From: an uncultured Prevotellaceae bacterium
GTDB taxonomy: Bacteria; Bacteroidota; Bacteroidia; Bacteroidales; Bacteroidaceae
Assembly (NCBI GenBank): GCA_900316475.1
Contig: ONDA01000001.1
Location: 1 to 64,000, forward strand
Length of the DNA: 64,000 bases
Direction of reading: 5' to 3'
The notes beneath the pieces were generated by a model. That model was not told where the DNA came from. It worked only from the letters and a program-made list of their open reading frames with translations, and did not search any database. Both the position numbers and the translations under genes were made by a program. The first letter of the stretch is position 1; every line of letters starts with the position of its first letter. Shown here piece by piece: positions 1 to 64,000 of this stretch.

Positions 1-70
1 AGACAAATCATAAAACGAATTTTGACGTGGCTGATGGGAATGATCCGTCAAAACGCCCACCGAAAAACGT

Positions 71-161
71 CACGGCCGCTCGTGAAAATTTCACGGCCTT
101 AGAGAAAAATTTCACGGCCTTAGAGAAAAATTTCACGGCCTCTCGTGAAAACGTCACGGCC
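71..161 (+). repeat. 21-bp tandem repeat array, CACGGCC family
   Basis: CACGGCC occurs at 71, 92, 113, 134 and 155, an exact 21-bp period. The 14-nt spacers are variants of TCTCGTGAAAACGT or TTAGAGAAAAATTT. TCACG and CGTGA within a unit are reverse complements, so each unit can form a small hairpin. The short ORF covering it is a by-product of a 21-bp (7-codon) period. The same family recurs at about 1013, 9221, 30091 and 62563. Confidence 0.85.
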
Positions 162-299
162 TCTTTACTTGCTCATCTCGTTTCCATACATACTGAGACA
201 AACGGATATTTTTTTGAGGGATACTGCGTGAAGCAGTAAGAAAAACGATGAAAAATGAAGATTTCGGCCGAAAGATTTGGAAGGAAAGGGAAAAACATT

Positions 300-307
300 T
301 AACTTTG
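300..307 (+). promoter_or_regulatory. Bacteroidota -7 promoter box
   Basis: TAACTTTG fits the TAnnTTTG consensus. A -33-like TTTG lies at 276-279, 20 bases upstream, which is the expected spacing. The implied transcription start near 311 selects the ATG at 329 as the start of the following gene. Confidence 0.7.
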
Positions 308-328
308 TACGCAGAAATTGTTTTCATC

Positions 329-472
329 ATGAGTAATACAAGGACTATCACCATCAAGAATCCTTCCCGAAAACTGGAGGAGCGCATCCGCAAAATAGGC
401 GTTCAGAAGTATTTGTGGATTGAGCAACTGTGCTCAGACGAAACCAAGCCCACAAAAACCATTCACGTCTGA
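329..472 (+). CDS. small basic protein, unknown function (47 aa)
   Basis: I do not recognise this protein. It starts MSNTRTITIKNPSRKLEERI and is rich in Lys and Arg, with no signal peptide or membrane segment. An upstream in-frame ATG at 248 would add 27 residues, but it lies before the promoter box at 300-307, so I choose 329. The stop overlaps the next start as TGATG (470-474), so the two genes are probably translationally coupled. A basic small first gene coupled to a larger one resembles a DNA-binding partner or antitoxin arrangement, but nothing in the sequence proves that. Confidence 0.6.
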   Translation: MSNTRTITIKNPSRKLEERIRKIGVQKYLWIEQLCSDETKPTKTIHV

Positions 473-987
473 TGACAGAAGTCTATTCCCTCCACTCAGG
501 GCGGGGCGACGAGTATAAGCTACAGTTCACGACTGAGCGTAGCGGTTTTATTGCTGATGACATATTGGACCAGCTAAATGCACAAGGCATCGAGGTCGTT
601 GAAATTGGCCTGGCTCGCGTGAAAGGACAGAACATCACCGGTCATAAAGTGCTACGCCAGATAGAAGAGTGCATTGCCGACCTTATGCGGCGCAAGCCAA
701 ACGTGATATTGAGCTACTTTTGCGACTTCATCCATCTTGTGCCAAGCCAGAAGAAGGATATGCCGGTTCAGGAATACCGCAGTCGATTGTTCTCTGCCAT
801 GTTCAAGAGATACGTTTCGCAGCAGCAACAGTTTGATGTGTGCGATGATGAAATAAGAATTGACGGTGTAGCAGAGCCCTTCTTTTTCCACGTCATCTAT
901 CACAGACAACACCTGCATTATGCCGAAATGATTGCCGAAGGCCACGCCAAGGACTTTGGCAAGCCGTCAGACGCAACGAGCGAGTAA
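472..987 (+). CDS. conserved hypothetical protein (171 aa)
   Basis: This is a soluble protein starting MTEVYSLHSGRGDEYKLQF. I do not recognise the family. Visible features are an N-terminal basic and aromatic stretch, a middle acidic/hydrophobic segment (residues about 25-75) and an aromatic block containing FFFHVIYHRQHLHYAEM near the C-terminus. The ATG at 472 is preferred over 430 because it overlaps the previous stop (TGATG). The gene is followed immediately by CACGGCC repeats. There is no signal peptide, so it is probably cytoplasmic. Confidence 0.65.
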   Translation: MTEVYSLHSGRGDEYKLQFTTERSGFIADDILDQLNAQGIEVVEIGLARVKGQNITGHKVLRQIEECIADLMRRKPNVILSYFCDFIHLVPSQKKDMPVQEYRSRLFSAMFKRYVSQQQQFDVCDDEIRIDGVAEPFFFHVIYHRQHLHYAEMIAEGHAKDFGKPSDATSE

Positions 988-1011
988 AGAGCCCACGGTC
1001 TCGTGAAAACG

Positions 1012-1079
1012 TCACGGCCTCTCGTGAAAACGTCACGGCCTCTGAAAAGATATCCGCCCCTTCCCGCCGCATCACATAT
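1012..1079 (+). repeat. 68-bp direct repeat, left copy
   Basis: This copy matches 9220-9287 at 67 of 68 positions; the only difference is G at 1044 against A at 9252. It contains two CACGGCC units 21 bp apart (1013, 1034), then a unique tail ending CCCGCCGCATCACATAT. It sits just upstream of the lipoprotein operon promoter, while its partner sits just after the operon terminator. Confidence 0.9.
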
Positions 1080-1185
1080 CATTTTCTGTATGAGGAAAAA
1101 GGTAAGAAATCATGGTTTCTCGTATTTTTTTGATATGTTAGTTGTTTTTTTTGGTGAAATGTGCTGTTTTTACAAAAATAATTCG

Positions 1186-1193
1186 TATCTTTG
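1186..1193 (+). promoter_or_regulatory. -7 promoter box of the lipoprotein/legumain operon
   Basis: TATCTTTG is followed by GCAC, the commonest form of this box in the window. A clear -33 TTTG at the right distance is not visible. The first gene starts at 1280, so the leader would be about 85 nt, longer than usual here. No riboswitch fold was recognised in it. Confidence 0.65.
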
Positions 1194-1279
1194 CACAGTG
1201 GCTTTTGTCGCCGACGTCGACAGGGTCAGTGTGAATGGTAAAATATGCTTATATAGATTCAACATAAAGCAGAATATTT

Positions 1280-2368
1280 ATGCTGAAGGTAAAGAAAAAA
1301 TGGAGTATCCTTGCCATGATTGTGATTGGGGCGGTGCTGATAGCATCGTGTACCAATGATGGCGAAACCATTTACCAGCCCGACCCGAAGGATAAGGGCA
1401 GTACGGCTCCGCTGGTGGTGGTGGTTTACGACCCTAATGCCCTGGGCGACCTGGGCTATAATGACCTTATCTACCAGGGCGTGGAGCAAGCCGCTGAGAG
1501 ATACGGTCTGCGCACCATGCAGCTTTCTCCGACCACGGTGGAAGAGGGGCAGCAGTATCTCCAGTTGCTGGCTCAGGGCCTGGCCGCAACCCAGGACACT
1601 GTCCGCAGGCTGTTCATCGTGGCGGCATCCAGCTACGACGCCTACCTGCGCAGCCACAACAACCTTCTGGCATCCAGTCCAAAGACCGACCTGCTTTACT
1701 TTGAGACGGAAACGCCGCTTGAGGGTAAAGGCTCTACTTTCTTTATTAAGTATTATGGCGCCATGTATGAGGCGGGTGCCATTTCGCCAGCAGATGCAAG
1801 AAGTGTGCTGCTGGTAGGTGCGAACCCCTTGGTGAAGTCAGTAGCCGACGCCGTGCAGGGTTTCACCGACGGCTTTAATGCCAGTCCTGTTGCGACCCAC
1901 GACAACGTGGACAGAAAACTGTCCACCGTCTGGCTGTCCGATAGGGTGTCTGGTGGCTTCACCATTGCCGACACGACCGCCTTACGGCTGCTGGTCAGCC
2001 AAGACTGGGATCTCGGGCACCATCTCTTAGTGCCTATTTGTGGCGGGGCGATGACCAATTTCCGCCGTATTATTGAGATGTTCAGTCTCTGCAATTTTGT
2101 GGGCATCGACAGCGTTGCTGTTTCTGCCTATTGCAACTTCTCTGTCATCAAGCATATTGACCAGGCCGTCTACCAGTGCATTGAACAGTGGCTCTCGCCC
2201 GGTGGAATGCCCAAGCACCAGACGTTCGGTCTCGCCGACGGCTTTACTGGCGTGGAGGTTCACCCCTCTACCAATAGTGCCAAGGAGCGCTTTGACACTA
2301 TCCTGAACGCCGACCTGCTACAGCGTATTCACGAGGAAGCTATCAGAAAGGAGGCCGCCCATGAGTAA
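1280..2368 (+). CDS. BMP/PnrA-like substrate-binding lipoprotein
   Basis: Predicted lipoprotein of 362 aa: basic N-terminus, hydrophobic segment and lipobox LIASC with Cys24 as the lipid site. The body begins PLVVVVYDPNALGDLGYNDL and continues with GVEQAAERYG. This resembles the start of basic membrane protein/PnrA-type ligand-binding proteins (periplasmic binding fold type I), whose known members bind nucleosides. No ABC permease lies nearby, so it more likely senses or presents a ligand than feeds a transporter. The 3' end overlaps the next gene by 8 nt. It is the first gene of a five-gene secreted operon. Confidence 0.7.
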   Translation: MLKVKKKWSILAMIVIGAVLIASCTNDGETIYQPDPKDKGSTAPLVVVVYDPNALGDLGYNDLIYQGVEQAAERYGLRTMQLSPTTVEEGQQYLQLLAQGLAATQDTVRRLFIVAASSYDAYLRSHNNLLASSPKTDLLYFETETPLEGKGSTFFIKYYGAMYEAGAISPADARSVLLVGANPLVKSVADAVQGFTDGFNASPVATHDNVDRKLSTVWLSDRVSGGFTIADTTALRLLVSQDWDLGHHLLVPICGGAMTNFRRIIEMFSLCNFVGIDSVAVSAYCNFSVIKHIDQAVYQCIEQWLSPGGMPKHQTFGLADGFTGVEVHPSTNSAKERFDTILNADLLQRIHEEAIRKEAAHE

Positions 2369-4727
2369 GATACTATTAGCCAGAGTCCATGCGGTTGCCG
2401 CCGTCCTGTTGCTGCTGACGCTGCTGGCGTCGTGTTCGCAGGAGGATGACACCATAGCATACGTGCCTGCCCGTCACTGGGTAGAGAAGAAGGTGGCCGT
2501 GGTGGCTCCTCTGGGCGATGCCGCCACGAAGACGCGCCTGGAGCGTACGGCGGCGTGGTTCCTTGATAACTTCCGCGAGGCACAGATGAGCGACACACTG
2601 GCCATCAGCCTCCAGCTGGAGTGGCACGATGAGCTTAGCGAAGACCTTACGGCCCTGAGCACATCGCTGGCCAACCGTGAGGACATCGTGGCCATCATCG
2701 GCCCCTTTGCCAACGAGAGCGTAGCAGCCTTTGCCCCAGCCTGCATGAAGACGCTGAAGCCACTCATCGCTCCGACGGCCACCAGCGAGGAAGTCATCCG
2801 CCGCTATGCCGTCACCACCAACGGTCTGAGCACCAATGACAAGCCGTTCCTGTGGTCGCTCACCGCCAGCGACGTCGAGCTTACCAGTCTGCTGATGAGC
2901 GAGTATGCCGCCATCTGTCAGACGTACACAGCTGAACAGGCTAACGCCATCGTCTTTGCCACCGACAACACCTACGGCAAGACCTTCACCGACTGGGCGC
3001 CCTTCTTCGCGCAGAACTATGACATAGAAATCTTGGAGAACCAGACCATCCAGACGGCTGACGACATCTATACCTACCTGACGGAGTTGAGTGCTGAATC
3101 TGACGTGGGATCCGCTTTCGACTTTACCTCAGCCTCGTTCATAGCTGTTGAGACCACCAAGATGCTCTATGAGATTGCCAAGGTACGGCGCAAACTCATT
3201 ATTGGATACTACGGCACATCAATTTTCCCCTCGGCTGACCCCTTTGCCGAAGAGAACGATGCCTACTGGCCCTATCTTGTTAAAATGTATAATACGTTCT
3301 TTGCCTGCTCAGGACTGAGCGAGGAGAGCCTGGCTGCCCTCGGCCCTGACGGCCAGAAGATGCTCCAGGGCTACCAGGGCTTCTCGCCATACGCCGACCC
3401 CTCCACCGGTTTCGAAATGAGCTACCAGACGCGTTTCGGCGTGCTGCCCACCTTTGCCGAGTGTAAGTTCTACGACGCCCTGATGCTTGCCGCCTTCGCT
3501 TCCTGCTACGCAGAGCACCAGAAGCCCGTAAGCGGCGATATCAATAAGGCCATCATTGCCATTACCAGCCCTGCCGAAACGACCGGTGCGGCATGGAGCG
3601 CCACACCTATGAAGGTGTATCTCTCTGCTATGGAGGAGGGAGAGCTGATGCACTTCATCGGTGCCTCTGGCGAGATAAACTTCGACCGCGACACCTACAC
3701 TGCCGCCACGACAACCACCTATGTGCAATGGCAGATTATGAACGGCAAGATATACCACCGCAGCTACTTCGGTAGCACGGGTGGCCGCACCACCGACGCC
3801 AACGCTGCCTGGCTCTTCCTCTACAACGAGCAGCGCGCCAGCGACGACTTTATGGAGCAGGTCAGCGGAAGCGGCAATCAGCACTTCGTCTACCCCCAGC
3901 GCACCGGCCAGTATGCCGTCTTGGTTCAGGGCAGCAACGGCTATATCAACTACCGCCACCAGGCCGACGTGCTCAGTATCTACCAGTCGCTGCGCCGTGG
4001 CGGATACCCCGACGACCACATCATCCTCATCGTCGACAAGGACATGGCCAACGACGCGCAGAATCCCGAACGGGGCGTCGTGCGCACCAGCCCCAGCGGC
4101 CCCGACCTGCTCGGCGGTACCACGGCGGGCAGTGGCATCGGTGCCGCAGTGATTGACTACAACAATGCCGACCTCACCGCTGCCGACGTGGCCGACATCC
4201 TGGCCGGCCGTCAGTCAGACCGTCTGCCAGTCGTTGTGCCTCAGGGCGAGGGCAACGACGTGCTCTTCTACTGGAGCGGTCACGGACGCAGTGCGTCGCG
4301 TGGCGGTGCCGACGAGTTCGTCTGGCGCGATGCCAGCTATGGCCATGGCTTCAGTGCCGAGCTCTTCGGCCAGACGGCTCGGCAGATGAAGTTCCGCAAG
4401 CTGCTCGTCGTGGCCGAGCCGTGCTATGGCGAGTGCGTCATCCGCGCCGTCGAGGGCATTCCCGGCGTGCTGGCTATGTCGGGAGCCAACAGTCAGGAGC
4501 AGTCATGGGCCGACTGCTGGAACGACCGTGCCAGCGTGTGGATGTGTGACCGTTTCTCGCAGAATCTCGTCACTTGTCTCTCGGCCAATCCCGACACCAG
4601 TTTCCGCGACCTCTTCCTCTACTGTGCGCAGCACACCCTCGGTTCCCATGCTCGCATTGTCAACGCAGCCCACTTCGGTAACCTCTATACCACAGGCCCC
4701 GCCGAATTCATCAGATTTGATAAATAA
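2361..4727 (+). CDS. lipoprotein: periplasmic binding domain fused to legumain-like C13 peptidase
   Basis: Protein of 788 aa with two domains. Residues 1-25 are a lipoprotein signal (LLASC, Cys25) followed by acidic residues. Residues about 43-470 look like a type I periplasmic binding fold (KVAVVAPLGDAATKTRLERT, IVAIIGPFANESVAAFAP, ANAIVFATDNTYGKTFTDWA), as in branched-chain amino-acid receptors. Residues about 517-788 match legumain: YAVLVQGSNGYINYRHQADV (Asn526), NDVLFYWSGHG (His641) and LLVVAEPCYGEC (Cys688) correspond to the legumain Asn-His-Cys catalytic set. Legumains cut after Asn, or Asp at low pH; that specificity here is inference. The export signal implies action in the periplasm or at the cell surface. 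I know of no described protein with this domain order. Confidence 0.8.
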   Translation: MSKILLARVHAVAAVLLLLTLLASCSQEDDTIAYVPARHWVEKKVAVVAPLGDAATKTRLERTAAWFLDNFREAQMSDTLAISLQLEWHDELSEDLTALSTSLANREDIVAIIGPFANESVAAFAPACMKTLKPLIAPTATSEEVIRRYAVTTNGLSTNDKPFLWSLTASDVELTSLLMSEYAAICQTYTAEQANAIVFATDNTYGKTFTDWAPFFAQNYDIEILENQTIQTADDIYTYLTELSAESDVGSAFDFTSASFIAVETTKMLYEIAKVRRKLIIGYYGTSIFPSADPFAEENDAYWPYLVKMYNTFFACSGLSEESLAALGPDGQKMLQGYQGFSPYADPSTGFEMSYQTRFGVLPTFAECKFYDALMLAAFASCYAEHQKPVSGDINKAIIAITSPAETTGAAWSATPMKVYLSAMEEGELMHFIGASGEINFDRDTYTAATTTTYVQWQIMNGKIYHRSYFGSTGGRTTDANAAWLFLYNEQRASDDFMEQVSGSGNQHFVYPQRTGQYAVLVQGSNGYINYRHQADVLSIYQSLRRGGYPDDHIILIVDKDMANDAQNPERGVVRTSPSGPDLLGGTTAGSGIGAAVIDYNNADLTAADVADILAGRQSDRLPVVVPQGEGNDVLFYWSGHGRSASRGGADEFVWRDASYGHGFSAELFGQTARQMKFRKLLVVAEPCYGECVIRAVEGIPGVLAMSGANSQEQSWADCWNDRASVWMCDRFSQNLVTCLSANPDTSFRDLFLYCAQHTLGSHARIVNAAHFGNLYTTGPAEFIRFDK

Positions 4728-4750
4728 TGTTTAACCAATAATAAAACAAA

Positions 4751-7105
4751 ATGAGAAAGTTAATCTTAGGAATGACAGCCGCTTTAGCTGTAGGCGCTCT
4801 GTCATTGACGTCGTGCAGCGACAGTAATGTTGACGACAACGCGAATGTCGCCAAAAGGACATTCAACTACCAACAGTCACTCGCCGACGCTGTGGAGGAT
4901 ATTACGATCCCCCTTGACAGCTTAGAGTCGCCGGTGCAAAGCATTATCAACCCCACCGATTGGATTACTGCCACGGCCGCTACCACCTACGAAGGGCTGC
5001 CCGCAGTGAAGATTGTCACCAAGGCTATTAGCGACGGCTTGCAGAAACGCGAGGGAAAGCTTACCGTAACAGCCGAAAACGGCAACATCGCTACAGTCGT
5101 CTTCACGCAGTATGCGGCCAGCGACGGCGATGCTTACAATGGCGGCAACGATGGTGACTGGTTCAATAACTGGGAGAAAATAGATCGTGTAAAACTCATC
5201 GGCATTACCGAGCTACAGTACACGCCATGGGCCGATGGTGCTGAACTGACATGCGCCCCTGGCTACGTTGCCGGACTCACTAAAGCGAACGGCTGGGAGA
5301 TGGCCTTCAGCACGCTGAACGACCCTGCCGCCACACACACACGCTATTTTGGACTATACAACAAATACCTGGGCATACTCAGAGTGTTCTGCTACGTAGA
5401 TGACACTGGTACCACACAGAACGAGGCTGCTTTCGAGGTGCGTATGGGAACCGACGGTGACAACCGCTACCCCTTCTACAATGCACTGGGATTCAGCATA
5501 CCCACCAGCCACAGCGTGGCCAACGGAAACCTGGACCTGAGCGTGAATCTTATAGATGCGCAGGCATGCAGCAACACTTTCCACGATGTGATGTCGCCCT
5601 TCAGCGAGTCAATGACTAAGTCACTGAAGAGTGGATGGAACGTCTTCGACATCAACTGTTCCGGATACGTGCCCATGAACAGTTGGCGTACGGACAATAC
5701 CAAGAGCAGGATGTTCATCAACTGTGTCACACAGACCAACATGGCCGTATCGCTCTCCGGTAAGATTGCCGCCGACATCAACGGTACATTCCGTGCACAG
5801 GAGGTTATCCAGCACGGCGGCGTGTCGGGCTGCGCAGGTGCCATCGGCATACTGAATACCATCAACGGCATTGCAGGCGGCGTTGCAGGCACTGGCCCCG
5901 AGGGTTATGCCAGGGGCGTCATGGACAAACGCGCCTTCGAGGGTGGTGCCCAAGGCGGACCTGGAGGCTGGGATAAATTCATGATGGGACTCAAGGGCGT
6001 GGCCGGAGGCGTATCAACGGCTACATCCATTCTTTCAGGAGTACTCTCAGCACTCGATACAAAGACTGCCGCGTGGTATGACACCGTACCTGGAAAGATA
6101 AATCTCACCATGAACGGTACCATCGACCTCACCGGCACCATCAAGGGCTACAACTCCAACAATGCTGGCTTTATACAGGTAACCAAGAAGAACATTGATG
6201 CCGTCAACGGCGAAAACGGCCACTTCGGAAAAGGCATCGTCAGTCTGGCCGAGGACCCCGTCATCTGTGTGGCTAAGGAAGACATCATGGCATCGGTTGA
6301 CAACTTCAACCTCGCGTCGTCGGCGCCTGGTAAATACCAGAGCAGCGATTTCGAATCCTACGGCGCACGCCTCATCGCGTTTCTCGACCCCACGAGCATC
6401 AAACTCAACCTCAACACCGACCTCTACAAAAATGTACACGGTGTATGTGTGAGCGCTACCTACTCGGTGTTCCCCTACGGTAACTTCGGCTACACTTTGC
6501 CCTACTGTCGCGCCCTGAAACTCGACCGTCCCACCATCGACATGTCGCAGGGCGGCAGGACGGGACGCATCAAATTCGGACCCAACACCACGCCGATACG
6601 CGTACACAAGATCGAGCCTAAGGAAATCATGCTCACACAGGCCGATGACCCCGAAACCACTGCGAATTGCAAGGTCCACAAGCAGAAGGGTGCCGACTTC
6701 AGTTACTTCGGACGCCTGCAGGACATAGGCGGCAAGGACGTCATAGCACATCCGCAAGTGTACATACCCTGGAAGACCGAGAATTATCAGGAAGCCGGCA
6801 ACGACCGAGGCACCATCACCTATGCCTGTGACGGCACGATTCCCGACTTCGTGGTGGGCATCACCGTGGTCTTCTTCACTGACGAAGCACCTGGTAAATA
6901 TGTGTTTACAATGCAGTATGTTCCAAAGATAAAGCTCTTGAGTCATGACGAACTGCTGGCTTATCGCAATACGCTGCAGAATTACCAGAACAAGTGCGAC
7001 GCCGGCGACCCCGTGAGCAGACTGGCCAACAAGTCCGAGATTGAGGTGTACGACCCAGTGCCCTTGCTCGACAAGACCCTGCAGATGCTTAACAAGATAA
7101 AATAA
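4751..7105 (+). CDS. large secreted lipoprotein, possible BACON-type N-terminal domain
   Basis: Protein of 784 aa with a lipoprotein signal (LSLTSC, Cys22) and an acidic Asn/Asp-rich tether after it. Residues about 60-125 contain a pattern ending KLTVTAENGNIATVVFTQYA, which resembles BACON domains of Bacteroidota surface proteins; that is a weak match. A Gly/Ala-rich segment (about residues 355-440) and long beta-like stretches follow. I do not recognise the rest. It lies 23 nt after the C13-protease fusion and 30 nt before the next lipoprotein, so it is almost certainly co-transcribed. It could be a substrate, scaffold or ligand-binding partner of the protease. Confidence 0.65.
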   Translation: MRKLILGMTAALAVGALSLTSCSDSNVDDNANVAKRTFNYQQSLADAVEDITIPLDSLESPVQSIINPTDWITATAATTYEGLPAVKIVTKAISDGLQKREGKLTVTAENGNIATVVFTQYAASDGDAYNGGNDGDWFNNWEKIDRVKLIGITELQYTPWADGAELTCAPGYVAGLTKANGWEMAFSTLNDPAATHTRYFGLYNKYLGILRVFCYVDDTGTTQNEAAFEVRMGTDGDNRYPFYNALGFSIPTSHSVANGNLDLSVNLIDAQACSNTFHDVMSPFSESMTKSLKSGWNVFDINCSGYVPMNSWRTDNTKSRMFINCVTQTNMAVSLSGKIAADINGTFRAQEVIQHGGVSGCAGAIGILNTINGIAGGVAGTGPEGYARGVMDKRAFEGGAQGGPGGWDKFMMGLKGVAGGVSTATSILSGVLSALDTKTAAWYDTVPGKINLTMNGTIDLTGTIKGYNSNNAGFIQVTKKNIDAVNGENGHFGKGIVSLAEDPVICVAKEDIMASVDNFNLASSAPGKYQSSDFESYGARLIAFLDPTSIKLNLNTDLYKNVHGVCVSATYSVFPYGNFGYTLPYCRALKLDRPTIDMSQGGRTGRIKFGPNTTPIRVHKIEPKEIMLTQADDPETTANCKVHKQKGADFSYFGRLQDIGGKDVIAHPQVYIPWKTENYQEAGNDRGTITYACDGTIPDFVVGITVVFFTDEAPGKYVFTMQYVPKIKLLSHDELLAYRNTLQNYQNKCDAGDPVSRLANKSEIEVYDPVPLLDKTLQMLNKIK

Positions 7106-7135
7106 TTTTTTTAACCTATAAAAACAGAAAAAAGT

Positions 7136-8113
7136 ATGAAAACAAAACGATATATTAACGCCGTCACCGCACTGGTTATCGCGGCCTCTGCCTTCACTGC
7201 TTGCAGCAGCGACGATGACGACAACAGTAACAACAACGGCCAGAACGGCCAGAACGTACCCGCATCGGAGGCAGTAACCTCCTACGACGACCTGAGTTTC
7301 TTCCAGAACGCCATCGTCAGCATCGACTCCTTGGGCAACTTCCAAAAACGACACTACGGACAGCCTCTCTACGACAGCGACACCACACAACTCTATATTG
7401 GCGTGAACACGCTGGCAGAGGCTGAGAGCTTATTCCGCGAATGGGTGGCACCCAACGGCAAAGTGACGAAAACAGGCAACAACCTCACCTACCAGCTTAC
7501 CGATAACGAGGGCAATACGCAGGGCTCAATACTCTTTACGGCATCAACTGCGGGAGGCAAACTGGCCGAGGTGACACCCTCGTCGCCGACGCTGCTGAAA
7601 CACTTCAGCAAGATGATATTCCTCTCCAACGGTTCGTGGCCGTACAACTCCACGGAGGGTAAATACCGACTGGGCGACATCCGCGAGCTGAACGTCGACC
7701 ACGGCGTGAGCGGATACCACGAAAAGGTATATAACTTCGTTTGCATACGCGAAAAGGGAAACGGCGTCAACGCCATGTTCGTGGCCATCTCGCCCGACTT
7801 GTATGTACCCAAGACCTGGACACCCAGCGACCTGCTCTACGACGTGGCTGCCGTGCCCGGCGAGGACAAGGCGCTTACCATATCCAAAATACTGCGCAAG
7901 GACTGGAACTTCTTCGTAAGCTGCTTCGAGGCCGCCGGCGGGGGCAAGCTGAACAGGGACGAACTGTACTGGCTGAACAAGAAGAAAACATACCTCTTCA
8001 AGACCTGCCAGTGGTGCATAGACCTCTCAAAGGGCGACATCGACCAGTGGGACTTCCAGTGGCACAACCCCGAGAAGCACTTCCTCATGTGCATCGACTG
8101 GCTTGACGACTAA
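7136..8113 (+). CDS. surface lipoprotein, tandem paralogue 1
   Basis: Protein of 325 aa with lipobox FTAC (Cys23), followed directly by SSDDDDNSNNNGQNGQN. The SDDDD part resembles the Bacteroidota lipoprotein surface-export signal, so it is probably displayed outside. The remainder is closely related along its whole length to the next gene. Shared blocks include TPSSPTLLKHFSK, ISPDLYVPKTWTP, LLYDVAAVPGE and the C-terminal WDFQWHNPEKHF. No known family was recognised. Its Asn-rich tether is notable beside a legumain-like protease gene. Confidence 0.65.
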   Translation: MKTKRYINAVTALVIAASAFTACSSDDDDNSNNNGQNGQNVPASEAVTSYDDLSFFQNAIVSIDSLGNFQKRHYGQPLYDSDTTQLYIGVNTLAEAESLFREWVAPNGKVTKTGNNLTYQLTDNEGNTQGSILFTASTAGGKLAEVTPSSPTLLKHFSKMIFLSNGSWPYNSTEGKYRLGDIRELNVDHGVSGYHEKVYNFVCIREKGNGVNAMFVAISPDLYVPKTWTPSDLLYDVAAVPGEDKALTISKILRKDWNFFVSCFEAAGGGKLNRDELYWLNKKKTYLFKTCQWCIDLSKGDIDQWDFQWHNPEKHFLMCIDWLDD

Positions 8114-8165
8114 TCGCATCATCTATTGTACGTAACAACCACTATAAACAAACAATCAAATCAGT

Positions 8166-9146
8166 ATGAAAACAGCAAAATTCATCAACACCGTCGCCGC
8201 ACTGGCCATAGCAGCCACTGTCTTCACCGCTTGCAGCAGCGACGATGACGACAACAGCAATAACGCCCAGAACGGGCAGAATGTGCCTGTGTCGCAGGCT
8301 GTAACAGCCTACGACGACCTGAACTATTTCCAGAACGCTATCGTCAGCATCGACTCCGTGGGTAACTTCATCAGCCGCAACTATGGCGAAGCACTCTACG
8401 ACAACGACACCACACACCTCTACATAGGCGTGGAAACGCTGGCTCAGGCAGAGAGCATCTTCCGCGAATGGGTGGCTCCCAACGGCAACGTGGCAAAGAC
8501 GGGTAACGAACTCACCTACCTGCTCACCGACGTACAAGGCAGAGCGGAAGGCACCATCTTCTTCAAGGCCGCTTCGTCGGCTAGCATCGTGGCCGAAGTG
8601 ACGCCCTCGTCGCCGACGCTGCTGAAACACTTCAGCAAGGTGACATTCCTCTCCAACAGCGCATGGCCACACAACGACAGCAGCGACGAGGTGTACAGAC
8701 TCGGCGATACGCGCCGTCTCACCGTAGACCACCGTGTCTCTGGCCACAAGCAAGACGTCTATACCTTCGTCTGCATACGCGAGAAGGGACACGGCGTGAA
8801 CGCCATGTATTTCGCCATCTCACCCGACTTGTATGTGCCAAAGACCTGGACGCCCAAAGACCTGCTCTACGACGTGGCAGCTGTGCCTGGCGAAGCAAAG
8901 GCCAAGACGGTGGCAACACTGTTGCAGCAAAAATGGGACTTCTATGCCAATATCTTGAACAACATCAGTGGCGGTGGCAAGTTGAACAGGGGTGAGTATT
9001 ACTGGATTGACAAGAAAATAACATACGCCGTTTATACCAACCAGTATGCCATCAACCTTTCAAACGGACAAATAGATGGCTGGGACTTCCAGTGGCACAA
9101 CCCCGAGAAGCACTTCATCCTCGCCATCGACTATCTGAACTACTAA
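8166..9146 (+). CDS. surface lipoprotein, tandem paralogue 2
   Basis: Protein of 326 aa and a duplicate of the previous gene; signal, tether and most of the body align without large gaps. The lipobox is FTAC, followed by SSDDDDNSNNAQNGQN. Divergence is concentrated in the middle (residues about 120-180) and in the segment before the conserved WDFQWHNPEKHF end. It lies 52 nt after its paralogue and is followed by a strong terminator, so it closes the operon. Function unknown; two diverging copies fit two ligands or two protease substrates. Confidence 0.65.
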   Translation: MKTAKFINTVAALAIAATVFTACSSDDDDNSNNAQNGQNVPVSQAVTAYDDLNYFQNAIVSIDSVGNFISRNYGEALYDNDTTHLYIGVETLAQAESIFREWVAPNGNVAKTGNELTYLLTDVQGRAEGTIFFKAASSASIVAEVTPSSPTLLKHFSKVTFLSNSAWPHNDSSDEVYRLGDTRRLTVDHRVSGHKQDVYTFVCIREKGHGVNAMYFAISPDLYVPKTWTPKDLLYDVAAVPGEAKAKTVATLLQQKWDFYANILNNISGGGKLNRGEYYWIDKKITYAVYTNQYAINLSNGQIDGWDFQWHNPEKHFILAIDYLNY

Positions 9147-9176
9147 TCGCAGGCTGACGTCCTTCCCCTCTTACTT

Positions 9177-9220
9177 CCCATTACTCTCCAGTTCAATGGC
9201 AGGAGAGTAATGGGATTTTT
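9177..9220 (+). terminator. intrinsic terminator of the lipoprotein operon
   Basis: A perfect 13-bp stem (CCCATTACTCTCC at 9177-9189 with its complement at 9202-9214) has a 12-nt loop and is followed by ATTTTT. The right 68-bp repeat begins on the last T. Confidence 0.9.
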
Positions 9221-9287
9221 CACGGCCTCTCGTGAAAACGTCACGGCCTCTAAAAAGATATCCGCCCCTTCCCGCCGCATCACATAT
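9220..9287 (+). repeat. 68-bp direct repeat, right copy
   Basis: Partner of 1012-1079 with one mismatch (A at 9252). It has the same orientation and contains two CACGGCC units at 9221 and 9242. The two copies enclose about 8.1 kb holding the whole lipoprotein operon with its promoter and terminator. Confidence 0.9.
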
Positions 9288-9291
9288 TACT

Positions 9292-9312
9292 CCCCTCCCT
9301 CACAGGGAGGGG
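9292..9312. other. GC-rich hairpin over the 3' end of the GT87-like gene
   Basis: CCCCTCCCT, a CAC loop and AGGGAGGGG form a perfect 9-bp stem. It spans the stop codon of the minus-strand gene ending at 9300 and continues into GGCCGGGGGTGGG, which encodes that protein's last residues (RPTPGPSL). No T-run follows on either strand, so it is more likely a repeat or mRNA 3' stabiliser than a classical terminator. Confidence 0.5.
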
Positions 9313-10487
9313 CCGGGGGTGGGTCTATATTCTTTAGTATTCATCTCCCATATCAGCACCAGCCAGACGATGGTCGTCGGCAGGGCCTTCAGGGCGTAGG
9401 GTTCGAGCAGCTGCTTCCAGATGAAACGCGGGAAGAAGACGTCGCTGGTGCAGAGCGAGGTGAAGATGAAGGCATAGACGAGGAGCACCAATGCCCAGCG
9501 TCCGCGGCGCCACGGGGCTGTGGTGTACCACACGACGAAGCCCGTCATCGGGGCGATGTAGCCGTAGCTCTCTGTGCCGGTAGAGAAGAGCGTGACGAAC
9601 ATCGTTGCCGAGGCCAGCATGGCATAGCGGAAGGCGACGTGCTTGTACTGGCTGACGCGGCGGAAGGGCGAGAGAAACAGCAGGATGCCGGGAATGATGA
9701 GCCACAGGTCGCTGTACTCGGTGTTGCCGCTAATCTTACGCGGTATGCCTAAGAGCGACGTGTTGGTGGTGTTGAAGGCTTCGGCCAGGTTCTGCGCATT
9801 CTTCGCCACGAGCGACTCGTACCAGCCGAAATACTGCTGGACGACGTACTCCGGCGAGCTGACCAGCATCGGCAGGACGAAGAATAGGGCCGCCCAGCCT
9901 AAGCAGGCGAGGATGAACTTGCGCTTGTCCTCAACGAAGAAGAAGAACGCCAGGCCCATGACGCCATAGAGCTTGATGAAGATGTTGAGCACGATGAAGA
10001 AGGCGGCCCACACGGGTTGACGGCGCTCGACGCAGGCGAACATCAGCAGGTAGCTGGCAGCCATGGCGAGGTCGTACTGCTCGACGAAGAGCGGCGTGAG
10101 CACCTCGTGGGCACAGAACCAGAACATAAAGACCTTCTGCCACCGCTGCAGGGGCATATAGCGCACGGCCACGTAGAACGTCGCCACGAGGAAGCAGAGC
10201 CAGAGCAGCATACCCCACGTGTCGGGCAGCGAGGCGAAGGGCGCTATGACGTAGAAGAACACGGGACCGTAGTGGTTGCAGTCGCCATGCAGGTAGGGGT
10301 AGAAGTCGTAGAGCGGCAGTTGCTGCAGGGTGTTGACGAACACCGACTTGTATATCTGGTACGTATCGTTCGACTTATGCCACTTCAGGATACCGATGAT
10401 GACGGGTATCAGGGCATAGACGACGGTGATGGTGCGCCAGTCGCTCCAGAACGGACGGCGGAAGAACCTAATGACTTTTGAACGCAT
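9300..10487 (-). CDS. GT87/DUF2029-like polytopic glycosyltransferase
   Basis: Integral membrane protein of 395 aa with about nine to ten hydrophobic segments. The pattern PLYDFYPYLHGDCNHYGPVF followed by a small-residue helix is typical of the DUF2029/GT87 family. Those proteins transfer sugars from polyprenyl-phosphate donors on the outer face of the inner membrane. The ATG at 10487 is preferred over an upstream codon at 10559 because that extension lies inside the gtrA-like gene and is not hydrophobic. It overlaps gtrA by 20 nt. It is a paralogue of the gene at 10856-12034: both share HYGP, WFCAHE, IKLYG/VKLYG and EPYALKALP-like blocks. Confidence 0.75.
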   Translation of the reverse strand: MRSKVIRFFRRPFWSDWRTITVVYALIPVIIGILKWHKSNDTYQIYKSVFVNTLQQLPLYDFYPYLHGDCNHYGPVFFYVIAPFASLPDTWGMLLWLCFLVATFYVAVRYMPLQRWQKVFMFWFCAHEVLTPLFVEQYDLAMAASYLLMFACVERRQPVWAAFFIVLNIFIKLYGVMGLAFFFFVEDKRKFILACLGWAALFFVLPMLVSSPEYVVQQYFGWYESLVAKNAQNLAEAFNTTNTSLLGIPRKISGNTEYSDLWLIIPGILLFLSPFRRVSQYKHVAFRYAMLASATMFVTLFSTGTESYGYIAPMTGFVVWYTTAPWRRGRWALVLLVYAFIFTSLCTSDVFFPRFIWKQLLEPYALKALPTTIVWLVLIWEMNTKEYRPTPGPSL

Positions 10488-10905
10488 AGAATTTTTGTCC
10501 GAGATAGTTGATGACCATGAAGAGAACGGTGCCGACGAGCATCGCCACGTTCTCGACAACGGGTTTCGACAGTTGCAGGCTCTCGAGGGCAGCCCGCGTC
10601 AGCGGCAGTGCCAGACTGTAGGCAATGAGGTAGCAGACGACGATGTTCAGCGCGAACTTCACGATGCTGCGCCAGTCGGTGCCCTGATAGTGGAAGGTGA
10701 AGTGCTTGTTGAGGAAGTAGCTCAGGATGCTGCCGAAGAAATAGTCGCAGAACGAGCTGACCCAGTAGGAGCAGCCGAAGACGTTGTAGAGCACGAGCAT
10801 GATGGCCGTGCCGAAGAGCGTGTTGACCACGCCGACGACGAGGAACGTCAGGAACTCACGACTGGCGAACTGACGGAGCAGCATAGTTACGGGTATAGAT
10901 TTCAT
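10468..10905 (-). CDS. GtrA-like flippase
   Basis: Protein of 145 aa with four predicted membrane segments and the GtrA pattern: REFLTFLVVGVVNTLFG at the start, SYFLNKHFTFHYQ in the first cytoplasmic loop and a C-terminal basic tail. GtrA proteins flip polyprenyl-phosphate-linked sugars across the inner membrane. It sits between two GT87-like genes, overlapping both, so the three act as one unit. The ATG at 10905 overlaps the upstream gene by 50 nt; an internal ATG at 10884 is a plausible alternative. No GtrB partner is adjacent. Confidence 0.8.
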   Translation of the reverse strand: MKSIPVTMLLRQFASREFLTFLVVGVVNTLFGTAIMLVLYNVFGCSYWVSSFCDYFFGSILSYFLNKHFTFHYQGTDWRSIVKFALNIVVCYLIAYSLALPLTRAALESLQLSKPVVENVAMLVGTVLFMVINYLGQKFYAFKSH

Positions 10906-12034
10906 AACAGAGCTTGAGCCACACCAGCACCACGGGCAGTGCCTTCAGGGCGTAGGGCTGCACCCACTCACGGCGCAGGTAGGCCGGGAAGAGGTCGCTG
11001 GGCGAGAGACTCGACAGCACGAAGACGAAGACCATCAAGGCGGCGTCCCACCGCGTGCGCCGCCAGGGCACGCAGGTGTACCAGACGACGACGCCGACGA
11101 AGGCGATGATATAGCCGCTGGACTCGCTGCCCGTGGAGAACAGCACGACGAACATCAGCACCGAGGCTAACAGCGTCTGTCGGAAAGCCACGTGGCGATA
11201 CTGCGACAGTCGCAGGTAAGGCAGGGCGAACATCGCCATTCCCGGCAGGATGAGCCACAGGTCGCTGAACGCGAGGCCCGTTGTGCGGTGGACAAGGCCG
11301 AGCAGCGAGATGTCCTGCGCGACCGACGCCAGGTTCTCGCCGTTCTTCTCCGTCAGGCAGACGTACCACTCCTGATACTGGCCGAGGATGTAGTCGGGAC
11401 TGGAGATGAGCATCGGTGCCACCAGCATGACCGCAGCACACAAGAGCAGCGACGTCAGGAAGCGCCCCTTGTGCTTCGAGAACAGGAAGAAAGCCAGTCC
11501 GACGATGCCGTAGAGCTTGACGAACGTGCCGAGCATCACCCAGAAGGCGGCCCAGAAGTCGCGCTCGCGCTCGATGCAGTAGTAGGTGAGCACGATGATG
11601 GCCGCGATGGCGATGTTGAACTGCTGCATGAACAGTGCCGTCAGCAGTTCGTGGGCACAGAACCACAGCAGGAACAGCTGCTGGCTGTTGGTGAACTGCG
11701 ACCGTCGGACGGCCACATAGAGCAGTGCCGTCAGCGAGACGCACCACAGCAGCATACCCACCCACAGCGGTATGACGGCGAAGGGCGCGATGACCAGTGA
11801 GAAGAGCGGACCGTAGTGGTTCACGTCGCCGTATTCCGCCGGGTAGGCTTCGTAGAGCGGCTTCTGCAACCACGTATGCCAGAACACGCCGCGGAAGATC
11901 AGGAAGTTGTTGCAGCGGTGCAGCTTGGTGAGGGCGGCGACAACCGCCAACAGCATCCACAGACCACAGAGCAAACGGTAGTCGCGCAGCAGCGGGTGGT
12001 GCAGGAAGGCCGTGATTTTAGGCTTTATTTCCAT
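10856..12034 (-). CDS. GT87/DUF2029-like polytopic glycosyltransferase (paralogue)
   Basis: Protein of 392 aa, very hydrophobic, and first gene of the minus-strand trio. It shares the family pattern DVNHYGPLFSLVIAPFA and the AHELLTALFMQQFN block with the gene at 9300-10487. Predicted to use a polyprenyl-linked sugar donor in the periplasm. The -7 box at 12056-12063 on the minus strand places the transcript start about 15-20 nt upstream of the ATG. Acceptor and sugar cannot be deduced. Confidence 0.75.
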   Translation of the reverse strand: MEIKPKITAFLHHPLLRDYRLLCGLWMLLAVVAALTKLHRCNNFLIFRGVFWHTWLQKPLYEAYPAEYGDVNHYGPLFSLVIAPFAVIPLWVGMLLWCVSLTALLYVAVRRSQFTNSQQLFLLWFCAHELLTALFMQQFNIAIAAIIVLTYYCIERERDFWAAFWVMLGTFVKLYGIVGLAFFLFSKHKGRFLTSLLLCAAVMLVAPMLISSPDYILGQYQEWYVCLTEKNGENLASVAQDISLLGLVHRTTGLAFSDLWLILPGMAMFALPYLRLSQYRHVAFRQTLLASVLMFVVLFSTGSESSGYIIAFVGVVVWYTCVPWRRTRWDAALMVFVFVLSSLSPSDLFPAYLRREWVQPYALKALPVVLVWLKLCYEIYTRNYAAPSVRQS

Positions 12035-12055
12035 CGTTTTTCAGTTTTTCGGCCA

Positions 12056-12063
12056 CAAAGATA
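12056..12063 (-). promoter_or_regulatory. -7 promoter box for the GT87-GtrA-GT87 unit
   Basis: The minus strand reads TATCTTTG. The start codon is at 12034. A divergent promoter lies 44 bp away at 12108, so the 86-bp gap between the two genes is a compact bidirectional promoter. Confidence 0.75.
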
Positions 12064-12107
12064 CTAAATAATTCATAATTTATAATGCGCAATTCATAAT
12101 TATTTTC

Positions 12108-12115
12108 TATCTTTG
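12108..12115 (+). promoter_or_regulatory. -7 promoter box directly at the start codon of the GT2 gene
   Basis: TATCTTTG is followed by CACCT and then ATG at 12121. Because this box is centred near -7, transcription should begin at or within a few bases of the ATG, giving a leaderless or near-leaderless mRNA. Confidence 0.7.
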
Positions 12116-12120
12116 CACCT

Positions 12121-12897
12121 ATGAACAAGGAAAACAAGATTTCGGTAGTCATCAATACCTACAACGCCGAACAGCATCTGAACAGGGTGCTCGATGCCGT
12201 CAAGGACTTCGACGAGGTGCTGATCTGCGATATGGAATCGACGGACAGCACCCTCGAGATAGCCCGCCGTCATGGCTGCCGCATCGTCACCTTCCCCAAG
12301 GGCGACGCCGTGAGTGCTGAACCTGCCCGTACGTTTGCCATACAGTCAGCATCTTTCCACTGGGTGCTCGTCGTTGATGCCGACGAACTGGTGACACCCG
12401 AACTGCGGCAGTACCTCTACCGCCGCATTGCCGAAGACGACTGTCCGGAGGGACTCTATATCCCTCGGCGCAATATGCTGATAGGACGCTACGAGCGGGG
12501 CTTTGCTCAGGACCACCAGTTGCGCTTCTTCATTCGTGAGGGAACGACGTGGCCGCCCTACGTCCACACCTTTCCCACTGTGCAGGGACGTACGGAGAAA
12601 ATCCCTGCCAACAAGGACGGCATCTGCCTGATGCACCTCATCGACGAGACGGTAGGCCAGATAACGGCCAAGAACAACCGCTACAGCGACGGAGAGGTGG
12701 TGAAGCGTGCCGGTCGCCACTACGGTGTGTGGGCGTTGATGCTGAAGCCGTCGTGGAAGTTCTTCTCCGAGCTGGTGCTGCGCGGCGGTTTCCGCGATGG
12801 CACACGCGGTGTCATCAAGGCAGGGCTGAAGGCCGTCTACCAGTTTACGCTTATCGCCAAGATCATCGAGAAGCGCCTGAGAGAGAATCAAGAATAA
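12121..12897 (+). CDS. WaaE/KdtX-like family 2 glycosyltransferase
   Basis: Protein of 258 aa. The N-terminal ISVVINTYNAEQHLNRVLDA and CDMESTDSTLEIARRHG are the nucleotide-binding start of the GT2 fold; VLVVDADELVTPELRQ carries the metal-binding acidic motif. Length and spacing fit the WaaE/KdtX subgroup, which adds a sugar to the lipopolysaccharide inner core in the cytoplasm. It heads a plus-strand run of five envelope genes. The start needs no Shine-Dalgarno site if the transcript begins at the ATG. Confidence 0.85.
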   Translation: MNKENKISVVINTYNAEQHLNRVLDAVKDFDEVLICDMESTDSTLEIARRHGCRIVTFPKGDAVSAEPARTFAIQSASFHWVLVVDADELVTPELRQYLYRRIAEDDCPEGLYIPRRNMLIGRYERGFAQDHQLRFFIREGTTWPPYVHTFPTVQGRTEKIPANKDGICLMHLIDETVGQITAKNNRYSDGEVVKRAGRHYGVWALMLKPSWKFFSELVLRGGFRDGTRGVIKAGLKAVYQFTLIAKIIEKRLRENQE

Positions 12898-12915
12898 TCC
12901 AAAGTGTTGTCCCCT

Positions 12916-13872
12916 ATGCTCTATTACCTGATATACGGATGCTGGTATCTGCTGTCGCTGTTGCCCCTGTGTGTTCACTACGTGCTGAGCGACGCACTTT
13001 ACTTCCTCGTCTACCGTCTGCTGCACTACCGCGTCAAGGTGGTGAGGAAGAACATCAGCGAGTCGTTTCCCGAGAAAGACGCCAGCGAACTGCGCCACAT
13101 TGAGCGTGGCTTCTACCACTGGTTCTGTGACTATATCGTTGAGAGCGTGAAACTGTTGACGATGAGCCAACGGCAGATGAAGCGGCGCCTGGTGTTCAAG
13201 GGCACCGACGTCGTCGACCAGGTGGTTGCCGAGGGACAGTCGTGCGCCGTCTACTTAGGCCACTACTGCAACTGGGAGTGGATCACGTCGTTGCCGCTGT
13301 GGGTGACGCCGGCGGCCCAGTGCGGCCAGATCTATCACGCCATAGAGAATCCGCTGTTCGACCGTCTGTTCCTCCGTCTGCGGCAGCGCTTCGGTGCCGT
13401 CTGCATACCGATGGCCGAGACGCTGCGGCGCATCATCAAATATCGGCAGGAGGGTCGCCCCGTGGTCATCGGCTACATCAGCGACCAGGTGCCGTTCTGG
13501 AACAACATCCACCACTGGTGCCAGTTCCTGAACCACGATACACCCGTACTGACGGGTACGGAGCGGCTGGCCCGGCAGACGGGGCATGCCGTCTTCTATA
13601 TGGACGTGCGCCGTGTGCGTCGCGGCTACTATGAGGCAGAGTTCCAGCTCATCAGCCGTGAACCGAAGCAGCTGGCGGAGTATGAGGTGACCGACGAGTA
13701 CTTCCGCCGCTTGGAGGCGAGTATTCGCCGCGATCCGGCCTGCTACCTGTGGAGCCACAACCGCTGGAAACGTACGCGTGAGGAGTTCAACCTGCGCTAC
13801 GATGAGGCTACGGGGCGCGTCGACATCATTTCGAGTGTCGAGGAACTGAAACGGAAAAAAGGACAGCAATGA
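12916..13872 (+). CDS. LpxL/HtrB-type lipid A acyltransferase
   Basis: Protein of 318 aa with an N-terminal membrane anchor (residues 1-35). The catalytic motif is LGHYCNWEW, an H-X4-E version of the acyltransferase H-X4-D/E motif. RRDPACYLWSHNRWKR is the conserved C-terminal block of the family. It transfers a secondary acyl chain onto lipid A or a related acceptor on the inner leaflet. I choose ATG 12916; an in-frame GTG at 12904 would add four residues. The stop overlaps the next start (ATGA). Confidence 0.88.
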   Translation: MLYYLIYGCWYLLSLLPLCVHYVLSDALYFLVYRLLHYRVKVVRKNISESFPEKDASELRHIERGFYHWFCDYIVESVKLLTMSQRQMKRRLVFKGTDVVDQVVAEGQSCAVYLGHYCNWEWITSLPLWVTPAAQCGQIYHAIENPLFDRLFLRLRQRFGAVCIPMAETLRRIIKYRQEGRPVVIGYISDQVPFWNNIHHWCQFLNHDTPVLTGTERLARQTGHAVFYMDVRRVRRGYYEAEFQLISREPKQLAEYEVTDEYFRRLEASIRRDPACYLWSHNRWKRTREEFNLRYDEATGRVDIISSVEELKRKKGQQ

Positions 13873-14690
13873 TTTTTGTGCGCGACAAAGGACGGATGTG
13901 TAACAACATCCTGCAATACGGACACCTCTATGCCTGGGGACGCGAGCATGGTCGCCAGACGGTGTCTATGCGCTTCAGCTATAAGTACCAGTGGTTTCAT
14001 ATCTGTCATACCCGCTACCATAACTTCCTGACATACGTCGTGGCGAAATATGCCGCCAAGTGGCATCTGCTGCCTGTGGCCGACTTCGGCCTCGATGCGC
14101 CGGCCAGCGACTATGACGCCCAGGAAAAACGCTTGCTCAGCCACCGCCACGTCGTCGCCGAAGGCTGGTATGCCCGGTGGTACGACCTCTTCCTGAAATA
14201 CAAGTCGGAGATTGTCGCACTGTTCCAGTTCGACGCTGCCGTGTGCCGCAATCCCAACCGTCTGTTGGCATCGCTCCCTGAGGGGGGGCTGCGTGTCGGT
14301 CTTCACATACGCCGCGGCGACTACCGCCGGTGGTATGGTGGCCGCTACTACTACACCGATGAGCAGTATATCAAGGTGCTGAGCAGCTACCTCGCGACCC
14401 TTTCCCCCTCGCCGCTGACTTTGTTCGTCTGCGGTAACGACCCCGAGCTGGACGAGGACGCCTTCCGAAGAGCCTTTCCCGGCGCCACCGTCCTCTTCCC
14501 CAAGGGAAACCCCGCCGAGGACCTTTACCTGCTGTCGCGCTGCGACCGGCTGATAGGAGCCCCCAGCACTTTCTCGCTCGTCGCTTCTATGTATCGTGAC
14601 GTGCCGCTCTACTGGATAGAGTCTGCCGACGCCGCTCCTGTGGATGCGGACTTCGGCCACTTCGACCAAATGTTTCAACAAATCAAGTAA
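13869..14690 (+). CDS. GT11-family alpha-1,2-fucosyltransferase-like protein
   Basis: Protein of 273 aa. The key motif is VGLHIRRGDYRRW (H-x-R-R-x-D), the GDP-fucose-binding signature of family 11 fucosyltransferases. RLIGAPSTFSLVASMY corresponds to a later conserved block. No signal peptide, so it is cytoplasmic and probably builds an O-antigen or capsule unit. It overlaps the acyltransferase stop by 4 nt, implying coupled translation. Fucose as the substrate is from family knowledge only. Confidence 0.8.
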   Translation: MIFVRDKGRMCNNILQYGHLYAWGREHGRQTVSMRFSYKYQWFHICHTRYHNFLTYVVAKYAAKWHLLPVADFGLDAPASDYDAQEKRLLSHRHVVAEGWYARWYDLFLKYKSEIVALFQFDAAVCRNPNRLLASLPEGGLRVGLHIRRGDYRRWYGGRYYYTDEQYIKVLSSYLATLSPSPLTLFVCGNDPELDEDAFRRAFPGATVLFPKGNPAEDLYLLSRCDRLIGAPSTFSLVASMYRDVPLYWIESADAAPVDADFGHFDQMFQQIK

Positions 14691-14695
14691 CTCTG

Positions 14696-16684
14696 ATGAC
14701 AAAAAGACCGTTCCGCCATACCCTCCGCATAGGGTTCCTCTACTTCCTGTTTTGTACGCTGATGCTCAGCGTCGTGCTGTTCAGCTATATCCTGCGCAGT
14801 CCCAGTTTGTCGTTTATGGATGTCGGTGGCTGGATCTATTTCGTCTGTTCGTGTCTGTCGCACGCCGCCCTCTTCGCAGCCGTGCCATTCCTGCTGCTCT
14901 ACGTGCCTGCCGCCCTGTTCGGTGGCGGCCCGAAGTGGAGTGGGGGACTGATGTGTGTGGGCGAAGTGCTGGTTACCATAGTGCTGATTATCAATAGCTT
15001 TGTCTACGGACTCTACCACTTCCATATCAACGGTTTGGTGGTGAGCATGCTTACCGGACCAGGGGCAGCCGACATCTTCGTCTTCAGTCCCTGGATTTAC
15101 TTCAAGGGTTCGCTATACATCGCTGCCATCATCGCCGTATGCGTTGCCCTGCTGTGGCTCGCATTCCGGGTCAATGGTAATCTCGCACCTCGTACCTCGC
15201 ACCTCTATCGTAACGGGTTGCTGGCGCTGCTGGGCGTCACACTGCTGGCACAGGGTATGCACGTCTATGCTGCTGCCACACTGAAGCGCTCGGTATTGGA
15301 GTCTACGGGCTACCTGCCCTACTACTTCCCCATTCGTATGAACTCCACACTCGACCGCTGGGGACTCATCGACGGCGACAAACTCTCGCTGATGCAGTTC
15401 GACGACGGCGACGACGGCGGCGACCTGGCCTACCCCGTCAAGCCGCTACAGACGGAACAGCCCGACACACTGCTGAACATCGTCATCTTCGGCGTCGACT
15501 CCTGGAACTACCGCACGATGACGCGCGAGTGTGTACCGAATGTCTATGCACTGGCCGACAGCGCCGAACTCTATCCCGACCACTTCAGCAGCAGCAATGG
15601 CACCCGCGGCGGACTCTTCGGTCTCTTCACCGGTGTGTCGTCCTACTACTGGGACAGCTTCGAGCGCTCCAACACCCAGCCGCTGTTGGTGACGCGCCTG
15701 AAGGAACTGGGCTACGACATACAGGCCTACCCCAGCGCCACCTTCGCCGACCCGCCCTTTGCCAAGATGTTCTTCGCCGGCATCGACGGCCTGAACACCG
15801 ACACCAAAGGCAAAACCGTCTTCGAGCGCGACTGCCAGATCACCCGCAACTTCATCGCCGACCTGCCCGCCGCCGTGCCCGCCGTTTCTCCGGCGGGTCC
15901 TTCCTCCGCCGTGCCCGCCTCCTCTCCGGCGGGTCCTTCCTCCGCCGTGCCCGCCTCCTCTCCGGCGGGTCCTTCCTCCGCCGTGCCCGCCTCCTCCCCG
16001 TCGGCAAAGCCTTTCTTCAAGTTCGTCTTCTACGACCTGCCCCACGCCATACAGATTCCGAAGGACCACCTCTACCACTTCCAGCCCTCGTGGGAGTATG
16101 CCGACTATATGGAGCTGGGCAACGACGACGACCCGACGCCCTTCTTCAACCTCTACCGTAACTGCGTATGGACGGTAGACTCGCTTATTGGTGAGGCCAT
16201 CAACGCCCTCAAGGAGCGCGACCTGCTCAAGAACACCGTCATCGTCATCACCGGCGACCATGGACAGGAGTTCAACGAGAACCACAAGAACTACTGGGGC
16301 CACTGGGCTAACTACTCACGGCCGCAGACGGGTGTGCCGATGGTGTACTACTACCCTGGCTGCAAGCCCCGGAAAGCGAAGCACCGCACCACCCACTACG
16401 ACATCTCGGCAACACTGCTGAAGCAGGTACTCGGCGTCAAGAATCCCACCGACGACTACTCGATGGGACGGCTGCTCAGCGACCCGACGCCCCGTGACTG
16501 GCACGTCGTGGGCAACGACCTCTTCTACGCCTTCATCCTCAACGACGGCACCATCGTCGAGAAACGCGGTGCCGGCAACGTCGTCATCTTCGACAAGGTG
16601 ATGAACCAGCTCGACAACTACCCGTTGAACGCCAAGCAGCTGAACGACGCCATCCTGCGCCTGAACCGTTTCTACAAAAAATAG
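14696..16684 (+). CDS. YejM/LtaS-like membrane sulfatase-fold protein with a Pro/Ser/Ala repeat insert
   Basis: Protein of 662 aa. Residues 1-195 hold about five membrane helices as in YejM/PbgA. The rest is an alkaline-phosphatase-superfamily domain with NIVIFGVDSWNYRTM (metal site), SSNGTRGGLFGLFTG (candidate nucleophile Thr) and VITGDHGQEFNENHKNYWGH (metal ligands). Such proteins transfer phospho-groups or, as YejM, regulate lipopolysaccharide synthesis. A 12-residue unit (AVPASSPAGPSS) repeats about 3.7 times at residues about 393-436, inside the catalytic domain between FIADLPA and KPFFKFVFY. A second odd insert, LAPRTSHLYRNG (about residues 162-173), separates two helices. It lies 5 nt after the fucosyltransferase gene. 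Confidence 0.75.
   Translation: MTKRPFRHTLRIGFLYFLFCTLMLSVVLFSYILRSPSLSFMDVGGWIYFVCSCLSHAALFAAVPFLLLYVPAALFGGGPKWSGGLMCVGEVLVTIVLIINSFVYGLYHFHINGLVVSMLTGPGAADIFVFSPWIYFKGSLYIAAIIAVCVALLWLAFRVNGNLAPRTSHLYRNGLLALLGVTLLAQGMHVYAAATLKRSVLESTGYLPYYFPIRMNSTLDRWGLIDGDKLSLMQFDDGDDGGDLAYPVKPLQTEQPDTLLNIVIFGVDSWNYRTMTRECVPNVYALADSAELYPDHFSSSNGTRGGLFGLFTGVSSYYWDSFERSNTQPLLVTRLKELGYDIQAYPSATFADPPFAKMFFAGIDGLNTDTKGKTVFERDCQITRNFIADLPAAVPAVSPAGPSSAVPASSPAGPSSAVPASSPAGPSSAVPASSPSAKPFFKFVFYDLPHAIQIPKDHLYHFQPSWEYADYMELGNDDDPTPFFNLYRNCVWTVDSLIGEAINALKERDLLKNTVIVITGDHGQEFNENHKNYWGHWANYSRPQTGVPMVYYYPGCKPRKAKHRTTHYDISATLLKQVLGVKNPTDDYSMGRLLSDPTPRDWHVVGNDLFYAFILNDGTIVEKRGAGNVVIFDKVMNQLDNYPLNAKQLNDAILRLNRFYKK
15872..16003 (+). 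repeat. 36-bp in-frame minisatellite
   Basis: Three full 36-bp units at 15872-15907, 15908-15943 and 15944-15979, then a partial fourth. Units 2 and 3 are identical; unit 1 differs at a few bases. Unit length is a multiple of three, so copy-number change would alter protein length without a frameshift. Confidence 0.9.
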
Positions 16685-16690
16685 CGCCCT

Positions 16691-17566
16691 ATGACCATCA
16701 TGTATCTCACCTTCGGCCAGAAGACCGAATACCACCTGCAGGCTTACCTCTCGATGCTCTCTTTCCGCCGACAGACCACCCCTCAGGACCGCATCGTCAT
16801 GGTGACCACTACGCCTGAACTCTACCGCCATGCCCGCTCCTGGGCCGACATCGTCACCATCAGCGACGATGAGGTTGGCCAATGGAAGGGACGCCACCAG
16901 TATATGTTCCGCGTGAAGACCATGGCTATGCGCCAGCAGGTTGAGGCTCATCCCGACGACCATCTGCTGTTTGTCGACACCGATACCGTCCTCTATGGAG
17001 ACTTGCAGCAGATGCGGGCGATTCTCGACCGAGGAACGGGACTCCTGCATCGCAACGAAGGACATCCATCGCAGATGAAGGGGCCGTCGCTGAAGATGTG
17101 GAAGACCGTCAGAGGCCGCACCTACGGCCATGTCACCCTGGGCGAGGAGCACTGTATGTGGAATTCCGGCATCATAGGTATGCCCCGACAACAGATGAAG
17201 CAGATTGCCGACGACACGCTGATGCTGCTCGACGGTATGCTCGACGACGGGGTGAAAAGCTTCAATATTGAGCAGTATGCCATGTCGGTGGCTATGCAGG
17301 CGCACGTGCCCTTGGCTGAGACGTACGACTACGTGGCTCATTACTGGGGTAACAAGGAGGAGTGGGAGCAGATGGCTACCGACGTGCTGCTGCGTGCCTA
17401 TATGCAGGAGAGTGGACTCGACGACGAACTGCAGGCCGTTGCCGACAGTATGCTGCACCAGCCTCCTGTCTTCGTGCACCGTTCCAACACGGCGCGCCGG
17501 CTAAGGCAGTTCGTAACGCGCCTGTTTCCCGACCGCAACCATCAGTACGTCACCGTCAGAACCTGA
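16691..17566 (+). CDS. GT8-like glycosyltransferase
   Basis: Protein of 291 aa, soluble. LLFVDTDTVLYGDLQQM contains a D-T-D metal/nucleotide-sugar motif in a context typical of GT-A enzymes such as family 8. MWNSGIIGMPRQQM is a second conserved-looking block. The start is 7 nt after the YejM-like stop. The 3' end overlaps the convergent gene by 11 nt (17556-17566). The exact family is uncertain. Confidence 0.65.
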   Translation: MTIMYLTFGQKTEYHLQAYLSMLSFRRQTTPQDRIVMVTTTPELYRHARSWADIVTISDDEVGQWKGRHQYMFRVKTMAMRQQVEAHPDDHLLFVDTDTVLYGDLQQMRAILDRGTGLLHRNEGHPSQMKGPSLKMWKTVRGRTYGHVTLGEEHCMWNSGIIGMPRQQMKQIADDTLMLLDGMLDDGVKSFNIEQYAMSVAMQAHVPLAETYDYVAHYWGNKEEWEQMATDVLLRAYMQESGLDDELQAVADSMLHQPPVFVHRSNTARRLRQFVTRLFPDRNHQYVTVRT

Positions 17567-18578
17567 CGTGATGGAAAGGGATACCCGTAATCTGGGCGGC
17601 ACGTCGCGGGAAACCACTGTTGTACATGCCGTCAGCCTGTAGCAGGAACGCCTGCTCGGCACGGCTAATCATGAGCATGTCGACAAACAGCTTGATGTTG
17701 ACGTCGTCTGTCGTCGTGTCCTGATAGTCAATATGGACGACGTCGCCCGGGATATAGTAGACGAAGTCGAGCCGCTCGGCAGCATATTTCAGGAAGCGCG
17801 TGCTGTCACTTGTCAGCAGCATCTTCATATCTGCCGCATGACTGTTGTGCAGTTCACGTATCTTCGCCACACAGCGCTCCATCAGCAGTATCTGCTTCTC
17901 GGGGGCAATGTGCTTGCCGTCGCGCTCGGTGAAGTCGTCGAGCAGTCCGATGAAGCGTAGCGACACCGCCACGTAGCCGCCACTGAGCGTCTCGCTGTAA
18001 CGCCGCAGGGCTTCCTCCAGACGCTCGCTGGGGCGGAACAGTTCGCGGAACAGCTCACCATAGCGTTTGCTGCGGGGCAACAGCAGGGCGTTGGTGTAGA
18101 CGTGCAACTGCTTGTGGGTCTCGCGGAATCGCTTTTGGAACCACAGCCGCTGGAAGAACGGCTCTACCAGCGTGCCATTCGAGCCACAGAACATCGGCTC
18201 GGCGTCCTCGGAGTTGTAGCACAGCTCCTCTTTCGTGATGCGCCAGTCCTTCGTTGCTGGTACTAAGTAATCCTCTAAGCGGAAAGGATGGTCGAAATAG
18301 ATGCGGAAGTCGTAACCCAGTTGCTTGGCAACGTCGTAAGCCGACACCACGCCGCGCAGACGGTCGGCAATGCCGCCGTGGTCCATCTTGCCGTCAAACA
18401 TGCAGACTATCTGCTTTGTCGTGTTCCTCGCCCGCGGTGCCGTCGCCGTGTAATATGGAGCCAGTTCCTGCGCCTTGCGCCGCCACTTGCCGCGCTGCTT
18501 GAACAGGTGCTGGAACACGTTCTGAAGTTCTTTGCCTGTACGATGCAGTAAGCCCTCTTTACCTCGAATCTTAATCAT
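17556..18578 (-). CDS. fucosyltransferase-like protein (NodZ/O-FucT-type fold), putative
   Basis: Protein of 340 aa. GGIADRLRGVVSAYDVAKQL near residue 65 resembles the G-x-x-D-R-L-R motif at the start of NodZ/O-fucosyltransferase-like enzymes. VAVSLRFIGLLDDFTE may be the GDP-sugar-binding Arg region. MLLTSDSTRFLKYA fits the C-terminal Rossmann half. I choose ATG 18578 because the longer frame would begin at 18614, about where transcription should start given the -7 box at 18623-18630. Role inferred from the glycan cluster beside it. Confidence 0.6.
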   Translation of the reverse strand: MIKIRGKEGLLHRTGKELQNVFQHLFKQRGKWRRKAQELAPYYTATAPRARNTTKQIVCMFDGKMDHGGIADRLRGVVSAYDVAKQLGYDFRIYFDHPFRLEDYLVPATKDWRITKEELCYNSEDAEPMFCGSNGTLVEPFFQRLWFQKRFRETHKQLHVYTNALLLPRSKRYGELFRELFRPSERLEEALRRYSETLSGGYVAVSLRFIGLLDDFTERDGKHIAPEKQILLMERCVAKIRELHNSHAADMKMLLTSDSTRFLKYAAERLDFVYYIPGDVVHIDYQDTTTDDVNIKLFVDMLMISRAEQAFLLQADGMYNSGFPRRAAQITGIPFHHVRF

Positions 18579-18622
18579 ATCGTGTCCTGTATGTCGCTGT
18601 ACCACAGCGACCAATTTACCTG

Positions 18623-18630
18623 CAAAGATA
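18623..18630 (-). promoter_or_regulatory. -7 promoter box (minus strand)
   Basis: The minus strand reads TATCTTTG. It implies transcription from about 18618 and a leader of roughly 40 nt for the gene starting at 18578. Confidence 0.7.
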
Positions 18631-18694
18631 ATGCTTTTTTGATATAAAAACTAAAAAGCCGAACTTTTTCTTTTGCTTTTCTCTCATTTTTTCG

Positions 18695-18702
18695 TAATTT
18701 TG
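18695..18702 (+). promoter_or_regulatory. cysS promoter
   Basis: TAATTTTG at -7, with TTTG at 18672-18675, 19 bases upstream, which is near-ideal spacing. The cysS ATG follows at 18733. Confidence 0.75.
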
Positions 18703-18732
18703 TCCCCCAAAAACAATTAAACAGCCGAAAAT

Positions 18733-20226
18733 ATGGAATCAAAACTTGTTATTTACAATACGCTGACGCGTCAGAAGGAGCGCTTCGAACCGCTCCATGC
18801 CCCCAATGTCGGTATGTATGTCTGTGGTCCCACCGTCTATGGCGACCCCCATCTGGGTCATGCCCGTCCCGCCATCACCTTCGACCTGGTGTTCCGCTAC
18901 CTGAAGCACCTCGGGTATAAAGTAAGGTACGTGCGTAACATCACCGACGTGGGTCACCTGGAGCACGACGCCGACGAGGGCGAGGACAAGATTGCTAAGA
19001 AGGCACGTGTGGAGCAGTTGGAGCCGATGGAGATAGCGCAGTACTACACCAACCGCTACCATCAGTATATGGACGCGCTGAACGTGCTGCGCCCCTCGAT
19101 AGAGCCGCATGCCTCTGGCCACATCATCGAGCAGCAGCAGCTGGTGCAGCAGATTCTCGACAACGGTTTTGCCTACGAGTCGAACGGCTCCGTCTACTTC
19201 GACATTGAGGCGTATAACAAGCAGTACAAGTACGGCATCCTCAGCGGCCGCTCTCTGGAGAACATCAAGGATGCCTCGCGCGACAACCTCGACGGCGTCG
19301 GCGAGAAGCACAACCAGGCCGACTTCGCCCTGTGGAAGAAGGCACAGCCGGAGCACATTATGCGCTGGCCGTCGCCCTGGAGCGACGGTTTCCCCGGCTG
19401 GCACTGCGAGTGTACGGCCATGGGTCGTAAGTACCTCGGCGAGATGTTCGACATCCACGGCGGCGGTCTGGACCTCGTCTTCCCCCACCACGAGTGCGAG
19501 ATAGCCCAGGCTACGGCGTCGATGGGTCATCAGGCCGTGAAGTACTGGATGCACAACAACATGCTGACCATCAACGGCCAGAAGATGGGTAAGTCGTACA
19601 ACAACTTCATCACGCTGGAGCAGTTCTTCACCGGCAACCATCCGCTGCTCGAGAAGGCATACTCGCCGATGACCATCCGCTTCTTCGTGCTCAGTGCCCA
19701 CTACCGCGGCACCGTCGACTTCTCCAACGAAGCCCTGCTGGCCGCCGAGAAGGGCCTGGAAAAGCTGATGAACGCCATCGCCGACCTCTCGCGCATTCAG
19801 GTTTCCCCGCAATGTGACCCCGAAACGGAGTGCACCGTGAAAGCCCTCCGCCAGAAGTGCTACGACGCCATGAACGACGACCTGGCCACGCCGCAGGTCA
19901 TCAGTCACCTGTTCGAGGCCTGCACCGTCGTCAACAAGCTCGTCGACCACAAGGCCACCATCTGCGCCGACTGTCTGAAGGAACTCAGCGAGACGATGCA
20001 CCTCTTTGCTGAGGACATACTCGGACTGAAGGCTGAGAAGAGCGGCACCAACGACGAGCGCGAGGCCGCCTTCGGCAAGGTCGTGGACATGGTGCTCGAA
20101 CTGCGTGCCAAGGCCAAGGCCGACAAGGACTGGGCCACCTCCGACAAGATTCGCGACGAGCTGGCTGCCGCCGGCTTCGAGGTGAAGGACACCAAGGACG
20201 GTGTCACGTGGAAGCTGAACAAGTAA
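18733..20226 (+). CDS. cysS: cysteinyl-tRNA synthetase
   Basis: Protein of 497 aa, full length for the family. It charges tRNA-Cys in the cytoplasm. Seen in the sequence: [19 protein letters not shown], with the first zinc Cys and an HLGH version of the HIGH motif; GWHCECTAM and [10 protein letters not shown], supplying other zinc ligands; and KMGKS, the KMSKS-loop equivalent at about residue 285. The C-terminal tRNA-binding helical region ends DGVTWKLNK. It has its own promoter and is monocistronic. Confidence 0.97.
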
Positions 20227-20244
20227 GCACCCCTGCTGATGACG

Positions 20245-20349
20245 CTATGATAAGCAAAAAGAGGGTGTGCCTATTTGAAGTGAACCCAGAAAGTTGGACA
20301 CTGCTATGGATGCTGTGAGCATCGATAAAATAAAAAGTTTCTTCATCAT
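20245..20349 (-). pseudogene. truncated signal-peptide gene fused to an IS-end-like sequence
   Basis: A minus-strand frame of 34 codons starts at 20349 with a signal peptide, MMKKLFILSMLTASIAV. It then runs into SNFLGSLQIGTPSFCLS, encoded by a sequence (20245-20300) resembling the terminal repeat of IS3/IS150-group elements; the plus strand there reads TGAACCCAGAAAGTTGGACA. A minus-strand -7 box (TATTTTTG, 20378-20385) lies upstream. I read it as the start of a secreted-protein gene cut by a transposon that has since been mostly lost. It could still produce a 34-residue peptide. Confidence 0.4.
20281..20300 (+). mobile_element. IS3/IS150-group terminal-repeat remnant
   Basis: TGAACCCAGAAAGTTGGACA resembles the end pattern of IS150-like elements (a TGxACCC block, then TTGGAC). 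A second partial end-like string, GTGCACCCCAAAA, occurs near 20456. Both face the same way and no transposase frame lies between them, so this is a relic at most. Confidence 0.35.
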
Positions 20350-20491
20350 TTTGAGTTGTAGTTTGAATTTGACGGCACAAAAATACGAAAAAGAAGGGAT
20401 GCTCGCAATTTATTTCAGCGAACCGCCCTTTTAATTCAACGAATCATAATGAAAGCGTGCACCCCAAAATCGGCTTTAGTGTTCTAAACGT

Positions 20492-21259
20492 TTACTTACC
20501 GTCGAAGGCGTCGTGCGTCATCTCCACGGCGAGCGTCTGTCGGCGAAACTGGCTGACAGACAGGAAGTCCAGCCCGTTGTGGGGGCGGTTGGTGCCCCAT
20601 GAGTTCTTCATGACGAAGTATTTGCGGTTCTTGTCGTCGTGGGCCAGTCCGACGATGGCCATGGCGTGGCCGCTACTCTCCCAGCAGACGCCGTGGTGGC
20701 GGCGCACGGCGTGTATTACCTTCTTCAGCAGCGTGTCCATCGGCACGTTCAGGAAGCGGTTGTGCAGCCAGTTGTCGGGGGTGTCGATGACGATTTCCTT
20801 GCCGTAAGGCTTGTCGTCTTGACTCGTCAGACAGATATATTCTCCCGGGGCGCAGACGCTCCTGGCAAACTCCTGCAGCGTGTACTGGGCACCCAGCATG
20901 AAGGCGAAGTGCGGAGCCGGCGTCTCGACGGTGCGCATGGCGTCGTAGCTGACGATGCCGTGGCGCTGTATCAGTTCGAGGAGCGTGGCACCCATGCCGC
21001 GTTTCGACTCAGGAGCCTGTGGTTCCTCGCTCAGTTTCTGCTCGATAAAGGCCGGCGACAAGTTCACGCTGTCGCCCCATCGCAGGTGCTCCGTCTCGAT
21101 GGCCGCAAGCATGGCGTAAGCCCAGCAGAGCTGCGACTTCCCCTGGTCCTTGATAGGAGTCATCGGGTTAAGAACCTCGAACGTAAACTGCTTCGGGGGA
21201 CGATGCGTGCAGCCTGCGGCAAGCATCAATGCGAGGAAAAAACAAAAAAGATGTCTCAT
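20492..21259 (-). CDS. papain-like (C1 family) cysteine peptidase lipoprotein
   Basis: Protein of 255 aa. Lipobox LAAGC with Cys17 predicts export as a lipoprotein. The mature part starts with MTPIKDQGKSQLCWAYA, the papain Gln-Gly and catalytic Cys region. SSGHAMAIVGLAHD supplies the catalytic His, and KYFVMKNSWGTN the Asn. There is no propeptide between lipid anchor and catalytic domain, unlike most eukaryotic papains. It is probably an envelope peptidase of narrow specificity. Its promoter is divergent from the U32 gene; the start codons are only 39 nt apart. Confidence 0.82.
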   Translation of the reverse strand: MRHLFCFFLALMLAAGCTHRPPKQFTFEVLNPMTPIKDQGKSQLCWAYAMLAAIETEHLRWGDSVNLSPAFIEQKLSEEPQAPESKRGMGATLLELIQRHGIVSYDAMRTVETPAPHFAFMLGAQYTLQEFARSVCAPGEYICLTSQDDKPYGKEIVIDTPDNWLHNRFLNVPMDTLLKKVIHAVRRHHGVCWESSGHAMAIVGLAHDDKNRKYFVMKNSWGTNRPHNGLDFLSVSQFRRQTLAVEMTHDAFDGK

Positions 21260-21266
21260 CGGGTTG

Positions 21267-21274
21267 CAAAGTTA
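21267..21274 (-). promoter_or_regulatory. -7 box for the papain-like gene
   Basis: The minus strand reads TAACTTTG, seven bases before the ATG at 21259. The leader is at most a few nucleotides. Confidence 0.65.
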
Positions 21275-21286
21275 CAGAAAAATTTG

Positions 21287-21294
21287 TATTTTTG
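21287..21294 (+). promoter_or_regulatory. -7 box directly at the U32 gene start
   Basis: TATTTTTG is followed by CACC and ATG (21299). Transcription should begin at about the start codon, giving a leaderless or near-leaderless mRNA. It lies back-to-back with the box at 21267-21274, only 12 bases apart. Confidence 0.65.
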
Positions 21295-21298
21295 CACC

Positions 21299-22552
21299 AT
21301 GATTGCGAAAGATTTTGAGATTATGGCGCCCGTCGGCTCGCGTGAGTCGCTGGCGGCCGCCATTCAGGCGGGGGCTGGCAGCGTCTACTTTGGTGTAGAG
21401 CAGCTGAACATGCGGTCGCACTCTGCCAACCATTTTACCATTGACGACCTGCGCGACATTGCGGCCCAGTGCCGCGAGGCCGGCATCAAGTCGTACCTGA
21501 CGGTGAACACCATCATCTACGGCGAGGACCTGCCGCTGATGCGCGACATTATCGACGCTGCCCACGAGGCCGGCATCTCGGCGGTCATTGCGTCGGACGT
21601 GGCCGTGATGCAGTACTGCCGCAGGGTGGGGCAGGAGGTACACCTGTCGACGCAGCTGAACATATCGAACATCGAGGCGCTGAAGTTCTACGCTCAGTTT
21701 GCCGACGTCGTCGTGCTGGCCCGCGAACTGCGGCTGGAGCAGGTGGCAGAGATTTACCGTCAGGTCTGCGAGGAGCATGTCTGCGGACCGTCGGGCGAGC
21801 TGATACGCATCGAGATGTTCTGCCACGGGGCCTTGTGCATGGCCGTTTCGGGCAAGTGCTACATGAGCCTCGACGCTGCCAACCGCTCGGCCAACCGCGG
21901 CGAGTGCATACAGGTGTGCCGCCGCTCGTACACCGTGACCGACAACGAGACAGGCTACCAGTTGGAGATCGACAACAAGTACATTATGTCGCCCAAGGAC
22001 CTGAAGACCATTCGCTTTATAGATAAAATGATGAACGCGGGCGTGCGCGTGTTTAAGATAGAAGGCCGTGCCCGTGGTCCCGAATATGTCTACACCGTCG
22101 TGAGGTGCTACCAGGAGGCTATCCAGGCCGTCCTCGACGGCACGTTCACCGAAGCCCGTAAGGACGAGTGGGACACCCGGCTCGCCACCGTCTTCAACCG
22201 CGGCTTCTGGGACGGCTACTATCAGGGACAGCTCATGGGCGAGTGGAACAAGAACTACGGCTCGAACGCCACGGAGCGCAAGGTCTACGTCGGCAAGGGC
22301 ACGAAATACTACTCGAAGCTCGGCGTGGCGGAGTTCACCGTCGAGGCCACGACGTTCAAGGTGGGCGACCATCTGCTGATAACCGGTCCGACGACCGGTG
22401 TGATGTACGTCACCGCCGACGAGATACACGACGACAACGGCCCTGTAGAGGTGGCGCAGCAGGGCACCCGCGTCTCGATAGCCGTGACGGGCAAGGTGCG
22501 CCCCAGCGATAAGCTTTTTAAACTGGAGAGCGGCCTGCGGCCTAATGAATAA
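21299..22552 (+). CDS. peptidase U32 family protein (TrhP/YegQ-like)
   Basis: Protein of 417 aa. It starts MIAKDFEIMAPVGSRESLAA, the usual U32 N-terminus. The family [Fe-S] Cys set is visible as CHGALCMAVSGKC, later with CIQVCRR. Characterised relatives act in tRNA uridine hydroxylation (TrhP) or ubiquinone synthesis rather than proteolysis; the tRNA role is the better guess in an anaerobe. The long frame upstream of 21299 is antisense to the papain-like gene and is not real. ATG 21299 is supported by the promoter box 4 nt before it. Confidence 0.85.
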   Translation: MIAKDFEIMAPVGSRESLAAAIQAGAGSVYFGVEQLNMRSHSANHFTIDDLRDIAAQCREAGIKSYLTVNTIIYGEDLPLMRDIIDAAHEAGISAVIASDVAVMQYCRRVGQEVHLSTQLNISNIEALKFYAQFADVVVLARELRLEQVAEIYRQVCEEHVCGPSGELIRIEMFCHGALCMAVSGKCYMSLDAANRSANRGECIQVCRRSYTVTDNETGYQLEIDNKYIMSPKDLKTIRFIDKMMNAGVRVFKIEGRARGPEYVYTVVRCYQEAIQAVLDGTFTEARKDEWDTRLATVFNRGFWDGYYQGQLMGEWNKNYGSNATERKVYVGKGTKYYSKLGVAEFTVEATTFKVGDHLLITGPTTGVMYVTADEIHDDNGPVEVAQQGTRVSIAVTGKVRPSDKLFKLESGLRPNE

Positions 22553-22584
22553 TGAAGAATGAATAAAGAATAAAGAAAGGTGAT

Positions 22585-23004
22585 ATGACGATTAACGAAA
22601 TACAAGACGAGATTATCGAGGAGTTCGCCGGTCTGGACGACTGGATGGACAAGTACCAGCTGCTGATAGACATGGGTAACGAGCAGCAGCCGCTGCCCGA
22701 GCAGTACAAGACGGAGCAGAACCTCATTGACGGCTGCCAGAGCCGCGTGTGGCTGCAGGCCGACGAGGCGGATGGCATCGTCAGCTTCCGTGCCGAGAGC
22801 GACGCACTGATTGTCAAGGGCATCGTCAGCCTGCTTATCCGCGTGCTCTCAGGCCATACGCCGCAGGAAATCCTCGACGCCGACCTCTACTTCATCGACG
22901 AGATAGGCTTGAAGGAGCACCTCTCGCCAACGCGCAGCAACGGCCTTTTAGCAATGGTGAAGCAAATGCGAGCCTACGCGTTGGCTTTCAGCGCAAAGCG
23001 TTAG
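22585..23004 (+). CDS. sufE: SufE-like cysteine desulfurase activator
   Basis: Protein of 139 aa, typical SufE length. LIDGCQSRVWL carries the sulfur-accepting Cys (about residue 51). The rest matches SufE: PEQYKTEQN before it, ISLLIRVLSGHTPQEIL and a C-terminal NGLLAMVKQMRAYA. It accepts persulfide sulfur from a SufS-type desulfurase for Fe-S assembly in the cytoplasm. It lies 32 nt after the U32 gene, itself an Fe-S protein, and probably shares its transcript. Confidence 0.93.
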   Translation: MTINEIQDEIIEEFAGLDDWMDKYQLLIDMGNEQQPLPEQYKTEQNLIDGCQSRVWLQADEADGIVSFRAESDALIVKGIVSLLIRVLSGHTPQEILDADLYFIDEIGLKEHLSPTRSNGLLAMVKQMRAYALAFSAKR

Positions 23005-23044
23005 TTGAGGCCAGTTTTTTGATTTTAATTAACACGAGAAAGGC

Positions 23045-23074
23045 ATCCCGAAATGAAGAATTTCGGGATTTTTT
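23045..23074 (+). terminator. intrinsic terminator after sufE
   Basis: A perfect 10-bp stem (ATCCCGAAAT at 23045-23054 with ATTTCGGGAT at 23060-23069), 5-nt loop and a TTTTT tract. It ends 4 bases before the nrdD promoter box. Confidence 0.88.
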
Positions 23075-23077
23075 GTG

Positions 23078-23085
23078 TATCTTTG
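23078..23085 (+). promoter_or_regulatory. nrdD promoter -7 box
   Basis: TATCTTTG followed by GCAAAC. The predicted start near 23089 leaves a 40-nt leader before ATG 23129. No NrdR or FNR site was convincingly seen. Confidence 0.75.
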
Positions 23086-23128
23086 CAAACAGATTTCGAA
23101 GATCATTTAAACCAGATTGATACTCAAT

Positions 23129-25369
23129 ATGATACAGACAGTAGTGAAGCGCGACGGGCGCATCGTAGGATTCAACGAGCAGAAAGTGATGGCCGCTATC
23201 CGTAAGGCCATGCTCCACACCGACAAGGGTGAGGACGAGCGATTGTTATACCAGATAACCGACCGCATCGCCCAGCGTGGCGAAGAGCGGATGACGGTGG
23301 AGCAGATTCAGGACCTCGTAGAGCTGGAGCTGATGAAGTCGAGCCGCAAGGACGTGGCCCAGAAGTACATCGCCTACCGCCACCAGCGCAGTGTGGCCCG
23401 TAAGGCTAAGACCCGTGAGGTGTTCCTCGACATCGTGAACATCAAGAACAACGACATCACCCGCGAGAATGCCAATATGAACGCCGACACCCCGGCGGGC
23501 ATGATGATGAAGTTTGCCTCGGAGACCACCAAACCCTTCGTCGACGACTATCTGCTCTCCGAGGAGAGCCGCGACGCCGTAGCCCATAACTACCTGCATA
23601 TCCACGACAAGGACTACTATCCCACGAAGTCGTTCACCTGCGTGCAGCATCCCCTGGACCATATCCTCGAGTGCGGCTTCATTGCCGGCCACGGTGCCTC
23701 ACGCCCCGCCCGGCGCATCGAGACGGCCTCGGTGCTGGCCTGTATCTCCATGGAGTGCGCCCAGAACGAGATGCACGGCGGACAGGCCATCCCCGCCTTC
23801 GACTTCTACCTCGCTCCCTACGTCCGCATGAGCTATGTCGAGGAGCTGAAGGCCCTGGAGGAACTCAACGGCGAGGACTACAGCGACATGTATGAGGAGC
23901 CGCTGATGGACTACGTCAAGAAACCCCTCGACGGACTGACAGGCCGCGAGCGCGCCCGCCAGCACGCCGTCAACAAGACCGTGAGCCGCGTACATCAGGC
24001 GATGGAGGCCTTCATCCACAATATGAACACCATCCACTCCCGTGGCGGCAACCAGGTGGTGTTCTCCTCTATTAATTATGGTACGGACACGAGTGCCGAG
24101 GGCCGCTGCGTCATGCGCGAGATACTGCTCTCTACCTACGAGGGCGTCGGCGGTGGCGAGACGGCCATCTTCCCCATACAGATATGGAAGAAGAAACGTG
24201 GCGTGAACTACCTGCCCGAAGACCGCAACTTCGACCTCTACCAGCTGGCCTGCAAGGTGACGGCGCGCCGCTTCTTTCCCAACTTCCTGAACCTCGACGC
24301 CTCCTTTAACCAGGACAGCGACTGGCGTGCCGACGACCCCAAACGCTATCTCCACGAGGTGGCCACGATGGGCTGCCGCACGCGCGTCTTCGAGAACCGT
24401 TTCGGTCCGAAGACCTCCATCGGCCGTGGCAACCTCTCGTTCTCAACCATCAACATCGTCCGCCTGGCTATAGAGTGCATGGGTATCGACGACGAGCAGC
24501 AGCGCATCGACAAGTTCTTTACCAAGCTCGACCACATGCTCGAACTGACGGCCAAGCAGCTCGACGACCGCTACCAGTTCCAGAAGACGGCCTTCGCCAA
24601 GCAGTTCCCCCTGCTGATGAAGAGTCTGTGGATAGGTGCCGACAAGCTGAAACCTACCGATACCGTCGAGAGCGTCATCAACCAGGGCACCCTCGGCATC
24701 GGCTTCATCGGACTGGCCGAGTGCCTGGTAGCCCTGACGGGTAAGCACCACGGCGAGAGCGAGGAGTCGCAGGCGCTGGGTCTGAAGATTGTCACCTATA
24801 TGCGCGACCGCATCAACGAGTTCTGCGAGCGCTACCACCATAACTATTCCGTTCTGGCAACACCCGCCGAGGGACTTGCCGGACGCTTCACGAAGCGCGA
24901 CCGCAAGGAGTTCGGCGTCATCCCCGGCGTCACCGACCGCGACTACTATACCAACTCCAACCACGTGCCCGTCTACTACAAGTGCTCGGCACGCCACAAG
25001 GCCGAGGTGGAGGCACCCTACCACAACCTGACGCGCGGCGGCCATATCTTCTACGTCGAGATTGACGGCGACGCTACCCACAACCCGCAGGTCATCATGA
25101 GTGTTGTCGACATGATGGACCGCCTCGACATGGGCTACGGTTCGGTGAACCACAACCGCAACCGCTGTATGGACTGCGGCTACGAGAATGCCGACGACCA
25201 CCTGACGCAGTGCCCGAAGTGCGGTTCGACGAACATCGACAAGCTGCAGCGCATCACCGGCTACCTCGTAGGCACCACCGACCGCTGGAACAGCGGCAAG
25301 CTGGCGGAGCTGAACGACCGCGTGACCCACATCGACCACGGTCAGCAGGACTTGTTTGGCGGCGAATAA
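23129..25369 (+). CDS. nrdD: anaerobic ribonucleoside-triphosphate reductase
   Basis: Protein of 746 aa. It reduces ribonucleoside triphosphates to deoxy forms without oxygen, using a glycyl radical. Residues 1-90 are an ATP-cone regulatory domain (IQTVVKRDGRIVGFNEQKV). The catalytic barrel follows. Near the C-terminus, CMDCGYENADDHLTQCPKCG is the zinc-binding four-Cys site, and RITGYLVGT contains the radical Gly. I choose ATG 23129; the longer frame begins with a TTG at 23117. nrdG starts 20 nt downstream. Confidence 0.97.
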   Translation: MIQTVVKRDGRIVGFNEQKVMAAIRKAMLHTDKGEDERLLYQITDRIAQRGEERMTVEQIQDLVELELMKSSRKDVAQKYIAYRHQRSVARKAKTREVFLDIVNIKNNDITRENANMNADTPAGMMMKFASETTKPFVDDYLLSEESRDAVAHNYLHIHDKDYYPTKSFTCVQHPLDHILECGFIAGHGASRPARRIETASVLACISMECAQNEMHGGQAIPAFDFYLAPYVRMSYVEELKALEELNGEDYSDMYEEPLMDYVKKPLDGLTGRERARQHAVNKTVSRVHQAMEAFIHNMNTIHSRGGNQVVFSSINYGTDTSAEGRCVMREILLSTYEGVGGGETAIFPIQIWKKKRGVNYLPEDRNFDLYQLACKVTARRFFPNFLNLDASFNQDSDWRADDPKRYLHEVATMGCRTRVFENRFGPKTSIGRGNLSFSTINIVRLAIECMGIDDEQQRIDKFFTKLDHMLELTAKQLDDRYQFQKTAFAKQFPLLMKSLWIGADKLKPTDTVESVINQGTLGIGFIGLAECLVALTGKHHGESEESQALGLKIVTYMRDRINEFCERYHHNYSVLATPAEGLAGRFTKRDRKEFGVIPGVTDRDYYTNSNHVPVYYKCSARHKAEVEAPYHNLTRGGHIFYVEIDGDATHNPQVIMSVVDMMDRLDMGYGSVNHNRNRCMDCGYENADDHLTQCPKCGSTNIDKLQRITGYLVGTTDRWNSGKLAELNDRVTHIDHGQQDLFGGE

Positions 25370-25388
25370 CACCTACGCCGCTCGTGAG

Positions 25389-25898
25389 ATGGTAGAGCTC
25401 AGGATTTTGGATATTGTTGAAGACACGATGGTCGACGGTCCGGGTTTCCGGACGGCCATCTATTGTGCCGGTTGTCGCCACGCCTGTCCCGGCTGCCATA
25501 ACCCGCAGTCGTGGGACTTTGGCGGCGGGCGCGCCATGACCGTCCAGCAGCTGATGAGCGTCGTCGAGGCCGACCCTTTTACCCGCGGCGTCACCTTCAG
25601 TGGTGGCGACCCGATGTATCAGGCAGCGGCTTTCGCCGAACTGGCGCGCCAGATACACCGCCGCACGCAGAAGGACGTCTGGTGCTATACGGGCTTTACG
25701 TTTGAAAGTCTTATCCACGACGACCAGCGCGAACTCTTGGCAGAGGTCGACGTCCTCGTCGACGGGCCTTTCGTCCAGTCGCTCCGCGACCCCGACCTGC
25801 TGTTCCGCGGTTCCTCCAACCAGCGCCTTATCGACGTTCAGGCTTCCCTGTACAGTGGTGAGACTGTACTGTGGAAGCCTGAAAATCAGATTCTTTGA
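25389..25898 (+). CDS. nrdG: anaerobic NrdD-activating radical SAM enzyme
   Basis: Protein of 169 aa. It uses S-adenosylmethionine and a [4Fe-4S] cluster to install the glycyl radical on NrdD. The sequence shows VDGPGFRTAIYCAGCRHACPGCHN, which contains the C-x3-C-x2-C cluster motif; GVTFSGGDPMYQ (the SAM GGE/GGD region); and VDGPFVQSLRDPDLLFRGSS. A longer frame from TTG 25356 overlaps nrdD and is less likely. The last codons lie in a long hairpin (25839-25881). Confidence 0.95.
   Translation: MVELRILDIVEDTMVDGPGFRTAIYCAGCRHACPGCHNPQSWDFGGGRAMTVQQLMSVVEADPFTRGVTFSGGDPMYQAAAFAELARQIHRRTQKDVWCYTGFTFESLIHDDQRELLAEVDVLVDGPFVQSLRDPDLLFRGSSNQRLIDVQASLYSGETVLWKPENQIL
25839..25881. other. long hairpin inside the 3' end of nrdG
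   Basis: CAGGCTTCC (25839-25847) pairs with GGAAGCCTG (25873-25881). The stem continues inward for about nine more pairs with one bulge and one mismatch, closing a 6-nt loop. The stop codon follows 15 nt later and CTTTTT lies at 25911-25916. It may end transcription between the convergent nrdG and Na/Pi symporter genes, although the T-run is distant. Confidence 0.5.
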
Positions 25899-25919
25899 TA
25901 GCTTTTTCCGACGACGGAT

Positions 25920-27659
25920 TCATCTCACGCCCATGCGGGCCTCGACGACGTTGACCACATAGTCGCCCAGCTTCTCGCACTCGTTGATGAGGTCCATGTA
26001 GATGGTACCCACGGCGTAGGTGTACTCGTGGTTGTTGATGTCGGCAATGTTCTGCGCCTTCAGCTGGTTGCGGTAGTTGTTAATCTCGTTCTCGATGTTG
26101 AACGAGCGGTTGATGTCGTACGACTCCTTGCGGCCACCCAACAGACGGTTCATCTCCGTCAGCGACTGGTCTGTGAGTCCCATCATCTGGTGGATGTGGT
26201 CATACTGCCGCTCGGTGAAGTGGTCCTGCTTGCCGTTGTACTTGCGGTTGATGGTGCGCGCCATGTTGTAGCAGGCGTCGCCAATCGACTCCAGTTCGGA
26301 AATCTCGCGTAGCATGGCGCGAATCTTCGCCTTCGTGTCGTCGCTGAGGTGGGCGTCGCTCACGCTGTCCAGGTATTTGGCAATCTCCAGTTCCATGTTG
26401 TCGCTGATGCCCTCGTATTTCTCGATGCGCGTGTAGAGCTTGTTGAAGTCGCCAGCCTGAGCCTTGGCCTCCTTCGCCGTGGCACTGCTCGACAGGTTCA
26501 GCAGTTCTATCACCATGCCGAACATGCGCTGCATACGCTCTGAGAACGACTGTATCTCCTTCTGTGCCTCGAGCACCGAGAGCTCCGGGGTCTTCATGAA
26601 GCCGGCAGTGATGAAGTGCAGGCGGAAGTCCTCCTCCTCGTCGACGCGCTTGGGCTTGATGACCCAGCACACGAAGCGCTCTATCTGCGGGATGAACCAG
26701 ATGAGGATGAACGTGTTGGCCACGTTGAACGACGTGTGGAACGCCGCCAGCACGAATGTCAGTTTGGCGGAGTTAGCCAGGAAGGCGGCAGCCCCGTTGG
26801 CCTCTTTCGTCATCGTCACGTCGTAGCCTACCCAGCCGCAGACCATGTCGATGAACGGACGGAAGACGAACAGGATCCAGATGACGCCGAAGACGTTGAA
26901 GAACATGTGGGCCAGGGCAGCGCGGCGCGCCTGCGTGTTGGCCGACAGGGCGGCGAGGTTCGACGTGACGGTGGTGCCGATGTTCTCGCCCATCACCAGT
27001 GCGATACCCTGGTAGATAGGCAGGGCGCCGCTCGAACACAGGATCATCGTGATGGCCATGACGGCTGCCGACGACTGTACGCAGAACGTCAGGATGCCGC
27101 CCAGCAGCAGGAATACCAGCGTCGTGACGAACGATGTGCGGTCGAACGAGGCGAAGAAGTCGAGCAGTGCCTGGTTCTCGCCGAGGTTCATCTCCGTGCC
27201 CGTGGCGCGCAGTGTTCCCAGTCCTAACAGCAGGAACGACAGTCCGAAGAGGAAGTCGCCGATGTACCGGTAGCGCTTCTGGTAAATCAGTATGATACCG
27301 ACGAAGAATGCCGGGTAGACGGCCGCCGTGATGTCGAACGACATACCGGCGGACATAATCCAGGCCGTCAGCGTCGTACCGATGTTGGCACCCATGATGA
27401 CCGAGATGGCCTGGGCCAGCGTCAGCAGACCGGCGTTGACAAACGAGACGGTCATCACCGTCGTGGCCGTTGAAGACTGGACGGAGGCTGTCACCAGCAT
27501 ACCCGTCAACATACCCGTAAAGCGGTTGGTGGTCATGGCTCCGAGGACGTGTCGCAACTGCGGTCCGGCCATTTTCTGCAGCGCCTCACTCATGGTCTTC
27601 ATACCAAACATGAGAAGAGCCAGCGAGCCGAGCAGTTTGAAGAAAATCCAGATGGACAT
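25920..27659 (-). CDS. Na/Pi-cotransporter family protein with PhoU-like C-terminal domain
   Basis: Protein of 579 aa. The N-terminal half has two inverted membrane repeats carrying the family QSST signature: GMLVTASVQSSTATTVM and LTFCVQSSAAVMA. ANIGTTLTAW and GENIGTTVTSNLAA also fit NptA/PF02690. Residues about 370-579 are helical and PhoU-like. It moves Na+ with phosphate or another anion across the inner membrane; the PhoU-like part is regulatory. ATG 27659 is chosen because the 57-residue upstream extension crosses the promoter at 27695-27702. Confidence 0.9.
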   Translation of the reverse strand: MSIWIFFKLLGSLALLMFGMKTMSEALQKMAGPQLRHVLGAMTTNRFTGMLTGMLVTASVQSSTATTVMTVSFVNAGLLTLAQAISVIMGANIGTTLTAWIMSAGMSFDITAAVYPAFFVGIILIYQKRYRYIGDFLFGLSFLLLGLGTLRATGTEMNLGENQALLDFFASFDRTSFVTTLVFLLLGGILTFCVQSSAAVMAITMILCSSGALPIYQGIALVMGENIGTTVTSNLAALSANTQARRAALAHMFFNVFGVIWILFVFRPFIDMVCGWVGYDVTMTKEANGAAAFLANSAKLTFVLAAFHTSFNVANTFILIWFIPQIERFVCWVIKPKRVDEEEDFRLHFITAGFMKTPELSVLEAQKEIQSFSERMQRMFGMVIELLNLSSSATAKEAKAQAGDFNKLYTRIEKYEGISDNMELEIAKYLDSVSDAHLSDDTKAKIRAMLREISELESIGDACYNMARTINRKYNGKQDHFTERQYDHIHQMMGLTDQSLTEMNRLLGGRKESYDINRSFNIENEINNYRNQLKAQNIADINNHEYTYAVGTIYMDLINECEKLGDYVVNVVEARMGVR

Positions 27660-27694
27660 AGAGATTAATTTATAAATTTGTCTTTTTTCGGCCA

Positions 27695-27732
27695 CAAAGA
27701 TACTAATTATTTCGAAATAATCACTATCTTTG
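27695..27732. promoter_or_regulatory. symmetric divergent promoter with central palindrome
   Basis: Minus-strand TATCTTTG (27695-27702) and plus-strand TATCTTTG (27725-27732) are mirror images about 27713.5. A perfect 16-bp palindrome, ATTATTTCGAAATAAT (27706-27721), is centred on exactly that point. Overall the 38 bp form a palindrome with two mismatched pairs. It drives the Na/Pi symporter one way and the uridine-kinase-like gene the other. Confidence 0.75.
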
Positions 27733-27765
27733 CACCAAAATATATCTAAAACAATGAAATAACCT

Positions 27766-29424
27766 ATGGAAAAGATTGATATTTTTTGCCGGAATACAGG
27801 GCAGACCATCGCCGTGCCCTTAGGAGCCAACCTCGACGAGGTCTACCGTCTTGCTGGTCTTCAGATGGAGTACGGCCCCGTCTCAGTACGTGTCAACAAC
27901 AAGGTTGAGGGTATGCACTACCGCATCTTCGGCCCCAAGGAGGTGGAGTTCCTCGACATGACCTCCTCCAGCGGTCAGCGCGCCTACACCCGCTCCCTCT
28001 TCTTCGTGCTCTGCAAGGCTGCCCACGACCTCTACCCCGACTGCCGCGTGTGGATTGACATCCCCGTCTCCAACGGCTACTTTGTCGACCTGCAGCTCGA
28101 CCACGCCGTGACCCTCGACGACGTCGGGCGCCTGCGCCGCCGTATGCAGGAGATTATCGCCGCCGCCCTGCCCATCCATCGCTATGAGACCACCACCGAG
28201 CAGGCCATCCAGATGTTCACCGAGCGCGGCACCCTGTCGAAGGTGAAACTTCTCCGTAGCATCGGGCGCCTCTACACCACCTACTACGAGATTGACGGCT
28301 ATCAGGACTACTACTACGGTTCCATGCTCACCAACACCTCGCAGCTCTACCTCTTCGGCCTGGAGAAGTATTTCGACGGCCTGCTGCTGCGCATCCCCTC
28401 GCGTGAACATCCCGGCGAGCTTGACGAGATGGTCCATCAGGACAAGATGTTCGGCATCTTCAAGGAGCACCATCGCTGGCAGGACATCCTCGGCCTGCGC
28501 ACCATCGGCGACCTCAACGAGGTCATCGAGCGCGGCTACACCTCGCAGCTCATTCAGATCAGCGAAGCCCTGCAGGAGAAGAAGATAGCCCGCATTGCCG
28601 ACGAGATAGCCCAGCGCAAGGGCATCAAGGTGGTGCTTATCGCCGGACCGTCGAGCAGCGGCAAGACAACGACCTGCAAGCGCCTCTCCGTGCAACTCGC
28701 CGTCAACGGCATCAAGCCCGTCGGCATCTCCCTCGACGACTATTTCGTCGACCGCGAACAGACGCCTCGTGACGCCAATGGCGACTACGACTTCGAGCAT
28801 CTGCACGCCCTGAATCTCGACCTGCTGAACCAGCAGATGACAGCCCTGCTGCGCGGCGAGGAGGTTGAACTGCCGCGCTACGACTTCCCCACCGGCCGCA
28901 GCCTGATGAGCGGTAAGAAGCTCACCCTTCATGCCGACGAGGTGCTCGTCGTCGAGGGCATCCACGCCCTGAACCCCGAGCTCATGTCGCAGGTGCCCCA
29001 GGAGCAGCTCTTCCGCGTCTATGCCTCGGCACTCACCACGCTGCTGCTCGACAACCACAACTACATACCCACCACCGACAACCGCCTGCTGCGCCGCATC
29101 ATCCGCGACCATAAGTACCGCGGCGTCTCCGCCCAGGAGACCATCCACCGCTGGCCTTCCGTGCGTGCCGGTGAGAACCGCTGGATCTTCCCCTTCCAGG
29201 AGAATGCCGACGCCATGTTCAACACCGCCATGCTCTTCGAGCTCGCCGTGCTGAAACGTGCTGCCGAACCCCTCTTGGAGCAGGTGCCCGAGAGTGCCCC
29301 GGAGCACGCCGAGGCATACCGTCTGCTGAAGTTCCTGCGCTACATCAAGCCCATCCCCGAGACGCAGATTCCGCCGACGTCGCTCCTCCGCGAGTTCCTC
29401 GGTGGCTCGTCCTTCAGTTATTAG
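27766..29424 (+). CDS. TGS-domain uridine kinase-like nucleoside kinase
   Basis: Protein of 552 aa. Residues 1-65 resemble a TGS domain (IDIFCRNTGQTIAVPLGANL). The segment to about 280 is shared with threonyl-tRNA-synthetase-like editing regions. Residues about 285-500 are a uridine kinase/PRK fold with P-loop GPSSSGKTT, LDDYFVDREQTPRD and VVEGIHALN. This composite is common in Bacteroidota and Firmicutes but its in vivo substrate is not settled; nucleoside phosphorylation is the family expectation. Transcribed from the symmetric promoter, ATG 34 nt after the box. Confidence 0.88.
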   Translation: MEKIDIFCRNTGQTIAVPLGANLDEVYRLAGLQMEYGPVSVRVNNKVEGMHYRIFGPKEVEFLDMTSSSGQRAYTRSLFFVLCKAAHDLYPDCRVWIDIPVSNGYFVDLQLDHAVTLDDVGRLRRRMQEIIAAALPIHRYETTTEQAIQMFTERGTLSKVKLLRSIGRLYTTYYEIDGYQDYYYGSMLTNTSQLYLFGLEKYFDGLLLRIPSREHPGELDEMVHQDKMFGIFKEHHRWQDILGLRTIGDLNEVIERGYTSQLIQISEALQEKKIARIADEIAQRKGIKVVLIAGPSSSGKTTTCKRLSVQLAVNGIKPVGISLDDYFVDREQTPRDANGDYDFEHLHALNLDLLNQQMTALLRGEEVELPRYDFPTGRSLMSGKKLTLHADEVLVVEGIHALNPELMSQVPQEQLFRVYASALTTLLLDNHNYIPTTDNRLLRRIIRDHKYRGVSAQETIHRWPSVRAGENRWIFPFQENADAMFNTAMLFELAVLKRAAEPLLEQVPESAPEHAEAYRLLKFLRYIKPIPETQIPPTSLLREFLGGSSFSY

Positions 29425-29452
29425 TCATCAACCCCATTAATCACCATCGTCG

Positions 29453-29833
29453 ATGAAAACGTTAGGCAATATTATCTGGCTTCTTTTCGGAGGACTGTTC
29501 CTCGCTTTAGGCTATGTCTTCTCAGGCATTATCCTCTGTCTCACCATTATTGGCATACCCTTCGGTCTGCAAATCTTCAAGGTTGCCGGTCTCGCCCTGT
29601 GGCCCTTCGGCAGGGAAGTACGCTACAAGCAGCAGTCTGCCGGCTGTCTTGCCACGGGTATGAACGTCCTCTGGATTCTCATTGGTGGCATCTGGCTTGC
29701 CCTCGAGCATGTCTTCATCGGTGCCATCTTCTTCATCACCATCATTGGCATCCCCTTCGGTAAGCAGCACTTCAAGCTCGCCGCCATCGCCCTCACGCCC
29801 TTCGGCCGGGAGATTGTAAGCTCGAACAAATAA
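29453..29833 (+). CDS. YccF-domain inner membrane protein
   Basis: Protein of 126 aa with a duplicated YccF unit. Each half has a hydrophobic hairpin followed by TIIGIPFG and a PFGREV/PFGREI end (residues about 1-60 and 67-126). Four membrane segments are predicted. The molecular function of YccF proteins is unknown. It lies 28 nt after the kinase gene and is probably the last gene of that transcript. Confidence 0.88.
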   Translation: MKTLGNIIWLLFGGLFLALGYVFSGIILCLTIIGIPFGLQIFKVAGLALWPFGREVRYKQQSAGCLATGMNVLWILIGGIWLALEHVFIGAIFFITIIGIPFGKQHFKLAAIALTPFGREIVSSNK

Positions 29834-29884
29834 GTATGACGTGAAAAAGCCAGAAGTCTGATGGGGATTCTCTTTTAGTTCCCG

Positions 29885-30322
29885 CCCGCAAGTACATGGT
29901 GACACCTCTTACACCTGACACTTAACTGCTTGAAAATCAGTAGCTGTTTTTGGAAGTTAAGTCGCACCAGTAGTCGCACCAGTAGTCGCACCAAAGGTGA
30001 CACCAGGGCGCTCGGCGACGCAAGGAGACGCATTCTTCGCAAGCGAAGCGGCAAAGCCGAGCGGCCAAGAAAAAGGCAAGAATGGTGGCAGGCCGTGAAA
30101 CATTTACGAGAGGCCGTGAAATTTTTCTGAGAGGCCGTGACGTTTTTGCGAGAGGCCGCGACGTTTCCGGCTTATGGCGTGAAACATTGTTGGAAAGGGT
30201 TAGTGCAACACTTGGTGCGACCACTGGTGCGACCATTGGTGCGACCACTGGTGTGGGCAAAATCTTCGCTAACCTGCTGATAATCAGCTTTGGTGTAAGA
30301 GGTGTCACCAAAAACTTGCAGG
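29885..30322. repeat. 438-bp palindromic intergenic element
   Basis: The ends form an inverted repeat of 31 nt with 4 mismatches (29885-29915 and 30292-30322), including a perfect 19-bp core at 29897-29915 and 30292-30310. Inside, GTCGCACC occurs three times with 12-bp period (29961, 29973, 29985). Its complement GGTGCGAC occurs three times with the same period (30214, 30226, 30238); these two 32-nt arms match at 29 of 32 positions. The centre holds a small hairpin (CTTCGC AA GCGAAG, 30035-30048) and four GGCCGTG/GGCCGCG units of 21-bp period. No credible gene is present. Confidence 0.8.
30091..30160 (-). repeat. 21-bp tandem repeats, CACGGCC family, inverted
   Basis: GGCCGTG at 30091, 30112 and 30133 and GGCCGCG at 30154 have an exact 21-bp period. 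This is the reverse-complement orientation of the arrays at 71 and 9221. It occupies the centre of the palindromic element. Confidence 0.85.
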
Positions 30323-30723
30323 AACGATGTAGAGGCACCTCTTGGGGTTAGCCGCTCACGTTCTATATACCACTCCTGCCGTTCACGGATTATATTATTG
30401 CACAATATGGTTATTATGCCTTAAAGCTGTAATGAACAAAGATTTTAAGATTTAAAAGATTCTGAGCCGACAGCCGACAAAGATTACACTAATATGCTAC
30501 GCACAGGCTATCGGCACTTGCGGCGAAAATTCGTGAAATTAGTTATAATTAGTTCAATTAGTTCAATTAGTGTAATTAGTGGTTGAAAATAAAAGGGGCT
30601 TAAAAGAAAAGGGGTGGGAAAGTTCAATTGATTATTAGTCGAGTTTTTTAGCTTGAATGCTATCCGTGCGCGTAAGTTTCTAACTTTTTGTCTCTTTCTC
30701 TTGGCTATTCCCGAAATTATGTT
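30323..30723. other. non-coding AT-rich gap with AATTAGT repeats
   Basis: No supported gene. AATTAGT recurs about five times at 9-10 base steps between about 30537 and 30581, with spacers TAT, TC, TC and GT. The rest shows nothing recognisable. Base composition falls sharply here compared with the genes on the left and stays lower through the ATPase-nuclease pair. Confidence 0.6.
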
Positions 30724-30731
30724 TATCTTTG
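30724..30731 (+). promoter_or_regulatory. promoter of the ATPase-nuclease pair
   Basis: TATCTTTG. Start codon at 30806, so the leader is about 70 nt. The leader contains the 10-bp palindrome CTCTTAAGAG (30770-30779) and an upstream CTTAAG (30745-30750), possibly a binding site or hairpin. Confidence 0.65.
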
Positions 30732-30805
30732 CTGCGTCAAATAACTTAAGCACACAGAGTAACATACAACTCTTAAGAGGATTTCTTCTCAACTGAAAAC
30801 GTATT

Positions 30806-31966
30806 ATGGCTTCGTTGCATATAAAAAGTTTCGGTCCAATAGTGGACTCAACAAAAATTGAGTTGACACCCTTAATGGTTCTCATAGGGCGTCAGAGTGC
30901 CGGTAAGAGTACTTTTATGAAGGTACTCTGCTTCTGCCGTTGGATAGAGAAGAAAATAATGGTCTCTACCGATGATATAGTCAACCAGTACACCCACTAC
31001 AACCGCTTCGTCAAGGAACTCAAGCAGTTCCATCGCCTCAATGACGAGTACTTCACAGATGAGACTCACCTCATGTACGATGGCGATAACATCACTATCG
31101 AATACCATGGTGTTAATGGCAATGCCAAAATCCTCCGCAAGAAATCATTTGCCGAGAAGAGGTTCAATACTAAGCTGTGCTACATTCCTGCCGAAAGGAA
31201 CCTCATTTCGGCAATCCAGAATGTCGATAAAACCTACAAAGCTACTGAACGCGACGTCTTGTTCAACTTCATCTACGAATGGGATGAGGCAAAGATTCCT
31301 TACACCAGTGAGCATCCTTTCAAGTTGGCTGCAACCGGAGGATTCAGTTATGTGAATAAATCAGGTGCAGATGTGTTAGTTCGCGAAGATGGCTCTGAGA
31401 CTCCTGCCTTTTATGCATCGAGCGGCATGCAGAGCGTGATGCCTATGAATGTAATGGCTAATTATATCACAGAGTGCGTAGGGAATAATGCTTCGCTGTC
31501 AATGCATGATCGCAACGAGATTAGCAAGACAGATAATGGCCATTCGTACAGAAGACTTGAATATCAGTCGGCTCAGTTGTTTATCGAGGAGCCAGAACAG
31601 AATCTGTATCCCGAGTCACAAAAACTGGTGGTCTTGAGTTTGGTACGTTCATTGAAGAAAGCTTTGGAGAACGGTTCGGAGCAGAGTATGGCTGTTGTGA
31701 CCACTCACAGCCCGTATGTATTGTCGGTGGTGAATGTATTGCTGGCCGCTTCTATTGCAGAAGAAAAAAGACTAAAGCAGACTGTTGTTGCGGATGACTG
31801 CATTCTTGCTTCAAAGAGCATCTCTGGATTCTATATCGATGAGAATGGATTCTTCCAAAACATCATGGACAGCGAAATACCTATGCTCAGTGGCAATGAT
31901 TTGGATGGCGTGTCGGAATGGGTGGATGAGAGCATTAGTAAGTTGAATGAGATTCTGTTTGCATAG
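30806..31966 (+). CDS. AAA (AAA_15/OLD-like) ATPase
   Basis: Protein of 386 aa, SMC/Rad50-like single-gene ATPase. Walker A is GRQSAGKST (residues 28-36). YIPAERN (126-132) and YASSGMQSVMPM (203-214) are the usual intermediate and signature-like blocks of this group. Walker B is QLFIEEPEQNLYP (257-269), and TTHSPYVLS (299-307) contains the switch His. There is no C-terminal TOPRIM domain, so it is not an OLD nuclease by itself. Such ATPases often act as sensors in two-gene defence modules. The partner gene starts 4 nt after its stop. Confidence 0.82.
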   Translation: MASLHIKSFGPIVDSTKIELTPLMVLIGRQSAGKSTFMKVLCFCRWIEKKIMVSTDDIVNQYTHYNRFVKELKQFHRLNDEYFTDETHLMYDGDNITIEYHGVNGNAKILRKKSFAEKRFNTKLCYIPAERNLISAIQNVDKTYKATERDVLFNFIYEWDEAKIPYTSEHPFKLAATGGFSYVNKSGADVLVREDGSETPAFYASSGMQSVMPMNVMANYITECVGNNASLSMHDRNEISKTDNGHSYRRLEYQSAQLFIEEPEQNLYPESQKLVVLSLVRSLKKALENGSEQSMAVVTTHSPYVLSVVNVLLAASIAEEKRLKQTVVADDCILASKSISGFYIDENGFFQNIMDSEIPMLSGNDLDGVSEWVDESISKLNEILFA

Positions 31967-31970
31967 GGGC

Positions 31971-32468
31971 ATGAAGGAGGATAAGAATACATACGGTTCG
32001 AGTCATGAGCGTCTGGCATCAGAAGGATACGCTCCCGAACAAACCTTGCAGTTTCGTACGAAAATCAGCGTGAGCGAGAATGGCAAGCGCTATCTGTTGA
32101 CAACAGGCGGGAAGGAAGAATCGGTAGTATATGCAGTAGATGGTAACATCGTGACTGAAGGCCAACGTTGCGACAAGTTGGTACTTGTCAAACGTTCGGC
32201 AAAAGATGTTACGCCCGAGCATTGGACGGAGTCCTTTGTGGAACTGAAGGGTGTGGATACGAATCATGCCATCGATCAGTTACGACAGACCTTGAAGAAG
32301 GCGATTTTCAAACATCCATCGAATGATGATGTCCGTGCCCGCATTGTAGCACAATCTTTTCCTTCCAACAAGTCTAATCCAGCGATGGAGAAGGCAAAGC
32401 AAGAGTTTCGCAAAGATTACAATTGTGATCTCCGCGGCATGAAAACCGGTCAGGAGGATAAACTATAA
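31971..32468 (+). CDS. PD-(D/E)XK-like nuclease partner of the ATPase, putative
   Basis: Protein of 165 aa, soluble. I do not recognise a named family. The core reads CDKLVLVK (Asp68), then about 20 residues later ESFVELKGVD (Glu91, Lys93), then IDQLRQTLK (Gln103). This order, D then E-x-K then a helical Q, is the layout of PD-(D/E)XK nucleases. ATG 31971 is chosen over 31947, which overlaps the ATPase. An AAGGAGG string (31974-31980) lies just inside the gene. Coupling to the ATPase suggests an ATPase-gated nuclease. The match is by eye only. Confidence 0.6.
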   Translation: MKEDKNTYGSSHERLASEGYAPEQTLQFRTKISVSENGKRYLLTTGGKEESVVYAVDGNIVTEGQRCDKLVLVKRSAKDVTPEHWTESFVELKGVDTNHAIDQLRQTLKKAIFKHPSNDDVRARIVAQSFPSNKSNPAMEKAKQEFRKDYNCDLRGMKTGQEDKL

Positions 32469-32666
32469 AATCACATTATGCTAGATTCTTCTTCCACAGC
32501 AGGAAAGCCGTTTCAGTAGACCATCCTCAGATACTAAAAATTTTGGCTTGGCCAGGAGATCATGACAACCGTGACTGTTATGGATGATGAGGGGATGCAG
32601 AGGTCAAAATATTCTTCATTTGTCAATAATTTAGGAGAATTCCTGTGGTAATTTGAATTATTTTTG

Positions 32667-32674
32667 TAACTTTG
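32667..32674 (+). promoter_or_regulatory. -7 promoter box of a small gene
   Basis: TAACTTTG followed by GCAGCG; the ATG at 32706 lies 31 nt further. No well-placed -33 motif is visible. Confidence 0.6.
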
Positions 32675-32705
32675 CAGCGAAATTTCACATAAATACGTAT
32701 TTATC

Positions 32706-32864
32706 ATGGCAAGACCAATCAAAGAGACCCCCGTATTGAAGGGGAAAGACGTGGAGCGCTTCAAGTATAACCTTGAGCACCCTACACCAGTGTCAGCCGA
32801 AGAAGTCACCAAGGCAAGGGAAACATACGAGAAGTTCAAGCGCATAACCACCTTCGTCCTCTGA
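32706..32864 (+). CDS. small protein, antitoxin-like (52 aa)
   Basis: MARPIKETPVLKGKDVERF starts a charged helical protein, complete with stop. From memory, Bacteroidota carry many small proteins beginning MARPIKETPVL next to acetyltransferase-like or other toxin genes, so an antitoxin or regulator role is likely but not proven. The stop overlaps the next ATG (TGATG, 32862-32866), the coupling expected of such a pair. The downstream frame, however, ends after 13 codons. Confidence 0.55.
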   Translation: MARPIKETPVLKGKDVERFKYNLEHPTPVSAEEVTKARETYEKFKRITTFVL

Positions 32865-32905
32865 TGATACGCATCGAAAGATCATGGGGACAGGTTTTTG
32901 AATGA
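32864..32905 (+). pseudogene. 13-codon remnant of a coupled partner gene
   Basis: The frame MIRIERSWGQVFE ends at TGA 32903-32905. It begins in a stop-start overlap with the 52-aa gene, as a real second gene of a pair would. I read it as what is left of a deleted toxin or acetyltransferase, though it could be chance. Confidence 0.35.
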
Positions 32906-33142
32906 ATTCGTTGAATTCACTTCAACCCCCTGTGAGCACAATCGCCACCCGAGAACAAACGAGCAAAACTTTCAATATTGGGACTGCCCCTCAACGGGCG
33001 CAGACTTCCCATATTTGAAAGTGGCTTGTGGCGAGCCGAGAGTCGTATGGCGAATGTCTGCGCCTCTTTTGTTGAAGGAATATTCACAAAAGCTGTAAAC
33101 GACAATGGAAAAAAGGTTATATTCCCAGAAAACAGACATATC
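32906..33142. other. non-coding gap with imperfect inverted repeats
   Basis: GGGCGCAGAC near 32996 has its near-complement GTCTGCGCC near 33055. ACTTTCAATATTGGG and CCCATATTTGAAAGT flank the first of these. No supported gene is seen; a longer frame through this region into the next gene (from 32978) lacks protein-like character. Confidence 0.4.
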
Positions 33143-33658
33143 ATGACTAAGAAAACAACCATCAGAATCTATCACTCCACGTGGCGTATGCTGCTATTTG
33201 CCATTGTCAGCCTTGTTATGGCAGTTGGCAGTTACTTGATGGCTATTCACTCCCCCAAAGGATTCCATATTGTTGTGGGATGGATTGGTGTCGTGTTCTT
33301 CGGCGTGTGTGGCATCTATATGCTCTATGGCATGCTGAAAGAGCGGCTGACGGGCAAGCCGTTTCTGACGATTACCGACGAGGCCGTTATCATGGATGGG
33401 ATGAAGCATGCTGTCATCCACTTAGCCGATGTAGAATCATTCAATATGGTGAAAATGGGAAAACAGGAGTTTGTTGCCGTCCATTACAAGCCTGGCGTGG
33501 AGCTTAAAAAGATGAATGAAGCCAATGCCCTTGACCGCAGCATACGCAAGCTAAACCGCCAACTAGTGAATGCACAAGAGAATATCTCCACCACAGGCAC
33601 GGGCATGAAGGCCCAAGAACTGTGCGACCTGCTGAATGAAAGGCTGAGGCGGAAATAG
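33143..33658 (+). CDS. STM3941-like membrane protein
   Basis: Protein of 171 aa. Residues about 10-65 contain two membrane helices (WRMLLFAIVSLVMAVGSYLM and the GWIGVVFFGVCGIYML region). A soluble C-terminal domain follows, starting LTGKPFLTITDEAVIMDG, a PH-like beta pattern. This fits the STM3941 family, which has no known function. The ATG at 33143 is chosen because the 55 upstream residues look like translated non-coding DNA. Confidence 0.65.
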   Translation: MTKKTTIRIYHSTWRMLLFAIVSLVMAVGSYLMAIHSPKGFHIVVGWIGVVFFGVCGIYMLYGMLKERLTGKPFLTITDEAVIMDGMKHAVIHLADVESFNMVKMGKQEFVAVHYKPGVELKKMNEANALDRSIRKLNRQLVNAQENISTTGTGMKAQELCDLLNERLRRK

Positions 33659-33855
33659 GAAGTGACTCCCGAGCGGATATCGAAAGCGGCCTAATTTCGT
33701 TGTGAGTATAAGCCTCTTTCGTATAGTAATCTCAGGCAGTTCTCCGTTTTACCCTATACATTTATAGTATATATTACAGGCCGTTCGTCGTGGTGGTCTT
33801 TTTGGGGCATTTATATTATTTAGTCTCGTTTTGCAGGATTGTGAGAAATCTTTTG

Positions 33856-33863
33856 TAACTTTG
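33856..33863 (+). promoter_or_regulatory. orphan -7 promoter box
   Basis: TAACTTTG followed by GCACC. The only frame after it is 19 codons (33878, MKYENGAFYVCRSIRSFCF). Its transcript would run antisense into the toxin remnant at 33923-34082. Confidence 0.45.
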
Positions 33864-33922
33864 CACCCCAAAAGCATATGAAGTATGAGAACGGAGCATT
33901 TTATGTCTGTCGTTCTATCCGC

Positions 33923-34082
33923 TCATTTTGCTTTTAATTTATTTTTCTTATCAAACAGGTCGGAGTGAGTGCCTGTCCGCGAGAGTGAGATAATCTTGAT
34001 GTCGGTGTCCTTGACGTATATGAGCAGCCAACTTCAAATCACGCAGATAGCGTTTGGTGAGTTTCAGCGAGAACTTTGTCAT
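33923..34082 (-). pseudogene. YafQ-like toxin with an internal deletion and frameshift
   Basis: Read on the minus strand from ATG 34082, the frame begins MTKFSLKLTKRYLRDLKLA, a YafQ-type N-terminus. In the next frame the sequence gives LLIYVKDTDIKIISLSRTG and then THSDLFDKKNKLKAK with a stop at 33923, a YafQ-type C-terminus. About 35-40 central residues, including the usual substrate-binding middle, are missing. The ATG lies 6 nt after the antitoxin stop, the normal order for such pairs. The toxin is therefore inactivated. Confidence 0.75.
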
Positions 34083-34088
34083 CGTCGG

Positions 34089-34292
34089 TTATAAGTTTTT
34101 TACCAACTCCAGATATTCATCCATCGAGCCGACCTCTATGACATTCTTCCCCTTCCGTGCATCTTCAATGACCTTCATCGTTGCATCGTTCAGACTATCG
34201 CCCGTCTCAGGGTCGTAGAGACGAGGCTTTGCCGAACGTTTGCGCTTAATCTTCCATCCCATCTTCTTGGCAATCGACTTGAAGAGGCTCAT
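34089..34292 (-). CDS. antitoxin of a decayed YafQ-type toxin-antitoxin pair
   Basis: Protein of 67 aa: basic N-terminus (MSLFKSIAKKMGWKIKRKRS), then KPRLYDPETGDSLNDATMK and a C-terminal helix ending MDEYLELVKNL that would wrap the toxin. An alternative ATG at 34307 adds five residues. The gene looks intact although its toxin partner does not. No clear -7 box is visible in the 47 bp before it, so it may be read from the upstream operon. Confidence 0.65.
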   Translation of the reverse strand: MSLFKSIAKKMGWKIKRKRSAKPRLYDPETGDSLNDATMKVIEDARKGKNVIEVGSMDEYLELVKNL

Positions 34293-34339
34293 GCTCACAC
34301 TTGACACGCAGTATGCTGGCGGTAGCCGCTTCGTGATAG

Positions 34340-34890
34340 CTATTGGTTGAGAAGTTCGGCAACCTTCTGGAGCAGTTCCTCGCCGCGCAGGTCTTTGGCA
34401 ACGATGATGCCCTGTTGGTCGATGAGAAGGTTGGCGGGGATGGACTGGACGTTGTAGAGCTTAGCACCCTGGCAGCTCCAACCCTTGAGGTCGCTCATCT
34501 GCGGCCATGTCATGCCTAACTGTTCTATCGAGACAAGCCATGAATCACGGCTGCTGTCCAATGAGACACCTACGACCTCGAGGCCTTTTGAGTGGTAGGC
34601 GGCGTAGGCTTTGACGATAGTAGGCATCTCGGCGCGGCACGGCGGGCACCAGGAAGCCCAAAAGTCGACAAGGGTATAGCGGTTCTTGCTGACATAGTCG
34701 CTGACGGCGATGTCGTTGCCCTGGATGCCAGGCAGGCTGAAGTCGATGTACTTGCAGCCTACCGCGGTGCCTTCAGCGGGTGAATCGCTGCGCTCGCTCG
34801 TTTGCTGCTGGGTGGTTTCATTACTGTTGCTGCCTTTCATCTGGCAGGCGGTGAACAGTATGGCTGCGATGCTAAGTGCGAAAAATTTTC

Positions 34891-34894
<4 letters not shown>
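34340..34894 (-). CDS. TlpA-like thioredoxin-fold lipoprotein
   Basis: Protein of 184 aa. Lipobox FTAC (Cys16), then a Ser/Thr/Gln-rich linker to about residue 45. The thioredoxin domain carries WASWCPPCRAEMP with the redox pair C-P-P-C, and VQSIPANLLIDQQG with the cis-Pro loop. It is probably a periplasmic disulfide reductase or oxidase anchored to a membrane. The start overlaps the ispG stop (ATGA), so it is co-translated with ispG. Confidence 0.9.
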
Positions 34895-36403
<1,509 letters not shown>

Positions 36404-36420
<17 letters not shown>

Positions 36421-36907
36421 ACTTCAGCTCTGCCAGTTCCTTGTTGGCTTTCTCAATCTTTGTCTTCAGACCGCCCTTGTAGGCAGTGAGCCGCCCGGCA
36501 ATGGCCTCGTCGCTGAGGGCCAACATCTGGACGGCCAGGATGGCGGCATTCTGGGCACCGTTGACGCTGACGGTAGCCACGGGGATGCCCGGTGGCATCT
36601 GGACGATGCTGAGCAGGGCATCGAGACCGTCGAGCATTCCCTTGATGGGCACGCCGATGACGGGGAGTGTCGTCGAGGCGGCAATGACGCCGGGCAGTGC
36701 GGCGGCCATGCCGGCAGCGGCGATGATGACCTTCACGCCGCGCTCCTTGGCCGTGCGGGCAAACTGCTCGACGGCGTCGGGCGTGCGGTGGGCTGAGAGG
36801 GCGTTGACTTCGAAGGGAATCTGCAGCTCGTCGAGCTGCTTACAGGCTTTTTCCATAACGGGCAGGTCGCTGGTGCTGCCCATGATAATACTTACTAATG
36901 GTTTCAT
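36404..36907 (-). CDS. purE: N5-carboxyaminoimidazole ribonucleotide mutase
   Basis: Protein of 167 aa, full length for class I PurE. It interconverts N5-CAIR and CAIR in purine synthesis. Seen: MGSTSDLPVMEKACKQLD (phosphate-binding), NALSAHRTPD (catalytic His region) and AAAGMAAALPGVIAA. It overlaps ispG by 17 nt and lies 23 nt after the PAP2-like gene, inside the rpoN operon. Confidence 0.95.
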
Positions 36908-36930
36908 TTATTCTGTTTTATTGATGAGGC

Positions 36931-37551
36931 TTATAGGTAAACTATTCCGACAACGGCGCAGACCACGCCGACCAGAAAGCCGACGATGACCTGGGAGAGG
37001 ATGTGCTGGCGCAGAATCATACGGCTGCTGCCGAGGATGCCAGCAACGAGGATGACCAGGCAGAACCACCACGTGGGGTTAAAGCGGAACACCTCGGAGA
37101 AGATGAACAGCGCGCCTGCCACACCACCGATGGCTGCCGTATGGGTGGAAATCTTCCACCAGACGTTGATGAGGGCGCAGACAATCTGGATGATGAGTGC
37201 CGCCGTCACTATGCTACGCATGAAATAGGGGATGTGCATCTGTTCCATCAGGTAAAGGCACGTGAAGTAGCAGAGAATGGAAATGAGGTAGGGCACAATG
37301 CGCCGCTCCTTAAGACCCAGTTCGGTCAACGACCATCCCTGATAACGGCGGTAGAAATGGATGAGCAGTGTGGGCAGCAGGATGGTGAACAGGTAGACAA
37401 CGGCCAACACCATCACTTTGTAGCTGGCCTGATACTGGTTGAGGTAGCTCAGGAAGAACAGAACTACCAATCCCAGGATGGGCAGGTAGAAGGGCGTGAA
37501 AATCATACTGACCACCCTTGCTGCCAAGATGATTTGTTTCTCTCGTGTCAT
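36931..37551 (-). CDS. PAP2-like integral membrane protein
   Basis: Protein of 206 aa with about six membrane segments. The C-terminal part has KISTHTAAIGG and GSSRMILRQHILSQVIVGFL, matching the last two phosphatase motifs of the PAP2 superfamily (SxHT and SRxxxxxH). The first motif (K-x6-RP) is not obvious. It may act on lipid or polyprenyl phosphates, or be a degenerate member. It overlaps rpoN by 4 nt (ATGA). Confidence 0.65.
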   Translation of the reverse strand: MTREKQIILAARVVSMIFTPFYLPILGLVVLFFLSYLNQYQASYKVMVLAVVYLFTILLPTLLIHFYRRYQGWSLTELGLKERRIVPYLISILCYFTCLYLMEQMHIPYFMRSIVTAALIIQIVCALINVWWKISTHTAAIGGVAGALFIFSEVFRFNPTWWFCLVILVAGILGSSRMILRQHILSQVIVGFLVGVVCAVVGIVYL

Positions 37552-39041
37552 TTTCTGAGTCGTGCTACGGGGATGCCTAACTGTTCACGATACTTGGCGA
37601 CGGTGCGGCGGGCTATAGGGTAGCCTCGCTGACTGAGCATCTGCGTCAGCAGCTCGTCGCTTAGGGGGCGTCGCTTGTCCTCGTTCTCAATGATGTCGTG
37701 AAGGGCAGCCTTGATCTCGCGGGTGGAAAGTTCCTCGCCCTGTTCGGTGGTATATGCGTCGCTGAAGAAGTGGCGCAGGGGGAAGGTGCCCCAGCGTGTC
37801 TGCGCATATTTGGAATTAGAGACGCGTGAGATGGTAGAGAGGTCGAGTCCTGTCAGTTCAGCCACGTCCTTGAGAATCATGGGGCGCAGTGATGCCTCGT
37901 CGCCGTCGAGGAAGAACTGGCGTTGCAGTTGGATGATGGCCTGCATGGTGAGGGTCAGCGTGCGGCGGCGCATGCGGATGGCCTCGATGAAACTCTGGGC
38001 GGCTTCGATTTTCTTCTTGATGTAGAGCAGGGCTTCTTTGGTCTGTCGCGTCATGTGCTCTTTGTTTTGCTGGTACTCTTTCATAGAGTCGGCAAACGAC
38101 TGCGACACCTGCAGCTCGGGCATCTCGCCCTGGTTGAGGGTGAAGGTGATGGTGCCGTCGTCGTGCGTGTCGACGATGAAGTCGGGCGTAATCTGCTGCA
38201 TGCTGCGCCCGATGACTTCGCCCATAGCGGCTCCTGGCTTGGGGTTCAGCCGGCGCAGTTCGCCAAAGAGTGCCCTGGCTTGCAGGTCGCTTAGCTTCAG
38301 CGAAGCCTGTATGCGGTCCCAATGCTTCTTGGTGAAAGCTTCAAAGTAGTCGCTGACGACAGTCCGCATCAGCTGTTTGAGGCGGGAGTCCTCACGTCGC
38401 TCTATCTGTAGCAGCAGGCACTCCTGTAGTGAGCGGGCGCCGATGCCAGCGGGGTCGAAGTGCTGCAGCTGTCGCAGTACGTTCTCTATCTGCCGTGGTG
38501 TCGTGTCGACGTTGTGGTAGATGGCCAGTTCGTCGCTGATGGCGTCGAGCGGCTTACGCAGCAGACCGTCGTCATCGAGCGAGCCAATGAGGTATTCCAT
38601 AATGTCGCGCTCGGTATCTGTCAGGTTGGCCAGCCCCATCTGCTCTTTCAGCTGGTCGTAGAAGGAGGCGTAGTCGCCGTAGATGAAGTCTTCGCGTTCC
38701 TCCGTGTTGCTATGGTTGTAGACGGGCAGATCTTCATCGTCGCGGCCGATGGAGGCGAGAGCTTCGTCGAGTGCCGACTGGCGGTCTTCGCGCTCGCGCT
38801 GGGCATCGTAATCTTCGGGTGCGTCAGTATAATCTGTGTATTCTGCAGGCTCGGCGTATTCGGGATTGTCTGTCTCAACCTCCAAAGCGGGGTTGTCGTT
38901 CATCTCGGTGTTGATACGCTCCAGAAGTTGGGTAATGGGCAACTCCACCAACTGCGCGTGCAGTAGTTGCTGTTGGGAGAAGCTCTGGGTGAGCTTCTGT
39001 TCCTGTTTCTGTTCTTGTATGAGTGATGTCTTCTCGATCAT
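37548..39041 (-). CDS. rpoN: RNA polymerase sigma-54 factor
   Basis: Protein of 497 aa. The N-terminal Gln-rich activator region (LIQEQKQEQKLTQSFSQQQL) is followed by an acidic linker (residues about 55-110), a core-binding region and the C-terminal RpoN box ARRTVAKYREQLGIP that contacts the -24 element. Directs transcription from -24/-12 promoters with AAA+ activators, none of which are in this window. Flanked by 4-nt overlaps on both sides. Confidence 0.97.
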   Translation of the reverse strand: MIEKTSLIQEQKQEQKLTQSFSQQQLLHAQLVELPITQLLERINTEMNDNPALEVETDNPEYAEPAEYTDYTDAPEDYDAQREREDRQSALDEALASIGRDDEDLPVYNHSNTEEREDFIYGDYASFYDQLKEQMGLANLTDTERDIMEYLIGSLDDDGLLRKPLDAISDELAIYHNVDTTPRQIENVLRQLQHFDPAGIGARSLQECLLLQIERREDSRLKQLMRTVVSDYFEAFTKKHWDRIQASLKLSDLQARALFGELRRLNPKPGAAMGEVIGRSMQQITPDFIVDTHDDGTITFTLNQGEMPELQVSQSFADSMKEYQQNKEHMTRQTKEALLYIKKKIEAAQSFIEAIRMRRRTLTLTMQAIIQLQRQFFLDGDEASLRPMILKDVAELTGLDLSTISRVSNSKYAQTRWGTFPLRHFFSDAYTTEQGEELSTREIKAALHDIIENEDKRRPLSDELLTQMLSQRGYPIARRTVAKYREQLGIPVARLRK

Positions 39042-39685
39042 CGATAGTATTCTTTCAGTTGTTCGGCCAAGGCGGCCAGTTTCTCCGTGTCGTCATTGCC
39101 ATAGCGCTGCCAAATGGCCTGACAGGGCTCTATCAGTGGATTGGCAGTGTTGGTGTGACGCCTCAGATAGGGATCACAGTAGCGGAAGACTTCCAGCAGG
39201 CCGACTACTACGTCAGCAGAGATGCCGATGAGGCGTGCCAGTTCCTGCACCTCGGGGGTGGCCTTGACCATCGTTGCTGGCGTCAGGCGGAAGTAGAGGT
39301 CGAGTATGAGGATAAGCATGACAGGCGTCAGCTGCTCTTGTCCGTCAAGAGGCTGCCAGTCTCTCTCCCACGTCTCGTTCAGTTCGACACCTTCGTAGAA
39401 TTCGTCGGCTCGCCCGAAACCTTTCATCTCACGTAACAGGTGGGCGGCACGCGCCAGCTTTTGGGGGCTATTGGCGTAGGTGTTCCAGATTCGTTCGATG
39501 CGTGGGGTGTCCAACGAACTGATCTGCTGCATCTTTGCGGCCAGCACCTGCGGGGGGATGTGCAGCTCCAGTCCCAGGTTCACCATTTCACGGCTGTAGA
39601 GCGGTTTTATACCGGCTGGCTTGCGCAGGTAAATCTGCATGAGCAACAGCCAATAGTCATCGTGCCATTTCTGTTTTCTTGTCAT
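39038..39685 (-). CDS. conserved hypothetical protein upstream of rpoN
   Basis: Protein of 215 aa, soluble and helical, starting MTRKQKWHDDYWLLLMQIYL. I do not recognise a domain. Trp/Tyr-rich patches and the motif RIERIWNTYANSP stand out. A GTG at 39703 is in frame but too close to the promoter, so ATG 39685 is chosen. The 3' end overlaps rpoN (ATGA), so the products are made together; a role in using or regulating sigma-54 is conceivable. Confidence 0.65.
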   Translation of the reverse strand: MTRKQKWHDDYWLLLMQIYLRKPAGIKPLYSREMVNLGLELHIPPQVLAAKMQQISSLDTPRIERIWNTYANSPQKLARAAHLLREMKGFGRADEFYEGVELNETWERDWQPLDGQEQLTPVMLILILDLYFRLTPATMVKATPEVQELARLIGISADVVVGLLEVFRYCDPYLRRHTNTANPLIEPCQAIWQRYGNDDTEKLAALAEQLKEYYR

Positions 39686-39713
39686 AACGCTGTAAGTTCG
39701 CACTCTTTGGGTG

Positions 39714-39721
39714 CAAAGTTA
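39714..39721 (-). promoter_or_regulatory. promoter of the rpoN-purE-ispG operon
   Basis: The minus strand reads TAACTTTG followed by GCACCC. The leader of about 25 nt contains GCACTC with GGGTGC just before it, which could form a small hairpin. Confidence 0.7.
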
Positions 39722-39777
39722 CAAAATAAAAATTATTTCTGCAATCTAAAACGGAAAAAGTTCTGCGAAAACGTTCA

Positions 39778-40488
39778 TTAAGCCAGTGTGAACTGTTCGA
39801 GGAACTGCATAACCTCGTCTTTGTTGTTGTCGGAGATGGGGATGACGTCCTTGTCGAATACCAGTCTCTGCTTGTCGACGGCTGTCACGTTTGTCATGTG
39901 GGCAATATACGAGCGGTGGGTGCGCATGAATTCGGGGTAGGGTAGCAACTCTTCCAGGCGCTTCATGTTGATAAGCGACGTGATGCGTTCGCCACTGGCC
40001 AAGATGATACGGACGTAATCTTTCAGTCCCTCGATGTAGAGGATGTCGTCGAGCACGACGCGTACCAGGCGGTAGTCGCTCTTGACGAAGATGAACCGCT
40101 GTTTGTCAATACTGCTCAGGTGTTGTTGCATCTCGAACCATTTCAAGGCTTTGTCAGACGTCTCCAAGAACGTCTCGAAACTGATGGGCTTGAGCAGGTA
40201 GTCGAAGGCCGAGACCTTGTACCCGTCGATGGCATACTCCTTGAAGGCTGTGGTGAAGACGATGCGCGTCTGTGTGGGGATGAGCTTGCTCAGTTCCAGT
40301 CCTGACAGTTCGGGCATCTGAATGTCGAGGAACAACAGGTCGACAGGCTTGCGGCGCAGGTCGGCCATCGCCGCCAGCGCACTGTTATAGGTGCCTGTCA
40401 GGAAGAGGAATGGAATGTCCTTGACATAGCTTGCTAAAAGTTGTGCAGCCAAGGGTTCGTCGTCGATGATTGCGCAATTAATTGTCAT
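39778..40488 (-). CDS. LytTR-family response regulator
   Basis: Protein of 236 aa. Receiver domain 1-120: acidic pair IDDE, phospho-acceptor in LLFLDIQMPELSG (about Asp57) and KPISFETF with the conserved Lys. Residues about 135-236 are a LytTR DNA-binding domain (IEGLKDYVRIIL, FMRTHRSYIAHM). It overlaps the kinase gene by 4 nt. Targets unknown; control of cell-surface genes is common for this class. Confidence 0.93.
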   Translation of the reverse strand: MTINCAIIDDEPLAAQLLASYVKDIPFLFLTGTYNSALAAMADLRRKPVDLLFLDIQMPELSGLELSKLIPTQTRIVFTTAFKEYAIDGYKVSAFDYLLKPISFETFLETSDKALKWFEMQQHLSSIDKQRFIFVKSDYRLVRVVLDDILYIEGLKDYVRIILASGERITSLINMKRLEELLPYPEFMRTHRSYIAHMTNVTAVDKQRLVFDKDVIPISDNNKDEVMQFLEQFTLA

Positions 40489-41456
40489 GGGCGTTCGGTG
40501 TTTAGTGGTGTGATGGTGATATGTGATTGATAGATGTTGCTGGCGTCAGCCGGTCCGTAGTGCCAGGTGTAATGGCCGGGGTAGGCTAATTCCAGGCGTC
40601 GTTGTACTTGTGTCAGTCCAATGCCGTGGCCGCTATGGTCGTCTTTGCTTTTCTGATAGTTGGTATTTTCTATCAGGAAGTCGATATGGTGGCTGTCGGC
40701 TTCTAAGCTGATATGTACGAAGCTGGGCTTGCTCATACTGACACCATGTTTGAAGGCGTTCTCTACTAATGGTATGAGTAGAAGTGGTGCGATGGTCACT
40801 TCGCTCTTGTCCAGCGAGATGTCAAACTTGACGTCTACCGAGTCGGGGAGCCGTAGTTTCATGAGTTTGACATAATTCTGCAGGAAGTCAATCTCGCTTT
40901 CGATGCTGACGAATTGCTCAAGGTTGTCGTAGAGCATGTGCCGTAACATGGCCGACAGCTCTTGGATGGCTTCCTGTGCACGGTGGGAGTCGAAAGCGGT
41001 CAGGGCATAGATGTTGTTCAGCGTGTTCAGTAGGAAATGCGGATTCGTCTGGTAACGCAGGTTGCTTAACTCTGCGGTGACTTGTGCCTGCTCTGCCTTT
41101 AGACGGGCTGCCTCAGACTCTTGCCAGTGCTTGGCAATTCTTGTCGAGATAGCAATGATGACGGTTACTGCCAGATTGAAGACATAGCCATTGTTAGTGC
41201 CGACCCAGTGGTGCATGGCAAGGGCAAAGGCAAAGACGAGGAACATGTCAATCATCCACACCGAAGCCTTATGGCCGTCCATGTAGAGCGAGGCCATCCA
41301 TGTATAGTTCAGGTAGAAAATGGCAACCACCGGTGCTGTCGGCAGGAGTATGGTAGGGAAGTTATGCGGCCCGAAGGTCATAGGCAGCAGGAAGAGCACT
41401 GACCAAGTGGCAACGTGTGACAGGATGGTATATAGTCGCTTGTCGTTCAATGCCAT
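40485..41456 (-). CDS. LytS/YehU-type sensor histidine kinase
   Basis: Protein of 323 aa. Four membrane helices (residues about 10-130), a short coiled-coil (WQESEAARLKAEQAQVTAEL), then the H-box YQTNPHFLLNTLNNIYAL. PLVENAFKHGVS and GHGIGLTQVQRRLELAY are the N- and G-boxes of the ATPase domain. There is no large sensory domain, so the membrane part probably senses. ATG 41456 is preferred over a longer frame that lies inside the aminotransferase gene; the two genes overlap by 10 nt. Confidence 0.92.
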   Translation of the reverse strand: MALNDKRLYTILSHVATWSVLFLLPMTFGPHNFPTILLPTAPVVAIFYLNYTWMASLYMDGHKASVWMIDMFLVFAFALAMHHWVGTNNGYVFNLAVTVIIAISTRIAKHWQESEAARLKAEQAQVTAELSNLRYQTNPHFLLNTLNNIYALTAFDSHRAQEAIQELSAMLRHMLYDNLEQFVSIESEIDFLQNYVKLMKLRLPDSVDVKFDISLDKSEVTIAPLLLIPLVENAFKHGVSMSKPSFVHISLEADSHHIDFLIENTNYQKSKDDHSGHGIGLTQVQRRLELAYPGHYTWHYGPADASNIYQSHITITPLNTERP

Positions 41457-42610
41457 AGTCTTGAAATTCTCTGGAGTGCTTCCAATAGGCGGCTTCGGGT
41501 ACAGGCAATGTTGAGGCGGATATACCCTTCGCCCGACTGCGGACCGTACATCGTGCCGGGGTTCACCCACACCTTTGCGTTGTTGAGCAGCGTGTCGGCG
41601 TATTGCTGTGATGTCATACCGGTGGCTGTGATGTCGACCCACGGCAGATAGGTGCCTTCCATTGGGGTGATGTGCCATTCGGGCAGGTGGTCTGCGGCAA
41701 ACTCGCAGAGTGCCTGATAGTTACCCCAGAGATAGGCGCAGAGTTCGTCGAGCCATGCTTCACTCTCGTTGTAGGCTGCTATGAGAGCGACAGGACCAAA
41801 GGGGTTGACGTCGCACACCTCGTTGATGTTGATGGCACGGTCGATGCGGCGGCGCCATTCCGGTTGGGGACAGATGATGTTGGCAATCTGCAGACCAGCG
41901 ATGTTGAACGACTTCGACGGCGAGTTCAGCGTGACGTTGTTCTGCCGGCATTGTTCGCTGACGGCAGCGAAAGGCTGGAATCGGCAGCCGGGCATGATGA
42001 GCTCACAGTGTATCTCGTCGCTTACCACCTTGACGTGGTGCTTCAAGCAGATGTCGTTCATCTGCTGGAGTTCGGCTTTCGTCCATACGCGTCCCGTAGG
42101 ATTATGGGGGTTGCAGAGTAGGAAGACAGTAGTCTTCTCGTCGGCGCACTTCGCCTCAAAGTCGGCCCAGTCGACCTCGAAGCGGTTGTTGCGGGTGAAC
42201 CGCAACGCACACTCCAGAACCTCGCAGCCGTTGTTGCGGATGGAGGAGAAGAAGCAGTTGTAGTCTGGCGAGAGGATGAGCACCCGTTCGCCGGGCATCG
42301 TCAGTGCCTTGATGGCAACAGACATGGCGGGAACGACGCCTGTGGTATAGAGAATCTCCTCGCGATGGATGGTCCATTGGTGGCGGCGTTGGAACCATGA
42401 GATAATGGCCTCGTAATAGTCGTCGCCTACTAAGGCGTATCCAAAGACACCATGCTCTAAGCGTCGGCGCAGGGCTTCCTGAATGGCAGGTGCTGCGCGA
42501 AAGTCCATGTCGGCCACCCAAAGGGGAATGACGTCGTCCGACGGACATTCGTCCCACTTCACACTGCCTGAACCGCGTCGTTCTGTCAGTTCGTCGAAAT
42601 CGTATCTCAT
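41447..42610 (-). CDS. PatB/MalY-type cystathionine beta-lyase (PLP enzyme)
   Basis: Protein of 387 aa, fold-type I. MRYDFDELTERRGSGSVKWD and LWVADMDFRAAP are the standard MalY/PatB start. CNPHNPTGRVWTKAEL, VVSDEIHCELI and the PLP Lys in NSPSKSFNIAGLQ are all present. It cleaves C-S bonds, giving homocysteine or thiols, in the cytoplasm. Co-transcribed with a sensor kinase, which is unusual; in some relatives a MalY activity moonlights in regulation. Confidence 0.92.
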   Translation of the reverse strand: MRYDFDELTERRGSGSVKWDECPSDDVIPLWVADMDFRAAPAIQEALRRRLEHGVFGYALVGDDYYEAIISWFQRRHQWTIHREEILYTTGVVPAMSVAIKALTMPGERVLILSPDYNCFFSSIRNNGCEVLECALRFTRNNRFEVDWADFEAKCADEKTTVFLLCNPHNPTGRVWTKAELQQMNDICLKHHVKVVSDEIHCELIMPGCRFQPFAAVSEQCRQNNVTLNSPSKSFNIAGLQIANIICPQPEWRRRIDRAININEVCDVNPFGPVALIAAYNESEAWLDELCAYLWGNYQALCEFAADHLPEWHITPMEGTYLPWVDITATGMTSQQYADTLLNNAKVWVNPGTMYGPQSGEGYIRLNIACTRSRLLEALQRISRLWH

Positions 42611-42660
42611 ACCTCTTGTCTCTTACCTTTTACTTTTTACCTTTTCCCTCTTACCTCTAT
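42611..42660. repeat. short CTTACCTTTT-type simple repeats
   Basis: A run of 7-10-base variants of TCTTACCTTTT and TACCTTTTCCC fills the gap between the two minus-strand genes and encodes the last residues (EVRGKR) of the DUF3737 protein. The wording resembles inserts inside the YejM-like gene (15181) and the ThDP enzyme gene (58600). Confidence 0.6.
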
Positions 42661-43488
42661 TTTGCAATCGGCCGGCTGTCGGATATTTTCGTCGATGGTA
42701 ACGCTGCCTATAGAGTCTGCTATGATGTGTCCCGAAGTGGGGTTCTTGATGTTCTCGATATGTCCGCGGATGTCGGCCTCTACCGTAGAGTATTCAAACA
42801 CGCGGTCGCACATCGTATCAAAGGTGCAGTTCTCAAGTACCAGATTGTCAGTGTAGCACAGCAGTTGTTCGCCGGCCAGGTGGCAGTTGACGAGACGCAC
42901 GTTCTTAGAATGCCAGGCTAAGTATTCGCCGTCGAGCACGGAGTCGTAGACGGTGACGTTCTCGCACTCCCAGAACGAATCCTTTGTCAGGATTTTTGCG
43001 TTGTGTATCTCTACGTCCTTGCAGTATTGGAAGACGTATTTGGAGTCGCTCTCCAAGCCGTCGGCATAGATGTTCTTAGAGAACATAAAAGGATAGGTGC
43101 CGCCGTGGAGTTTCACGTTCTTCATCCGTAGGCCGTCCACCTTCCAGAATGTCTCGTCGGCATCGGTAATCTCTACGTTTTCCAGTTCCACGTTTCGCAT
43201 CTCGCGGAAGAATTTCGGCGCGTCAATGCGGGTGTTCGTCATACGCAGGTCGTTGGTGTACCAGATGGCAGAGCGTGAGCCTAAGGCGAAATAGCAGTTG
43301 TCGATGACGGCACCGTCAACGTGCCACCACGGGTATTTGCCGTAGAACTTGCAGCCGTAGGCTTCCATCCGCTGGCACTGCTTGATGCCCGATTCGCCAT
43401 CGGTGATGGTGATGTTCTCTAACCGTAAGTCATGAGCGGCAAACAGCGGACGCTCTCCACCGAATTTTTGGTCTTTTAACAGTTTCAT
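42637..43488 (-). CDS. DUF3737 right-handed beta-helix protein
   Basis: Protein of 283 aa. It starts MKLLKDQKFGGERPLFAAHD, the DUF3737 start, and runs as a repetitive pattern of short strands (LRMTNTRI, VELENVEI, LRMKNVKL, VTVYDSVL, VRLVNCHL, LVLENCTF), as in a parallel beta-helix. No signal peptide. Function not known. The C-terminal EVRGKR comes from adjacent simple repeats. It lies 3 nt after the YitT gene and is co-transcribed. Confidence 0.85.
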   Translation of the reverse strand: MKLLKDQKFGGERPLFAAHDLRLENITITDGESGIKQCQRMEAYGCKFYGKYPWWHVDGAVIDNCYFALGSRSAIWYTNDLRMTNTRIDAPKFFREMRNVELENVEITDADETFWKVDGLRMKNVKLHGGTYPFMFSKNIYADGLESDSKYVFQYCKDVEIHNAKILTKDSFWECENVTVYDSVLDGEYLAWHSKNVRLVNCHLAGEQLLCYTDNLVLENCTFDTMCDRVFEYSTVEADIRGHIENIKNPTSGHIIADSIGSVTIDENIRQPADCKIEVRGKR

Positions 43489-43491
43489 TGA

Positions 43492-44397
43492 TTAGTCTTT
43501 TTTTTGTATTGCTTTCTTTGTCCGTACCTTGAAATTATCGAAGCCTTCGCCATAGACACCGATGACGGCACTCTGCGAGACAAAGGCGTGAGGGTCTACT
43601 TCGTTGATGATGCGGAATATCAGGTCACTCTGCCGGCGCTTGGCCAGTACGAAAAGCATTTTCACGTCCTTGCCCGAATAGAACCCCTGGGCGTCGATGA
43701 CGGTACAGCCGCGATGGGGCTCGCGGTTGATGCGGTGGCCTATCTCCTCGTATTTGTCAGAGATGATGAAGAACTGCACAGAACGGCGTGCCGACTCCAC
43801 CACCTGGTCGATACAGAAGGCGGTGACGTAGAGCACGACGTAGCCGTAGATGACCTTCTCCCAGTCGTGTAGTACAAAGTAGGAACTGCTGATGATGACG
43901 ACGTCGCAAATCAGGATGACACGTCCTAACGACACGTCGCGGTATTTGTTGATAATGGCAGCAATGATGTCGGTGCCGCCCGTCGAACCGTTGCTCGACA
44001 ATCCTAATCCTACACCGCAACCGCAAAACACCGCGCCGATGATGGCGGCCATGAACGGCTGGTCGGACAGCAGGTGGGCGTGGTAGTGCGACGATACGAC
44101 GCTGATACTCACCGTCAGTGTGGCCACGGCAAAGACGGTTTTCACACAGAAGCGCCATCCTAACACGCGCAAGGCCGCTGCCAAGAGCAAGCCGTTGATG
44201 ACAAAGTAGCTGACTTGTACCGGAATGCCGGTAGCCCAGAAGAGAATGGAGGACACGCCGGCCACACCGCCTGTTGTGATATTATTGGGCAGCAGGAAAA
44301 TGCCCCATCCTATGGCGTAGCTCACCATAGCAATGGTTATCATCGTGTAGTCACGCAATTCCTTGCCGATACTTGCTTTGGTAATCGTTGCTGTCAT
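43492..44397 (-). CDS. YitT/DUF161 family membrane protein
   Basis: Protein of 301 aa. Five to six membrane helices with family blocks GIFLLPNNITTGGVAGVS and GLGLSSNGSTGGTDIIAAI. A soluble C-terminal DUF2179 domain has EIGHRINREPHRGCTVID and DVKMLFVLAKRR. A transport role is presumed. ATG 44397 is chosen since the 22-residue upstream extension spans the promoter box at 44418-44425. First gene of a five-gene operon ending with the response regulator. Confidence 0.9.
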   Translation of the reverse strand: MTATITKASIGKELRDYTMITIAMVSYAIGWGIFLLPNNITTGGVAGVSSILFWATGIPVQVSYFVINGLLLAAALRVLGWRFCVKTVFAVATLTVSISVVSSHYHAHLLSDQPFMAAIIGAVFCGCGVGLGLSSNGSTGGTDIIAAIINKYRDVSLGRVILICDVVIISSSYFVLHDWEKVIYGYVVLYVTAFCIDQVVESARRSVQFFIISDKYEEIGHRINREPHRGCTVIDAQGFYSGKDVKMLFVLAKRRQSDLIFRIINEVDPHAFVSQSAVIGVYGEGFDNFKVRTKKAIQKKD

Positions 44398-44417
44398 TAT
44401 TGCTGTCTTTTTGCGTG

Positions 44418-44425
44418 CAAAGGTA
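44418..44425 (-). promoter_or_regulatory. promoter of the yitT-DUF3737-patB-lytS-lytR type operon
   Basis: The minus strand reads TACCTTTG followed by GCACG. The leader to ATG 44397 is about 16 nt. Confidence 0.7.
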
Positions 44426-44500
44426 CGAAATAAAGTTGACACAAAGAAACGAATTATAATCATTTAGTAGTTTTTATTTGTGTATTCGCCCAATTATTCG

Positions 44501-44508
44501 TATCTTTG
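44501..44508 (+). promoter_or_regulatory. miaB promoter
   Basis: TATCTTTG at -7, with TTTG at 44477-44480, 20 bases upstream. The ATG is at 44531. One of the best-formed promoters in the window. Confidence 0.8.
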
Positions 44509-44530
44509 CACACAAAATATAGACGTAAGA

Positions 44531-45841
44531 ATGAAAAAACTGTATATCGAGACCTACGGATGCCAGATGAATGTGGCTGACTCGGAGGTCGTGGCTTCGG
44601 TGATGCAGATGGCAGGGTATGAGGCTACCGACGATATTGCTGAGGCCGATGCGGTGTTCCTGAACACCTGCTCCGTGCGCGACAATGCCGAGCAAAAGAT
44701 TTATCGCCGCTTGGAGGCCCTTGATGCTGAGCGCCGCAAGCGCGGACGGCTGATTGTAGGTGTCTTAGGCTGTATGGCTGAACGCGTGAAGGAGAACCTT
44801 CTGGAGCAATACGGTGCCGACCTCGTGGCCGGTCCCGATGCCTATCTGTCGCTGCCCGACCTCGTGGCTCAGGCGGAGACAGGCCATAAGGCCATCAATA
44901 TCGAACTGTCGACCACAGAGACCTATCGCGACGTGGTGCCTCAGCGCATCGGACTGGGACATAAGATTGGCGGTTTCGTCAGTATCATGCGTGGATGTAA
45001 TAACTTCTGCCACTATTGCATCGTTCCTTATACGCGCGGGCGTGAACGTAGCCGTGACGTGGAAAGCATCCTGCGCGAGGTTCACGACCTGAACGACCGT
45101 GGCTTTAAGGAGGTGACGCTGCTGGGACAGAATGTCAACAGCTATTCAGGAAGCCAGGGGAACACGTTCCCGCAATTACTGCGTGCCGTGGCTGAGGCTG
45201 CCCCTGGTATGCGGGTGCGCTTCACCACAAGTCATCCGAAAGACATGAGCGACGAGACACTGCGCGTCATTGCCGATATGCCCAACGTCTGCCGCCACAT
45301 CCATCTGCCCGTGCAGTCGGGCAGCAACCGCATCCTCCAGCTGATGAACCGTAAGTACACCCGTGAGTGGTATCTGGACCGTGTGGCGGCCATCCGCCGT
45401 ATTGTCCCGGACTGTGGCCTGTCGACCGACATTTTCGTGGGCTACTGCTCAGAGACCGAGGACGACCATCAGCTGTCGCTTTCGCTGATGCGTGAGGTGG
45501 GCTATGATTCCGCCTTTATGTTCAAATACTCCGAGCGCCCCGGCACGTATGCTTCGAAGCACCTGCCGGACGATGTGCCGGAGGACGTGAAGATCCGCCG
45601 TCTCAACGAACTCATTGCCCTGCAGACCGAGATGTCTGCTCAGCGTAACAAGATGGACGAGGGACACGAGTTCGACGTGTTGGTCGAGGGCTTTTCGAAG
45701 CGTAGCCGCCAACAGCTCTGTGGCCGTACGGAACAGAACAAGATGGTGGTCTTCGACAAGGGGCAGCACCATATCGGTGAGACCGTCCGCGTCCGTATTA
45801 CTAGCAGTACCAGTGCCACGTTATTAGGAGAGGAAGTATGA
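44531..45841 (+). CDS. miaB: tRNA-2-methylthio-N6-dimethylallyladenosine synthase
   Basis: Protein of 436 aa. It methylthiolates i6A37 of tRNAs with two [4Fe-4S] clusters. N-terminal UPF0004 domain: YGCQMNVADSE, LNTCSVRDNAEQ and GVLGCMAER supply three Cys. The radical SAM motif is RGCNNFCHYCIVPYTRGRE, followed by GQNVNSY and HLPVQSGS. The C-terminal TRAM domain is about 375-436. ATG 44531 follows the promoter; a longer frame starts before transcription would. Overlaps the ABC exporter gene by 4 nt. Confidence 0.97.
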   Translation: MKKLYIETYGCQMNVADSEVVASVMQMAGYEATDDIAEADAVFLNTCSVRDNAEQKIYRRLEALDAERRKRGRLIVGVLGCMAERVKENLLEQYGADLVAGPDAYLSLPDLVAQAETGHKAINIELSTTETYRDVVPQRIGLGHKIGGFVSIMRGCNNFCHYCIVPYTRGRERSRDVESILREVHDLNDRGFKEVTLLGQNVNSYSGSQGNTFPQLLRAVAEAAPGMRVRFTTSHPKDMSDETLRVIADMPNVCRHIHLPVQSGSNRILQLMNRKYTREWYLDRVAAIRRIVPDCGLSTDIFVGYCSETEDDHQLSLSLMREVGYDSAFMFKYSERPGTYASKHLPDDVPEDVKIRRLNELIALQTEMSAQRNKMDEGHEFDVLVEGFSKRSRQQLCGRTEQNKMVVFDKGQHHIGETVRVRITSSTSATLLGEEV

Positions 45842-47664
45842 AAGAGTTCCTGCAGGTACTGAGGCGTTTTGTGCCGCCATACAAAAAATATCTGGTGCTG
45901 TCGGTGGTGTTCAACATTTTATCGGCAGTGCTTAACATCTTTTCGTTTGCAGCCTTAATACCCATCTTGCAGATCCTTTTCCAGACGGACGATGCTGAGG
46001 CGGCAACCGAGTTGATGGCTTGGGACTGGAGTAATGTCCAGGCGGTGCTTATGAACAATCTGAACTACACCGTCAACGGACTTATCCGCGACTTTGGCCC
46101 TACGACGACCCTGTTGATTATCGGTCTCTTTCTTGCCGTGACAACATTTCTCAAGACTGGTGCCTATTTCCTGACGTCGGCTTGTATCGTTCCTATCCGT
46201 ACAGGCGTTGTCCGCGATATTCGCAACCAACTCTACCGTAAGATAACATCGCTGCCCTTAGGCTTCTTCAGTGAAGAACGTAAGGGCGATATCATTGCGC
46301 GTATGAGTGGAGACGTCCAGGAAATGGAAAACTCCATTATGTCGTCGTTGGAGATGCTCTTCAAGAATCCTGTACTGATAGTCGCCTATTTTGCTACACT
46401 GATATTCATATCGTGGCAGCTGACGCTCTTCACCCTTGTTATCGTACCTGTCATGGGCTGGCTTATGGGGTTGGTAGGCCGTCGGCTGAAGGCACAGTCA
46501 ATAAAAGCACAGGCTTTGTGGAGCGACACGATGAGTCAGGTGGAGGAGACCTTAGGCGGACTGCGTATCATCAAGGCTTTCTGTGCGCAGGAGAAGATGA
46601 ACCAACGTTTCGACCGCACGAACAGTGCCTATCGTGACGACTTGATGAAAGTTAATATTCGACAGGCTTCTGCCCATCCTATGAGTGAGTTCCTCGGTAC
46701 GGTGATGATTGTCATTGTCCTGTGGTTTGGTGGTGTGCTGGTGCTCAACAACCAGACTATCACCGGTCCTACTTTTATCTACTATATGGTTATTCTCTAC
46801 TCCATTATCAATCCGTTGAAGGAGTTCTCGAAAGCGGGTTATAATATTCCCAAAGGTTTGGCATCCATGGAACGTATCGACAAGATCCTGATGGCTGAGA
46901 ATACCATCAAGGAAGTGGAACGCCCGCAAAAGATTCTCAGTTTCGACCACCAGATAGAGTTTCGAGATGTCTGGTTCGGCTATGGCGACAACTGGGTGTT
47001 GCGTGGCATCAACCTCACCATTCCCAAAGGAAAGACTATTGCTATTGTCGGACAGTCTGGTTCGGGCAAGTCCACGCTTGTCGACCTCATTCCCCGTTAT
47101 TACGACGTGCAGCGTGGTGAGGTGCTTATCGACGGCGTCAACGTCCGTGACTTAGGCATCAACGATCTGCGTCAGCTGATAGGTAATGTGAATCAGGAGG
47201 CTATCCTCTTCAACGACTCTTTCCGCAATAACATCGCTTTCGGCGTTGACAACGCTACACAGGAGCAGGTTGAAGAAGCTGCACGTATCGCTAATGCCTA
47301 CGACTTCATTATGGCTTCGGAGAATGGCTTCGATACCAATATCGGCGACCGGGGCGGACGTCTGTCTGGCGGTCAGCGCCAGCGCGTCTCCATTGCTCGT
47401 GCCATCCTGAAGAACCCGCCCATCCTCATTCTCGATGAGGCAACGTCAGCCCTTGACACGGAGAGTGAGCATATGGTGCAGGAAGCTTTGGAGCGACTGA
47501 TGAAAACGCGTACGACGGTGGCCATCGCCCACCGCCTGTCGACCATTAAGAATGCCGATGAGATTTGTGTGCTCTATGAGGGACGCATCGTCGAGCGTGG
47601 TACGCACGAACAACTGCTGTCTTCTGACGGTTATTATAAGAAACTACATGAAATGCAGAGTTAG
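45838..47664 (+). CDS. MsbA-like ABC exporter (fused membrane and ATPase domains)
   Basis: Protein of 608 aa. Six-helix exporter domain in residues 1-330. ATPase domain: Walker A GQSGSGKST, Q-loop NQEAILFNDSF, signature LSGGQRQR, Walker B ILILDEATSALD and switch His AIAHRLST. Lipid-linked glycan or lipopolysaccharide precursor export is the likely job given the following genes. Homodimer expected. Its 3' end overlaps the next gene by 17 nt. Confidence 0.92.
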   Translation: MKEFLQVLRRFVPPYKKYLVLSVVFNILSAVLNIFSFAALIPILQILFQTDDAEAATELMAWDWSNVQAVLMNNLNYTVNGLIRDFGPTTTLLIIGLFLAVTTFLKTGAYFLTSACIVPIRTGVVRDIRNQLYRKITSLPLGFFSEERKGDIIARMSGDVQEMENSIMSSLEMLFKNPVLIVAYFATLIFISWQLTLFTLVIVPVMGWLMGLVGRRLKAQSIKAQALWSDTMSQVEETLGGLRIIKAFCAQEKMNQRFDRTNSAYRDDLMKVNIRQASAHPMSEFLGTVMIVIVLWFGGVLVLNNQTITGPTFIYYMVILYSIINPLKEFSKAGYNIPKGLASMERIDKILMAENTIKEVERPQKILSFDHQIEFRDVWFGYGDNWVLRGINLTIPKGKTIAIVGQSGSGKSTLVDLIPRYYDVQRGEVLIDGVNVRDLGINDLRQLIGNVNQEAILFNDSFRNNIAFGVDNATQEQVEEAARIANAYDFIMASENGFDTNIGDRGGRLSGGQRQRVSIARAILKNPPILILDEATSALDTESEHMVQEALERLMKTRTTVAIAHRLSTIKNADEICVLYEGRIVERGTHEQLLSSDGYYKKLHEMQS

Positions 47665-49474
47665 TTATCTGTTGCGCTTCTATCTGCTGACGGTTCTGAT
47701 ATTCGTCGCAGCGAAGGTGTTGTTTATGCTATTCAATAGTGAAGGGCATGGGTTTGGCGTGGCCGATGTCGGTCAGGTTGTATGGCACGGCCTGTCGCTC
47801 GACCTCTCCACCGCTATTTATATTCTGATCATTCCCTTCCTCCTGACTATAGTCTCTGTGTGGACATCCGTGCCGCGTTGGATCTATGCAGTCTACTATG
47901 GCGTGATAGGTGTCGCTTTCGCCTTGGCATTCGTGGCAGACACCAGTCTCTATCCCTTTTGGGGCTTCAAGCTCGATGCTTCCTGTCTACAGTATTTAGA
48001 CCAGCCCACTGAGGCTATGGCCTCTGTGTCCCGGTGGTATTTGTTGCTACGGGCTTTCGCCGTCGTGCTGGTGGCTGTCGTCATCTATTACCTTTATCGC
48101 CGCATTACGATAAAAGAAGAGCGGAAGAAGCGTTCTCCGCTAATGGCAAGGATGGCCGAGACGGCCTGTTATCTTATGTCCATGCCACTCATGGTTATTG
48201 GTATTCGTGGCGGACTGGACGAGTCGACCACTAATGTGGGCCAGGTGTACTATTCTCCGAAACAGTTCCTGAACCATTCGGCCGTCAACCCTGTGTTCAG
48301 CTTCCTCTCGTCGATGGAGAAGACGGCCAGCTATGTGCCCGACTACCAGTTTATGGACGATGCTGCGTGTGCTCAGCTCATGACGGAACTCTATCCCACA
48401 GAGAGTACAGCCATAGATACGCTACTGACGACACAGCGTCCCAATGTCGTCGTTATCCTGATGGAGAGCTGCGGTGCCATCTTTACCGGCTTGGAAGGTC
48501 GTGCCGACGTGATGCCCCAACTGGAACGGCTGATGCAGGAGGGGGTCAGCTTCGACAGTTGCTATGCCAACTCCTGGCGTACCGACCGCGGAACCGTCTG
48601 TACCTACAGTGGTTATCCCTCGTTCCCCGTATCGTCGGTTATGAAGATGCCGTCGAAGAGCCGCCTGCTGCCAGGACTGGCTCGCACGCTGGCTGGCGAA
48701 GGCTATGAGACGAGCTATATCTATGGTGGCGACATCAATTTCACCAATATGCGTAGCTATCTCGTCAGCACTGGTTTCGCTCAGCTGACGTGGAAGAAGG
48801 ACTTCTCTGCCGACGAGCAGCGGACGGCAGAGTGGGGCGTTCGCGACGATATCACCTTCAAGGAATTGGCCCGCCAGATTGCGGACTACGATGCCCGGAA
48901 ACAGCCTTTCTTCATCGGCTACTCCACACTATCGAGCCACCAGCCATGGGACGTGCCTATCCAACAGATGGACGACGAGATACTCAACGCCTTCTACTAC
49001 CTCGACCAGTGTATAGGCAGTTTTGTTGACGACCTGCGCCAGACGTCGGCCTGGCAGAATACGCTCGTTATCCTGCTCCCCGACCATGGCATCGATTATC
49101 GTGAAGTGGGCGTTGAAGACCCACGCCACAACCACATTCCAATGGTGTGGATTGGTGGAGCCGTCAAGTCGCCGCGACGCTTGAAGCAGGTGTGCAACCA
49201 GACCGACCTTCCTGCCACACTCCTTGGACAGATGGGACTTCCGCACGACCAATACCGTTTTAGCCGTGATGTTACGAGCAGCAATTACCGGCGGCGTGTA
49301 GCCGTTCATACTTATAACAATGGCATAGCAGCTCTTGATAGTACCGGTCGGGCAATATTCGACCTGAATGCCAACCGTATGATACAAGGTAAAGGCCCAG
49401 CTGCCGATGAATTGATGAATATTGGAAAAGCCGTTCTCCAATCAGCGGCTTCTGATCTAAAGAATTTACAATAA
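47648..49474 (+). CDS. LTA synthase family sulfatase-fold transferase 1
   Basis: Protein of 608 aa. About five membrane helices in residues 1-200, then an alkaline-phosphatase-fold domain outside the membrane. VVVILMESCGAIF gives the first metal ligand Glu. NSWRTDRGTVCTYSGYP gives a candidate nucleophile Thr. VILLPDHGIDYREVG gives the Asp-His ligands. Such enzymes move phosphoglycerol or phosphoethanolamine onto lipids or glycans. ATG 47648 is chosen because 32 upstream residues merely translate the end of the exporter gene. The next gene is a second member. Confidence 0.85.
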   Translation: MKCRVSYLLRFYLLTVLIFVAAKVLFMLFNSEGHGFGVADVGQVVWHGLSLDLSTAIYILIIPFLLTIVSVWTSVPRWIYAVYYGVIGVAFALAFVADTSLYPFWGFKLDASCLQYLDQPTEAMASVSRWYLLLRAFAVVLVAVVIYYLYRRITIKEERKKRSPLMARMAETACYLMSMPLMVIGIRGGLDESTTNVGQVYYSPKQFLNHSAVNPVFSFLSSMEKTASYVPDYQFMDDAACAQLMTELYPTESTAIDTLLTTQRPNVVVILMESCGAIFTGLEGRADVMPQLERLMQEGVSFDSCYANSWRTDRGTVCTYSGYPSFPVSSVMKMPSKSRLLPGLARTLAGEGYETSYIYGGDINFTNMRSYLVSTGFAQLTWKKDFSADEQRTAEWGVRDDITFKELARQIADYDARKQPFFIGYSTLSSHQPWDVPIQQMDDEILNAFYYLDQCIGSFVDDLRQTSAWQNTLVILLPDHGIDYREVGVEDPRHNHIPMVWIGGAVKSPRRLKQVCNQTDLPATLLGQMGLPHDQYRFSRDVTSSNYRRRVAVHTYNNGIAALDSTGRAIFDLNANRMIQGKGPAADELMNIGKAVLQSAASDLKNLQ

Positions 49475-49475
49475 G

Positions 49476-51416
49476 ATGAAAAAGAAGATATTAGAGTCAT
49501 ACCTGTCGCCGTTGGTGGCCACTGTAGTCAATCTGCTGTTGGCTTATGTCGTCTATGCCATCGCACGTGTGGCCTATCTGCTTGACAACTGGAATTACTT
49601 CTCGAATAGTCTGACGGCAGATGTCGTGCAGGGCGGACTGGTGTTCGACACGGCAGCAATCCTCGTCACCAACATCCCCTATATCGTGCTGATGCTGTTG
49701 CCGCTACATTGGAAGGAGACCACGTTCTGGCATCGCCTCTGTCAAGTGGTCTTCGTCGTTGTCAACGGCCTCGCTCTCGCTGTCAATCTCTGCGACGCCG
49801 CCTACTTCCCCTTCACCTTGCGACGTACGACGACCACCGTCTTCAACGAGTTCGGGAACGAGCAGAACCTTGGCGGCATACTGTTCACCGAGACCCTTCA
49901 CCACTGGTATTTCGTCGTACTGTTCTTGATTGTTGCCTATGGTATGTGGCGGTTCTATACGACGCCGCGCCTTGAGGCTTCTCGGCTTAAATGGTGGCGC
50001 TACGACCTTACGACCTTGCTTTCTCTGGCCGCTGTCGCGCCGTTTGTCGTAGCAGGCATCCGTGGTGGCTTTGCTACTGCTGTGCGTCCCATCACCATCA
50101 GCAACGCCAACCAATATGTAGACCGCCCCACCGACGCGGCGCTGGTGCTCAACACGCCGTTTGCCCTTTACCGCACTATCGGTAAGGCCGTTTTCATCGT
50201 ACCGCAGTATTTTAAGGACGAACAGCAGATGACTGCCGTCTTCTCGCCCGTACATATACCAAACGATACCGTGCCGATGACGCGGAAAAACGTTGTCGTA
50301 CTCATCGTCGAGAGCTTTGGCCGCGAATATATCGGCGCCTTGAACTGGAACTTGGAGAACGGCAAGTATCGTGGCTATACACCCAATGTCGATTCCCTCA
50401 TCGCCCTGAGTACTACGTTTGAATATTCCTTTTGCAACGGTCGTAAGTCCATCGACGGTATGCCGAGCATCCTGTCGTCAATCCCCATGTTCGTGGAGCC
50501 GTTCTTCCTGACGCCCGCTTCCATGAACCAGGTGTCGGGTATTGCCGACCTGCTTTCCAAAAAGGGTTACGAGACGGCCTTCTTCCACGGCGCCCAGCGC
50601 GGGTCTATGGGCTTTATGGCCTTTGCCCGTAAGACGGGCTTCCAGCAGTATTTCGGCCGTGAGGACTACGACGCCGATTCGCGCTTTGGCGGCGATGGCG
50701 ACTTCGACGGTATGTGGGGTATCTGGGACGAGCCTTTCCTGCAGTATTACTGTGCAAAGATGTCCGAGATGAAGGAGCCTTTTATGACAGCCGTCTTTAC
50801 TGCTACCAGCCATCATCCTTACAAGATTCCCGAGAAGTACCGCGACGTCTATCCTGAGGAAGGCATCATCATGCACAAGTGTGTGCGCTATACTGATATG
50901 GCCATCGGCAAGTTCTTCCGCGAGGCCAGTCGTCAGCCGTGGTTTAAGAATACCATCTTTGTGATGACCAGCGACCATACCAATATGAGCGACCACGATG
51001 TCTACCAGACCGACCTCGGCGGCTTCTGTTCACCTATTATTATATATGAGCCAGGCAGCGACCGCCAGCCCGCCATCCTGCCGAAGGTGGCCCAGCAGAT
51101 AGACATCCTGCCCACCCTGATGGGTATGCTGCACTATCCCGACCCCTACTTTGCCTTTGGTATCGACGTACTGAACACCCCTGCCGACTCCACGTGGGCC
51201 GTCAATTATCTGAATGGCATTTACCAGTACGTCAAGCACGGCCACGTCCTGCAGTTCGACGGCCAGAAGACCCGTGCCGTCTATGCGCTCACCGACTCGA
51301 TGATGCAGCACAATCTTGCAGGCACTATTCCGCAGCAACCGCAGATGGAACAAGAATTGAAAGCTATTATACAGCAATATATGGACCGAATGACCAATGA
51401 CCGTTTAAGACCGTAG
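49476..51416 (+). CDS. LTA synthase family sulfatase-fold transferase 2
   Basis: Protein of 646 aa with the same architecture as its neighbour: five membrane helices, then the catalytic domain. VVLIVESFGREYIG is the first metal site. CNGRKSIDGMPSILSSIP holds the nucleophile region, with Ser where many LtaS enzymes have Thr, as in several Bacteroidota relatives. FVMTSDHTNMSDHDVY gives later ligands. It begins 1 nt after the previous stop. Two different nucleophile contexts suggest two different donors or acceptors. Confidence 0.87.
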   Translation: MKKKILESYLSPLVATVVNLLLAYVVYAIARVAYLLDNWNYFSNSLTADVVQGGLVFDTAAILVTNIPYIVLMLLPLHWKETTFWHRLCQVVFVVVNGLALAVNLCDAAYFPFTLRRTTTTVFNEFGNEQNLGGILFTETLHHWYFVVLFLIVAYGMWRFYTTPRLEASRLKWWRYDLTTLLSLAAVAPFVVAGIRGGFATAVRPITISNANQYVDRPTDAALVLNTPFALYRTIGKAVFIVPQYFKDEQQMTAVFSPVHIPNDTVPMTRKNVVVLIVESFGREYIGALNWNLENGKYRGYTPNVDSLIALSTTFEYSFCNGRKSIDGMPSILSSIPMFVEPFFLTPASMNQVSGIADLLSKKGYETAFFHGAQRGSMGFMAFARKTGFQQYFGREDYDADSRFGGDGDFDGMWGIWDEPFLQYYCAKMSEMKEPFMTAVFTATSHHPYKIPEKYRDVYPEEGIIMHKCVRYTDMAIGKFFREASRQPWFKNTIFVMTSDHTNMSDHDVYQTDLGGFCSPIIIYEPGSDRQPAILPKVAQQIDILPTLMGMLHYPDPYFAFGIDVLNTPADSTWAVNYLNGIYQYVKHGHVLQFDGQKTRAVYALTDSMMQHNLAGTIPQQPQMEQELKAIIQQYMDRMTNDRLRP

Positions 51417-51428
51417 AGAAGAAAGATT

Positions 51429-53030
51429 ATGACAGAGGAACAGAAATATATTGGAGGAGCATTCCTCATCGGCATCGCTTACCGCCTGCTGATGGGACTG
51501 CAGGGCATCGACAATGTCGATATGGGATTCTGTATGACGTTCTATCAGAATATCTTCACCCATCCCGACGCTATGCCTTTTTATTTCAATTACTATCTGA
51601 CGGGACTCATCGGCGGCGTCTGGCATTTGCTGTTCGGGCAGTTCGGTCTGCTGGGTTTCCGCCTACTCGAGACGATGACGATGGCACTGGCCATCTGGCT
51701 ACTGTTCCTGGCTTTCCGACCGTGGCTGTCGTCTCCACGCATATCGGCAGTAGCCATCCTGCTGTCATTCCTATTCCCCTCGCTCATCGTCACCTTCCAC
51801 TATGACACGCTGTCGTTCTTGCTGATGGCTGCTTCAGTCTATGCTTCTTCTCGCTACCTGCGAGGGAATGCCCTGCTGTGGCTCACTGTTGCCGGCGCAA
51901 TGATTGGCATCAGTTTCTTTGCACGTATCGTCAATGGCGTACTTGCCGCCTTGGTATTTTTCCCGTTGCTCTGGGGGTGGCGTAAGTCTCCACGTGACGG
52001 ATTTGTTGCGGCATCCTACTATGCCGGTGGTATGCTCGCCGGCTGTCTGTTGGTGCTCTCGCTGATGGGCTTGCTGGGACATCTTCCTTATTTCGGAGAA
52101 GCTCTTGCAGAGGCTTTCGGTACGTTCAGCGGTCATGAGACGTCCCATGCTTCAGCCAATCTCTTCGGCGTCTACCTCAAGAGCTATGTCAATATCGGCC
52201 TGCAGATTCTGGTGGTTGCCCTGCTCGCACTCTATTTTGGTGATGCGGGCCATCTCTCGGCCAAGCTGCGTACGGTTTTGCGCATCATCATGCTCGTGGC
52301 CTTGTTCGTGTTGGTACTCACCAGTCAGCCCTATCTCTCGGCTGTCGCTATCTGTACGCTGATGATTGTCATCACGCCGCGCCCGCTGCCGCTCTTGTTC
52401 TATGCACTGGCCTGTGCCTATCTTTTCCCCTTTGGCAGCGATATCGGCATCCCCGGCATCTTCCACTGGTGTGGCGGCCTGCTCATCGTTCCTGCTGCCT
52501 ATTGCTATAAGAAACTTACCAGCCAGTGGCAGCGTACCGTCACCGGTCTGCTGGGGCTTGCTGTCGCTCTGAATATGGTTTATAAGATGGGAGCTACTGC
52601 CTATGGCGAGGATTATCCCCGTTCAGAGACTTTTACTCAGGCGTTGTCAGGCACGCTGAATACCATGACCGATGCCGACCGTGCCGTTCGCTATCGTAAT
52701 GAGGTAGCGCGTATTCGTCAGTATGCTGCCGGCAACAACCTGTTGCTTATAGCTAATCAGGCTTCAGAACTCTATTACGCTACAGGCCTGCTGCCCTTTA
52801 CGGGCAATACCCAGATGGGAACCTATATGGGCGAAACCCTCGTCCAGCGTCTCGACAGCCAGCATGAGCACTACGGGCGCCTGCCGCTGATAGCGTTCAT
52901 CAAGCGTGGCCATGACACCGATGATATGGATGAGTTCCGTCAGACATTACACCCGTGGATGGTCAGGCAAGGTTACCATACTGTCTATGATGACGATGAC
53001 ATTGAATTGTTTGTAACTGAGAAACCTTGA
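51429..53030 (+). CDS. GT-C-like polytopic membrane protein
   Basis: Protein of 533 aa with about 10-12 membrane helices and a soluble C-terminal domain (residues about 400-533). IDNVDMGFCMTFYQNIF near the N-terminus is an acidic first-loop pattern like that of GT-C glycosyltransferases. The protein at 60403-62202 shares this plan (GFDLTDEGYLMSLYHWF, then helices, then a soluble tail with DTLLVYDSSPLVYYLT matching NNLLLIANQASELYYAT). Probably uses a polyprenyl-phosphate sugar outside the membrane. Starts 12 nt after the previous gene. Confidence 0.7.
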   Translation: MTEEQKYIGGAFLIGIAYRLLMGLQGIDNVDMGFCMTFYQNIFTHPDAMPFYFNYYLTGLIGGVWHLLFGQFGLLGFRLLETMTMALAIWLLFLAFRPWLSSPRISAVAILLSFLFPSLIVTFHYDTLSFLLMAASVYASSRYLRGNALLWLTVAGAMIGISFFARIVNGVLAALVFFPLLWGWRKSPRDGFVAASYYAGGMLAGCLLVLSLMGLLGHLPYFGEALAEAFGTFSGHETSHASANLFGVYLKSYVNIGLQILVVALLALYFGDAGHLSAKLRTVLRIIMLVALFVLVLTSQPYLSAVAICTLMIVITPRPLPLLFYALACAYLFPFGSDIGIPGIFHWCGGLLIVPAAYCYKKLTSQWQRTVTGLLGLAVALNMVYKMGATAYGEDYPRSETFTQALSGTLNTMTDADRAVRYRNEVARIRQYAAGNNLLLIANQASELYYATGLLPFTGNTQMGTYMGETLVQRLDSQHEHYGRLPLIAFIKRGHDTDDMDEFRQTLHPWMVRQGYHTVYDDDDIELFVTEKP

Positions 53031-53064
53031 AATACGTAAACAGAAAACAACAGAAAATAATACA

Positions 53065-54399
53065 ATGAGTAAGAAAGACGAACTTAAAAAACAGATACTG
53101 GAACTCACGCGCCAGTACTATCGTGAAGTACATGAGCCTAAACCGGCTTTCGTTCCTGGCGAGACGCGCGTCAACTACGGCGGTCGATACTTTGACGATG
53201 CCGAGATGGTGAATCTCGTTGATGCTTCGCTCGACTTCTGGCTGACCGCCGGTCCCTGGGCGCATAAGTTTGAGACCCGTTTGGCTCAGTGGTTGGGCGT
53301 GAAGTATTGTTCGCTTTGTAATTCTGGCTCGTCGGCAAATCTGCTGGCGCTTACCGCATTGACGGCTCCAGAGTTGGGCGAGCGCCAAATCCGTCGCGGT
53401 GATGAGGTCATCACGGTCGCTGCCGGTTTCCCTACAACCGTGGCTTGTATCGTACAATACGGTGCCGTGCCGGTATTCGTTGATATGGACATTGCTGAAG
53501 GGAATATCGATACCACCCAGTTGGAAGCCGCCTTCTCCCCACGGACAAAGGCTGTTATGGTAGCCCATAGCTTGGGAAACCCCTTCAATTTGCAGGCCGT
53601 CGTTGATTTCTGTCGCCAGCACAACCTGTGGCTTGTCGAGGACAACTGTGATGCCCTTGGTTCAGAGTATTTCATTGACGGTGAGTGGCGTAAGACGGGC
53701 ACTATCGGTGACATCGGCACGTCGTCTTTCTATCCGCCACATCACATGACAATGGGCGAGGGTGGTGCCGTTTATACCAACAATGCCGAGCTGCATAAAT
53801 ATGTCAACAGCTACCGCGACTGGGGACGCGACTGCTGGTGTGTGGGCGGTGTCGACAATACCTGCGGCTGTCGTTTCACCGGACAGTTCGGACAGTTGCC
53901 TGCCGGCTACGACCACAAGTATGTTTACAGCCATTTAGGCTACAACCTGAAAGCCACCGACATGCAGGCCGCCATCGGTTGTGCGCAGCTCGAGAAGCTC
54001 GACTTCATCGTTCAGCGCCGCCGCGAGAATTTCGACATCATGTACTGCGGATTGCAGGATGCGAGGGGGTTGCTGCTGCCTGAACCTCAGAAAAACAGCC
54101 GTCCCAGCTGGTTTGGCTTCTTCATCACCGTGAAGGAGGATGCCGGTTACACCCGTAACGAACTGACGAGCTATCTTGAGGACCATAAGGTTCAAACGCG
54201 TAATCTCTTTGCTGGTAACCTGTTGCGTCATCCCGCCTTTGAGCAGTATCGCGAAGGTGTCGACTACCGCGTTATTGGCAAACTGCCGGTCACCGATCGC
54301 ATCATGCGCGACTCCTTCTGGTTGGGTCTCTATCCCGGTATGACAGAGGAGCGCCTTCAGTATATGATACAAACTGTGAAAAACTTCACTAATAAGTAA
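53065..54399 (+). CDS. rfbH: CDP-4-keto-6-deoxyglucose 3-dehydrase (E1, RfbH/DdhC)
   Basis: Protein of 444 aa. It removes the C3 hydroxyl of CDP-6-deoxy-4-ketoglucose using PMP and a [2Fe-2S] cluster. SFYPPHHMTMGEGG carries His where aminotransferases have the PLP Lys, the E1 hallmark. DCWCVGGVDNTCGC gives C257-x-C259-x7-C267, and C195 (VEDNCDALG) supplies the fourth ligand of the E1 cluster motif. E1 needs a reductase partner (E3/DdhD), and none is encoded in this window. Followed 10 nt later by rfbF. Confidence 0.93.
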   Translation: MSKKDELKKQILELTRQYYREVHEPKPAFVPGETRVNYGGRYFDDAEMVNLVDASLDFWLTAGPWAHKFETRLAQWLGVKYCSLCNSGSSANLLALTALTAPELGERQIRRGDEVITVAAGFPTTVACIVQYGAVPVFVDMDIAEGNIDTTQLEAAFSPRTKAVMVAHSLGNPFNLQAVVDFCRQHNLWLVEDNCDALGSEYFIDGEWRKTGTIGDIGTSSFYPPHHMTMGEGGAVYTNNAELHKYVNSYRDWGRDCWCVGGVDNTCGCRFTGQFGQLPAGYDHKYVYSHLGYNLKATDMQAAIGCAQLEKLDFIVQRRRENFDIMYCGLQDARGLLLPEPQKNSRPSWFGFFITVKEDAGYTRNELTSYLEDHKVQTRNLFAGNLLRHPAFEQYREGVDYRVIGKLPVTDRIMRDSFWLGLYPGMTEERLQYMIQTVKNFTNK

Positions 54400-54409
54400 T
54401 AATCAGCCT

Positions 54410-55216
54410 ATGAAAGTAGTATTGTTAGCCGGTGGCTTCGGCACCCGCATCAGCGAGGAGTCGATGTTCAAGCCAAAGCCGATGATTGAGATCGGCGGTA
54501 TGCCCATCCTTTGGCACATCATGAAAGAATATTCCTATTATGGCCATAACGAGTTTATCATTTGTGCGGGCTACCGTCAGGAGTATATCAAGGAGTGGTT
54601 TGCCAATTATTTCCTGCACAACTCTGACGTCAGTTTTGACTTCCGTGGCGGGGAAAACGAGATGACAGTCCATGAGAGCCACCTCGAACCTTGGAAGGTC
54701 ACGATTGTCGACACAGGCTACAACACACTGACAGGCGGACGCATCAAGCGCGTTCAGAAATATGTTGGTGACGAACCGTTCTTCATGACCTATGGCGACG
54801 GTGTCTGCGATGTCAATATCAACACCCTGCTCGATTTCCATCGTCAGGAAGGGAAACTGGCCACGCTGACAGCTGTCATCCAGGCGCAGGAGAAGGGTGT
54901 GCTCGACATTGACGAGGCAAACTCCGTGCGCTCCTTCCGTGAGAAGCGTGCCTCCGACGGGCAGGCAATCAATGCCGGCTACATGGTGCTGCAGCCTGAG
55001 GTTTTCAACTATATTGAAGGCGACAATACCGTCTTTGAGAAGGGACCGCTGATGAAGCTTGCCAAGGAAGGTCAGCTGAAGTCTTATGTCCATCACGGCT
55101 TCTGGCAGTGTATGGATAATGTCCGCGAACGCGACTTCCTTGAAAACCTTCTGCGTACGGGCAAGGCCCCCTGGAAGAAGTGGGAACGTATCGTGCCTCG
55201 TCAGCGCTGTCGCTAA
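54410..55216 (+). CDS. rfbF: glucose-1-phosphate cytidylyltransferase
   Basis: Protein of 268 aa. It makes CDP-glucose from CTP and glucose-1-phosphate. MKVVLLAGGFGTRISEES, FKPKPMIEIGGMPILWH and MTYGDGVCDVNI match RfbF/DdhA. First committed step for the CDP-3,6-dideoxysugars. Followed by a 64-nt gap holding a separate promoter for rfbG. Confidence 0.95.
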   Translation: MKVVLLAGGFGTRISEESMFKPKPMIEIGGMPILWHIMKEYSYYGHNEFIICAGYRQEYIKEWFANYFLHNSDVSFDFRGGENEMTVHESHLEPWKVTIVDTGYNTLTGGRIKRVQKYVGDEPFFMTYGDGVCDVNINTLLDFHRQEGKLATLTAVIQAQEKGVLDIDEANSVRSFREKRASDGQAINAGYMVLQPEVFNYIEGDNTVFEKGPLMKLAKEGQLKSYVHHGFWQCMDNVRERDFLENLLRTGKAPWKKWERIVPRQRCR

Positions 55217-55245
55217 AATCTGCTAAATAATTTGGTCATGTCGTA

Positions 55246-55278
55246 GGAATTGTTTATTTTTGCAGAATAAATAATTCC
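55246..55278 (+). promoter_or_regulatory. internal rfbG promoter overlapped by an inverted repeat
   Basis: TATTTTTG (55255-55262) is the -7 box, with TTTG at 55231-55234, 20 bases upstream. GGAATTGTTTATT (55246-55258) and AATAAATAATTCC (55266-55278) are inverted repeats with one mismatch. They cover the -7 box and end 2 bases before the ATG at 55281. It could be an operator, or the right arm could occupy the ribosome-binding region. Confidence 0.65.
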
Positions 55279-55280
55279 TT

Positions 55281-56366
55281 ATGACGAAATTGAGTAAGTT
55301 TTTATCGGAAGCTTTCCGTGGGCGTCGCGTGTTGGTAACAGGCCATACGGGCTTCAAAGGCTCATGGCTGTGTATCTGGCTGAACGAACTGGGAGCCGAG
55401 GTGACAGGGGTTGGTCTGGATCCGTATTCCGAGCGCGACAACTTCGTACTCTCAGGCGTAGGCCAGCGTCTGAAGGCCGATATTCGTGCTGACATCCGCG
55501 ACGGTCGCCGCATGGCTGAGATTATGGCCGCCTGTCAGCCTGAGGTGGTATTCCACCTTGCCGCACAGCCCTTGGTCCGTCTCAGTTATGAGCTGCCGGT
55601 AGAAACCTATGAGACTAATGTCATGGGCACCATCCATGTGATGGAGGCCATGCGTCGTACTGACAGTGTTCGCGTAGGCGTGATGATTACCACCGATAAG
55701 TGCTACGAGAACCGTGAGCAGATATGGGGCTACCGCGAGAACGAGCCCATGGGCGGCTATGATCCGTACTCTTCGTCGAAAGGCTGCGCCGAACTGGCTA
55801 TCAGTTCGTGGAGGCGCTCTTTCTTCAATCCCTTAGACTATGGCACGAAGCACCATGTCTCGTTGGCCAGTGTGCGTGCTGGCAATGTCGTTGGCGGCGG
55901 TGATTGGGCCAAGGATCGTATTGTGCCCGACTGCATCCGTGCCTTAGAGGCAGGAAAGCCTATTGACATACGCAACCCGAAGGCCATCCGGCCATGGCAG
56001 CACGTCCTCGAACCGCTGAGTGGCTATATGTTGCTGGCAGCGAAGATGCTGCAAGAGCCGACGGCCTATTGCGAGGGCTGGAACTTCGGTCCGCGAGCCG
56101 AGAGTATTACCCCCGTCTGGGAGGTGGCCGAACGTATCGTGAAGTACTACGGCCGTGGCGAACTGCGTGACGTCAGTGATTCCAATGCCCTTCACGAGGC
56201 CAGTCTGCTGATGCTCGACATCAGCAAGGCCCGTGTTCGTCTGGGCTGGGAACCCCGTACCGACATCGAGCGCTGTTGTCAGATGACAGCCGACTGGTAC
56301 CGGCGTTACACGAGCGAGAACGTCTACGACTTATGCGTTGAACAGATAAACGACTTTGCCGGATGA
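55281..56366 (+). CDS. rfbG: CDP-glucose 4,6-dehydratase
   Basis: Protein of 361 aa, extended SDR. It converts CDP-glucose to CDP-4-keto-6-deoxyglucose. VTGHTGFKGSWLCIWLNELG is the NAD-binding start typical of RfbG. MITTDKCYENRE and GGYDPYSSSKGCAEL (catalytic Tyr-x3-Lys) follow. PWQHVLEPLSGYM is a family block. Overlaps the next gene by 4 nt. Confidence 0.95.
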   Translation: MTKLSKFLSEAFRGRRVLVTGHTGFKGSWLCIWLNELGAEVTGVGLDPYSERDNFVLSGVGQRLKADIRADIRDGRRMAEIMAACQPEVVFHLAAQPLVRLSYELPVETYETNVMGTIHVMEAMRRTDSVRVGVMITTDKCYENREQIWGYRENEPMGGYDPYSSSKGCAELAISSWRRSFFNPLDYGTKHHVSLASVRAGNVVGGGDWAKDRIVPDCIRALEAGKPIDIRNPKAIRPWQHVLEPLSGYMLLAAKMLQEPTAYCEGWNFGPRAESITPVWEVAERIVKYYGRGELRDVSDSNALHEASLLMLDISKARVRLGWEPRTDIERCCQMTADWYRRYTSENVYDLCVEQINDFAG

Positions 56367-57280
56367 AATATGTTGTTACGGGAGCCACCAGTTTCTTAGG
56401 CCGTGCATTGACTGAGCGCCTGTTGCGGGCCGGCCATTCTGTCGTGGCAGTGTGCCGTCAGGGTTCACCGGCGATAGCGTCGCTGCCTGCAGGCGCCGAG
56501 GTGGTGCTGGCCGACATGAGTGACTATGGCAAGTTGTATCAGGACATAGCCGAGGCTGACGTGTGGCTGAATCTGGCATGGGAAGGCACGGGACACGATG
56601 GAAGGGATATGGCCGATGTACAGCATGCTAATGTCATCAACACGATAGCAGCCATGTTCTGTGCCGACAAGATGGGCTGCCGTCTGTTCGTCGAGTCTGG
56701 TTCACAAGCGGAGTATGGCACGGTGTTGTCGACTATCAGCGAGACTACGCCCTGTCATCCTTTTTCAGAGTATGGTAAGGCCAAGTCAGAGGTGTGTCGA
56801 CAGTTGACCGAACTCTCTGCTCAGTTGGGCGTCAGTTATCTTCACCTGCGGATTTTCAGCCTTTTCGGCGAGGGCGACCATCCGTGGACACTGATTATGA
56901 GCAGTCTCGGTAAGATGCTGCGCGATGAGCCGATAGCGTTGTCTGCCTGCACGCAGCAGTGGAACTTCCTTTATGTCGCCGATGCGGCAGAACAGATTTC
57001 GCGGCTCTGTGACTATGCTCTGACCCATGACGGTTTTACACAGGATACCTTCAATATCGCGTCCGACGATACAAGGCCGCTCCGGTCATTCATCGACGAG
57101 ATGTACCGTCTGACAAAGTCGCACAGTGAACTGCAATTTGGCGCTTTGCCACAGCAGCACACCGTGTCGCTCCAACCGGATATGAAAAAACTGCGGCAGA
57201 CCATTGGCTACGTCTCGACGACACCGTTTGCCGACGCCATTCAACGAATCATATATACATTGCAACATGATAAAAGTTAG
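56363..57280 (+). CDS. NAD(P)-dependent sugar epimerase/reductase (YerF- or RfbJ-like)
   Basis: Protein of 305 aa, SDR fold. VTGATSFLGRALTERLLRAG is the cofactor motif and PFSEYGKAKSEV the catalytic Tyr-x3-Lys. QQWNFLYVADAAEQI is typical of nucleotide-sugar 4-ketoreductases. In CDP-dideoxyhexose pathways this position makes the final reduction. Beside a ThDP enzyme it could instead reduce the added two-carbon branch, as YerF does. The sequence does not distinguish these. Overlaps the next gene by 14 nt. Confidence 0.8.
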   Translation: MKYVVTGATSFLGRALTERLLRAGHSVVAVCRQGSPAIASLPAGAEVVLADMSDYGKLYQDIAEADVWLNLAWEGTGHDGRDMADVQHANVINTIAAMFCADKMGCRLFVESGSQAEYGTVLSTISETTPCHPFSEYGKAKSEVCRQLTELSAQLGVSYLHLRIFSLFGEGDHPWTLIMSSLGKMLRDEPIALSACTQQWNFLYVADAAEQISRLCDYALTHDGFTQDTFNIASDDTRPLRSFIDEMYRLTKSHSELQFGALPQQHTVSLQPDMKKLRQTIGYVSTTPFADAIQRIIYTLQHDKS

Positions 57281-59096
57281 TGACTTCATATTTCAGCATC
57301 TGGTAGAGCGCTACCACGTCCGCCACTGTTTCTTGGTGACGGGTGGCGGAGCCATGCACCTGAACGATTCTATCGGCCACACGCCAGGGCTCAGCTACGT
57401 ATGTAACCACCATGAGCAGGCCTCGGCCATCTGTGGTGAGGGCTACTATCGTGCGAGCGGGCAGCTGGCTGTTACTTGTGTCACAACAGGTCCCGGTGGC
57501 ACCAACGCCATTACCGGTGTTCTGGGACAATGGCTCGACTCTATCCCCGGCCTGTATATCTCTGGACAGGTGAAGCAGTCGACGACCATTGCTGCCTGCC
57601 CCCAACTGCCTCTGCGCCAGCTGGGCGACCAGGAGGCTGACATCAAGAGTATGGTGCAGTCAATCACAAAATACTGCGTCACCATTACTGATGTGCATGA
57701 TGTCAAGTACGAGCTCGACAAGGCTATTGCTATCGCCCTGAACGGTAGGCCAGGTCCTGTATGGGTAGACGTTCCTCTCGATATCCAGGGCGCCTATGTT
57801 GAGGAGTCAGAGATGCGTGAGTTCGACCCTGCCGAGCTGACCGATCCTGTTGATCACGCCCTGGTCGACCGCCAGCTTCAACAACTCGTTGAGCGTCTTC
57901 AGCACGCCAAGTCGCCGGTAGTATATGTAGGCAACGGCGTCAGACTGGCAGGGCGTGCGGAGCAGTTTGTAAGGCTGGCCGAACAATGGGGCGTCCCTGT
58001 CGTGACGGCTATCAGCGGCAGCGACCTGCTATGGTACGACCATCCGCTGTATTTCGGTAAGCCTGGCATCTGCGGTGACCGCATCGGTAATATCATGGTG
58101 CAGAATAGCGACTTACTCATCATCATGGGTACCCGACTGAGCATCCGCCAGGTGAGCTATGCCTACGACTTGCTGGCACCGAGGGCCTACAAGGTGATGA
58201 TTGACGCCGATGCCGCCGAGATGGAGAAACCGACGCTCAGCATAGACCTGAAAATACATGTTACGCTTGATGAGGCTATCGACAAGTTGCTGGCATTAAA
58301 AGCCGCGGTAGCTGACTTCGGCCGCTGGCGGGAGTGGGGCCGCGATATTGAAAAGCAGCTGCCAACGCTCTTCGACGACAATCCCGACTGCGAGGGCTAT
58401 ACCAATAGCTACCGCTTCGCCGACGAACTGTTCCGCCAGCTTCAGGGCGGCGACGTCGTCGTCACGGGAAACGGCACGGCCTACACCTGTACTTATCAGG
58501 CTATGAAGGTGAAGCAAGGCGTGCGCGTCTTTGCCAATCAGGGCTGTGCTGCTATGGGCTACGGCCTGCCTGCCGCTATCGGTGCCTGTGTGGCAAATCT
58601 CTCACTTCCCACCTCTCATCTCTCACCTCGTACCATCTGTGTCACGGGCGACGGCTCTATCCAGATGAATATCCAGGAGTTGCAGACGCTGGTCACCTAT
58701 CATTTGCCACTGAAGCTCTTTGTCATCGAGAACGAGAGCTATCTGGCCATCAAGACCACCCAGAAGTCATTCTTCAAGGGACGTTTCACTGGTAGCAATC
58801 CTGCCAGTGGCGTGGTCTGTCCCGATTTGTCGAAGTTGGCAGCAGCCTACGGCATCCCCTATGTCAGCATCAGCGAGAACGGGCCTGCGCTGACGGAAAC
58901 CATCAGCCGCACGCTGACCACCGAGGGGCCTGTCATCTGCGAGGTACACATGCACCCTGAGCAGACGCTCTTCCCGAAGTCGGCCTCGTTTATGGACAAG
59001 GAAACGGGACGTATGTCGTCAGCGCCGTTAGAGAAGATGGCACCCTTTATGCCCGATGAACTGCAACAAAAGTGCATCTATCAACTTGACGATTAA
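57267..59096 (+). CDS. acetolactate-synthase-like ThDP enzyme (YerE-like), with a repeat insert
   Basis: Protein of 609 aa. CNHHEQASAICGEGYYRASG supplies the ThDP-activating Glu50. TGPGGTNAITGVLGQW and the FAD-type middle domain match acetolactate synthase relatives. GDGSIQMNIQELQTL (from residue 461) is the Mg-ThDP motif. Among CDP-3,6-dideoxyhexose genes the best precedent is YerE, which adds a two-carbon unit from pyruvate to C4 of the keto sugar. Just before the ThDP motif, NLSLPTSHLSPRT (about residues 444-456) is encoded by CTCTCAC/CTCTCAT-type repeats. ATG 57267 overlaps the reductase. Confidence 0.82.
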   Translation: MIKVSDFIFQHLVERYHVRHCFLVTGGGAMHLNDSIGHTPGLSYVCNHHEQASAICGEGYYRASGQLAVTCVTTGPGGTNAITGVLGQWLDSIPGLYISGQVKQSTTIAACPQLPLRQLGDQEADIKSMVQSITKYCVTITDVHDVKYELDKAIAIALNGRPGPVWVDVPLDIQGAYVEESEMREFDPAELTDPVDHALVDRQLQQLVERLQHAKSPVVYVGNGVRLAGRAEQFVRLAEQWGVPVVTAISGSDLLWYDHPLYFGKPGICGDRIGNIMVQNSDLLIIMGTRLSIRQVSYAYDLLAPRAYKVMIDADAAEMEKPTLSIDLKIHVTLDEAIDKLLALKAAVADFGRWREWGRDIEKQLPTLFDDNPDCEGYTNSYRFADELFRQLQGGDVVVTGNGTAYTCTYQAMKVKQGVRVFANQGCAAMGYGLPAAIGACVANLSLPTSHLSPRTICVTGDGSIQMNIQELQTLVTYHLPLKLFVIENESYLAIKTTQKSFFKGRFTGSNPASGVVCPDLSKLAAAYGIPYVSISENGPALTETISRTLTTEGPVICEVHMHPEQTLFPKSASFMDKETGRMSSAPLEKMAPFMPDELQQKCIYQLDD

Positions 59097-59484
59097 AGAC
59101 ATCATACAGAAGTACTACGACGTAGTCGACAGTCAGTTCCTGCGTTTCGTGTTAGTCGGTGGTCTGAACACTGCCTTCGGCGTGGGTGTCTACTGTCTCG
59201 CCATCTTCGTGGGTCTTCCCTATTTCGTGGCGACGCTGATAAGTAATGTGCTGGGTGTCCTTTTTAATTTCTTCACGACGGGCAATCTTGTGTTTCGCAA
59301 CGGCAATCCGCGTCTTATCGTCCGTTTCGTGGCCTGCTATGTGGTCATCTATTTTATCAATACGGCCGTCGTGAAACTCTTTCTGATGAGTGGGCTCAAC
59401 AGCTATTGGGCAGGCATTGCGGCCACGCCTGTTGTTGCTCTCTGTTCTTATTTCTTACTGAAACGATTCGTCTATAAAGCATGA
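59056..59484 (+). CDS. GtrA-like flippase
   Basis: Protein of 142 aa with four membrane segments. FLRFVLVGGLNTAFGVGVY and NVLGVLFNFFTTGNLVF are the family blocks. It flips a polyprenyl-phosphate-linked sugar to the periplasm. The start at 59056 overlaps the ThDP gene by 41 nt; no later ATG keeps helix 1. Overlaps the GtrB-like gene by 4 nt, as in serotype-converting gtr operons. Confidence 0.87.
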   Translation: MNCNKSASINLTIKDIIQKYYDVVDSQFLRFVLVGGLNTAFGVGVYCLAIFVGLPYFVATLISNVLGVLFNFFTTGNLVFRNGNPRLIVRFVACYVVIYFINTAVVKLFLMSGLNSYWAGIAATPVVALCSYFLLKRFVYKA

Positions 59485-60437
59485 AAAAAATAAGTATAGT
59501 GACCCCGTGCTATAACGAGGAACCAAACGTCGAGGAACTGTATCGGCAGGTAAAGGCACAGTTTGAGCGCCTGAGCGGTCGCTACGACTACGAACATATC
59601 TTCATCGACAACGCATCGACGGACGGCACCGTCAGGGTGCTGAAAGAGTTGGCGTCCAAGGACCATCGTGTGAAGATTATCATGAACGCCATGAACTTCG
59701 GTCATATTCGCTCGCCTTTTTATGGGCTGTGTCAAGCCACTGGCGACGCTGCCATGCTTGTCGTGGCCGATCTGCAAGACCCGCCAGAACTCATCCCGCA
59801 GTTCCTGGAGCAGTGGGAAGCTGGCCATCGCGTGGTTATCGGCGTGAAGAACAAGAGCAAGGAGAATCCCCTAATGTACGGTCTGCGCACGGCCTTTTAT
59901 AAGATTATCAAGGCCATCAGTGAGACCCGTCAGGTGGAGAACTTCACCGGCTTCGGCCTCTATGACCAGTCGTTCATCAAGTTGCTTCGGCAGATTGACG
60001 ACCCCTATCCCTATATGCGCGGCCTGGTGGCAGAGTATGGTGGCGACTTAGGTGAGGTGTTCTTCACGCAGCCGAAGCGTCTGCATGGTAAGACGAAGAA
60101 CAATTTCTATACGCTTTACGATATGGCCATGCTGGGCTTTGTCAACCATTCCAAGGTGCCCCTCCGTATGGCAAGCTTCCTGGGCTTCATCTGTAGTGGC
60201 ATCAGTCTGTTGGTGGCTCTGGCCTATCTCGTGATGAAACTCTGCTTCTGGGATTCTTTCCAGTTGGGAATGGCTCCGCTCATCATCGGTCTCTTCCTCT
60301 TTGCCAGCGTTCAGCTGTTTTTCCTTGGTGTCGTCGGCGAGTATGTTGGCAGCATACTGACGCAGGTGCGTCGCCGGCCGTTGGTCATCGAGAAAGGGCG
60401 CGTCAATTTTGATCAAGACGTTCCTTCGGAATCATAA
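59481..60437 (+). CDS. GtrB-like polyprenyl-phosphate glycosyltransferase (GT2)
   Basis: Protein of 318 aa. ISIVTPCYNEEPNVEELY, HIFIDNASTDGTV and VVADLQDPPELIPQF are the GT2 motifs, the last including the catalytic Asp-x-Gln-Asp type pattern. Two C-terminal membrane helices (about residues 230-300) anchor it, as in GtrB and DPM synthases. It transfers a sugar from a nucleotide to polyprenyl phosphate. Next to a CDP-sugar pathway the donor may be that CDP-sugar, which would be unusual. Its 3' end overlaps the convergent gene by 35 nt. Confidence 0.88.
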   Translation: MKKISIVTPCYNEEPNVEELYRQVKAQFERLSGRYDYEHIFIDNASTDGTVRVLKELASKDHRVKIIMNAMNFGHIRSPFYGLCQATGDAAMLVVADLQDPPELIPQFLEQWEAGHRVVIGVKNKSKENPLMYGLRTAFYKIIKAISETRQVENFTGFGLYDQSFIKLLRQIDDPYPYMRGLVAEYGGDLGEVFFTQPKRLHGKTKNNFYTLYDMAMLGFVNHSKVPLRMASFLGFICSGISLLVALAYLVMKLCFWDSFQLGMAPLIIGLFLFASVQLFFLGVVGEYVGSILTQVRRRPLVIEKGRVNFDQDVPSES

Positions 60438-62202
60438 TCTTGTAATAGCCGTTGCTCCAGGCCGTCTTATACCGATGCTCGCCGATGAAGCGTAGGATGT
60501 TTTGCTTCATGTCGAGATTGGAAAAGGCCATCCTGCTGTCAAGTGCGTAGTAGTCGTCCTGTATCTCCGACCAGTTGTTGCTCGAATAGAAGTACTGCAT
60601 CACCAGTACGGGCATCGTGCTGGTCTCCCTCTCAGCCTGCATGAATTTCCTGACATACTGTTTCCCGTAGAAGACGCACGGCCAGGAGATACCGGCGAAA
60701 GGCCGGGTGTCGGTGAGGTAGTAGACGAGGGGCGAGGAGTCGTAGACGAGTAGCGTGTCGCCAGCCTTGACATATCGTTTCAGTTCATCCAGCATCGGGT
60801 TGACGATGGCAGCCTTCTCGGCTCCTGTATAGATGCCTTTGGCCATGGAGCTGTTGATAGGGTGTACCTTGGCGATGCGGTCTCCCGGGTCGTAGTACAC
60901 CTTGTGCTCTATTTTTATGAAGATGGTGACCAACAATACCAGCAGGCAGAAGGCATAGCCGTATTTGATGTGTGATGCCGGTGCCTTCAGTCCCGACTGG
61001 GTATTCTTTGCGCTGGGTGAGCAGAAGAGCAGGTAGATGGTCTTCTGCTTTTCGGCGGATCTGCTGATAAAGTCGTAGATGCCGCTAAGTCCGACGGGCA
61101 GCATCAGCCATGTGCCTACCCACATTGTCTGGAAACCGCCGTCGCTTCCTAATGGGAATATCAGTGACATGATGATGGCACCGAGGGCTATGGCGCGTTT
61201 GTCTTTCTCCTTATTGTAATAATAAAGGGAACCGAAGAGCCCCAGACCGTTCATCATCGCCAGCAGTGTGTCGCCCAGCATGTTGCTGCGCATATAGGTG
61301 TTCTGGTAGAGGAAGAACACGACGGCAGCCAGTCCGGCGAGCCCCAGGAGACGGCTCTTCAGTCGGAAGGCCACACCGGCGACGACGGCCAGCAGGCAGA
61401 AAACGAAGAAGTGCCAGACACAGCTGAGGTAGTTGTCGATATACTTCGTCAATAGTGCGTCCGAGGCATGGGTGCTGTCTCCGCCAAGTGTCTCCGGGAT
61501 AGATGTGATGAGCTCTACCGTCAGCTTGTCAGCCCCCCAGTATACCAAAAGCTCCCAGACGGCGATGGTGGCGGTGATGAAGCCGCAGCCTATGGTCAGG
61601 GCGTATGTTGCGTTTTTGCGTAGTTCCAATTTCATGGTCTCGCGAGGGGTGACGATGAAGGGCAGTGCCAGAAAGGCGAGACTGGCCAGGTTGGGTAGGC
61701 GGACGAAGACGTTGACGCCTAACAGCAGGCCGCCTCCAAACATCAGGCTGTAGCGTCGGCGCAGCGTACCTTCGCATAGGAGGATAAAAGCGACGATGCC
61801 GATGAATGCTGTCAGCGTGTTATAGCCGAAAGGCTTTGGGTCGCCGGCCACGAAGACAGTCTGCATCAGTAGTCCCATCAGTACGGTCTTCGGCTCAAAA
61901 TAGCGTTTCAAGTAGAGGAAGGCCACAATCTCGGTCAGCGTGACGACAAGGATGCCCCAGAGACGCATGCCGAGGATGCCGCCATGAGGGAACAGGTGGT
62001 CGAGTGTCCAGCCTAAATAGCACGTCAGCGGATAGCCGCCGGCTCCCTGGGCGAAGTCAATGTCGTTGCCGAACCAGTGGTATAGTGACATCAGGTATCC
62101 CTCGTCTGTCAGGTCGAAGCCGTGAATGGCACAGTGAACCTGATAGGCGACGGACAATATGATGACCAATATAGCCCCCAATGATTGCTTGTACTGTTTC
62201 AT
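60403..62202 (-). CDS. GT-C-like polytopic membrane protein (paralogue of 51429-53030)
   Basis: Protein of 599 aa with 11-12 predicted helices and a C-terminal soluble domain. IHGFDLTDEGYLMSLYHWF is the acidic first loop typical of GT-C enzymes. It is convergent with the GtrB-like gene and overlaps it by 35 nt. It could be the third component of a gtr-type system, using the flipped lipid-linked sugar to decorate a surface glycan. Acceptor and sugar unknown. Confidence 0.72.
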   Translation of the reverse strand: MKQYKQSLGAILVIILSVAYQVHCAIHGFDLTDEGYLMSLYHWFGNDIDFAQGAGGYPLTCYLGWTLDHLFPHGGILGMRLWGILVVTLTEIVAFLYLKRYFEPKTVLMGLLMQTVFVAGDPKPFGYNTLTAFIGIVAFILLCEGTLRRRYSLMFGGGLLLGVNVFVRLPNLASLAFLALPFIVTPRETMKLELRKNATYALTIGCGFITATIAVWELLVYWGADKLTVELITSIPETLGGDSTHASDALLTKYIDNYLSCVWHFFVFCLLAVVAGVAFRLKSRLLGLAGLAAVVFFLYQNTYMRSNMLGDTLLAMMNGLGLFGSLYYYNKEKDKRAIALGAIIMSLIFPLGSDGGFQTMWVGTWLMLPVGLSGIYDFISRSAEKQKTIYLLFCSPSAKNTQSGLKAPASHIKYGYAFCLLVLLVTIFIKIEHKVYYDPGDRIAKVHPINSSMAKGIYTGAEKAAIVNPMLDELKRYVKAGDTLLVYDSSPLVYYLTDTRPFAGISWPCVFYGKQYVRKFMQAERETSTMPVLVMQYFYSSNNWSEIQDDYYALDSRMAFSNLDMKQNILRFIGEHRYKTAWSNGYYKIMIPKERLDQN

Positions 62203-62230
62203 AGAATGTCTATAGCGGCATTTTGCGCTG

Positions 62231-62238
62231 CAAAGTTA
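62231..62238 (-). promoter_or_regulatory. -7 promoter box (minus strand)
   Basis: The minus strand reads TAACTTTG followed by GCAGCGC. The leader is about 25 nt to ATG 62202. Confidence 0.7.
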
Positions 62239-62562
62239 CGAAAAAGTAGAGAGCAGAACAAAACTTTTTGCTCTTTTTTGTGCAGCTGTTTTTCCCTGTG
62301 CTATGATTCTTCTTCTGCAATCTAAAAAAACGAGGCACCTGGTGGGAAAGATGATTTTTTTTCGTGTTTATCGTCACGCCTGGCCTATCTGATTGAAAAT
62401 GAGCGAGTTACGACGTGACGACAAGGTGGTGGGGTGACGACACACCTTTGCTTTGTCGTCACTTCCTTGTTTTGTCGTCACGCCGCAACTTATTGAAAAT
62501 CAACGGATTACCACCTAAGTGACGACAAAGATGTTTCAAATATTTTTTTTGTAGATTCACCA

Positions 62563-62610
62563 CACGGCCTCTCGTAAAAATTTCGCGGCCTTTCGTAAAA
62601 ATTTCACGGC
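62563..62610 (+). repeat. 21-bp tandem repeats, CACGGCC family
   Basis: CACGGCC at 62563, CGCGGCC at 62584 and CACGGCG at 62605 keep the exact 21-bp period. Spacers are TCTCGTAAAAATTT and TTTCGTAAAAATTT. Confidence 0.8.
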
Positions 62611-62635
62611 GTGGAAAAAGTGCGTAACAACAAAG

Positions 62636-62665
62636 AGCGCCCGGCTGCAGCCGGACGCCCCCTTT
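62636..62665 (-). terminator. terminator hairpin of the SusE/SusF-like gene
   Basis: CCGGCTGCAGCCGG is a perfect 14-bp palindrome, extended by GCG/CGC pairs either side after one mismatch. On the minus strand it is preceded by AAAGGGG and followed by TCTTTGTTG, a weak U-tract. It lies 23 nt after the stop codon. Confidence 0.7.
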
Positions 62666-62687
62666 AAGTAAAGTCAGTGGTCGTTGA

Positions 62688-64000
62688 TTACTTGTACGAA
62701 CCAGAGCCATTGTTGAAGTTCAGGTAGCACTTCTGGCCTGCGTTGACCTTGACACGAGCCTGGTCGCCGCCACTGGCACGGTAGTCGATGGCGCCTGTGT
62801 TAGTGACGACGAATTCCGTCTGCCACCATTCGAAGCCCTCAAGTTTGACGCACATGCGCACTTCAGCGTCATTGACGAAGGCTGGCGACACGAACTTGCC
62901 CTTTTCTGTAGTGGGAATGGTGAAGAGGCCCGAGGTGTCGACATTCCAACCTGCGGAGCTGCAGTCGCCAATGAGGTAGACCTCAGGCTTGAGGAACTCG
63001 ACGATGCGCTCCTCGCCGTTGATGACCTTGATGAGATACCAGCCGGCATTGCCCACGACGATGTTGTTGTCGCCGCTCGGGTTCATGCCTGCCGAGTCGA
63101 TGATCTTGGCCGACATACCGAAATCGTTACCCCAGCCTGCCTGCGGAGCGAACTTGAACTGCTCACCCTCGTGCAGGTAGATGATTATCCACGAGGTGTT
63201 GTTGGCAGTCTCGCCTTCCCATGTCTTGACGAGTACGGGGACGAGAGGTATCCAGCCGTTGTCGCCGCCGCCCCAGTTGTAGTGGTCGCCGGTGAGGTAG
63301 AGTATAGGATCAGTGTCGATGATGGTCATGTTGGCGGCCATGTTGGGCTCGACAGTGTAGGTGCTTGTCATGGCGTTGACGGTGATGGTGTAACTATCGG
63401 CATCCTCGTCAGCGCTGAACTTAATGTTACCGCCGGCATTGCTGTTCGACAGCAGGCCTTCGTAGGCAGGAGTGTCGACACCAACAGGTGCTGAGAAGGC
63501 ACGGTTCCACGAGTTAACAGTACCGTCGGCATTGAAGTCGGCTGCGGGAATCATCTTAATCTCGTAGGTCTCGATGCCGTCTACGGCATCGATGGTCACC
63601 GAGAACTCGGGATTGTCGTAGACGTCGCCACCGCTGTTGGTCATGTGGAACGCATCGACGCGTGTACATGTCCAGCCGTCGATATTGCCGACCACGTAAT
63701 AGCCATTAGCATCAATATATGGTGCAGCAAGCTTGGCCTTCAGTTGGAAGGGTGACGAGGCACGTTGTACGCTGACATTACCGTCAGCCGTGGCGTTGAC
63801 AGCAATTGTGACTATTGTAATGTTCAGTGTACGCTCCGTGGGGTTGGCGCCATAAAGCGTCTTGACAGCCTCTATCAGGTCGCTGGTAGCCACGTAGCCG
63901 TTAGCATCGGCAGTCAGCACTTCATCGAGCGTCTTGCTGTTGTCTTCGTTAGAGATAATCACGGAATAGTCTTCAGCCTGCTCTGCGGTGAGGTTTGTCG
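62688..64000 (-). CDS. SusE/SusF-like surface glycan-binding protein, 5' end beyond the window
   Basis: About 437 codons are visible and the frame is open to the last base. The visible N-terminal part includes NLTAEQAEDYSVIISNEDNS and LIEAVKTLYG, a SusE-type domain. Two or three beta-sandwich modules follow, with starts like YYVVGNIDGWTCTRVDAFHM, LYLTGDHYNWGGGDNGWIPL and VYLIGDCSSAGWNVDTSG. These are the repeating starch-binding-type modules of SusE/SusF. It is expected as an outer-membrane lipoprotein beside a SusC/SusD pair to the right. The apparent start at 63962 is a GTG inside the gene. Confidence 0.85.
   Translation of the reverse strand, partial: TNLTAEQAEDYSVIISNEDNSKTLDEVLTADANGYVATSDLIEAVKTLYGANPTERTLNITIVTIAVNATADGNVSVQRASSPFQLKAKLAAPYIDANGYYVVGNIDGWTCTRVDAFHMTNSGGDVYDNPEFSVTIDAVDGIETYEIKMIPAADFNADGTVNSWNRAFSAPVGVDTPAYEGLLSNSNAGGNIKFSADEDADSYTITVNAMTSTYTVEPNMAANMTIIDTDPILYLTGDHYNWGGGDNGWIPLVPVLVKTWEGETANNTSWIIIYLHEGEQFKFAPQAGWGNDFGMSAKIIDSAGMNPSGDNNIVVGNAGWYLIKVINGEERIVEFLKPEVYLIGDCSSAGWNVDTSGLFTIPTTEKGKFVSPAFVNDAEVRMCVKLEGFEWWQTEFVVTNTGAIDYRASGGDQARVKVNAGQKCYLNFNNGSGSYK

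Follow-up and report, generated by a model that had tools for sequence, protein, structure and literature searches.

A lipoprotein combining a type I binding domain with a C13 peptidase, and the lipoproteins encoded beside it in Bacteroidales

A lipoprotein gene run with a receptor-protease fusion

The window (the whole 64-kb stretch of DNA analyzed) carries near its start a run of five lipoprotein genes. The first encodes a BMP/PnrA-type lipoprotein, the second a predicted receptor-protease fusion, the third a large lipoprotein of a family that we call F5, and the last two are copies of a smaller lipoprotein, F2 (Table 1). Upstream of the run, a site fits the consensus of the Bacteroidota -7 promoter element, TAnnTTTG. 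A longer pattern, TANNTTTGCACA, has two matches in the 64 kb against 0.06 expected; the -7 element alone was scored. No RNA families were found within positions 1-9500.

Table 1. Coordinates of the genes and features of the lipoprotein locus
Feature	Positions	Strand	Basis
TATCTTTG, match to the -7 promoter element	1186..1193	+	Pattern search
BMP/PnrA-type lipoprotein, 362 aa, partner; 8-nt overlap with C13 gene	1280..2368	+	Family-level profile
Receptor-protease fusion lipoprotein, 788 aa	2361..4727	+	ATG start, ORF list, profile and phmmer matches
Signal peptide and lipobox LLASC up to Cys25, then SQEDD (acidic, surface-export-like)	2361..2435	+	Sequence
Type I periplasmic-binding domain (LIV/ANF-receptor type), about residues 43-450, boundaries approximate	2487..3710	+	Profiles
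Peptidase C13 domain, residues 517-765	3909..4655	+	PF01650 profile
Asn530 codon, equivalent of legumain Asn42 (NYRH)	3948..3950	+	Alignment to legumain and conservation
Catalytic His641 codon	4281..4283	+	Conservation 106/107
Catalytic Cys688 codon	4422..4424	+	Conservation 106/107
F5 lipoprotein, 784 aa, candidate effector	4751..7105	+	Profile, PDB, hhalign and hydropathy comparisons
F2 lipoprotein, first copy, 325 aa	7136..8113	+	F2 profile
F2 lipoprotein, second copy, 326 aa; identity to first copy 67%	8166..9146	+	F2 profile

An earlier note on this DNA had proposed that the second gene encodes a lipoprotein in which a ligand-binding fold precedes a legumain-like C13 protease. The protease half was confirmed by PF01650 (E 3.9e-33; 115.5 bits, cut-off 22.8) and by a phmmer comparison with legumain chains (E 3e-20, 75.6 bits, residues 515-775), and PF01650 also matched all 38 homologues. 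The lipobox holds as well, with Cys25 kept in 38/38 aligned homologues. The predicted type I binding domain is firm at family level only: PF01094 reached 20.8 bits in the protein alone, under its cut-off of 25.4, but was found in 30 of the 38 homologues (best 2.4e-13), and PF13458 in 25 (best 1e-20), both at E up to 0.01. The family profile also hits branched-chain amino-acid binding proteins of known structure (4gnr, E 8e-12). The open reading frame ends 23 residues past the C13 match and the C-terminal LSAM prodomain is absent, so we file the protein as a C13 peptidase and not as a legumain.

The fusion is not unique to the window. Of the 251 genomes in its family, 43 carry a homologue, a count that includes fragments (G157, G216), and 38 of the 43 match both halves of the protein. 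The data support the earlier note's reading of a predicted exported bacterial lipoprotein in which C13 follows a ligand-receptor fold. This arrangement is conserved in gut and rumen Bacteroidales. Among the matches listed in the literature, none described a receptor-C13 fusion. The C13 gene was looked for on plasmids and phages, with no match. In a phylum sample, nine other genomes bear C13. Gene-level counts below use 107 C13 genes drawn from chosen loci, left from 129 after removal of 95% near-copies. One row with an internal stop (L131) was dropped, partial matches (L094, L103, L111, L115, and L137) lie outside the internal-stop check, and alignment A2 leaves out near-copies at 88% or above.

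The upstream partner is likewise assigned through its family. PF02608 gave E 0.0052 with the partner alone, under the cut-off, and matched 20 of 24 relatives (best 4e-19); solved relatives include Lbp (9.4e-21) and TmpC (5.8e-14). With a profile built from C13-adjacent members, a BMP match was found within 1.6 kb upstream of 96/107 C13 genes and in 39/251 genomes, every one of which belongs to the 43 with C13. The two genes overlap in 80 of 86 called pairs, which is an upper figure because ORF starts were taken as the earliest possible.

Binding folds of the LIV and BMP types ordinarily work with ABC transporters, which would fit a role in scavenging nutrient peptides, with ligand binding and peptide cleavage feeding uptake. 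However, a same-strand neighbor with at least five hydrophobic segments lies within three genes at only 6 of 107 C13 loci, leaving 101 loci without a permease-like neighbor by this crude measure. Moreover, 30/38 homologues have at least two Asp or Glu within seven residues after the lipid-anchored Cys, which, by a rule from work that PMC9308784 cites, suggests a surface location more than a periplasmic one. We consider scavenging very improbable, and by the same crude count the fusion and BMP gene pair does not appear to be a transporter operon.

Catalytic and S1-pocket residues

The earlier note had named Asn526, His641, and Cys688 as a catalytic triad. The His and Cys are kept in 38/38 sequences of alignment A1 and each in 106/107 of the non-redundant set, the sole exception (L171_4) carrying Asn and Ser. 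Asn526 is ruled out as the catalytic Asn by its poor conservation (7/38 and 34/107). Its place is taken by Asn530, which is Asn in 36/38 and 101/107 and aligns with Asn42 of human legumain, in a numbering for which we take the aligned chain to start at residue 26.

The legumain S1 residues Arg44, His45, Ser216, and Asp231, named in PMC4357240, correspond to R532, H533, S715, and D730, all present in the window protein. R532 and S715 are kept in 107/107, and the H533 position is Phe or Tyr in 6/107. The D730 position is Asn in 35/107, including 15 of the 21 C13 genes at loci that encode MACPF lipoproteins (see below), so the predicted cleavage specificity may differ there. The window protein shares with legumain the His, the Cys, the Asn42 equivalent, and the four S1 residues, but it is bacterial, predicted to be lipid-anchored, placed behind a binding domain, and without the LSAM prodomain.

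GPI transamidase and the plant asparaginyl ligases belong to the same peptidase family, and the profile of the fusion family matches both GPI8 (best 6.5e-50) and the plant ligases. The protein might be a transpeptidase, ligating surface proteins or attaching them, an option that the earlier note had raised as well. The match to legumain is better (1.6e-57), which argues weakly against this, and F5, F2, and MACPF carry their own lipoboxes, so a second anchor is not needed. We found nothing favoring ligation over hydrolysis by the fusion protein, and we regard a transpeptidase as the least probable of the readings that we weighed.

Lipoproteins encoded next to the C13 gene

The N-terminus of F5 gives a weak BACON-like match, and the remaining body has no significant Pfam or PDB match. 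By eye, two strands of alternating pattern flank a Gly/Ala-rich stretch in this body. There is no support for reading F5 as a diverged MACPF protein: none of the 22 F5 members matched PF01823 (MACPF) with hits up to E 0.1 considered, the PDB profile comparison gave no support, and in hhalign only the N-terminal part aligns. We count the hhalign value for the F5 and MACPF N-termini (96.4%) as inflated by signal peptides, because F5 and an unrelated lipoprotein family reach 92.9% over 37 signal-peptide columns. BACON was found in 11/20 MACPF members and 4/22 F5 members. Hydropathy shows no hydrophobic membrane segment that would set F5 apart. The strongest F5 matches adjoin C13 in 10 of 11 cases, with a profile that was itself built from C13-adjacent members.

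We labeled the neighbors of each C13 gene within six genes on the same strand, some loci being short contigs. MACPF genes neighbor 21 of the 107 C13 genes (18 loci, with tandem pairs), and F5 genes, as in the window, neighbor 24 (two of these labels, L085 and L130, rest on short frames). The F2 profile was found at both locus types, at 22/24 F5 and 9/21 MACPF C13 genes. The other 62 have neither MACPF nor F5, so the fusion and BMP pair may serve a wider purpose. Gene neighbors also differ between loci, some of which encode giant LRR proteins.

These last two observations would fit a general maturation or shedding protease, in which the fusion and its BMP partner trim or release many surface lipoproteins and MACPF and F5 are only some of the substrates. 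There is a parallel in fragipain, which frees many surface proteins in B. fragilis according to PMC9308784. A general protease would not lead one to expect the MACPF linkage seen across the 251 genomes, and 208 of these genomes manage without the C13 fusion. We judge this explanation possible but doubtful. The recurrence of MACPF or F5 lipoproteins as neighbors, together with the partner gene, goes beyond the earlier note and favors a role in processing co-encoded lipoproteins.

The MACPF linkage was scored with an independent Pfam profile, which matched 21 of the 251 genomes, 15 with C13 and six without (Fisher p 8e-9, relatedness not removed). Of 39 MACPF matches, 29 are no more than about 7 kb away from a C13 match, and two more adjoin a BMP gene where a contig begins. 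The C13-linked MACPF lipoproteins occur singly or in groups of two or three, and usually one member exceeds 700 aa. In this they differ from the MACPF frames of the six genomes without C13, which are BSAP candidates of 432-566 aa lying apart. BSAP proteins are antimicrobial and are also MACPF surface lipoproteins of Bacteroidales, as described in PMC12853789.

MACPF and F5 exchange at C13 loci, and F5 takes a comparable place in the window. On a quick C13 tree these labels need seven changes, and the sisters L079 (F5) and L081 (MACPF), for example, are joined with support 100.

Linkage to MACPF genes could also reflect immunity or defense, with a receptor-triggered protease that destroys incoming toxins or guards against the co-encoded MACPF. 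A CDCL operon, for example, encodes a surface lipoprotein by which its producer is protected (PMC11169675). But F5 loci mostly lack MACPF, and in the C11 precedents, as far as the accessible texts describe them, the protease is an activator. We consider an immunity role improbable.

We looked at the linker before the MACPF part for candidate cleavage sites. The presence of any Asn was uninformative (16/16 long and 7/9 short proteins; background 0.85). Among the readable frames, only a narrower motif, D/E/G-(x)-N-small, defined post hoc after seeing the sequences, separates long from short MACPF: it occurs among the 28 residues preceding the MACPF part in 16/16 proteins of at least 700 aa and in 2/9 shorter ones, against a background of 0.24. 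This count left out two long MACPF (L058_4 and L202_4) and 12 shorter ones whose start pattern mismatched. A linker Asn was rejected as a mark of C13-linked F5, as homologues away from C13 carry Asn there too.

A possible role at the cell surface

We propose that the receptor-protease would be anchored at the cell surface, where its N-terminal type I domain, probably with the upstream BMP-type lipoprotein, would sense an extracellular small molecule. Sensing would cause the C13 cysteine protease to cut the adjoining large lipoproteins, probably after Asn. The targets would be the one to three MACPF lipoproteins in part of the family and the F5 lipoprotein in this window. Cutting the linker that follows the N-terminal BACON-like domain would set free or switch on a pore-forming effector for use against neighboring cells, comparable to the action of C11 proteases on BcpT and CDCL. 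That a receptor-gated surface C13 protease matures co-encoded, probably pore-forming, lipoproteins for use against neighbors is the reading we favor, tentatively and at somewhat less than an even chance. A fuller version seems rather unlikely: a self-contained, surface perforin-like system in which two receptors gate a caspase-fold C13 protease that cuts at the linker Asn of co-encoded, multi-component MACPF or of F5, so that killing is triggered by an extracellular ligand. The F5 lipoproteins, exchangeable with MACPF, would in that case be a new class of pore formers.

Among the antibacterial pore formers of gut Bacteroidota, some depend on surface proteases of clan CD, which in the accessible parts of the reports are of family C11, with the toxin encoded elsewhere. 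If our favored reading is true, some gut and rumen bacteria would switch such weapons on upon a signal. The receptor-fused C13 protease would also offer a bacterial setting for studying legumain-type activity and a test of the nature of F5.

The closest precedents are the C11 surface proteases that activate BcpT (PMC9308784) and CDCL (PMC11169675), as given in the accessible parts of both papers. There, fragipain and doripain B are likewise clan CD lipoprotein proteases of Bacteroidales, and they activate antibacterial proteins, two-component pore formers included. They belong to family C11, cut after Arg or Lys, act on a toxin encoded elsewhere, and have no receptor domain described in those parts; in the CDCL case the protease is one of the target cell's own, encoded apart from the toxin. 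The window system, in contrast, is C13, receptor-fused, and gene-linked to candidate effectors.

The fold family of the predicted N-terminal domain is that of LIV-type binding proteins and ANF receptors (PF13458, PF01094), here tethered to a protease. In bacterial caspase-gasdermin pairs, a caspase-fold protease is encoded beside a pore-forming protein and both act inside the cell, whereas the system described here would consist of exported lipoproteins and MACPF.

The receptor-protease fusion and its active site

The fusion gene, the only C13 match in the whole genome, encodes a lipoprotein with the lipobox LLASC (Cys25). A PF01650 search confirmed the protease domain recognized in an earlier note (residues 517-765, E 3.9e-33), and legumain chains were also matched (E 3e-20). 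The N-terminal binding domain that it had likewise proposed holds at the family level, where PF01094 matched 30/38 and PF13458 25/38 aligned homologues, but in the window protein alone the ANF-receptor match fell below the Pfam cut-off. Solved structures matched by the family profile include branched-chain amino-acid binding proteins. Acidic residues follow the lipid-anchored Cys in 30 of the 38 homologues, suggesting a surface location.

His641 and Cys688, already named as catalytic, are invariant in the 38 aligned homologues and conserved in 106 of 107 non-redundant ones. The choice of Asn526 did not survive comparison: this position is Asn in just 34/107, and legumain Asn42 aligns with N530 (Asn in 101/107). 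The S1 pocket residues of legumain are named in PMC4357240. Their equivalents are R532 (107/107), H533 (101/107), S715 (107/107) and D730 (Asp in 71, Asn in 35 and Thr in one). Because all four are present in the window protein, we predict that it cleaves after Asn or Asp; the C13 protease may alternatively ligate. It lacks the LSAM prodomain of legumain, and is therefore a C13 peptidase rather than legumain proper.

The sole exception among the 107, at locus L171, has lost both catalytic residues: Asn replaces the His and Ser the Cys. This copy, which has no upstream BMP match, is likely dead or re-purposed.

Features of the window and of related loci
Feature	Location	Position	Strand	Product or remark
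21-base unit CGTGAAAACGTCACGGCCTCT, single and tandem	window	144-164, 1002-1043, 9231-9251, 30130-30150		
BMP gene	window	1280-2368	+	lipoprotein
C13 gene	window	2361-4727	+	lipoprotein, 788 aa
F5	window	4751-7105	+	lipoprotein, 784 aa
F2, first copy	window	7136-8113		lipoprotein
F2, second copy	window	8166-9146		lipoprotein
Related genes (both cluster f43)	window	9300-10559, 10856-12034	-	directly after the lipoprotein run
Second F5 relative	L194 (G000:C74)	902-3928		about 1000 aa
C13 homologue	L171	8344-10557		Asn and Ser at catalytic positions
f6 member	L149	4660-6471		

Partner gene and distribution

Directly upstream, overlapping the C13 gene by 8 nt, lies a gene for a BMP/PnrA-like lipoprotein (20/24 relatives match; solved relatives were also found). 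A BMP profile match occurs within 1.6 kb upstream of C13 in 96/107 loci; among the eleven loci without one, the upstream sequence is shorter than 260 nt in four and 975 nt long in a fifth. Homologues of the fusion occur in 43/251 genomes of the family, the window's own included, and 38 of these 43 match both halves. The BMP family was detected in 39/251 genomes, all among those 43; because the profile used derives from members next to C13, it may have overlooked remote relatives in other places. The functional unit is likely this pair of binding-type lipoproteins, one bearing the protease. A role in transport is unlikely because permease-like neighbours are rare (6/107 loci, a crude count). 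BMP-C13 genes form tandem pairs at three loci (L060, L114 and L119).

Matches of at least 590 bits spanning both domains were found in 6/295 genomes of the order, including the window's own. C13 matches occur in 10/395 genomes of the phylum, the nine besides the window's at no more than 48 bits. Among named genomes, 444 relatives were detected. The titles of the best 80 almost all give Prevotella, Prevotellaceae, Bacteroidaceae, Bacteroidia or Bacteroidales; a ruminant host or the rumen appears in 26 of them, and RUG or RUI codes, which are used for rumen collections, in another 26.

MACPF and F5 neighbours as candidate substrates

MACPF lipoproteins are a recurrent neighbour family of C13 genes. 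All 20 aligned members match PF01823 and 11 match BACON; solved relatives include complement C6 and perforin. The Pfam profile matched 21/251 genomes, 15 of which also have C13 (Fisher p 8e-9, which overstates independence because the genomes are related). By coordinates, 29/39 MACPF matches have a C13 match no more than about 7 kb away and two more, both in genome G235, adjoin a BMP gene where a contig begins; the other eight are elsewhere, seven in six genomes without C13 and one in G219. A D/E/G-(x)-N-small motif, defined post hoc after the sequences had been seen, precedes the MACPF part in 16/16 readable proteins of at least 700 aa and 2/9 shorter ones (background 0.24). A bare Asn there was uninformative.

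In the window, the C13 neighbour is F5, in which no MACPF match was found. With a profile likewise built from C13-adjacent members, ten of the 11 strongest F5 matches in the 251 genomes adjoin C13, and 24 weaker ones lie elsewhere. BACON matched 4/22 F5 members, and an hhalign match between F5 and MACPF N-termini is partly signal peptide. The linker Asn of F5 was rejected as a hallmark, being not specific to C13-linked members. The window's own genome holds a second F5 relative away from C13. The MACPF and F5 labels require seven changes on the C13 tree (107 proteins, a quick tree with several long branches), and the F2 profile matched at 22/24 F5 C13 genes and 9/21 MACPF C13 genes. Neither MACPF nor F5 lies within six genes of 62/107 C13 genes, which counts against the effector link; neighbour counts throughout rest on a simple ORF caller and chosen loci.

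Two reports describe activation by C11 surface proteases in Bacteroidales, of the toxin BcpT (PMC9308784) and of two-component CDCL pore formers, by proteases of the target cell (PMC11169675); one CDCL operon includes a surface lipoprotein protecting the producer (PMC11169675). By analogy, co-encoded lipoproteins would be the substrates of the C13 receptor-protease, and the fusion and the BMP partner suggest that this enzyme would be gated by its receptor.

Elements near the lipoprotein run

Copies of the 21-base unit flank the five-gene lipoprotein run; the genome holds 50 copies at up to two mismatches, versus none for a reversed control. Of 122 C13 genes, 16 have a member of gene cluster f6 no more than five genes away and in the same orientation, and the single member checked is an AraC-type regulator.
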